The notes under the pieces are model-generated. The model made no database searches and was not told where the DNA came from. It saw only the letters and a program-made list of their open reading frames with translations. DNA of 34,765 bases from Desulfobulbaceae bacterium (GTDB lineage Bacteria; Desulfobacterota; Desulfobulbia; Desulfobulbales; Desulfobulbaceae). Numbering within the stretch: the first letter of the stretch is position 1; each line of letters begins with the position of its first letter. Below are positions 1-34,765 of this stretch, piece after piece. The stretch is taken from contig WFRY01000160.1 in the NCBI GenBank assembly GCA_015486315.1, forward strand, positions 1-34,765. The letters run 5' to 3'. The translations under genes and the position numbers were made by a program.

Positions 1-474
1 CCCTGTTTCTTCGTCCGAGTTGAAGACGAGCACCAGGGGGATCTGTTCCAGCAGCCCCGCCTCTGCCAGGGCGGAAACGGCAAACATGGTGACCACCAGA
101 CCGCCCTTCATGTCGATTACACCGGGGCCATAGATTTTATCAGTATCTTCCCGGAACCAGTTAAAGTCCGTATCTTCAGGAAACACGGTATCCATGTGAC
201 CGGTGATCAGGATAAACTTCGTGTTTCGGTTTGCAGCAGGCGTTGTAAAGACCAGATGATCACCAGACTGCTCCTGGACTATTCGTTCACAGTGCAGCGG
301 AATATGGCTGAAAAAGGTTTCAATCACACGGCTGACTGTATCCACACCGGTTTTATTGTATGTGCCGCTCTGGATCAGGACCATTTTTTCCAGGAGCTGC
401 AACATCTCCGGTTCCCGGGCAGACAGTGAGGTCAAAACCCGGTTCAGCATCGTCTCCTCCTGCTGTTCATCCAT
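1..474 (-). CDS. M20 family metallopeptidase (glutamate carboxypeptidase/deacylase-like), C-terminus beyond the window edge
   Basis: Reverse-strand reading MDEQQEETMLNRVLTSLSAREPEMLQLLEKMVLIQSGTYNKTGVDTVSRVIETFF...KFILITGHMDTVFPEDTDFNWF...IYGPGVIDMKGGLVVTMFAVSALAEAGLLEQIPLVLVFNSDEETG; M20 motifs GHMDTVFP, GPGVIDMKGG and NSDEETG. Open from 474 to base 1. Confidence 0.85.
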   Translation of the reverse strand, partial: MDEQQEETMLNRVLTSLSAREPEMLQLLEKMVLIQSGTYNKTGVDTVSRVIETFFSHIPLHCERIVQEQSGDHLVFTTPAANRNTKFILITGHMDTVFPEDTDFNWFREDTDKIYGPGVIDMKGGLVVTMFAVSALAEAGLLEQIPLVLVFNSDEETG

Positions 475-534
475 AGCGGAGACGGAAATTCTACGTCCTT
501 GAACCCGCCCCCAGGCACCATGAACCTTCCCATC

Positions 535-2085
535 TCAATACCTGGCAAAAGAGAAGTCGTCTCTTTCATACTCTTTCCTGTCGGCATCCGGGTAGCGAAC
601 CTCCTCCCCGCTCCAGGGCTTGCGCAGGATGAGTTCATCTCCCTCTCTGCCCATGACATTACTGCGGTGCATGGGAATCTTCCCGCCGGCAGTTGCTATA
701 TAGCGGGGAATGGCATCGCCGGAAATATTTCCGTACATGGACTCGACAATATCCCGGCCTCTTTCCACCGGAACCCTGAAGTGGACAAACTGAGGATTTC
801 GATATGAGCAGTTAAAGATATAATAGGGCCGGACATAGGCCTCCTGTATAGTCTCACAGAGTTTCCACATCTTCACCCTGGAGTCATTGATTCCACGCAG
901 CAGGACTGCCTGGTTGAGCACCGCACAGACCCGACCGGAAATGTTTTTAAACGCCTCTCTGGAAACAGGAGTAATTTCCCGGGCCGTGTTGATCTGGGTG
1001 ACGACCCGAACCGGCTTGCGATCATTTGATTCTTCAAGAATGTTCAGCAGTTCCTCATCAATACGCATGGGAACCGTAACCGGTACCCTGGTACCGAGAC
1101 GCTTGAGTTTGACATGATCGATGGAATCAAGTTCGGCCAGCAGCCATCTGAGCATTGAATTGGGCAGGACAAAGGCATCACCACCAGTGACCAGCACGTC
1201 GCGTATTCGTTTGTCGGACCGGATATAATCCAGGGCCTCACCATAGGCCTCTTTGGAAAACATTTTATCCTTTTTGCCGATATGGGCAATGCGCAGGCAG
1301 TGCGTACAGTACATGGCGCACATATTTGTCGATTTAATCGTCACCACCCGGGGATAAAACTGATCCACCAGCCGGGCCGGCGAATGATCTGCCGCCACCG
1401 GCGGTATCTCTATCCCCGCATTATCCACCATCTCACCGGTAGGAATGGACTGGAGCATAATCGGATCATTGACCTCTCCGGCCATAATCAGGCTGGTGTA
1501 ATACGGCGTAAGACGCATCCGGTAATTTTGGGTCACCCGGATAATGTCCTCGGCAGCGGCAGGTGAGAGATCAATGAGACCGGCAAGCTCATCAACTGAG
1601 TTGATTGCATGCCGAATCTGCCCGGGAAAGGAATTCCAGTCGTCATCAGTCATGGCCAGCTTTTTCTTGATCCGTTCCTGGTTGGCCAGAATAGTATCCC
1701 ATAACTCTATACCCGATGGCGCCTCAACATCCTTACGGGCCAGGTACTCCTCCACCCGGGTATCGGCCCGAACAACTATCTGCAGGGCCTGCCCTACCCT
1801 GCCTCCGATGGAAACCATGTGTTCATCAATCTGCTGGTGCTTATATGCGAGTTCTACAAGCTGCTCCCTGGTGATGTCAAAGGCTGCAGCTGAAATGCCA
1901 CGGTTCCGAAAACCGATTAATGATCGAAACAAGTTTACTATCGAGCCGGTTTTTTCCCGGGTTACGGCAAGGGAAAATAAATCGGCTATCTCCTGCAGCT
2001 CATTCGGCTTTGGTCGTTTTTCAGTCCCTTGCTGCTTAAAAAGCGAATCAAGGAGTTCAACTGTGTACCGGTCCAGATCACTCAT
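535..2085 (-). CDS. KamA-family radical SAM amino acid 2,3-aminomutase
   Basis: 516 aa ORF; CAMYCTHC (CxxxCxxC) [4Fe-4S] motif followed by LR, DVLVTGGDAF (GGD SAM motif), VRPYYIFNC, and ATAGGKIPM containing the likely PLP Lys. Confidence 0.92.
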   Translation of the reverse strand: MSDLDRYTVELLDSLFKQQGTEKRPKPNELQEIADLFSLAVTREKTGSIVNLFRSLIGFRNRGISAAAFDITREQLVELAYKHQQIDEHMVSIGGRVGQALQIVVRADTRVEEYLARKDVEAPSGIELWDTILANQERIKKKLAMTDDDWNSFPGQIRHAINSVDELAGLIDLSPAAAEDIIRVTQNYRMRLTPYYTSLIMAGEVNDPIMLQSIPTGEMVDNAGIEIPPVAADHSPARLVDQFYPRVVTIKSTNMCAMYCTHCLRIAHIGKKDKMFSKEAYGEALDYIRSDKRIRDVLVTGGDAFVLPNSMLRWLLAELDSIDHVKLKRLGTRVPVTVPMRIDEELLNILEESNDRKPVRVVTQINTAREITPVSREAFKNISGRVCAVLNQAVLLRGINDSRVKMWKLCETIQEAYVRPYYIFNCSYRNPQFVHFRVPVERGRDIVESMYGNISGDAIPRYIATAGGKIPMHRSNVMGREGDELILRKPWSGEEVRYPDADRKEYERDDFSFARY

Positions 2086-2157
2086 GTAAACTATCTCCTG
2101 CAGGTCTTTGATTTCGGGCGTGATTTTCCCTGAAACGCATTTCTGCTTTTTGTGACA

Positions 2158-3534
2158 TCATGGTCTTATTGTCAAGTCAATCATCTTCCGGCCCAGTGCA
2201 AGCCCTTCCTGCACATCCTGCATGTTCTTTCCCGTGGATACCACCCTGGCAAGAAACGTTCCGGGCTGGACCTGCAAACCCGAGCCGACATGTTCCAGAA
2301 CGAGAAAATCTTTCGCAAGCTTCCCCCCGGCAACCTTGGCAAAACTCTGCCGTTCATGTTTGGCCTGGGGAATATAGCCACAGGTTTGACGATTCTGTTT
2401 CAGCTTATAATTATAGGTTCCCCAGCACAGGACAGGATCGGGAACTATAGGTGGTTCCACCATATTCTCAGGAAACCGGTTTTTTTGAACTGCAAAATAT
2501 TCCAGTTCAGGAAGGTTCGGACTGCCGGAGGGCAGCATCTGCTCAAGTGTATAACAAAATTCAAGGGTCGTCCCCTGCTTGCGGGCATTGATCTCGATAA
2601 AGCGCACTTGATTGTCCCTGGTTATAATATAATCACAACCAAAAATGCCGCGATAGCCATGACGGCCAATTTCCTGCCCCACCTTCCGGGTGCAGTCACA
2701 GAGCTGTTTGATCAGGTCCGGGGCAAGGACAGAGGGCCAGGTTGAACCGACAAAATGGTTGCCTCCCTCGATGCACTGATCAGCTACCCCGGCTACAAAG
2801 ACATCCTTTTCATTTGCAACCACGGCCAGCACGGTGGGATCACACTCATGGTTCATATAACGGGTGATCAGAAACGGGGCATCGTCTTGTGTAAAAAAAC
2901 CCTTAATATCCGATTGGCGTCGGGTAACAATACTTGCAGAACCTGCTGCACTGTAGACGCGGGAAACAAAAATTCCGTCAGCCCATGATGATCGTAAACG
3001 CTCTGTTACTGCAAGCAGTTCAGGCATGGAATTACATATTTTATACTCAACCAGGGGAATAATACCGTCAAGCAGCTTAAACTGGACCGCCTTATTATTA
3101 AATTTTCCGGATAGATCCTTGTCCGGACCAAGGAGATAAACATCCCTGCGCTGGTCAAGACGCATCGCGGAATCACTTTCAAACATGTATATATAGAGCT
3201 GATCCTGATGAGTAAGGATTTGATCAATGAGTGCGTGGATGGACTTGTTTTTGGACACGGATTGGAGAAATGCGCCTGTATTTCGGCGAAAACTCATCGG
3301 TCGTTTCTGCAGATTCTCCCCGGCATCCGGAGAGGGAACAATAAGGTTTACATAGTTGTACTGATCATGCAAGTCCGGAACAATGGCAATACATTCAACC
3401 GGTCTGCCCTGGATTTGTGACCAGAGATCACGAAGATACTCTGTCAACCCATGACTTTTGAGTTCACCGATATAGAAAAAATAATATATGTCAGGATCAT
3501 ATCTGAAATTAGTAAAAAAATAATTATTTCCCAT
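2158..3534 (-). CDS. ATP-grasp domain protein (putative amide/peptide-forming ligase)
   Basis: Long ORF; likely start MGNNYFFTNFRYDPDIYYFF at 3534 rather than 3615; C-terminal GIFGCDYIITRDNQVRFIEINARKQGTTLEF is ATP-grasp-like (D...F.EIN.R..G). Confidence 0.8.
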   Translation of the reverse strand: MGNNYFFTNFRYDPDIYYFFYIGELKSHGLTEYLRDLWSQIQGRPVECIAIVPDLHDQYNYVNLIVPSPDAGENLQKRPMSFRRNTGAFLQSVSKNKSIHALIDQILTHQDQLYIYMFESDSAMRLDQRRDVYLLGPDKDLSGKFNNKAVQFKLLDGIIPLVEYKICNSMPELLAVTERLRSSWADGIFVSRVYSAAGSASIVTRRQSDIKGFFTQDDAPFLITRYMNHECDPTVLAVVANEKDVFVAGVADQCIEGGNHFVGSTWPSVLAPDLIKQLCDCTRKVGQEIGRHGYRGIFGCDYIITRDNQVRFIEINARKQGTTLEFCYTLEQMLPSGSPNLPELEYFAVQKNRFPENMVEPPIVPDPVLCWGTYNYKLKQNRQTCGYIPQAKHERQSFAKVAGGKLAKDFLVLEHVGSGLQVQPGTFLARVVSTGKNMQDVQEGLALGRKMIDLTIRP

Positions 3535-3749
3535 GGTCGTTTCCCGCAAAGCCGGTAAAACTGTCTGCTGCTTTAAATTTACTGCTCTCATACCTCCATG
3601 CAGATACAGATTCAACCACTATTTTGCAGAACCTGCTGAAAAAAAGGGGCCTTGCCATGATACCCATTCAGAAAATCTGCAGACAAAACAACCTAAGGGA
3701 CTGGCACGGAATAAGTGTTATAGTTATTTCGTGCCAAACCCTGAGCCCA

Positions 3750-4010
3750 TCAGCTGTAGATAAGGACGAATGCATCGTCATTAAAACTGATTCGCAATCT
3801 GCCCTCATGGTTACGCCCATATACCTCCCAGCCGGGATCGCCTTTAATTTCACATTTCAGGCACTGGGGTGAATGAACCCCTTTTTCTCTATCGTTCCAG
3901 GATACCAGGGTGGCAAATTCGTTATCACGCAGGGCGAGCAGTTCGCTTATTTTTTTTACCTGTTCAAAATCAACATCATATCCGGATAATTTCACGGTTA
4001 CGGATTTCAT
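3750..4010 (-). CDS. Small conserved hypothetical protein, resembles AF1514/DUF5619-type proteins
   Basis: 86 aa MKSVTVKLSGYDVDFEQVKKISELLALRDNEFATLVSWNDREKGVHSPQCLKCEIKGDPGWEVYGRNHEGRLRISFNDDAFVLIYS; protein-like composition; family suggestion from memory only. Confidence 0.6.
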   Translation of the reverse strand: MKSVTVKLSGYDVDFEQVKKISELLALRDNEFATLVSWNDREKGVHSPQCLKCEIKGDPGWEVYGRNHEGRLRISFNDDAFVLIYS

Positions 4011-4250
4011 TATTTTTCACCTCGTAATGAAGGGCCTGTTCATGATGGAATGGACCATCGCTGATAAGAAAAACAAAAGCAGACTGTGGAAGTTTTTTAC
4101 AATTGTCATATTGCCGCCTGTACGTTACAAGTTAAGGGCTCTTTTGCAACAGATCATTTTATACCGAAGAACAAATTTTTCCTGCAAAAATGTTTCGTTG
4201 TTCCCGACAGATTCTAATTTGTTGATTTCGGTTTTTAACGGAGGTTTCCT

Positions 4251-5549
4251 GTGACCGGAAAACGCGCATTCTTTTTTTATTTATGTATTACATCCATCCT
4301 GATTGTTTCCGGGTGTGTTCAGAGTCAAAACACAGGACTGCTGGATGAACCAGGGGCATCAACCTCAAAAAAAGTATACCGGGGAAAGGTGGTAGATAAA
4401 TCAAGTAAAACTGAAACTCTTTCCATCAAGGTCGGTAATGGCGATAACACACGCATCATCAGGGTTTATTTTGACGACAGTACAAGGGGAATGGAAAATA
4501 TAGTCCCGGATAAACAGGTTGTTGTCACCTGCAAAGTCGACAGGGGACACATTACAGCAACATCCGTCAAAGCCGAAATTTCCGGATTTGTCTCCGGTGT
4601 AGAAAAAATTTCAAGCACCAAAGTAGAAAAATTTATTTCAGACGGGGAAGAATTTATCCTGATAGATGCCCGTCCTTACAGTCAGTACCAACAAAACCAT
4701 CTGCCCACGGCAGTTTCAATACCCGCCTGCGGGATGAATAAAAAAATATCCCTGCTGCCTGAAAAAAAAGAACAGCCACTGGTTTTCTACTGCGGTGGAA
4801 CAACATGTGGCATGAGTACTGCTGCAGCAGCCATTGCCGCCCGTGCCGGTTATACCAATATAAGGGTCCTGCTTGCCGGAGTTGAAGGCTGGGCTGAAAA
4901 AGGGTATCCCACCTATGCCGATGACAGATTTGTTGGAAAGGGTAATCGTATACTTATTGACCTACGTTCGGCTGATAAGAATAAGAGGGAAAGAATTGCC
5001 GGCTCAGTATCCATTCCCCTAACTGCTCTTTCGGCCAGGATCGGCATTATTTCAAAAAAAGCACCTGTTGTCGTCTACAGTGACAACAAACGGGACAGTC
5101 TTGCCGCCCTTGCCGAATTCCGGAAAGCCGGCTTTGACAATGTTTCCATGGTGGAGGGAAATATACAGGGATGGAAAAAACGTAACAATCCTGTCAGCAG
5201 TGGTCCGGTGATGAGCGAAATCAAATGGACACGGGAAAAACGCCGGGGTGAAGTCTCTCCTGCCGCCTTTAAAAAGGCACTAAATCAGAAGGCAAATGCT
5301 GTGATTCTGGATGTACGTACCAGTGAGGAGACGACTGCAGGCAGATTAAATGGAGCAAAATTGGTTCCCTTAAATGAACTATACGAACGTATCAAGGAGT
5401 TACCCAGAGATAGAGCTATATACATTTACAGTGCCACCGGTGCTCGAGCTGAGATGGCGGCCCGGCTGCTGAAGAGAAAAGGTTACAATGCCTATTTTCT
5501 GGTTGCAGATATCAGTTGTCAGGGTGGTACCTGCAAGATGACATTCTGA
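4251..5549 (+). CDS. Multi-domain rhodanese lipoprotein (N-terminal OB-like region plus three rhodanese-like domains)
   Basis: GTG start with GGAGGT upstream; lipobox IVSGC; domain 1 FYCGGTTCGMSTAAA...GVEGWAEKGYP; domain 2 VVYSDNKRDSLAAL...GNIQGWKKR; domain 3 VILDVRTSEE...IYIYSATGARAEMAARLL; C-terminal CQGGTC. Confidence 0.88.
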   Translation: MTGKRAFFFYLCITSILIVSGCVQSQNTGLLDEPGASTSKKVYRGKVVDKSSKTETLSIKVGNGDNTRIIRVYFDDSTRGMENIVPDKQVVVTCKVDRGHITATSVKAEISGFVSGVEKISSTKVEKFISDGEEFILIDARPYSQYQQNHLPTAVSIPACGMNKKISLLPEKKEQPLVFYCGGTTCGMSTAAAAIAARAGYTNIRVLLAGVEGWAEKGYPTYADDRFVGKGNRILIDLRSADKNKRERIAGSVSIPLTALSARIGIISKKAPVVVYSDNKRDSLAALAEFRKAGFDNVSMVEGNIQGWKKRNNPVSSGPVMSEIKWTREKRRGEVSPAAFKKALNQKANAVILDVRTSEETTAGRLNGAKLVPLNELYERIKELPRDRAIYIYSATGARAEMAARLLKRKGYNAYFLVADISCQGGTCKMTF

Positions 5550-5561
5550 AGGAGGAATTTT

Positions 5562-5696
5562 ATGGTAAATTCTACGCAGGAGTTGCTGCACCGTAAGCGC
5601 TTCATGAACGCTCTATATGCTGTTCTGGACGGTTGCAAAAGGAATCCGACCGGGACGAATACAAAATACTTTCCCATCATAGCCAACCAGTGTTGA
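5562..5696 (+). CDS. Possible 44-aa small ORF or truncated gene remnant
   Basis: GGAGGA SD at 5551, ATG 5562: MVNSTQELLHRKRFMNALYAVLDGCKRNPTGTNTKYFPIIANQC*; runs through a repeat arm into the antisense of the tsaC 3' end. Confidence 0.3.
   Translation: MVNSTQELLHRKRFMNALYAVLDGCKRNPTGTNTKYFPIIANQC
5593..5610. repeat. Partial copy of dispersed hairpin-repeat arm (GTAAGCGCTTCATGAACG)
   Basis: Matches arms of the element at 25391-25459 and the 3' part of the copy at 18242-18290. Confidence 0.5.
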
Positions 5697-6206
5697 CCCC
5701 TGACCGCCGGGAGTTGCTCCACCGTCTACAATAAGATCAACTTCCGAGCCGAAAATATCCTCCACCTCGGCAGCTGTTGTGGCGGGTAAGGCACCGGAAC
5801 GGTTTGCGCTGGTTGCAGTTATCGGCCCGGCAAACTTTTGCAGCAGGCATGCTGCCGTAATTTCCGGGGACTGCCTGATGCCGACGGTTCCCGTCCCGCC
5901 GGTCAGCAGTGTCGACAACGTTGACCGAGCTGGAAAGACAAGGGTTAACGGTCCCGGCCAGAAGGCATCCATGAGCCTTGTAAAGGGGGCAGGCTCTGAT
6001 TCGGCAAGCTGTTGCACCTGCAATCGATCAGCCACCAGGACCAGGACTGCTTTATCTGTCCTGCGCTGTTTTACCCGAAACAGCCGCTGCAGCGCCTGTT
6101 GATTAAATGGATCGACCCCAAGACCGTAATACGTCTCGGTGGGAAAGGCAATCAAGCCGCCCTGTTGCAACAGCCTGACCGCCTCGGTATAGTCTTCCGT
6201 CAACAA
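5613..6206 (-). CDS. tsaC: L-threonylcarbamoyladenylate synthase (Sua5/YciO/YrdC family)
   Basis: GLIAFPTETYYGLGVDPFN, FWPGPLTLVF, ITATSANRSG, GSTLVGYDG. Confidence 0.92.
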   Translation of the reverse strand: MLTEDYTEAVRLLQQGGLIAFPTETYYGLGVDPFNQQALQRLFRVKQRRTDKAVLVLVADRLQVQQLAESEPAPFTRLMDAFWPGPLTLVFPARSTLSTLLTGGTGTVGIRQSPEITAACLLQKFAGPITATSANRSGALPATTAAEVEDIFGSEVDLIVDGGATPGGQGSTLVGYDGKVFCIRPGRIPFATVQNSI

Positions 6207-6215
6207 CGGAGAAGG

Positions 6216-7988
6216 TCACTGGACCAGGGCTTTATTTTTCTCAGCTACCTGATGGGCCATATCACGGCTGTGCTGTTCAAGAGCGGCTGTTAATTCAGGG
6301 TTATGGGTTGCCAGAATCCTGACCGCAAGCACTGCAGCATTTTTGGCTCCAGCCTTGCCTATTCCCATGGTTGCAACCGGAATTCCAGGAGGCATCTGTA
6401 CCGTTGACAACAGTGCATCCAATCCGTTTAAAGATGAGGCATCAATGGGTACCCCGATAACGGGCAGCGTTGTATGGGCGGCAAGAACACCAGCAAGATG
6501 AGCCGCCATACCGGCACCGGCAACGATGATCTTGAGCCCTCGACCGGCAGCCGTTCCGGCATATTCCGCAGCCTGTTCCGGGGTACGATGGGCAGATGAG
6601 ATAGTAATTTCATACTTAACGCCCATGGCCTTTAAAAAGTCTGCCGTCGCCTGCATGACGGGTAGATCTGAATCCGATCCCATCACTATCCCAACCACCG
6701 GACCACAGTTATTCCTGCTGCGGCAGAGAGCACGGTGGCCGATGTCCCTGCGAAAATAGCAGCCGTTCCACTTGATCTTATCAACCGCTTTATAGGCCCG
6801 TGCTATGGCTTTGGCAATAGTACTACCGGAGGCGGTTACGCCCAGGACACGACCTCCGGCGGTAACTGTTCTCCGGTTCTTGATCGCAGTACCGGCATGA
6901 AAGACCATGACGTTTTTCATTTTGGCAGCAGTCACCAGTCCGGTGATGGGTTTACCGGTCTCATATTTACCGGGATACCCCTGGGAAGCCATCACCACAC
7001 ATACCGTGGGGCGTGGATCAATATCCAGCTCAATTTCATTGAGTGTACCATCAATGGCTTTTTCAAATATTTCGAGCAAATCCGTTTTTAACCGCATGAG
7101 CAGGGGCTGACATTCCGGATCGCCGAATCGGCAGTTGAATTCCAGAACATCAAGACGATCACCCTTGATCATCATGCCTGCATAGAGCATGCCCTTAATC
7201 GGCCTGCCCTCCTCAGCCATACCGCGTACAGTCGGCAGCATAACCTCGTTCATCACCCGCATGGTCATGGCCTCGGTCATAATCGGCGCAGGTGAATAGG
7301 CCCCCATGCCGCCGGTGTTCGGACCGCGGTCACCTTCAAATACCGCCTTGTGGTCCTGGGACGAGGGCAGCGGCAATACGGTTTCACCATCGACAAAAGC
7401 AATAAACGAAGCCTCTTCACCCTCTAAAAATTCCTCAATAATCAGTTTATTACCGGCAGCACCAAAGGCCTTGTCCTTCATAATCAGGTCAACTGCCTTT
7501 TTTGCCTCAGACTTGGTCCGGGCAACAATTACCCCCTTGCCGGCGGCAAGGCCGTCGGCCTTGACGACACAGGGAGCACCAATTTTATCTATGTATTTTT
7601 TGGCCGGGCGCGGTTTCGTAAAAACCTTGTATTCAGCACTGGGGATGGAGTATTTACGAAGAAAATTTTTACTGAAAACTTTGCTGCCTTCAAGTTCGGC
7701 AGCAGCGGCAGTGGGGCCGAAAATCCGTAACCCCTCCTCCTCAAAGCGATCAACAATACCATCTGTCAACGGATTTTCCGGTCCGACCACGGTCAAATCA
7801 ATTTTTTCTTTTTTGACAAAATCAAGCAATGCATCAATATCATCTGCAGCAATCCTGACACAGGTAGCCAGCTTTTTTATCCCGGCATTTCCCGGGGCAC
7901 AGTAGATAGTTGTGACCCGCTTTGACTGGTTAAGCTTCCATACCAGTGTATGTTCCCTTCCTCCGGAACCAATGACCAGAACCTTCAT
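6216..7988 (-). CDS. purD-purE: Fused phosphoribosylamine-glycine ligase (PurD) and N5-carboxyaminoimidazole ribonucleotide mutase (PurE)
   Basis: 590 aa; N-terminal [19 protein letters not shown]...CAPGNAG and ATP-grasp motifs; C-terminal [20 protein letters not shown]...[10 protein letters not shown]...[25 protein letters not shown]. Confidence 0.92.
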
Positions 7989-8173
7989 GAAACCTCCTCA
8001 ACACATTTTCTTTACAAAGACTCTGTCGACCGGACAACAAATCGGCAACAGACTATTTTCGGATAGTTACCAGCAGCACCTTAGCAAAATCCGTCATCTT
8101 CCTCAACAGCTGAACCAACTATCTCCACATAACGGCTCAGACAATATTCATGCCTACATTGTATCCATTTCTC

Positions 8174-8203
8174 TTGACACAACGTAACAGGTTCTGCTAT
8201 CGT
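8174..8203 (+). promoter_or_regulatory. Putative sigma-70-type promoter of the TetR-family gene
   Basis: TTGACA (8174-8179), 18-nt spacer, TATCGT (8198-8203). Confidence 0.45.
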
Positions 8204-8208
8204 AAATA

Positions 8209-8222
8209 AATGAACGTTCATT
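8209..8222. promoter_or_regulatory. Perfect palindrome AATGAACGTTCATT, putative TetR operator
   Basis: 14-bp perfect dyad about 23 bp upstream of the ATG and just downstream of the putative -10 box; followed by CATTCATT. Confidence 0.6.
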
Positions 8223-8244
8223 CATTTTTTTAGGTAACAATCTG

Positions 8245-8841
8245 ATGAAGTCAGCAGATAAACACAGTAAAATCATACGTGCTGCCACGAAAGTCTTTGC
8301 CAAAAAAGGCTTTTTCAATGCCAGAATATCAGACATTGCAAAGGAAGCAAAAGTTGCTGACGGCACTATTTATCTATATTTCAATAATAAATTTGATATC
8401 CTGATCTCGGTTTTTGAACAGGAGATAGGTAAACTGGTCGAACAGGTCAGTGCATTGATTGCCAAAGAGGATGATCCACAAAAGATGCTGGAAATTTTCA
8501 TCACCCGGCACCTGATTGAGATGAAAAAGAACAGAAATCTTTCCGAGGTTATCCAGATTGAACTGCGGCAAACCAATAAGCTCATCCGGGACTACCGCAA
8601 CAACAATTTCAGTGAGTATATCAATATAATTTCTACGATTATTAAAAAAGGTCAGGAACAGAACATATACCGAAAAGAGATAATGCCCGGCATTGCCAAG
8701 CGGGCAATTTTCGGGGCACTGGACGAAATTTCCAGAATCTGGAGCCTGAATCTGGATACAAGATATACTGTAGAAGAAGCCGCATCACAGGTGACGGATA
8801 TCTTTCAGTTCGGCATAATGCAGCAGCCGGGGCGCGAATAG
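8245..8841 (+). CDS. TetR/AcrR family transcriptional regulator (FadR-like subgroup possible)
   Basis: N-terminal HTH: KIIRAATKVFAKKGFFNARISDIAKEAKVADGTIYLYFNNKFDIL. Confidence 0.9.
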   Translation: MKSADKHSKIIRAATKVFAKKGFFNARISDIAKEAKVADGTIYLYFNNKFDILISVFEQEIGKLVEQVSALIAKEDDPQKMLEIFITRHLIEMKKNRNLSEVIQIELRQTNKLIRDYRNNNFSEYINIISTIIKKGQEQNIYRKEIMPGIAKRAIFGALDEISRIWSLNLDTRYTVEEAASQVTDIFQFGIMQQPGRE

Positions 8842-8903
8842 AAACTCAATTCACGCCCGTTGCCGGTGACCATCCCTGCCTGAGTTCCGTTGTTTCCGAT
8901 TGT

Positions 8904-9389
8904 TCAGGCAAATGTTCCGGGTTTAATTTCAACGACCTCAAACTCTCTGACCCCACCCGGGGTTTTCGTTACGACCTCATCTCCTACTTCCTTACCCAAA
9001 ATTGAACGTCCCAGAGGCGACATGACTGAAATGGAACCTTTTTTCACGTCAGCCTCTTCCGGTCCAAGCAACTGGTAAGATACCTCTTCATCGGTATCCA
9101 TATCCATAAGGTCAACAATAGTTCCAAAAACAGCCCGCTCTACTGAAACTTTTGTACAGTCAATGACCTCTGCCCTTCCCAGTTTATCATTGAGATCCAT
9201 AATCCGTCCCTCAATCATGCCCTGTCGTTCCTTGGCGGCATGATATTCGGCATTTTCACTCAGATCACCATGGGCGCGGGCAATCTCAATGGCTTTGACC
9301 ACCTCATGTCGCTCTACCCTTTCCAGCTGATCAAGTTCATCTTTTAACTGCTGGTGTCCCTGCCGGGACATGGGAATACGTTCAACCAT
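8904..9389 (-). CDS. greA: Transcription elongation factor GreA
   Basis: 161 aa; ARAHGDLSENAEYHAAKERQGMIEGRI and SPLGRSILGKEVGDEV. Confidence 0.95.
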   Translation of the reverse strand: MVERIPMSRQGHQQLKDELDQLERVERHEVVKAIEIARAHGDLSENAEYHAAKERQGMIEGRIMDLNDKLGRAEVIDCTKVSVERAVFGTIVDLMDMDTDEEVSYQLLGPEEADVKKGSISVMSPLGRSILGKEVGDEVVTKTPGGVREFEVVEIKPGTFA

Positions 9390-9453
9390 CTATCGTTCCT
9401 CCAGAATAACTGTAATATTAATTCGAATTTGAAAAGCAGATAACCCGATGGGG

Positions 9454-10776
9454 TTACTGTGGGGGTATTTCAGAGGGAGTGGAAGCCCCTTCCCCCGAAG
9501 ATGCAAGGATATCACTCCCGGCCTGTTCCTTGAGCAGGTTCTCAAGTTCTGCACCCGTCACTTCATCCCCGGGAACCTCGTTATGGATGACAAGCAGAAC
9601 CTGGATGAGTGCTGCCCGTCTGCCCTGGGCACGCAGCATGTCGGCCAGGGCATGGTAAACTCCTATACGATCATCAGTGACCTGTACCAGATCCTGCCAG
9701 AGCAGGCTGGATCCTGTATTTTCAATCAGATCCACCAGCTTTGCGGCAAAATCATGCAATGCTCTATCTTTCTGTTGTTCGATCTCGCTGTTATCGGGCT
9801 GCAGACTGAGCAGACAGTTGTAAAATCCGATGGCCCGGTCCGGACGATCAAGGGCAATGTTCAAACGACCTGCCTGTGCAAGAAGTTCCGTATCATCTGG
9901 TACAAGTAAGAGCAGTCGTTCAACATGTTTCAGTTCCATTGACAGGTTTCCTGCCACCTGATAATACGTAATTAACTGTCTGTTTGCCTCTCTGTCGGCA
10001 GGATCAATTCCAATAACCTGCTGCCAGCAGGCCCCGGCTTCTTTTTCACTGCCCATTGCAGTGAGAACCCGTGCCAGTTCCTGCAGGACCTTTAAATTTT
10101 CAGGATTTTGTTTTGCAAGACCACGAAGAATAGCCAGAGCTTTGCGAGGCTGGTCTGTTTTTATTGCCGTTGCAGCCATTCTTAATTTCAGTCCGCTATC
10201 TGCCGGGCGGAGCACGGCAAGCTGTTCCATGAGCGGCATTAAATCAGTGAATTTCCCAAGACCTTCAAGGGCGTCGATATAACCAGACAGGATTTGCTCC
10301 CTGTCTCCGGTGGATCCGGCTGCAGTATGCCGGCTATAGAGCTGGGCATAACGCTCTACACCACTGATAAAATCACCGCTGCCGACGGCAACTTCAGCCT
10401 CGGCCAGTTGATATTCCCAACGATCCGGATCATGACTGATCAGCACGGCCAGTTCAGCACCGGCCTTTTGCAACTGCCTGCGGCATATAAGGACAGTTAC
10501 ATATTCCCAGCGTGCCTGGTCGATGTTGTCCTTACCGGCCAACAGGAGTTCATATTGAACCAGGGCCTGATCATATTTCTTTTGACTGTAGAGTGTTCTG
10601 GCCTGATCCCATAGTTTTTTCCATTCCGGGGCAGAGTCGTCCTGGTAGCTGATAAAGTATTCAGTACTGAAACCAGGAGAAGCCTGTTCACAGTCGACTG
10701 CTGAAATCGCAGACGATACATACATCCCCGGCAGGCAGATTGCACCAAGGAAAATACAGGATATTTTTTTCATCAC
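9454..10776 (-). CDS. Secreted tetratricopeptide repeat protein
   Basis: Signal-like N-terminus MMKKISCIFLGAICLPGMYVSSAISA; TPR-like repeats (LYSQKKYDQALVQYELLLAGKDNIDQAR, LNIALDRPDRAIGFYNCLLSLQPDN). Confidence 0.75.
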   Translation of the reverse strand: MMKKISCIFLGAICLPGMYVSSAISAVDCEQASPGFSTEYFISYQDDSAPEWKKLWDQARTLYSQKKYDQALVQYELLLAGKDNIDQARWEYVTVLICRRQLQKAGAELAVLISHDPDRWEYQLAEAEVAVGSGDFISGVERYAQLYSRHTAAGSTGDREQILSGYIDALEGLGKFTDLMPLMEQLAVLRPADSGLKLRMAATAIKTDQPRKALAILRGLAKQNPENLKVLQELARVLTAMGSEKEAGACWQQVIGIDPADREANRQLITYYQVAGNLSMELKHVERLLLLVPDDTELLAQAGRLNIALDRPDRAIGFYNCLLSLQPDNSEIEQQKDRALHDFAAKLVDLIENTGSSLLWQDLVQVTDDRIGVYHALADMLRAQGRRAALIQVLLVIHNEVPGDEVTGAELENLLKEQAGSDILASSGEGASTPSEIPPQ

Positions 10777-10797
10777 GGGATCTGAGACGGTTCGGAA

Positions 10798-11985
10798 CTA
10801 AGCTTGATAAAACCGGCTGATTGTCTCAACCACATAGGCCTGCTGCTCATCACTGAGTTCCGGATATATCGGCAGCGCCAGAGAATCCTCTGCAGCCTTT
10901 TCAGCAACAGGAAAGGAAAGATCACCATAGCCATGTTCTGCCAGACATCGCTGTTCATGCAGACAGACCGGATAATAGACCTCACAACCGATGGAGTGCT
11001 GCTGCAGATAGTCTCGCAGGTCATCGCGGCGGGGTACCCGGATAATATACTGATTATAAATATGAAAATTATGATCTTCCGCACCGTTAATTTCAGAGTA
11101 CACGGGCTTTGGCAGGCAAACCGGATTGTCTATGAGGCCGGCCTGCTCAAAAAGAGTGTGATAGACGGCGCTGTTTGTTCTGCGCTGCTGATGACACTGT
11201 TCAAGGTGGGGCAACTTGACACTGAGTACAGTGGCCTGGATAGGGTCAAGCCGAAAGTTGCCGCCTATATGCGAGTGATAATATTTTGGTTCAGCTCCAT
11301 GATTACGATAACACTGCAACAGCCCGGCAAATTCATGATCACGGGTAACAACCATACCGCCGTCACCTATGCCGCCAAGATTCTTAGAAGGAAAAAATGA
11401 AAAACAACCGCTTAACCCCATGGAGCCTGCCCGTTTCCACTGCACTGAACCATTTTTAATTCCCAGGGGACATTCAGCTCCTATGGCCTGTGCCGCATCT
11501 TCGACAACCGGAACCTCATATTCGGCGGCAAGGTCCATTATTTTGTCCATGTCCGCACACTGACCATACAGATGTACCGGCATGATCGCTTTTATTCTGC
11601 AATCTCCCCTGCGGTCTTCTTCCAGGATCTCAACCATTTCAGCAGGGTCTATATTAAGACTGCTCTCTTCAACATCTGCAAAAACCGGCATGGCTCCTAC
11701 TCGAAAGATTGAGCCCATGGTGGCAAAAAAAGTATACGGTGTGGTGAGCACAAGATCGCCCGGACCTATCTCCAATGCCATCAGACTGACAAGCAGGGCA
11801 TCCGTGCCGCTGGAAACTCCAACGGCATCATCCACCCCGCAGTAGTCGGCAATCGCCTCTTCAAATTCAGAGACCCGCGGTCCAAGGATATAACGTGTTG
11901 AGTCTATAACTCCGGTAACGGCCTGCAGAATTTCCTCACGAAAACGGGTTGTCTGGGGCTGCAGGTCAAGAAGGGGGACGTTCAT
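10798..11985 (-). CDS. DegT/DnrJ/EryC1/StrS family PLP-dependent aminotransferase
   Basis: MNVPLLDLQPQ...GVSSGTDALLVSLMALEIGPGDLVLTTPYTFFAT...VEDAAQAIGA...FFPSKNLGGIGDGGMVVT...NFRLDPIQATVL. Confidence 0.93.
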   Translation of the reverse strand: MNVPLLDLQPQTTRFREEILQAVTGVIDSTRYILGPRVSEFEEAIADYCGVDDAVGVSSGTDALLVSLMALEIGPGDLVLTTPYTFFATMGSIFRVGAMPVFADVEESSLNIDPAEMVEILEEDRRGDCRIKAIMPVHLYGQCADMDKIMDLAAEYEVPVVEDAAQAIGAECPLGIKNGSVQWKRAGSMGLSGCFSFFPSKNLGGIGDGGMVVTRDHEFAGLLQCYRNHGAEPKYYHSHIGGNFRLDPIQATVLSVKLPHLEQCHQQRRTNSAVYHTLFEQAGLIDNPVCLPKPVYSEINGAEDHNFHIYNQYIIRVPRRDDLRDYLQQHSIGCEVYYPVCLHEQRCLAEHGYGDLSFPVAEKAAEDSLALPIYPELSDEQQAYVVETISRFYQA

Positions 11986-12019
11986 GAAACCTCGTAAATA
12001 TTAGATACAGGCCTGAAAA

Positions 12020-13000
12020 TCAGGATTTATTTGAACCGGAAACAGGTACTATTCGTTCGGAACTAAGAAAATCCTGGATGTCAGGGAGTTCTTTTTCAAA
12101 AATTTTCTTCAATTTTTTAAGCAGGTTGGATTCTATCTGCCGGACACGCTCTCTGGAAATACCAAACTGGTCGGCTATGGTCTGGAGCGTTTGGGGCTCG
12201 TCACTGAGCAGTCGTTTAGTAAGAATGATCTTTTCTTTGTCGTTAAGCTTGTCTTCCATACCTGCCAGTACTTCAGCCAGTCGTTCACGCATCTCCTGGC
12301 TTGCGACTATATCTTCAACTCCCGGCCCTTCGTGGGGCAGAAAGCTCTTCTGTTCATCTTCAGAATCGCTGCGAACAGGCGCCTCCAGGGATACATCCCA
12401 GTTATCCATGCGCTGCCCCATCTCAATGACTTCACTCTCCTTGACATTGAGTCGTTCCGCCAGCAGTTTTACATCAGGTTTAAATCCCTGGGCCTCAAGC
12501 AGTTTCTTTTCTTTATTCAGGCTGAAAAAAAGCTTGCGCTGGGCCTGGGTCGTGCCGATTTTAACAAGACGCCAGTTATCCATGATAAACTTCAGGATAT
12601 AGGCCCGAATCCAGTAGGCTGCATAATAAGAAAATTTAACCCCCCGATAGGGATCAAACTTTTTAGTCGCCTGCACAAGACCGACATTTCCTTCCTGGAT
12701 AAGGTCCATAAAATTCTGCATCCAGTACTTCTGGAAATCCATGGCAACCTTGACGACAAGACGTAGATTGGAAGAGACCAGTCGATAGGCGGCCTCCGGG
12801 TCACCGGTTTCCTGAAAACGGGCAGCAAGCTCTTCGGTTTCTTCACGACTGAGCAGTTCGTACTGGCTGATCTCCTGAAGATAACGATGCAGGGCAGGAT
12901 TGCTGACTGCAGGCAGGTTCTCATCAGTAGAGGTCACCACAAGGGGGTGAAACTGCTGATCGTCTTCTTCCGGATCCTTCTGTAATTTTTTTTCAGTCAT
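12020..13000 (-). CDS. rpoH: RNA polymerase sigma factor, RpoH/sigma-32-like
   Basis: NLRLVVKVAMDFQKYWMQNFMDLIQEGNVGLVQATKKFDPYRGVKFSYYAAYWIRAYILKFI; RKLFFSLNKEK; C-terminal HTH QTIADQFGISRERVRQIESNLLKKLKK. Confidence 0.85.
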   Translation of the reverse strand: MTEKKLQKDPEEDDQQFHPLVVTSTDENLPAVSNPALHRYLQEISQYELLSREETEELAARFQETGDPEAAYRLVSSNLRLVVKVAMDFQKYWMQNFMDLIQEGNVGLVQATKKFDPYRGVKFSYYAAYWIRAYILKFIMDNWRLVKIGTTQAQRKLFFSLNKEKKLLEAQGFKPDVKLLAERLNVKESEVIEMGQRMDNWDVSLEAPVRSDSEDEQKSFLPHEGPGVEDIVASQEMRERLAEVLAGMEDKLNDKEKIILTKRLLSDEPQTLQTIADQFGISRERVRQIESNLLKKLKKIFEKELPDIQDFLSSERIVPVSGSNKS

Positions 13001-13233
13001 AAACGGGACGTTTAAATAGTTTATCCACCCTGTCAGCAGAAGAGTTTAAATTATATAATATACTCTATTTTTGCAAAAAGTTCACGGCAATAAGAAGTAA
13101 AATTACTCATATTGCGGATTAAATCTTTGAAAGCATGGCAGGAATCCGTCGAAAGAGTTTAAATTTAAACCTGTATATGCTATTTCTTTTTGGTCAATCA
13201 TAAAGCCTCTATTATCAGACACCAGAGTTACAC

Positions 13234-15027
13234 ATGAAAAATATACGAAATTTCAGCGTGATTGCCCATATAGATCATGGAAAGTCTACCCTTTCCGACC
13301 GCATGATTCAACTCTGCGGACTGGTCACTGACCGTGAGTTCAAAGATCAGTTGCTCGACAACATGGATATCGAACGTGAGCGGGGAATTACCATCAAAAG
13401 TCAAACTATCTGCCTGCCCTACACGGCAAAGGATGGACAGCATTACCTGTTAAACCTCGTTGACACCCCGGGTCATGTTGATTTCAGTTATGAAGTTTCC
13501 CGTGCATTGGCCTCCTGTGAAGGGGCATTGCTGCTTATTGATGCAGCTCAGGGAATTGAAGCGCAGACGCTGGCCAATCTGTACCTTGCCATGGAAAATG
13601 ACCTTGAGATTATACCGGTTATCAACAAAATAGATTTGCCGGCAGCAGATCCTGAAAAAATTGCTCTGGAGATTGAAGAAGATCTTGGCATGGACAGCGA
13701 CACCATTCAAAAATGCTCAGCCAAGACCGGCGAAGGTGTTGCAGATATCCTGGAGGCCATTGTCCAGTACCTGCCGCCGCCTGAAGGAGACCCCGACCTC
13801 CCCCTGGAAGCACTTATCTTTGATGCCAACTATGACCCGTACAGGGGGACTGTTATTTCCGTGCGCATCATGAACGGCACCATTAAAGCCGGGGACCAGA
13901 TTTTTTTCATGCACAACAATTCCGAGTACCGCGTAGAAGAAGTGGGGATATTTCACCTTACGCGGGAACGGCAGAAAAGCCTGACCGCCGGCCAGGTCGG
14001 ATACATCATAGCAGGTGTAAAAACCGTCTCCGACACCAAACCGGGTGACACTATTACCCATGTAGAAGCACCCTGCCCTGCTCCTTTAACAGGATTTAAA
14101 GAAATTCAGCAGGTTGTTTTTTCCTCTCTCTATCCTATCTCCTCGGATGACTACGAGGATCTTGCTTCCGCTCTGGAAAAGTTGAAACTCAACGATGCCG
14201 CGCTTATCTTTCAAAAGGATTCCTCCGCAGCCCTCGGTTTTGGTTTTCGCTGTGGTTTTCTGGGACTCCTGCACCTCGAAGTCGTTCAGGAACGGCTTGA
14301 ACGGGAATTTGACATCTCTCTCATACTTACCGTGCCGTCTGTAAAATATATGGTTTATCTGCAGGACGGTACCTGCCTGGAGGTGGATAATCCTTCATAC
14401 TTTCCAGACCCCGGCTCCATAGAACATATTGAAGAACCTTTTATCAAGGCAACCATCCTTATACCGGATCGATACATGGGGGTAGTTATGTCCCTGTGTA
14501 TGGACAGGCGGGGCGAGAACACCAACTACCATTATCCCATGCCCGGTCGTATAGAATTTACCTGCGAGCTCCCCCTTGCTGAAGTGATTTACGATTTTTA
14601 TGATAAGTTAAAGTCAGTAACGCAGGGGTATGGTTCCTTTGATTATGAACTTATTGATTACCGTACCAGTGATCTGGTTAAACTTGATATTCTGGTCAAC
14701 GGCGAACAGGTCGATGCCCTGTCCCAGCTCACCCACCGGCAGCGGGCGCGGGAACGCGGTCTCAAGGCATGTGAAAGCCTGAAAGAGGAAATCCCGCGCC
14801 AGATGTTCAAAATTGCTATTCAGGCGGCAATCGGTGGCTCTATTATTGCCAGGTCCAACATTTCCGCCCTGCGCAAAGATGTTACCGCCAAATGTTACGG
14901 CGGTGATATTTCAAGAAAACGAAAGCTGCTGGAAAAGCAGAAAGCGGGCAAGAAAAGAATGAAAACAGTGGGAAATGTGGACATCCCGCAACGGGCATTT
15001 TTATCCGTGCTTAAATCCGACCAGTAG
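13234..15027 (+). CDS. lepA: Elongation factor 4 (LepA)
   Basis: 597 aa; MKNIRNFSVIAHIDHGKSTLSDRMIQ, DTPGHVDFSYEVSRAL, NKIDLPAADPE, LepA C-terminal KMLLEKQKAGKKRMK-like KRKLLEKQKAGKKRMKTVGNVDIPQRAFL. Confidence 0.97.
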   Translation: MKNIRNFSVIAHIDHGKSTLSDRMIQLCGLVTDREFKDQLLDNMDIERERGITIKSQTICLPYTAKDGQHYLLNLVDTPGHVDFSYEVSRALASCEGALLLIDAAQGIEAQTLANLYLAMENDLEIIPVINKIDLPAADPEKIALEIEEDLGMDSDTIQKCSAKTGEGVADILEAIVQYLPPPEGDPDLPLEALIFDANYDPYRGTVISVRIMNGTIKAGDQIFFMHNNSEYRVEEVGIFHLTRERQKSLTAGQVGYIIAGVKTVSDTKPGDTITHVEAPCPAPLTGFKEIQQVVFSSLYPISSDDYEDLASALEKLKLNDAALIFQKDSSAALGFGFRCGFLGLLHLEVVQERLEREFDISLILTVPSVKYMVYLQDGTCLEVDNPSYFPDPGSIEHIEEPFIKATILIPDRYMGVVMSLCMDRRGENTNYHYPMPGRIEFTCELPLAEVIYDFYDKLKSVTQGYGSFDYELIDYRTSDLVKLDILVNGEQVDALSQLTHRQRARERGLKACESLKEEIPRQMFKIAIQAAIGGSIIARSNISALRKDVTAKCYGGDISRKRKLLEKQKAGKKRMKTVGNVDIPQRAFLSVLKSDQ

Positions 15028-15042
15028 AAAGCGGCCGGTAAT

Positions 15043-15086
15043 AAAAAAAGGTGGAAATGGGCTGAAGCCCTTTTCCACCTTTTTTC
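15043..15086. terminator. Bidirectional rho-independent terminator
   Basis: AAAAAAAGGTGGAAATGGGCTGAAGCCCTTTTCCACCTTTTTT between convergent lepA and the two-CW gene; A-tract and T-tract on both sides. Confidence 0.88.
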
Positions 15087-15109
15087 GAGTTGAATAGTTT
15101 TCAACCCCG

Positions 15110-15394
15110 TCAGGCACCATCACCGACAGCGCGAAACCCGGGACAGCGTGTATGCCCGGTAACATCTATGCCCTTCTGGCACATGATGCTCAAAATCTCC
15201 TCTTTACTGAAAATTGAATCCCGTTGCTTGGTAACATAAACCAGGCAATCCTTACAGATGTTAAATGAACATACATCAAGCTCGCGTATCGCTTCCCAAC
15301 AAGACCTGGAAGAATGATAAGCCGGGCATTTTTTTGCCTGCGCGGGTTCACATTTCATGATTTCCCAGCAGGGCCAATCTGATCGGAGCGACAT
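15110..15394 (-). CDS. Small cysteine-rich two-CW-domain-like protein
   Basis: AGGAGG six nt upstream of ATG at 15394; MSLRSDWPCWEIMKCEPAQAKKCPAYHSSRSCWEAIRELDVCSFNICKDCLVY...; two CW motifs plus CxxC. Confidence 0.75.
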   Translation of the reverse strand: MSLRSDWPCWEIMKCEPAQAKKCPAYHSSRSCWEAIRELDVCSFNICKDCLVYVTKQRDSIFSKEEILSIMCQKGIDVTGHTRCPGFRAVGDGA

Positions 15395-15508
15395 CAGATT
15401 CCTCCTATTTGCACTGCCCATTTATAATTTTTTCCGGCTTTACACCACGCGGTCAGGCATAGCAGCACCGTCCGGAAACCCTTTCCCTCCAACAACTAAA
15501 GTATTTTT

Positions 15509-16102
15509 CTAACAACTTTGAGCGTATAATGCAAGTCTGTTACGCAACTCTTCACACCCCTGCCCTGTTTTAGAGGAAAATAACAAACGGTCATCCGGGC
15601 CGACGGTAAGAGCGGCATCAAGGGCTGCAGCATGCCTGATCTGCTTGTTTTTAGAAAGTTTATCTGCCTTGGTATACACAGGCAGTGACACAATGTCATT
15701 ATATCGCAGCCAGTCGATCAGTTCCCTGTCCTGATGTTTAAGTTCATGGCGCAGGTCAATTATCACCACTACGCAGGCCAGAGACTGCCGGTTGAGCAGA
15801 TAACTGCTGATAAGTTGTTCCCATGAGGCCTGAACAGTACGGGAAACCCGGGCAAAACCATAACCCGGCAGGTCTACCAGAAACAAACCGCCCTCAACTT
15901 CAAAGAAGTTCAAGCTCTGAGTCTTGCCCGGTTTTGAGCTGATCTTGACCATTTTTCTGCGGCCGACCAGGGTGTTGATCAGGCTTGATTTTCCGACATT
16001 GGAACGCCCGGCAAAGGCAATATCCGGGTAAACAGGATCCGGCAGCTGCTTCAGGCTGTGGACCGCATCCAGAAATTTAACCTGATTAAAATTCAACATC
16101 AA
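15509..16102 (-). CDS. engB: Ribosome biogenesis GTP-binding protein YihA/YsxC/EngB
   Basis: FAGRSNVGKSSLINTLVGRRKMVKISSKPGKTQSLNFFEV...LVDLPGYGFA. Confidence 0.95.
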   Translation of the reverse strand: MMLNFNQVKFLDAVHSLKQLPDPVYPDIAFAGRSNVGKSSLINTLVGRRKMVKISSKPGKTQSLNFFEVEGGLFLVDLPGYGFARVSRTVQASWEQLISSYLLNRQSLACVVVIIDLRHELKHQDRELIDWLRYNDIVSLPVYTKADKLSKNKQIRHAAALDAALTVGPDDRLLFSSKTGQGCEELRNRLALYAQSC

Positions 16103-16136
16103 AAAACCACTTCCGGTGAATAGATTGAATAACGCA

Positions 16137-17009
16137 TCAAATAACCTTGTTTAAGGTATACTCGATGATTCCTTCTGCCCCGATCTTTTTCAGTTTCGGT
16201 ATCAGATCGCGGACCTGATGCTCGGAGATAACCGTTTCAACGGAAAACCAGGGCTGCTTGTACAGCTGAGCTACAGTGGGCGCCGTAACACTGGGCAGAA
16301 TCTCAAGAATTTTATCAAAGCTCTCCTCGGGCACATTCATCTTCAGACCGACGATCTTATCAGCTCGCAAGGCACCTTGCAGCAGCATGGCAATATGATC
16401 GATTTTTTCTTTTTTCCAGGGGTCGGCCAAAGCCTCCCTGCTTGCAATAAGCTGGGTGTTTGACTGCATCAACTCATGAATAATACGCAGACCGTGTGCC
16501 CGGATGGTGGTTTCGGTCTCTGTGACTTCTACAATAGCATCAGCCAGGCCGGATACAGCCTTGGCTTCGGTTGCGCCCCAGGAAAAGGAAATATCTACAT
16601 TCAGGCCCCGTTCTGCAAAAAATGTACGGGTAACGTTAACAAGTTCAGTGGAAATTTTCTTACCATCAAGGTCCTCAACCCGGGTTATATCCGAATCTCC
16701 CGGTACGGCAATGACCCATCGGGTAGGTTTTTTACTTACCTTGGAGTAGATAAGATCTTCTATTACCTCAACCTCGGATCCGTTTTCCAGGGTCCAGTCT
16801 TTGCCGGTAATTCCGGCATCAAGCATGCCGTCTTCAATGTAGCGGGACATTTCCTGGGGACGGCATATGGAAATAGAGAGCTCAGGATCGTCAATTTCAG
16901 GAAAATAATTCCTGGACATCATCCTGATCTTCCAACCTGATTTCTCAAACAGCTCAATAGTTGCCTTTTCCAGGCTGCCCTTGGGAATTCCCACCTTTAA
17001 AATACGCAT
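16137..17009 (-). CDS. hisG: ATP phosphoribosyltransferase, long form
   Basis: 290 aa; MRILKVGIPKGSLEKATIELFEKSGW..., DAGITGKDW, C-terminal regulatory-type domain. Confidence 0.95.
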   Translation of the reverse strand: MRILKVGIPKGSLEKATIELFEKSGWKIRMMSRNYFPEIDDPELSISICRPQEMSRYIEDGMLDAGITGKDWTLENGSEVEVIEDLIYSKVSKKPTRWVIAVPGDSDITRVEDLDGKKISTELVNVTRTFFAERGLNVDISFSWGATEAKAVSGLADAIVEVTETETTIRAHGLRIIHELMQSNTQLIASREALADPWKKEKIDHIAMLLQGALRADKIVGLKMNVPEESFDKILEILPSVTAPTVAQLYKQPWFSVETVISEHQVRDLIPKLKKIGAEGIIEYTLNKVI

Positions 17010-17075
17010 GATAACCTCAATATTTCAATAACAAAAAACTTAGAATTAATGTTTGACTTTAAATATTTGTACCGC

Positions 17076-17465
17076 TCAGCCATAGACCTTTGCAGGATCA
17101 AAAACCGGTTCCCCCTGTACTTCAAGTTCACCACTTACCACCCGGCGATAAAAGCAACTGCGATATCCCCTGTGACAGGCTGCGCCGCCTGACTGTTCAA
17201 CCTTGAACACCACGGTATCAAGATCACAATCAACAAATATGTCTTTAACCAGCTGTACATGGCCGGAAGATTCCCCCTTCAGCCACAGTTTATTGCGTGA
17301 CCGGCTCCAGTAATGGGCTTTTCCCGTGTCCAGGGTCATCTGCCAGGATTCCCTGTTAATGTAGGCAAGCATCAGCACCTCTCCGCTCTCCTTATCCTGG
17401 ACAATTGCCGGCAATAATCCATCGGCAGATTTAGCAAAATCAAGTTCAACCATCTGAGCAGTCAC
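17076..17465 (-). CDS. hisI: Phosphoribosyl-AMP cyclohydrolase
   Basis: [42 protein letters not shown]...[30 protein letters not shown]. Start could be GTG 17465 or ATG 17453. Confidence 0.94.
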
Positions 17466-17644
17466 TCCTTTTCCCGGCCTGAATTATTTTCCTTAATCAG
17501 TACATCCGTACTGTTACGTTTATTTTCCTTACCTGTAAAATCAATCAAACACGATGTCCTGAACCGGCAGTAATCAGCGGGATGTCTGCAGGCGGCCTGT
17601 TCCGAATCCATCTTTTCATGATATTTTGCACACTCAAGTTCCAT
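17462..17644 (-). CDS. Small Cys/His-rich protein overlapping the hisI start
   Basis: 60 aa [64 protein letters not shown] overlap with hisI; regularly spaced Cys/His. Confidence 0.55.
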
Positions 17645-17801
17645 AAAACACCTCCACCTGTAACGGAATTGTCACATTTAGGCCTTCAGGCATTCTTTGT
17701 CAAGCTCTGTGCCGGATATAATGGATAGTTGTCAAAGTAATATTATTTTTATAGAGTGGCAACGTTTGTTCATTTAACCAGAAATATTAAGAGGAATCAT
17801 C

Positions 17802-18242
17802 ATGTGTCCAGTCGCCTTAACAGATACAGTTACAATAAGCTATTCCGCAACCCTTGAAAATGGAGAGCTCATCGATAAAAGCCCGGAAGACAAGCCTGTT
17901 ACTCTTTCCATCGGTGGAGGAAAAATGTTCAAGGCCGTTGAAGCCTGCCTGTTCGGAATGGAGCCGGGAGAGTCCAGAAGCATCAATGTACAGCCTGAAG
18001 ATGCATATGGCTTTCATCTTGAAGAACTGGTTCAAAAGATCCCCCTTGCAGCATTCAAAGGAAAAATTGAACCAAAACCGGGGATGATTTTATCCTTAAA
18101 TATGGAAAAGGACGGAGAAACCCATAAAGTACCTGCAACGGTGCGCTCAGTAGATAACGACACAGTGACGGTGGACTATAATCATCCCCTTGCAGGGCAG
18201 ATAATCGTCTATAACGTTACCCTGTTATCTATTCACGACTGA
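17802..18242 (+). CDS. FKBP-type peptidyl-prolyl cis-trans isomerase, SlyD-like
   Basis: ALTDTVTISYSATLENGELIDKSPEDKPVTLSIGGGKMFKAVEACLFGMEPGESRSINVQPEDAYG...VDYNHPLAGQ. Confidence 0.93.
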   Translation: MCPVALTDTVTISYSATLENGELIDKSPEDKPVTLSIGGGKMFKAVEACLFGMEPGESRSINVQPEDAYGFHLEELVQKIPLAAFKGKIEPKPGMILSLNMEKDGETHKVPATVRSVDNDTVTVDYNHPLAGQIIVYNVTLLSIHD

Positions 18243-18290
18243 TTCCGAGCTGTTATCAAGTTAAGAGTGGAGTTAAATGAAGCGCTTACT
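18242..18290 (+). repeat. Dispersed repeat copy, 3' portion
   Basis: ATTCCGAGcTGtTATCaaGTtAAGAGTGgAGTTaaATGAAGCgCTTACTT aligns with 25414-25461 with few differences. Confidence 0.65.
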
Positions 18291-18321
18291 TATTTTCCAA
18301 TTTGTCTTGTACAGGAAACCA

Positions 18322-18386
18322 GTGTAAGCCGTCACAGGCCTGTATTATGTGATACTACGTAATAACAGCCCCTGTGACGATTACAC
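18322..18386. repeat. Long imperfect inverted repeat at the 3' end of the 67-aa ORF
   Basis: GTGTAAGCCGTCACAGGCCTGTATTA ... TAATAACAGCCCCTGTGACGATTACAC; no T-tract. Confidence 0.65.
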
Positions 18387-18584
18387 GTCAGCAGCTCTTT
18401 CTTCCACAAAATAACAGAAACGATCCCAGGACACCTTGATCCCTGATACCGGGCAGCGAAGACCGACTTTCTTTTCATCAACTGCAGTAACGACCCAGTC
18501 GCCTTTACGGGGGCCGTCTTCAATATGCAGTTTCTGGCCGGGGATAAATGGATATCGTTTAAACAATAAAACCGTGTCGGTCAT
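18381..18584 (-). CDS. Small hypothetical protein
   Basis: 67 aa MTDTVLLFKRYPFIPGQKLHIEDGPRKGDWVVTAVDEKKVGLRCPVSGIKVSWDRFCYFVEERAADV; AGGAGG upstream of ATG. Confidence 0.7.
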   Translation of the reverse strand: MTDTVLLFKRYPFIPGQKLHIEDGPRKGDWVVTAVDEKKVGLRCPVSGIKVSWDRFCYFVEERAADV

Positions 18585-18724
18585 GGTAACCTCCTGTTAA
18601 AAGATAAGCGGGTACAAGAGTTGTCAGCATAATGAAATTTTACCATAACGTCAAAGCCCGTCCTTAACAGTATCGGCTTGCATGATAATTATATTTCATT
18701 TCCCTTTTCAGGCAGGGTAGACAA

Positions 18725-19144
18725 ATGGATGAGCCATCACAAAAAGATGAGAGCATCGATCCTTTCCGGCAACTGAACTTTATAGTCAAAACCCTGCGTG
18801 GCAGCCACGGCTGTCCATGGGACCGAAAACAGACACCGGAAACGCTGAAGAAATACCTGCTCGAAGAGGCGACCGAACTGGCCGAGGCCATTGACCAGGG
18901 AGATCCCGGCCATATCTGCGAGGAAGCCGGGGACCTTTATTTTATCCTGAGCCTGCTCACAACCATCTTTGAAGAAAAAAAAGAATTCACTGCAAATGAT
19001 GCGCTGAACAGTATCTGCGAAAAAATGATCCGCAGACATCCGCATGTATTTGATCAACAGTATGAAGGGGGTGAAGAAGACTTGAGAGCTCAATGGGAAC
19101 GAATTAAGCATGAAGAAAAGAAAATGCAAAATGAAAAACGATAG
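18725..19144 (+). CDS. mazG: MazG-family nucleotide pyrophosphohydrolase
   Basis: LRGSHGCPWDRKQTPETLKKYLLEEATELAEAID...EEAGDLYFILSLLTTIFEE...IRRHPHVF. Confidence 0.92.
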   Translation: MDEPSQKDESIDPFRQLNFIVKTLRGSHGCPWDRKQTPETLKKYLLEEATELAEAIDQGDPGHICEEAGDLYFILSLLTTIFEEKKEFTANDALNSICEKMIRRHPHVFDQQYEGGEEDLRAQWERIKHEEKKMQNEKR

Positions 19145-19174
19145 AGTAAAGCGCTGATCAGGAATTATTATTTT

Positions 19175-19975
19175 ATGCAATTACTGCAATACTCCAGTAT
19201 CACTGAAAAATGTTTTATCAATGCGCCCTTTGATCAACTCAGAGATGGTGATCTTCTTGATCTGTTCATCTCAAACAGGCTGCAGCCGGAAATCGGATTG
19301 GAGGGCAGTTCCCTCTGGGACCTGAATCGTGCTGATTTCCAGAAAATTGCTGCTGTTTTCCAGGACAACGGTCTTGCCTGCACCCTGCATGCACCATTTT
19401 TTGACCTCTCGCCGGGCGGTTTCGATAAGCGGGTTGTGGAGATAACCCGTGAAAAACTCTTTCGGGCATTTAACCTGCTCCAGGTGTTTCAACCGCAATC
19501 CATTGTCTGCCATCTCGGTTTTGAAGAAAACAAGCATTGGGGTAAATTTGACCGATGGCTGGCAACAGCTCTGGAAACGTGGCAGCACCTCCTTGAAATA
19601 GCTGATCAGTACAACACACAGGTTATGTTTGAGAACACCTATGAAACCTCACCCGAGGTGCATAAAATTCTTTTTGAACAATTAGATGCCCCGCATCTCG
19701 GCTTCTGCATGGATACCGGTCATCTGACAGCCTTTGCTCATACAGGCTGGCAGCCGTGGCTGGAAAAACTCTCTTCCCGGCTCGGCCAACTGCATCTGCA
19801 CGATAACAATGGACAAGGTGACAACCACCTGGCACTGGGCCTGGGAACATTTAATTTTCAGAACCTGTTTACATTCCTCAACACCTCCCCTCTTCCCCTA
19901 ATCACCCTTGAACCGCACTCCAAAGAAGATCTCAAGCAATCCCTGGAGTATATCCGGCAAGTTGGTCTTTTTTAA
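19175..19975 (+). CDS. Sugar phosphate isomerase/epimerase-like TIM-barrel protein (AP endonuclease family 2 fold)
   Basis: LACTLHAPFFDLSPGG...ENTYETSPEVHKILFEQLDAPHLGFCMDTGHLTAFAH...LHLHDNNGQGDNHLALGLGTFNF. Confidence 0.85.
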   Translation: MQLLQYSSITEKCFINAPFDQLRDGDLLDLFISNRLQPEIGLEGSSLWDLNRADFQKIAAVFQDNGLACTLHAPFFDLSPGGFDKRVVEITREKLFRAFNLLQVFQPQSIVCHLGFEENKHWGKFDRWLATALETWQHLLEIADQYNTQVMFENTYETSPEVHKILFEQLDAPHLGFCMDTGHLTAFAHTGWQPWLEKLSSRLGQLHLHDNNGQGDNHLALGLGTFNFQNLFTFLNTSPLPLITLEPHSKEDLKQSLEYIRQVGLF

Positions 19976-20174
19976 TAAGGAATTGCCCGGAAATAAGTTG
20001 GAAAATTCTGCTCTCAGGATTCAGTTTATTTTTCGGACAACTCCTCCGTTTTGCTGTATGAGCCTTCCCCTGTTGGCCTTGCCAACTGCAGGATTTAAGT
20101 GTAAAGTGTTTGAGATGAAATTATCTCCCTGACGCCATATAACACCTTAATATTAATATAATTATATAATCAGC

Positions 20175-21110
20175 ATGAGAATAAAATATTTTTTTACCCT
20201 CTTCATAGCCATCGCCGTCAGCGGCTGCGGAACAACAAACGTAAACAAGCTGGTCGCACAAAAGGGGGCTGAACAACTTACTCCGGACCAGGTGTTATCT
20301 CTTGTCGAAGGGAACACCCTGCGACTGAGCGGCTATGACACAGAAGCATACCTGTACATGGACCGTTCCGGCAGGGTATTTGCTATTGATACCTATAATA
20401 ACAAAGACCTGGGCCAGTGGGACGTCAGTGATCTTGGTGAATTCTGTATCCGCATGCAGAACTGGTGGTACGCTGACCTGAGCTGCTACATGATGTATCA
20501 GGTTGGTGACAACTACAAGTTGACCACGGATGATGGTCTTATCAAATATTCGGCAAACCAGTATCCGGGTGATTATAAAAACAGCTATTATGCCGTTAAC
20601 CGGGGGAAAAAGAGCTACCGAAAATCAATGCGCTCCGGTGAAGAAGTTGCTGCTGTAGATACTCCGCCCACTGTTGAAACCACCCCGGAACCGACTCCTG
20701 TTGCAGCAGAAAAACCAATTACCGAAGAAAATACCTACAAGATCTCGCAGGAAGACAAGGATCTCCGTACTACTGTTAAATGGATGGCCCGTGACTGTCC
20801 GGGCTGTAATCTTTCCCGGACAAACCTGAAAAAAGCAGATCTTGTCGGCGCAAAACTCGCCGGTGCCGATCTAAGTGGCTCCAACCTCCGCATGGCTAAC
20901 CTGCGCCGGGCCGATCTTGAGGGAGCAAACCTGGAAGATACGATTCTGGCTTACTGCAACATGCCCGGGGCCAACTTACAAAATGCCAACTTGAGAGGTG
21001 CAGACCTTAAGGGGGCCAATCTTATTCGCGCCGACCTGACAGGCGCGGACCTCTCCGGTGCAAACCTGGAAGGTGCCCTGCTTGACGGTGTCAAGGGTTT
21101 AAATAGATAA
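20175..21110 (+). CDS. Lipoprotein with C-terminal pentapeptide repeats
   Basis: Lipobox AVSGCGTT; repeats NLKKADLVGAKLAGADLSGSNLRMANLRRADLEGANL...GANLQNANLRGADLKGANLIRADLTGADLSGANLEGA. Confidence 0.88.
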   Translation: MRIKYFFTLFIAIAVSGCGTTNVNKLVAQKGAEQLTPDQVLSLVEGNTLRLSGYDTEAYLYMDRSGRVFAIDTYNNKDLGQWDVSDLGEFCIRMQNWWYADLSCYMMYQVGDNYKLTTDDGLIKYSANQYPGDYKNSYYAVNRGKKSYRKSMRSGEEVAAVDTPPTVETTPEPTPVAAEKPITEENTYKISQEDKDLRTTVKWMARDCPGCNLSRTNLKKADLVGAKLAGADLSGSNLRMANLRRADLEGANLEDTILAYCNMPGANLQNANLRGADLKGANLIRADLTGADLSGANLEGALLDGVKGLNR

Positions 21111-21224
21111 TACTTTCCAGTTTTCGTACCTGGTATACAAATTACACATTGATAATGTCTCTTTTGCGGTAGATTGCCGGGAATGAGGCATTATCCCCAC
21201 CTTAATTTTACCTGAAAAAAAATC

Positions 21225-24200
21225 ATGTCAGCTCCCTTTGTTCACCTGCATGTCCATACCCAATACTCCATGCTCGACGGGGCTATTCGTTTAGACGACC
21301 TGATCAGCAAAAGTCGGGAATACGACATGGACGCCGTCGCCGTAACCGACCACGGGGCCATGTATGGGGCATTGGAATTTTATACCAAGGCTAAAAAAGC
21401 CGGGATCAAACCGCTGGTCGGTTGTGAATTTTATATCTCTGAAACAGATCATCTGACCCATGACAAAACAGCCGGCCACAACTTTCACATTGTGCTGCTG
21501 GCCATGAACAGGGCAGGTTATCAAAACCTGATGAAACTGGCCACCATTGCCCAGACAGAAGGCTTTTATTACCGCCCGCGCATTGATCAGAAGGTCCTGT
21601 TTGAGCATCAGGAGGGATTACTTGCCTTAACGGCCTGTCTCCATGGCCAGATCCCCTGGCTGATTACCCATGGTAATATGGAGGGGGCCAGAAAAAAAGC
21701 CCTTGAACTCCAGCAGGTTTTTGGTGACCGTCTCTACTTTGAGATCCAGGAAAATGGTATTGACGAACAGAAAGTTGCCAATGAAGGGCTGATGGAACTG
21801 GGCAGGGAACTGGGCATCAAACTTGTGGCCACCAATGACTGCCATTATCTCAACCGGGACGAATCCTATGCCCATGAGGTCTTACTCTGTATCCAGACCG
21901 GCCGGACTATTACCGATCCCAAGCGGTTTCGTTTTTCAACCGATGAGCTGTACTTCAAATCACCGGAGGAAATGGCCGACCAGTTCAGCTACTGTCCGGA
22001 AGCGCTGACAAATACCCTTGAGGTTGCAGAACGCTGCAACCTGGAACTTGAATTCAAGGATCATCACTTTCCCATCTTTCCGGTACCGGAAGGCGAGTCC
22101 CTGGAAACCCTGTTTGAAAAAGGCTGCTGGGACGGGTTGGAGGAACGGATTGCCCACCTGCGTGAACTGCAGGAGGTCGGCCCGGAACTGGAACAGCAAT
22201 ACCGTGACCGGTTGACCATGGAGATCGGTATTATTCAGGAGATGGGTTTTTCCGGCTATTTTCTCATCGTAGCCGACTTTATCAACTGGGCTAAATCAAA
22301 ACAGATTCCGGTTGGTCCGGGCCGTGGTTCCGGCGCAGGCAGCCTGGCAGCCTTCTGTATGTCGATTACCGATATTGATCCCATTCCCTACGGCCTGATC
22401 TTTGAACGGTTTCTCAATGTTGAGCGGATGTCCATGCCCGACTTTGATGTGGATTTCTGCAAAGAACGGCGCGATGAGGTCATTGACTATGTCCGCAAAC
22501 GCTACGGCGGCGATACACATGTGGCCCAGATTGTTGCCTACGGGACCATGAAGGCCAGGGCAGTGCTGCGCGACGTGGGCCGGGTGCTGGAAGTCCCCCT
22601 GCCCGTGGTGGACCGCATTGCCAAGTTAGTCCCGGATGAGCTGAAAATCACATTGAACAAGGCCATTGACAAGGAACCCCGCCTGCGCGAGGCCATGAAG
22701 CAGGATGATGTGCGTGAACTGCTCACCGTGGCCAAAACACTTGAAGGGTTGTCCCGCCATAAATCTACCCATGCCGCCGGTGTGGTCGTCTCGCCCAAAC
22801 CCATGGTGGAATATCTGCCGCTCTGCGTTGGACCAAACAAGGAGGTCCTGACCCAGTATGCCATGAAGTACACCGAGATGACCGGACTCATAAAGTTTGA
22901 TTTTCTTGGTCTGAAAACGCTCACGGTTATTGACCGGGCCTTAAAGCTTATTGAGCAGGAGATCGGTTCCTGGCTTGATTTGAGTAAAATCCCCATGGAT
23001 GACCTCAAGACCTATGACCTGCTCTGCAAAGGCAACAGTCTTGGTGTTTTTCAGCTGGAAAGTGACGGCATGCGTGAGCTGTTGATTAAAATGGCACCTG
23101 AGCAGTTCTCGGATCTCATTGCCCTGGTCGCCCTGTACCGCCCAGGACCACTTGACTCCGGCATGGTGGACCAGTTTGTCGAGACCAAGCATGGCCGCCG
23201 TCCGCCTGAGTACCCGCTGCCCCAGATTCAGGACGTACTGGAAGAGACCTACGGGGTTATTGTCTACCAGGAGCAGGTTATGAAAATAGCCAATATCCTG
23301 GCCTCCTACAGTCTGGGTGACGCGGATATCCTGCGCCGGGCCATGGGCAAGAAAATTCCCGAGGTCATGGAAGAGGAGCGGGCAAAGTTCATGGCAGGTG
23401 CGCGGGGAAACGATATTCCCGAGGACAAGGCAACCTATGTCTTTGACCTGATGGCCAAGTTTGCAGGCTATGGTTTTAACAAATCCCATTCTGCGGCCTA
23501 TGCCCTGATTGCCTACCAGACCGCTTATCTAAAGGCACATTACCCGGCTCAGTTCCTGGCTGCTCTGCTCTCCTGCGATGTGGACAACACCGACAAGGTT
23601 GTCAAGTATTTCAACGAATGCAAGCAGATGGACATTGATGTCCTGCCGCCGGATATCAATGAATCAGACCATGACTTTACGGTCATAAAAAATCTTATCC
23701 GTTTTGGTCTGGCAGCAGTCAAAAATGTGGGTGGAGCCGCCCTTGATTCAATCATTGAAGAGCGGACAGACAACGGCATGTATACCTCTCTGGCTGATTT
23801 TTGCGGTCGCATCGACTCCAGCCGGGTGAACCGCAAGGTCATTGAGAGTTTAATCAAGGCCGGTGCCTTTGACTCCATGAAGGTCAAACGTTCGCAGCTC
23901 ACAGCCGTACTTGACGAAGCACTTGAACGGGCAAAAGCGGTCCAGCGTGATCGGTTGAGTGGTCAGATGAGCCTGTTCGCCCTGGCTGGTGATCAGGCCG
24001 GCAAGGATGAGACAGAACTGCAGTTCCCCGATATTGCGGAGTGGCCGGAACTGACAAAACTGGCCTATGAAAAAGAGACTGTCGGCTTTTTTCTTACCGG
24101 CCATCCCCTGGAAGGTGTGTGGGATGAGATCAGGATGGTTGCGGATCTTGAAATATCAGTTCTTGACAACTGCCGCGAAGGTCAGATCGTCAGGGTTGCC

Positions 24201-24740
24201 GGACTAATCCAGAACTATAAAGAGCATAAATCAAAAAAAGGTGACCGGATGGCCTTTACCGTGCTCGAAGATATGAGTTCATCCATTGAGGTCATTGTTT
24301 TTCCCAGTACCTTTGCCCGGTGTTCCGAACTCCTGGGCAGTGACATCCCCCTGGTCGTGCTGGGTACCATTCAGCTGGGTGAACGAGGGGCAAAGATTAT
24401 TGCCGAGACCATTGATCCTCTGGACAAGGCTCTGGAGAAATACACTGAGAATACGGTGATAAAGCTGCCTGCACGCAACACTATGCGCCGGCAGCTGGAG
24501 CAGCTTAAAGATTTGCTCTACCAGTTCCATGGTCCAAGCCCGGTTAAGCTGACCCTTCATTATGACGGGCGCGGTGAAGTGGATATCGAGATGCTCAAAG
24601 ATCTAACGGTTCGTCCCTGTCCGGAATTTTTCAGCGAGGTTAAAAGATCCTTTGGTCCCGGAACCCTGTCAGTACAGATGAAGCAGGCGGAAATCAAGCG
24701 GAAGCAGAAAAAAGGGTATGGCAGAAAAACAACGCATTGA
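21225..24740 (+). CDS. dnaE: DNA polymerase III subunit alpha
   Basis: 1171 aa; FVHLHVHTQYSMLDGAIRL, VGPGRGSGAGSLAAFCMSITDIDPI, PDFDVDFCKERRDEVI, ALYRPGPLDSGMV, YGFNKSHSAAYALIAYQTAYLKAHYPAQFLAALL. Confidence 0.98.
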   Translation: MSAPFVHLHVHTQYSMLDGAIRLDDLISKSREYDMDAVAVTDHGAMYGALEFYTKAKKAGIKPLVGCEFYISETDHLTHDKTAGHNFHIVLLAMNRAGYQNLMKLATIAQTEGFYYRPRIDQKVLFEHQEGLLALTACLHGQIPWLITHGNMEGARKKALELQQVFGDRLYFEIQENGIDEQKVANEGLMELGRELGIKLVATNDCHYLNRDESYAHEVLLCIQTGRTITDPKRFRFSTDELYFKSPEEMADQFSYCPEALTNTLEVAERCNLELEFKDHHFPIFPVPEGESLETLFEKGCWDGLEERIAHLRELQEVGPELEQQYRDRLTMEIGIIQEMGFSGYFLIVADFINWAKSKQIPVGPGRGSGAGSLAAFCMSITDIDPIPYGLIFERFLNVERMSMPDFDVDFCKERRDEVIDYVRKRYGGDTHVAQIVAYGTMKARAVLRDVGRVLEVPLPVVDRIAKLVPDELKITLNKAIDKEPRLREAMKQDDVRELLTVAKTLEGLSRHKSTHAAGVVVSPKPMVEYLPLCVGPNKEVLTQYAMKYTEMTGLIKFDFLGLKTLTVIDRALKLIEQEIGSWLDLSKIPMDDLKTYDLLCKGNSLGVFQLESDGMRELLIKMAPEQFSDLIALVALYRPGPLDSGMVDQFVETKHGRRPPEYPLPQIQDVLEETYGVIVYQEQVMKIANILASYSLGDADILRRAMGKKIPEVMEEERAKFMAGARGNDIPEDKATYVFDLMAKFAGYGFNKSHSAAYALIAYQTAYLKAHYPAQFLAALLSCDVDNTDKVVKYFNECKQMDIDVLPPDINESDHDFTVIKNLIRFGLAAVKNVGGAALDSIIEERTDNGMYTSLADFCGRIDSSRVNRKVIESLIKAGAFDSMKVKRSQLTAVLDEALERAKAVQRDRLSGQMSLFALAGDQAGKDETELQFPDIAEWPELTKLAYEKETVGFFLTGHPLEGVWDEIRMVADLEISVLDNCREGQIVRVAGLIQNYKEHKSKKGDRMAFTVLEDMSSSIEVIVFPSTFARCSELLGSDIPLVVLGTIQLGERGAKIIAETIDPLDKALEKYTENTVIKLPARNTMRRQLEQLKDLLYQFHGPSPVKLTLHYDGRGEVDIEMLKDLTVRPCPEFFSEVKRSFGPGTLSVQMKQAEIKRKQKKGYGRKTTH

Positions 24741-24821
24741 GCGGGATAACAGGCTGTCAAGATCCATTATTGGAGCAGGCAGGGGAAAATCTGCGCTGCT
24801 CCAATAGAGTAACCGGGGATT

Positions 24822-25349
24822 TCAGGCAAAGCACAGTCCACAGTCCGGACATTCCGCCTGGGTGGTAGGAAAACTGCAGCCGCAGGCCGGGCAGGTTGCG
24901 TTTTCAGCAGCAGTGTTGAACACGGCACCGGCATAGGTTGTGTCATGGTCTTCCAGTGCCGTTGAGCGTACATGCTCCCGGGCAAGGATTGCCAGCACAT
25001 CCTGCACATCCGACATTCGTACCTGCAGCAGCAGGTCCGTCCCGCAGCATCCCTGGCCGCACCCGCCTTCATCAGCGACAGCCAGCGACGGAATCCCCTC
25101 TCGCTCCAGCAGGATCTGCAGTTCTTTCATCTGGATGACCGGCCCTTTTCTGATGTTCACCATCTCATCATCCGGGCTCAACTCCATACTCCGATTTGCC
25201 TTTTTCTGCTGTTTCTGTTTCTCAAGTTCCAGCATTTGCGTACCGGTGAGCAGTTCAATTTCACAGGTGGCACAGGTGGTAATCTCGGCCCGATACTCAT
25301 CATTACAGCGCGGGCAATATTTAAGTTCAGGGTCAATAATAGTATTCAT
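24822..25349 (-). CDS. Double zinc-ribbon protein with a DUF2007-like central segment
   Basis: N-terminal CPRCNDEYRAEITTCATC, C-terminal CPACGCSFPTTQAECPDCG; central region with GGCGQGCCGTDLLLQV. Confidence 0.75.
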   Translation of the reverse strand: MNTIIDPELKYCPRCNDEYRAEITTCATCEIELLTGTQMLELEKQKQQKKANRSMELSPDDEMVNIRKGPVIQMKELQILLEREGIPSLAVADEGGCGQGCCGTDLLLQVRMSDVQDVLAILAREHVRSTALEDHDTTYAGAVFNTAAENATCPACGCSFPTTQAECPDCGLCFA

Positions 25350-25390
25350 AATAAATAGACGATATTGGGTTTAAAGTTACAGTTTTTCTT

Positions 25391-25459
25391 GTAAGCGTTT
25401 CATGAACGCCTACATTCCGAGGTGCTATCTGTCAAGAGTGTAGTTCATGAAGCACTTAC
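25391..25459. repeat. Hairpin-forming dispersed repeat element
   Basis: GTAAGCGTTTCATGAAC (25391-25407) and GTTCATGAAGCACTTAC (25443-25459): 15/17 inverted-arm identity; related copies at 18242 and 5593. Confidence 0.75.
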
Positions 25460-25505
25460 TTTTTCTGGTCGGTATTCAGAATTTAATTCTAATGCAGGTT
25501 TGGGG

Positions 25506-26048
25506 TTATGGCAAGCTCGGGGAGAGGCGGAATCGCTGCCGGGCGCTGCATTCTTCTATCTGCTGCTGCGTCGCCTCCTGCCGTATATCGATTTTTCGGG
25601 CCGGATTGCCTGCCCATATTTCGTAAGGGCCGGGATTTTTCGTAAGCACCGAGCCTGCTCCGATGACCACTCCATCCGGAATATGGGTCACCTGATATAG
25701 AATAATTGCCCCGTCATGAACCCAGACGTCTGTGCCGATCTTTTTGTCCTGCCAGATTACACCATATTCCTGTTCCACGGCAAGCAATGGTCTGCGGCCG
25801 AGATGAATATGATCATGGGTATAAATCCGGCAGCGGGCCGAGATGTTACACCAGGGACCGAGCTCAATGGAGCCTGTACAGTCCAGCAGGGCAAACCGGC
25901 TGATCAGGATGTTGGTTTCCCGGTCCGGATCGGTAAACACATCGGGCCGCAGGATGAGTTTACCCTTGTGCACATGGCCGTGGGGATGGCGGACCGCCTG
26001 TTCCAGGACATGGTCAAGACGCTCTCTTGTGAGGGTGGTCGAAGGCAA
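25506..26048 (-). CDS. Acyltransferase with left-handed beta-helix (hexapeptide repeat)
   Basis: IELGPWCNISARCRIYTHDHIHLG...KIGTDVWVHDGAIILYQVTHIPDGVVIGAGSVLTKNPGPYEIWAGNPARKI. Confidence 0.88.
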   Translation of the reverse strand: MPSTTLTRERLDHVLEQAVRHPHGHVHKGKLILRPDVFTDPDRETNILISRFALLDCTGSIELGPWCNISARCRIYTHDHIHLGRRPLLAVEQEYGVIWQDKKIGTDVWVHDGAIILYQVTHIPDGVVIGAGSVLTKNPGPYEIWAGNPARKIDIRQEATQQQIEECSARQRFRLSPSLP

Positions 26049-26134
26049 CGGTATAGGGTTCGGAATTTTATGGTTTAAGGTTTACTCTCGTTTTCGGATT
26101 CGTGCCGATGTACAGGTTTGGTATAAGATACAGT

Positions 26135-28756
26135 CTACAGTCTGCTCTTTTCCACTATTTCTCCAACATCACCCGATAACCCGGGCACGGCCCCGATCCG
26201 TTCCAGTTCCGCCTGCATCAACTCCTGTCTGGTCCTGTCATATCTTTTCCACATGGTAAGCGGGGTGACCAGCCTTGAGGCGATCTGGGGATTCATGGGA
26301 TCCAACTCTATGATCTGATCGGCAAGAAAGGTGTAACCGCTGCCGTCTTTTGCGTGAAACTGCTGCTGGTTGCTGCAAAAGGCTCCGATAAGGGAACGAA
26401 CTTTGTTGGGATTTTTCATACTGAAGGCCGGATGGTTCATAAGCGCTTTTACCCGGTCCAGTGTGCCGGGTAGAATAGAGGTTGCCTGCAGCATGAGCCA
26501 TTTATCCACAACCAGCGGGTCATGCTGCCATTTTTTGTAAAAATCAGCCAACAGCTCATCTCCTGCCATGCGATCTGCATTGACAACACCTGCCAGAGCT
26601 GCTGAAACATCGGTCATGTTATCCGCTGTTTTGTACTGTTCAATTCCAAGCTCCAATACTTCAGGTACAATTGCCTCTCCCGGCTCAGCAGCCAATAAAT
26701 AGTTCAGACAACAGTTACGCAGCACCCTGCGGCCCGCCTCCCCTGCCGAATAGTGATAGGAGTCCTCTGTGCCGAGGGCGTAATAGTTTTCATAAAAAAT
26801 ATCACGGTGTTCAATGCTGAGCTGGTAGCGAAAATCCTGCCGTACCCGAAACACTGCCTCCGGATCAACCACCTCCATCTGCTGACTGATCCAGGTCTCT
26901 GTGGGCAGGACAAGGGCTGATGCCGGAAATGCAGGATCAGTATGATCGTCAAGCAGAATCCGGGCAAAGGCCTGATGAAAGAGTTGAGGAACCTGAACCT
27001 GTTTATCCCGCTGCCAGGCTGAAATTGCGCTGAGCAGATACTGCAGTCCGAGCTGCTGACCGGCGTCCCAGCGATTAAACGGATCAGAGTCATGGGCCAT
27101 GAGAAAAGCCAGTTCAGCTTCTCCAAGATCAGAGTGCACCTTGACCGGAGCGGAAAAATTACGGAGTAGAGAGAGGACCGGCTGTTCCGGTATCCCGCTC
27201 AGACGAAATTCCTGTTTTTCTTGTTCCAGAAGAAGAACGGTATCATGCAGATCGATATCCCTGCCCTGTTTATCCAGCAGGCCCATGGCAACAGGCATGT
27301 AAAACGGTTTTTTGTCTGCCTGACCGGGTGTGGGCGGACACGACTGGCTGATGGTCAGCACATATTCCCGGGTCTTTTCATCATATGATTGACTCACGGC
27401 AAGCTCCGGTGTACCCGACTGGCTGTACCATAGCTTGAATTGAGAAAGATCCATTCCGTTGGCATCTTCCATGGCCCGGACAAAGTCGTCACAGGTTACG
27501 GCCTGGCCGTCGTGCCGTTCAAAATAGAGATCCATGCCCAGACGAAAACCATCTGCCCCAAGCAGTGTATGGATCATTCTGATCACCTCGGCCCCCTTGT
27601 TATAGACGGTCAGGGTGTAAAAATTATTGATTTCGACAAAGGATTCCGGCCGGACCGGATGGGCCATCGGGCCGCTGTCCTCCCGAAACTGAAAACTGCG
27701 CATCACGTTAACGTCATGGATACGCTTGACGGCCCGCGAGCCCATGTCTGCCGAGAACTCCTGGTCACGAAAAACCGTCAATCCCTCTTTTAAACTAAGC
27801 TGAAACCAGTCTCGGCAGGTAATCCGGTTGCCGGTCCAGTTATGGAAATATTCATGGGCAATGACCCCTTCTATCCCCTCATAATCTGTATCTGTTGCCG
27901 TTTCAGGACGGGCCAGTACATACTTGGAGTTAAAGACATTGAGTCCCTTGTTCTCCATGGCACCCATATTAAAATCATCCACAGCCACTATCATATAGGT
28001 ATCAAGGTCATATTCCCGGCCAAACTTCTGCTCGTCCCAGCGCATGGCTTTTTTCAGGGACTCCATGGCATGACCGCATTTTTCTTTATTGCGTTCCTCG
28101 ACAAAAATATGGAGGGCAACCTCACGACCGGACATGGTGGTAAAGGAATCTTCAATCCGAACCAGATCGCCTGCGACCAGGGCAAAGAGATAACTGGGTT
28201 TGGGAAAGGGATCGTGCCAGGTGGCAAAACCTCGACCATCATCAAGCAAGCCCTGCTCTGCCAGGTTGCCGTTGGACAGCATCACCGGGCAGGAAGCAGG
28301 ATCTCCTGTTACAGTGGTGGTAAACACAGCCATCACGTCAGGACGGTCCGGGTAGCAGGTGATGCGGCGAAACCCCTGGGCCTCGCACTGGGTGCAGTAA
28401 TTGCCCGAGGATCTATACAACCCTTCCAGGGCTGTGTTGGCCTCCGGCGCTATCCTGGTTATGACTTCAAGTTCAAAGAGGTCCGGCACCTGTTCAATGC
28501 GCAGGATGGAGCCGTCATAGGAGTATTCTTTTTCCGCAACCCTGTTGCCGTCAAGGGAAACACCGACAAGTTCAAGATGTTCTCCGTTCAGTTCAAGCGC
28601 TGCCTGCTGATTTTCAGCATCCGGATTGCGCTGCATGGCAAGCCTGGAAGTCACGACGGTCTGCTGCGGATCAAGTTCCACCCGCAGGTGAACTGTGGAG
28701 ACAATAAATGGAAAGGGCGTATAGTCTTTAAGATAGATGGTTTTATGTGCTTTCAT
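26135..28756 (-). CDS. pepN: Aminopeptidase N (M1 family, PepN type)
   Basis: Start probably MKAHKTIYLKDYTPFPF at 28756 (ORF extends to 28792); GAMENKGLNVFNSKYVLA, VIAHEYFHNWTGNRITCRDWFQLSLKEGLTVFRDQEFSAD. Confidence 0.96.
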   Translation of the reverse strand: MKAHKTIYLKDYTPFPFIVSTVHLRVELDPQQTVVTSRLAMQRNPDAENQQAALELNGEHLELVGVSLDGNRVAEKEYSYDGSILRIEQVPDLFELEVITRIAPEANTALEGLYRSSGNYCTQCEAQGFRRITCYPDRPDVMAVFTTTVTGDPASCPVMLSNGNLAEQGLLDDGRGFATWHDPFPKPSYLFALVAGDLVRIEDSFTTMSGREVALHIFVEERNKEKCGHAMESLKKAMRWDEQKFGREYDLDTYMIVAVDDFNMGAMENKGLNVFNSKYVLARPETATDTDYEGIEGVIAHEYFHNWTGNRITCRDWFQLSLKEGLTVFRDQEFSADMGSRAVKRIHDVNVMRSFQFREDSGPMAHPVRPESFVEINNFYTLTVYNKGAEVIRMIHTLLGADGFRLGMDLYFERHDGQAVTCDDFVRAMEDANGMDLSQFKLWYSQSGTPELAVSQSYDEKTREYVLTISQSCPPTPGQADKKPFYMPVAMGLLDKQGRDIDLHDTVLLLEQEKQEFRLSGIPEQPVLSLLRNFSAPVKVHSDLGEAELAFLMAHDSDPFNRWDAGQQLGLQYLLSAISAWQRDKQVQVPQLFHQAFARILLDDHTDPAFPASALVLPTETWISQQMEVVDPEAVFRVRQDFRYQLSIEHRDIFYENYYALGTEDSYHYSAGEAGRRVLRNCCLNYLLAAEPGEAIVPEVLELGIEQYKTADNMTDVSAALAGVVNADRMAGDELLADFYKKWQHDPLVVDKWLMLQATSILPGTLDRVKALMNHPAFSMKNPNKVRSLIGAFCSNQQQFHAKDGSGYTFLADQIIELDPMNPQIASRLVTPLTMWKRYDRTRQELMQAELERIGAVPGLSGDVGEIVEKSRL

Positions 28757-29037
28757 GAGAAAATTACCTTTTTTGAACCACGAATTATACAAAACAGGCA
28801 GAAAACTGCTACGTTCGGTTCGTTTTCATGGTCAGTACGTTGCAGGAAATACCTTCTATTGGTAATAACTGCTCAAGGAATGTACAATGATAAATGCATG
28901 AGTAATGAGTAAAAGCTGTGTTCCTCTTATTTTCTGTCGGTTCAGCAGGGGTTGAAATCCGGCATACGAGTTTATGAATGCCCGGAAATTGAAGTCAATA
29001 CCTTTCACCTGAAACCTTATACCTATTTCTAAACACT

Positions 29038-29946
29038 ATGTCACACGGTGCAGATTCACTGAAATCCATTTTTTTTGCCCTTGGAGCAAACTTTGCCATT
29101 GCCGTTGCCAAGCTGGCCGCTGCCATTTTCACGGGGTCCGGCGCAATGATGGCGGAATCCATTCATTCCTTTGCCGACTGCGGCAACCAGCTCCTGCTGC
29201 TGGTCGGACTCCGTAATTCCGGCAAACCACCCTCGCCGGAATATCCACTTGGATACGGCAAGGCCATTTACTTCTGGTCCTTTATTGTGGCCCTGATTCT
29301 TTTTTCCATGGGTGGCCTGTATTCCATTTATGAGGGGGTACATAAACTGCATAATCCGGAACCGATCAGTGCCCCTCTTATTGCCATCGGAGTGCTTATC
29401 TTTTCTATGATTGCGGAGGGAACATCACTGTGGGGCTGCATGCGGGAAATCAACAAGGTCCGCGGCAGCCGCTCAATCATCCGCTGGTTCAAGGAAACCC
29501 GGCAGAGTGACCTGCTGGTCGTCTTCGGTGAAGACACCGCTGCCCTGATGGGACTCAGTTTTGCCCTGCTTGCCGTTATCATAACCTGGATAACGGGTAA
29601 TCCCATGTTTGATGCCATAGGATCCATTGGTATTGGTGTGCTGCTTATTTTAATAGCCATCTTTATCGGCATTGAGGTCAAGGCATTGCTCATCGGTCAG
29701 GGAGTGGAGCCGGAAACCAGGGAAAAGATGCTTGCCTTTCTCAGGAGTCGACCGGAAATAGAAAAAATTTTCAATCTGCTCACCCTGCAGATGGGTGCTG
29801 ATGTCATGGTTGCGGTAAAGGCAAAAATGGCGGAACAGCAATCTGCTGATCAACTTATCACTGCTATTAATACCTGCGAGGTCGCATTTAAACAGGAATT
29901 TCCGGAGACCATGTGGCTTTTCTTTGAGCCTGACAATCAGGATTAA
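29038..29946 (+). CDS. Cation diffusion facilitator family transporter
   Basis: SIFFALGANFAIAVAKLAAAIFTGSGAMMAESIHSFADCGNQLLLLVGLR...YPLGYGKAIYFWSF; multiple TM segments. Confidence 0.92.
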   Translation: MSHGADSLKSIFFALGANFAIAVAKLAAAIFTGSGAMMAESIHSFADCGNQLLLLVGLRNSGKPPSPEYPLGYGKAIYFWSFIVALILFSMGGLYSIYEGVHKLHNPEPISAPLIAIGVLIFSMIAEGTSLWGCMREINKVRGSRSIIRWFKETRQSDLLVVFGEDTAALMGLSFALLAVIITWITGNPMFDAIGSIGIGVLLILIAIFIGIEVKALLIGQGVEPETREKMLAFLRSRPEIEKIFNLLTLQMGADVMVAVKAKMAEQQSADQLITAINTCEVAFKQEFPETMWLFFEPDNQD

Positions 29947-30008
29947 AATAGACCAGGAATGAAACGTGCAGGAGCAACGCTGCTTCATCACCATCATATT
30001 TTTAACCC

Positions 30009-31073
30009 TTGAACCATAAACCTTCCATCCATACCGACATCCTTGTTATCGGTGCCGGTCCGGGCGGGCTTGCCTGTGCAAAACTGCTGGCGGAACATGG
30101 CCGTAAGGTCATTGTCCTTGAACGCAGTCGTGCTGATACAATCGGCAGCAAAGTCTGTGCCGGGGGCATTACCTGGGACGGGTTGATCGGTATTGTGCCG
30201 GAGGATTTGATTGAACGTAGTTTTTGTGAGCAGTACATTTTTTCCAATTACCAGAGTGTGGTGGTACAGGAAAAAAATCCCATTATTGCCACTGTCAATC
30301 GAAAGGTTCTTGGCAGGTGGATGGCGAAAAAGGCAATGGACGCCGGTGTGGAGATTATCACTGATACACGGGTAAGTGCAGTCGACGGGCTGCAGGTGAC
30401 GGCACTATCGGGTTCCGGAAAACAAAGCATCTTTACCTGCACAAACCTGGTTGGAGCTGATGGTGCAAATTCGCTGGTCCGACGCAGTCTCGGCATCCCC
30501 ATCGTCGATATGGGACCGGGCATCAACTATCAAATTGGGGGGTCCTGTGAAAAGATGGAATGGCACCTCAACACAAAGTATTTCGGCTATGGCTACGGCT
30601 GGATATTTCCCCATAAAGAAACAATTTCCATCGGCGCCTACGGTCCGCGCGGCAATATGAACACCGGCAGGCTTAAAAAGAATCTTCTCAGATGGGCGCT
30701 TGCCAGGGGACATGATCTGCAGAATGCATCCTGTCAGGCAGCGCTGATCAGCTATGATTATCGAGGCCATGCATTTGGCTCTACCTGGCTGGTGGGCGAT
30801 GCGGCAGGCCTTGCTTCCGGCCTGACCGGGGAAGGCATATATCCGGCCATAGTTTCCGGAGAAATCGTTGCCGGTACAATTATTGATCCGGCAAAACCAG
30901 ATGATGCGATCAGAACGATGGTCAAAAAACAGCGCCTGCACCATCGGGTTATCAGCCTGTCGGCAAGGCATCCTGCCTTTTGCTCGTTGATTATGGAATC
31001 GCTTATCATGATGCTCCGGCTTAAGCTTGTCAACTTTCATAGCTTGGAGATGGCAACGACTCCCGGCAATTGA
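30009..31073 (+). CDS. Geranylgeranyl-reductase-family FAD-dependent oxidoreductase
   Basis: Apparent TTG start; TDILVIGAGPGGLACAKLLAEHGRKVIVLERS...GSKVCAGGIT...LVGDAAGLASGLTGEGIYPAIVSGEI. Confidence 0.88.
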   Translation: MNHKPSIHTDILVIGAGPGGLACAKLLAEHGRKVIVLERSRADTIGSKVCAGGITWDGLIGIVPEDLIERSFCEQYIFSNYQSVVVQEKNPIIATVNRKVLGRWMAKKAMDAGVEIITDTRVSAVDGLQVTALSGSGKQSIFTCTNLVGADGANSLVRRSLGIPIVDMGPGINYQIGGSCEKMEWHLNTKYFGYGYGWIFPHKETISIGAYGPRGNMNTGRLKKNLLRWALARGHDLQNASCQAALISYDYRGHAFGSTWLVGDAAGLASGLTGEGIYPAIVSGEIVAGTIIDPAKPDDAIRTMVKKQRLHHRVISLSARHPAFCSLIMESLIMMLRLKLVNFHSLEMATTPGN

Positions 31074-31261
31074 ACCTCAGTGGGCCCGGGACAACGACTG
31101 AAACCGGTGGTAAAATTCATACAGTCGTTGCACGAGATTATGAATCTCTGCCTGCGCCGGGAGAACGAGTAAGGCTTGAATTGAATGTCATGCCGTACAC
31201 TGAGAGTCTTGCCATTCCCGGTATCCTACATTATAAGGTGCTGTATGCATCCCCGGGTTGA
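31070..31261 (+). CDS. Possible small ORF coupled to the upstream reductase
   Basis: 63 aa in protein-like codons (..IHTVVARDYESLPAPGERVRLELNVMPYTESLAIPGILHYKVLYASPG); TTG overlaps the TGA stop (ATTGA); rare start. Confidence 0.35.
   Translation: MNLSGPGTTTETGGKIHTVVARDYESLPAPGERVRLELNVMPYTESLAIPGILHYKVLYASPG
31092..31130. repeat. Inverted repeat CAACGACTG ... CAGTCGTTG
   Basis: Perfect 9-bp arms with a 21-nt loop just after the reductase stop. Confidence 0.5.
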
Positions 31262-31326
31262 GGCATGGGAGCATAATGTAAACCTGCCCTTTATCGAACA
31301 CCGTTAACCCTATACAGTTTCCAGTC

Positions 31327-31596
31327 ATGGCTAAAAAAAAGACATTTATCTACAATATTTTGTTCCTGATCGTCTGCGGCGGTCTCTTTTTCTTTCTCTG
31401 GAGTGCACCACCTGAGACAACTGCCCACCTGCCCCATGATGAAGATCATGAACGTTTTATGGATATGGGTAAAAAAGAGGCGGAAAAATTCTGCAACGAC
31501 TGTCATGGACCAAAGCAGATTGCTCCGCTGCCCGAAGATCATCCCCCCAAATATCGCTGTCTGTTCTGCCACAAACGCGACCACCAGGGAATGTAA
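31327..31596 (+). CDS. Small membrane-anchored diheme c-type cytochrome-like protein
   Basis: 89 aa; N-terminal TM FIYNILFLIVCGGLFFFLW; two CxxCH motifs CNDCH and CLFCH. Confidence 0.82.
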   Translation: MAKKKTFIYNILFLIVCGGLFFFLWSAPPETTAHLPHDEDHERFMDMGKKEAEKFCNDCHGPKQIAPLPEDHPPKYRCLFCHKRDHQGM

Positions 31597-31599
31597 TTC

Positions 31600-32424
31600 A
31601 TGTGGAACGTTAAAGATATTTATTATGTGTCTGACTCTACGGCATTACTCACAGAGGATATGGGGAAATCTCTTCTCTGCCAGTTCCCTGAAATCGGCTT
31701 TAATGAAGAAAAAATTCCCTTTGTCCGCAGTGTCAACGATGCCCGGAAAGCCCTTGATCGGATTCTTGACCAATCCGGCAGTCTGCAGCCCATAGTCTTC
31801 TGTACCATCATGGACAAAGATGTCCGGGATGTCTTTAATGCAGCAGAAGTTGAAATGCTTGATCTGTACGGCGGGTTTTTAAACGATCTGGAACGAACCC
31901 TTGAGGCAAAGGCTGTACGTGAGCCCGGTTTTTTCAGGCACACCGATGATACCAAGGCCGGCGAACGGGTAGAGGCCATTCATTACTCCATCGAGCATGA
32001 TGACGGTCAGAAAACCAGGGAATATGACCAGGCCGAAGTAATTCTGGTCGGCGTTTCCCGTACCGGCAAAACACCGGTCAGCGTCTACCTGGCGACGCAC
32101 ATGGGACTTAAGGCTGCCAATTTTGCCCTGACCTCGGATCATCTGAATAACTTTGAACTGCCCGGCGATATTGTTCATAACCGAAAACAGGTTGTCGGTC
32201 TGACCATTTCCGCCCAGTACCTGCATAGAATACGGCAGAAACGATACCCCGACAGCACCTATGCAAAACTTTCTACCTGCAGCACGGAGCTGAGACAGGC
32301 GGAACAGCTGTTCATGCAGCACGCCATCAAGACGTTGAAAACCGATGGCAGATCCATTGAAGAACTCTCTGTTCAGGTGACCCAGCTGCTGGGTATCTCA
32401 AAAAAGAAATGGAGAAGAAAATAA
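31600..32424 (+). CDS. ppsR: Pyruvate, water dikinase regulatory protein (DUF299 kinase/pyrophosphorylase)
   Basis: IYYVSDSTALLTEDMGKSLL...AIHYSIEHDDGQ...AEVILVGVSRTGKTPVSVYLATHMGLKAANFAL. Confidence 0.93.
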   Translation: MWNVKDIYYVSDSTALLTEDMGKSLLCQFPEIGFNEEKIPFVRSVNDARKALDRILDQSGSLQPIVFCTIMDKDVRDVFNAAEVEMLDLYGGFLNDLERTLEAKAVREPGFFRHTDDTKAGERVEAIHYSIEHDDGQKTREYDQAEVILVGVSRTGKTPVSVYLATHMGLKAANFALTSDHLNNFELPGDIVHNRKQVVGLTISAQYLHRIRQKRYPDSTYAKLSTCSTELRQAEQLFMQHAIKTLKTDGRSIEELSVQVTQLLGISKKKWRRK

Positions 32425-32498
32425 TGGTGCTCATTGTCATGAACGACAGAAATATTGCACCGAAACGATTACAATCTATTGTTCAGGAGTATGGCTGA
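32424..32498 (+). CDS. Candidate 24-aa micro-ORF bridging ppsR and the next gene
   Basis: TAATG at the 5' end and TGATG at the 3' end; MVLIVMNDRNIAPKRLQSIVQEYG*; GGAGAAG upstream. Confidence 0.35.
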   Translation: MVLIVMNDRNIAPKRLQSIVQEYG

Positions 32499-32719
32499 TG
32501 TTAAAGTGGCTTGATTCCATTCCCCTCTCCCTGCTCATTATTGCAGCTGTCATTTTAGGCGGCGCTCCGTTTATCCCGGAACCGCATATAGTTGAAAAGA
32601 TCCGTATGCTGGCTAATGGAACCTTATCCAGACCCATTGATATATTTGACCTGGTGTATCACGGTCTCCCCCTGTTGCTGCTGGTGCTGAAACTGGCAAG
32701 AATTGCTCAGACAAGGTGA
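32498..32719 (+). CDS. Small membrane protein
   Basis: 73 aa MLKWLDSIPLSLLIIAAVILGGAPFIPEPHIVEKIRMLANGTLSRPIDIFDLVYHGLPLLLLVLKLARIAQTR; two hydrophobic segments; TGATG and GTGA overlaps with neighbours. Confidence 0.7.
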   Translation: MLKWLDSIPLSLLIIAAVILGGAPFIPEPHIVEKIRMLANGTLSRPIDIFDLVYHGLPLLLLVLKLARIAQTR

Positions 32720-33648
32720 TGCCCCCTGCTTTGTCTTTATCGGTATTTTGGATCCTCTTTTCGTTCATCCCGTTCATCTCGGGATGTAATGGTCCGGAAA
32801 ATAAATTGGAGAACCCCATGACGGCACAAAATCTACTGGACAGCCCTGAAGTCAGGCAAGTTCTCTTTCATCCCAGAGCCACACCGGAAACAGAACCACC
32901 TGCCGGAGCAGAAAATATCAATATAGAGGTGGAACCGGGCATCTCCATCGGCTGCCGCCTGTTTACAGCCGACAAAAACGCTCCAACTATCCTCTTTTAT
33001 CATGGCAACGGAGAAATTGTCGCTGATTACGATGAGATCGGACCTATGTATGCTCAGCAAAATATCAATTTTCTGATCACGGACTTCCGGGGATATGGCT
33101 GGAGTGGCGGCACCCCATCGTTCTCTGCTCTGCTTGCCGACAGTCATGTTTTATACCATAAACTCAGACAGTATCTGGCTGATCAAGGATACAGCAAGGT
33201 GTTGTTTATCATGGGCAGATCTCTGGGCTCTGCCTGTGCCATAGAAGTTGCATCTGCTTATAACGACGAGATCAATGGGCTGATTATCGAGAGCGGATTT
33301 GCAGATACCCTGCCTCTGGCACAAACACTGGGAATGGATTTATCCTCAACCGATCTTACTGAAGAACAGACCTTTAATAATGGAGGAAAAATCGCTACTG
33401 TCACCAAGCCGACATTTCTACTCCATGGTCAACTCGATACCCTGATTCCCCTCTGGCAGTCGGAAAAACTGCACGCCGAATGTGGAGCCCGCTCAAAAGA
33501 GCTGCAGGTCGTTCCGGGGGCAGACCACAACTCTCTGATTGCGGTAGGGGGAATATTTTACTTTCAGGCAATAAGGCAGTTTGTCGATCGGGTGAGCGGT
33601 ACCAGTGACTGGCGCAAACTGCGCAGGGCTTATAAAGCCGGGGAGTGA
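32716..33648 (+). CDS. Alpha/beta hydrolase, likely lipoprotein
   Basis: Lipobox FISGC; ILFYHGNGEIVADYDEIG, FRGYGWSGGTPS, IMGRSLGSACAIEVA (GxSxG), LLHGQLDTLIPLW, PGADHNSL. Confidence 0.88.
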   Translation: MMPPALSLSVFWILFSFIPFISGCNGPENKLENPMTAQNLLDSPEVRQVLFHPRATPETEPPAGAENINIEVEPGISIGCRLFTADKNAPTILFYHGNGEIVADYDEIGPMYAQQNINFLITDFRGYGWSGGTPSFSALLADSHVLYHKLRQYLADQGYSKVLFIMGRSLGSACAIEVASAYNDEINGLIIESGFADTLPLAQTLGMDLSSTDLTEEQTFNNGGKIATVTKPTFLLHGQLDTLIPLWQSEKLHAECGARSKELQVVPGADHNSLIAVGGIFYFQAIRQFVDRVSGTSDWRKLRRAYKAGE

Positions 33649-33713
33649 AAAAGAGCGTTGGGATACCGGATGACACCATAATCTCACAATCAATCATAAA
33701 CAAAATATAGATC

Positions 33714-34202
33714 ATGTCCTCCAAACGAACCGATTACCTCTCCTGGGATGAATACTTTATGGCTGTTGCCCTGCTCTCGGCCCAGCGCTCAAAGGACCCC
33801 AATACTCAGGTTGGTGCCTGTGTCGCCAATTCACTGAATAAAATCGTCGGGGTGGGTTATAATGGTTTTCCCTGGGGATGCTCCGATGATGAACTGCCAT
33901 GGGACAGGGAAGGGGATTACCTGAATACCAAATACCCATTTGTCTGCCATGCGGAGCTCAATGCGGTACTCAACTCAACAACTTTTGACCTCCGGGACTG
34001 CCGTATCTATGTAGCACTTTTTCCGTGCAACGAATGTACCAAGGTGATCATCCAGGCGGGTATCAGGGAAATTGTTTACCTCTCCGATAAGTACAGGAAT
34101 ACGGATTCCGTCAGGGCGTCTAAAATCATGCTGGCAAAATCCAACACTTCCTACCGGCAATTCAAACCTGAACGTGAATCCATTCTACTGTCACTTATTT
34201 GA
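33714..34202 (+). CDS. dCMP deaminase family protein
   Basis: YLSWDEYFMAVALLSAQRSKDPNTQVGACV...GVGYNGFPWGCSD...CHAELNAVLNS...LFPCNECTKVIIQAGI. Confidence 0.92.
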   Translation: MSSKRTDYLSWDEYFMAVALLSAQRSKDPNTQVGACVANSLNKIVGVGYNGFPWGCSDDELPWDREGDYLNTKYPFVCHAELNAVLNSTTFDLRDCRIYVALFPCNECTKVIIQAGIREIVYLSDKYRNTDSVRASKIMLAKSNTSYRQFKPERESILLSLI

Positions 34203-34332
34203 ATTTGCAGAGAATATTCAGCTACAGGTTTTACAGATACAGGATTATTAAATATTGTACCATACTGATTATCATGATATGATATTTGTAATTATTCATG
34301 TGGGTGCAGAAAACCGGCAAAACCACCTTCCT

Positions 34333-34457
34333 GTAAGTGTTCAGGAGTGCCTTAGATTCGTTCATTTTAGACTGTGAAGCGTACTCGTGCTACTCGAGCA
34401 GGCTTAAATGGACGAAGAGGTAAGCGAAGACTCCGTGAGGTGCTCCTGAATAGTTAC
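34333..34457. repeat. Large structured inverted repeat (about 125 bp), candidate intergenic element or ncRNA
   Basis: Outer arms GTAAGTGTTCAGGAG / CTCCTGAATAGTTAC; inner arms TTCGTTCATTT / AAATGGACGAA; CTCGAG near the apex. Confidence 0.6.
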
Positions 34458-34554
34458 TGATATTTTATCTTATTTGCGCTCAAACAGATCAGAATAATAA
34501 CAAAAATAAAATTCATAACTGCGTGCAACTGACAACTGACCGACAGGGATCACG

Positions 34555-34765
34555 ATGAAAAAAACAAAATTAATTACAGTAGTATTTTTTGCTGTTTTAT
34601 TGGCTGTTTCAACTGCGGTGGCTGGCTGGCAGGAAATATTTACCAGCGATTTTCTGGAAAAAGATCTGAACAGCGCTGTTACCAATGCCCTGGCCCGGGG
34701 AATTTCACCCGAGGAAATAATAAACACAGCCATGGCCATTGAAGGCATGGACAGCGGGGCATTAG
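34555..34765 (+). CDS. Secreted hypothetical protein, partial at window edge
   Basis: MKKTKLITVVFFAVLLAVSTAVAGWQEIFTSDFLEKDLNSAVTNALARGISPEEIINTAMAIEGMDSGAL...; clear signal peptide. Confidence 0.6.
   Translation, partial: MKKTKLITVVFFAVLLAVSTAVAGWQEIFTSDFLEKDLNSAVTNALARGISPEEIINTAMAIEGMDSGAL

Follow-up and report, generated by a model that had tools for sequence, protein, structure and literature searches.

An ATP-grasp ligase, a KamA-type aminomutase and an M20 metallohydrolase are encoded side by side on the minus strand at the left end of contig C160, an arrangement that raises the question of what compound the three enzymes might together make, use or take apart. The contig, which in its full length (34,765 bp) is referred to below as the window, belongs to an assembly of 485 contigs, 89% complete and with 6% contamination. 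An earlier note on this DNA had described three consecutive minus-strand genes with gaps of about 72 and 60 bp; the gene coordinates bear this out, the intervals being 72 and 60 bp (Table 1), and the names it gave to the three genes match the Pfam and NCBIfam profile results.

Table 1. Genes of the unit at the left end of the window.
Feature	Position	Strand	Details
ATP-grasp ligase	2158..3534	-	ATG 3534, stop 2158; 458 aa; first gene of unit; Pfam ATP-grasp_3
KamA-type radical-SAM/PLP 2,3-aminomutase	535..2085	-	ATG 2085, stop 535; 516 aa; TIGR00238
M20 metallohydrolase, N-terminal 158 aa	1..474	-	ATG 474; contig end cuts gene; Peptidase_M20

The locus can be followed leftward, as the earlier note had proposed. 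A second contig of the same assembly, C366, starts within the same M20 gene (98.1% identity over 268 bp), from which we infer that C160 and C366 probably adjoin, the 2% mismatch being compatible with a mixture of strains in a metagenome assembly. C366 continues the M20 gene and next carries, on the opposite strand, genes for Usp (universal stress protein), for a TRAP permease of the fused kind and for a TAXI-family binding protein. These neighbours take the locus beyond what the earlier note had considered, as does the indication, developed below, of a glutamate-type rather than a lysine-type substrate.

Linkage of the ATP-grasp, KamA and M20 genes is conserved. KamA adjoins the ATP-grasp gene in 22 of the 24 loci that carry an ATP-grasp of the window's family, and M20 comes next in nearly all of them; in the two remaining genomes a window-type KamA lies at a different place. 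Among 96 relatives, nine have a strong ATP-grasp match and ten a KamA orthologue, the nine all lying within the ten (Fisher p ~8e-12, uncorrected for shared ancestry); in the tenth, G012, KamA stands at a contig end. Where the available sequence allows the gene order to be read in these relatives, it runs ATP-grasp, KamA, M20, with the Usp, TRAP and TAXI protein genes following in convergent orientation. G002 has the trio without this TAXI-TRAP transporter. The ATP-grasp gene is degenerate in G004 and broken into two frames in G009, a single-contig genome, so that the ligase may be decaying there, unless these are sequence errors. A profile search (A1) found further members in the window's phylum: ATP-grasp, KamA and M20 in G107 and G151 (the G107 contig holding just the start of M20), ATP-grasp and KamA without M20 in G398, and, in the single assembly G226, ATP-grasp and KamA as one open frame of 922 aa followed by M20. 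Two standalone ATP-grasps (G301 and G362), at about 30% identity and with many invariant residues changed, were taken to be another enzyme; neither has a KamA beside it or elsewhere in its genome. A solitary KamA with a changed pocket (G360; 48% identity) was likewise set aside.

The same genes recur in a second phylum, that of L007, where 11 of the 12 genomes available carry the ATP-grasp, mostly in one operon with the transporter, Usp, KamA and M20. The complete order TAXI protein, TRAP, Usp, ATP-grasp, KamA, M20 is found in G479, G480, G482 and G483, and parts of it lie within the contig, stretch or unmasked sequence examined in G475, G476, G484, G485 and G486. Many of the genomes compared are metagenome assemblies. 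Co-occurrence among the 96 relatives, together with a gene order that recurs in a second phylum, rules out chance, and the conserved co-occurrence of the three families, on which the earlier note had made its proposal depend, is strongly upheld.

What the unit acts on is best approached through the aminomutase. The window KamA is a member of the KamA family (TIGR00238, 233.6 bits, cut-off 199.2) and keeps the CxxxCxxC motif at residues 256-263, the PLP lysine at 469 and the carboxylate-binding R134. It belongs to a divergent subfamily, here called window-type, which has about 110 extra N-terminal residues and which the tree places, with good support, as a clade of its own on a long branch. An AlphaFold2 model of the protein reached a mean pLDDT of 57 and was set aside; residues were compared by alignment to 2A5H. 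Lysine 2,3-aminomutase (LAM) binds the epsilon-amino group of lysine through D293 and D330. The equivalents of both aspartates are lost in every module KamA aligned, with the Fe-S cysteines, R134 and the PLP lysine all kept, and S and T occupy the two positions in 10/10 window-type proteins aligned. Against TIGR03820 (AblA, lysine 2,3-aminomutase), the window KamA scores 287.6 bits, below the cut-off of 525.4.

These residues bear on ordinary lysine chemistry, that is, lysine fermentation or the synthesis of N-acetyl-beta-lysine, which the earlier note had named as the outcomes that would speak against its proposal. Family membership is what such chemistry has in its favour, along with a second, aspartate-bearing KamA-like protein encoded elsewhere in the window's own genome. 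However, AblB (TIGR03827) was found in none of the 17 module genomes searched, the window's own assembly being 89% complete, by a search that did match its controls in B. subtilis, Methanosarcina acetivorans and Bacteroides ihuae; the earlier note, too, had seen no AblB-type acetyltransferase beside the trio. A search of the window's genome for lysine 5,6-aminomutase gave no match, and gave none from its control either. Since ablB is absent and KamA is without both lysine-recognition aspartates, the beta-lysine routes fail, and we regard lysine chemistry as most improbable; the substrate of this KamA is very probably something other than lysine. A formal likeness to the abl operon persists, in that AblA and AblB also couple a KamA-family beta-amino acid to capping by a second enzyme (giving N-epsilon-acetyl-beta-lysine), but in the present unit AblB is replaced by an ATP-grasp ligase, the lysine-binding residues are lost, and M20 and usually a TAXI-TRAP transporter are added.

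The closest equivalog profile is that of glutamate 2,3-aminomutase (EAM, TIGR04368), which the window KamA matches at 343 bits against a cut-off of 650. EAM carries Lys and Asn at the LAM D293/D330 positions. The window-type pocket differs: it has S with an inserted Tyr-Arg in place of K and T in place of N, and three residues are absent before the PLP lysine. The second type of KamA, found in the sister operons, comes nearer (584-632 bits to TIGR04368) and has K and T at the two positions, thus sharing the K of EAM. The one protein above the TIGR04368 cut-off in 395 genomes of the phylum, that of G314, has K and N and lies outside such an operon, its genome being without the trio. Among the weaker matches, four whose loci were inspected have no trio and resemble lysine 2,3-aminomutases. 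By these features the window KamA is not a lysine enzyme, nor is it classed here as a glutamate aminomutase.

Two exchanges of parts connect this subfamily to the glutamate-type enzymes. In G477 and G478, of the second phylum, the operon keeps ATP-grasp and M20 together and has no linked KamA; each genome carries an unlinked KamA that is 65% identical to that of the window, but just 36-38% identical to the KamA found inside the operons of that phylum. A window-type KamA is thus carried in place of the in-operon type, so that both types of KamA probably have the same function. The other exchange concerns the ligase. Beside the same transporter, G039, a member of the window's family, has an AraC regulator, a D-Ala-D-Ala-ligase-like ATP-grasp, a glutamate-type KamA and M20, and G007 has a KamA like that of G039 (82%), M20 and, at a contig edge, the end of a D-Ala-D-Ala-ligase-like ATP-grasp, and, at another place, a short leftover of an ATP-grasp of the first type. 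Both types of ligase perhaps share a purpose too.

We therefore weighed a glutamate-type substrate for the window KamA against the same logic of making and recycling applied to some other beta-amino acid, in which the altered pocket would take a different or conjugated substrate, for instance a gamma-glutamyl amide. The pocket, unlike those of both LAM and EAM and invariant within its subfamily, would suit the latter, as would the very long branch and a score of just 343 of 650 bits. On the other side stand the replacement of glutamate-type by window-type KamA in G477 and G478, the partners that both types share (an ATP-grasp of one family, an M20 enzyme and a glutamate-type transporter) and the fact that the best equivalog is still EAM. 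On this evidence a glutamate-type substrate is the better supported choice, and a different beta-amino acid appears unlikely. A further possibility is that a beta-amino acid is attached to a protein or cell-wall part, in the manner of EpmA/EpmB acting on EF-P. EpmB is among the relatives of KamA, but the window protein matches its profile poorly (179.5 of 369.3 bits), the M20 partner fits small N-acyl or dipeptide substrates, and no conserved target or aminoacyl-tRNA-synthetase-like gene lies nearby; we hold such a modification to be very improbable.

The ATP-grasp protein is a predicted carboxylate-amine ligase by its domain, motif and modelled fold. It passes the ATP-grasp_3 cut-off (PF02655, 26.4 bits against 23.2), and E314-x-N316-x-R318, of which E314-x-N316 is the metal-binding ExN motif, is invariant in 18/18 module ATP-grasps aligned. 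An AlphaFold2 model (pLDDT 80.3, pTM 0.85) shows the full ATP-grasp fold. A fold search with this model placed biotin carboxylase and PurK on top and the dipeptide ligase BacD at rank 29, so that the fold by itself leaves the reaction unfixed. The sole sequence match in the PDB was BesA, L-propargylglycine--L-glutamate ligase (8YI6, E 1.6e-5), an ATP-grasp like the window enzyme; the latter, however, reaches 26 bits against a family cut-off of 750 and stands in a different gene context.

BesA-like ATP-grasps yield dipeptide intermediates, and LysX and LysK of LysW-type lysine synthesis combine an ATP-grasp with M20 logic. Both precedents favour a tagging pathway, in which the ATP-grasp would add a temporary group, KamA would act on the tagged amino acid, and M20 would set free a beta-amino acid destined for a natural product or cofactor. 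Yet no LysW-like carrier or additional biosynthetic gene is conserved nearby, and ATP-grasp and M20 stay together without a linked KamA in G477 and G478, which leaves tagging improbable.

The M20 fragment in the window matches Peptidase_M20 at 56.4 bits (cut-off 24.6), and the part on C366 and the homologues keep all aligned metal ligands and catalytic residues of carboxypeptidase G2, among them the catalytic Glu. This enzyme (1CG2) is also the nearest PDB chain to the full-length homologue L005, which scores 184 of 349 bits against the glutamate carboxypeptidase profile; the relationship is remote (E ~1e-25), and a shared substrate is only putative.

The transporter speaks for a glutamate-type theme from another side. 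The TAXI protein of L005 scores 353 bits against TIGR02122, and the nearest PDB relative of the binding protein in the unit is VcGluP, which is glutamate-specific; Y45, S75, Q93, E125 and Y200 are kept, and the VcGluP key residues Y45 and Q93 are kept in the window organism's own and in related TAXI proteins. Binding proteins of module genomes are 49-55% identical to VcGluP of the VcGluP/VcGluQM system, with the key glutamate-binding residues kept and a Usp gene beside them, as in V. cholerae. They differ from VcGluP at S40 (to G), D157 (to Q) and M201 (to T), and the module transporter, unlike the V. cholerae system, is linked to the ligase-aminomutase-hydrolase trio. This TRAP-Usp set, its binding-site pattern unchanged, also occurs in genomes that lack the trio, beside genes for 2-oxoacid:ferredoxin oxidoreductase. 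Since such a set exists without the trio and in V. cholerae, it cannot identify the product of the trio, and it supports a glutamate-type theme without defining that product. The Usp probably tunes the transporter, as TeaD tunes the ectoine TRAP transporter.

The oxidoreductase neighbours just mentioned, and the resemblance of M20 to carboxypeptidase G2, also suit a scavenging or catabolic role, in which TRAP would import glutamate, beta-glutamate or an acyl-glutamate, M20 would free glutamate, and KamA, whose reactions are reversible, would turn beta-glutamate into alpha-glutamate for oxidation. Such breakdown offers no clear role for a conserved, ATP-spending ligase that is in one case fused to KamA, and no further catabolic gene recurs beside the trio. 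We consider this role rather unlikely, somewhat more so than the use of another beta-amino acid.

The reading that we tentatively prefer is that the unit both makes and unmakes a beta-amino-acid conjugate, with an importer of glutamate type at its side and a compatible solute as the likely product. A ligase and a hydrolase next to each other, together with an aminomutase, fit a pathway in which a dipeptide or amide of a beta-amino acid is built and recycled, and a conjugate is the product that we would sooner expect. Directly observed are the genes with their conserved linkage, the one ATP-grasp-KamA fusion, the swapping of KamA types, the retained catalytic residues and the missing lysine-binding ones; what follows on substrates, sequence of steps, product and osmotic role is inference. 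The TAXI-TRAP importer would bring glutamate or a close relative into the cell. KamA would then shift the amino group from C2 to C3 of an alpha-amino acid resembling glutamate, yielding a beta-amino acid, most likely beta-glutamate, which is the first guess because of the glutamate-type partners. The ATP-grasp enzyme would use ATP to join this beta-amino acid to an amino acid or amine, and M20 would cleave the bond of the resulting dipeptide or amide when the conjugate is to be removed or recycled. The likely purpose would be a metabolically inert compatible solute. The conjugate idea of the earlier note has thus become the leading reading, through the conserved linkage and the failure of the lysine-based objections, and its substrate, product and osmotic role keep the conditional standing that they had.

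An osmotic role, which we rate as a serious but uncertain possibility, is suggested by analogy. Na+ riboswitches precede eam genes (PMC9337991), methanogens contain beta-glutamate as a static osmolyte (PMC1224877), the same compound reaches 730 mM in Nitrosopumilus (PMC8269262), and NAGGN is a dipeptide osmolyte whose synthesis operon includes a peptidase (PMC8070244). A review notes that in methanogens an aminomutase route to beta-glutamate was excluded by NMR, so that the analogy concerns the product and not the route. The NAGGN operon (AsnO, Ngg, peptidase) likewise combines genes for dipeptide synthesis with a peptidase, but its enzymes are the acetyltransferase/ligase Ngg, an asparagine synthase and a glutamyl aminopeptidase, with no aminomutase among them. 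A search for salt-sensing RNAs or riboswitches in the window and ten module loci gave a single match, a group II intron in L031, and an alignment of nine loci revealed no shared upstream element.

Conservation of the module spans the window's lineage, the module is near-universal in the 12 genomes available of the second phylum, and the open-licence literature searched yielded no description of this gene set. Beta-glutamate is an abundant osmolyte of marine archaea and methanogens and is present in the deep ocean; to our knowledge, little is known of its bacterial sources and derivatives. The unit might represent an undescribed class of compatible-solute system, a suggestion that we make with still more reserve than that of the osmotic role itself, in which import and aminomutation would be coupled to the ATP-driven joining of beta-glutamate into a dipeptide or amide and to the controlled hydrolysis of this conjugate, and in which two aminomutase types and two ligase types may interchange. 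The gene set provides named candidates for a bacterial pool of beta-amino-acid peptides and, in the window-type KamA, a new aminomutase subfamily with a distinct substrate pocket.

KamA-like proteins also occur outside the module. The window's own genome encodes a second one, at locus L038 on another contig, which retains the lysine-binding aspartates of lysine 2,3-aminomutase (LAM) and scores below both the LAM and the EpmB cut-offs; genes for a malic enzyme and for a TRAP system of the DctP type lie nearby. The KamA of genome G360 stands alone, is more divergent (48% to the window protein) and has a different pocket sequence, FSMSTRHPDQ.

Three second-phylum genomes encode a small protein, DUF1566-like by the look of its sequence, between the universal stress protein (Usp) and the ATP-grasp ligase. 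The split ATP-grasp gene of genome G009 is preceded, at a distance of about 2 kb, by a group II intron match. In genomes without the trio, the same TAXI-TRAP-Usp set adjoins 2-oxoacid:ferredoxin oxidoreductase genes (loci L051 and L052). Within the window, a rhodanese-domain gene is divergent from the ATP-grasp gene, and PurD and PurE share a single open frame, an apparent PurD-PurE fusion.

Coordinates of the features discussed
Feature	Location	Strand	Remarks
PurD-PurE frame	window 6216-7988	-	590 aa; GARS N, A and C domains, then AIR carboxylase
Three-rhodanese-domain protein	window 4251-5549	+	lipoprotein-like start (VSGC)
Second KamA-like protein	G000:C459:7440-8501 (L038)		353 aa
G360 KamA	L134 1859-3457		
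Small protein	L111 2435-2947; L108 2642-3148; L117 4127-4639		stretch FVDNGDGTVTDxKTGLMWAQTD
Group II intron match	L031 5115-5252	-	
G481 KamA/ATP-grasp pair	L129 5297-8311		

Among the 12 second-phylum genomes covered, only G481 lacks the module ATP-grasp. It carries an aspartate-bearing, lysine-type KamA followed by an ATP-grasp resembling D-Ala-D-Ala ligases, a pair that may apply the ligase-aminomutase principle to lysine.
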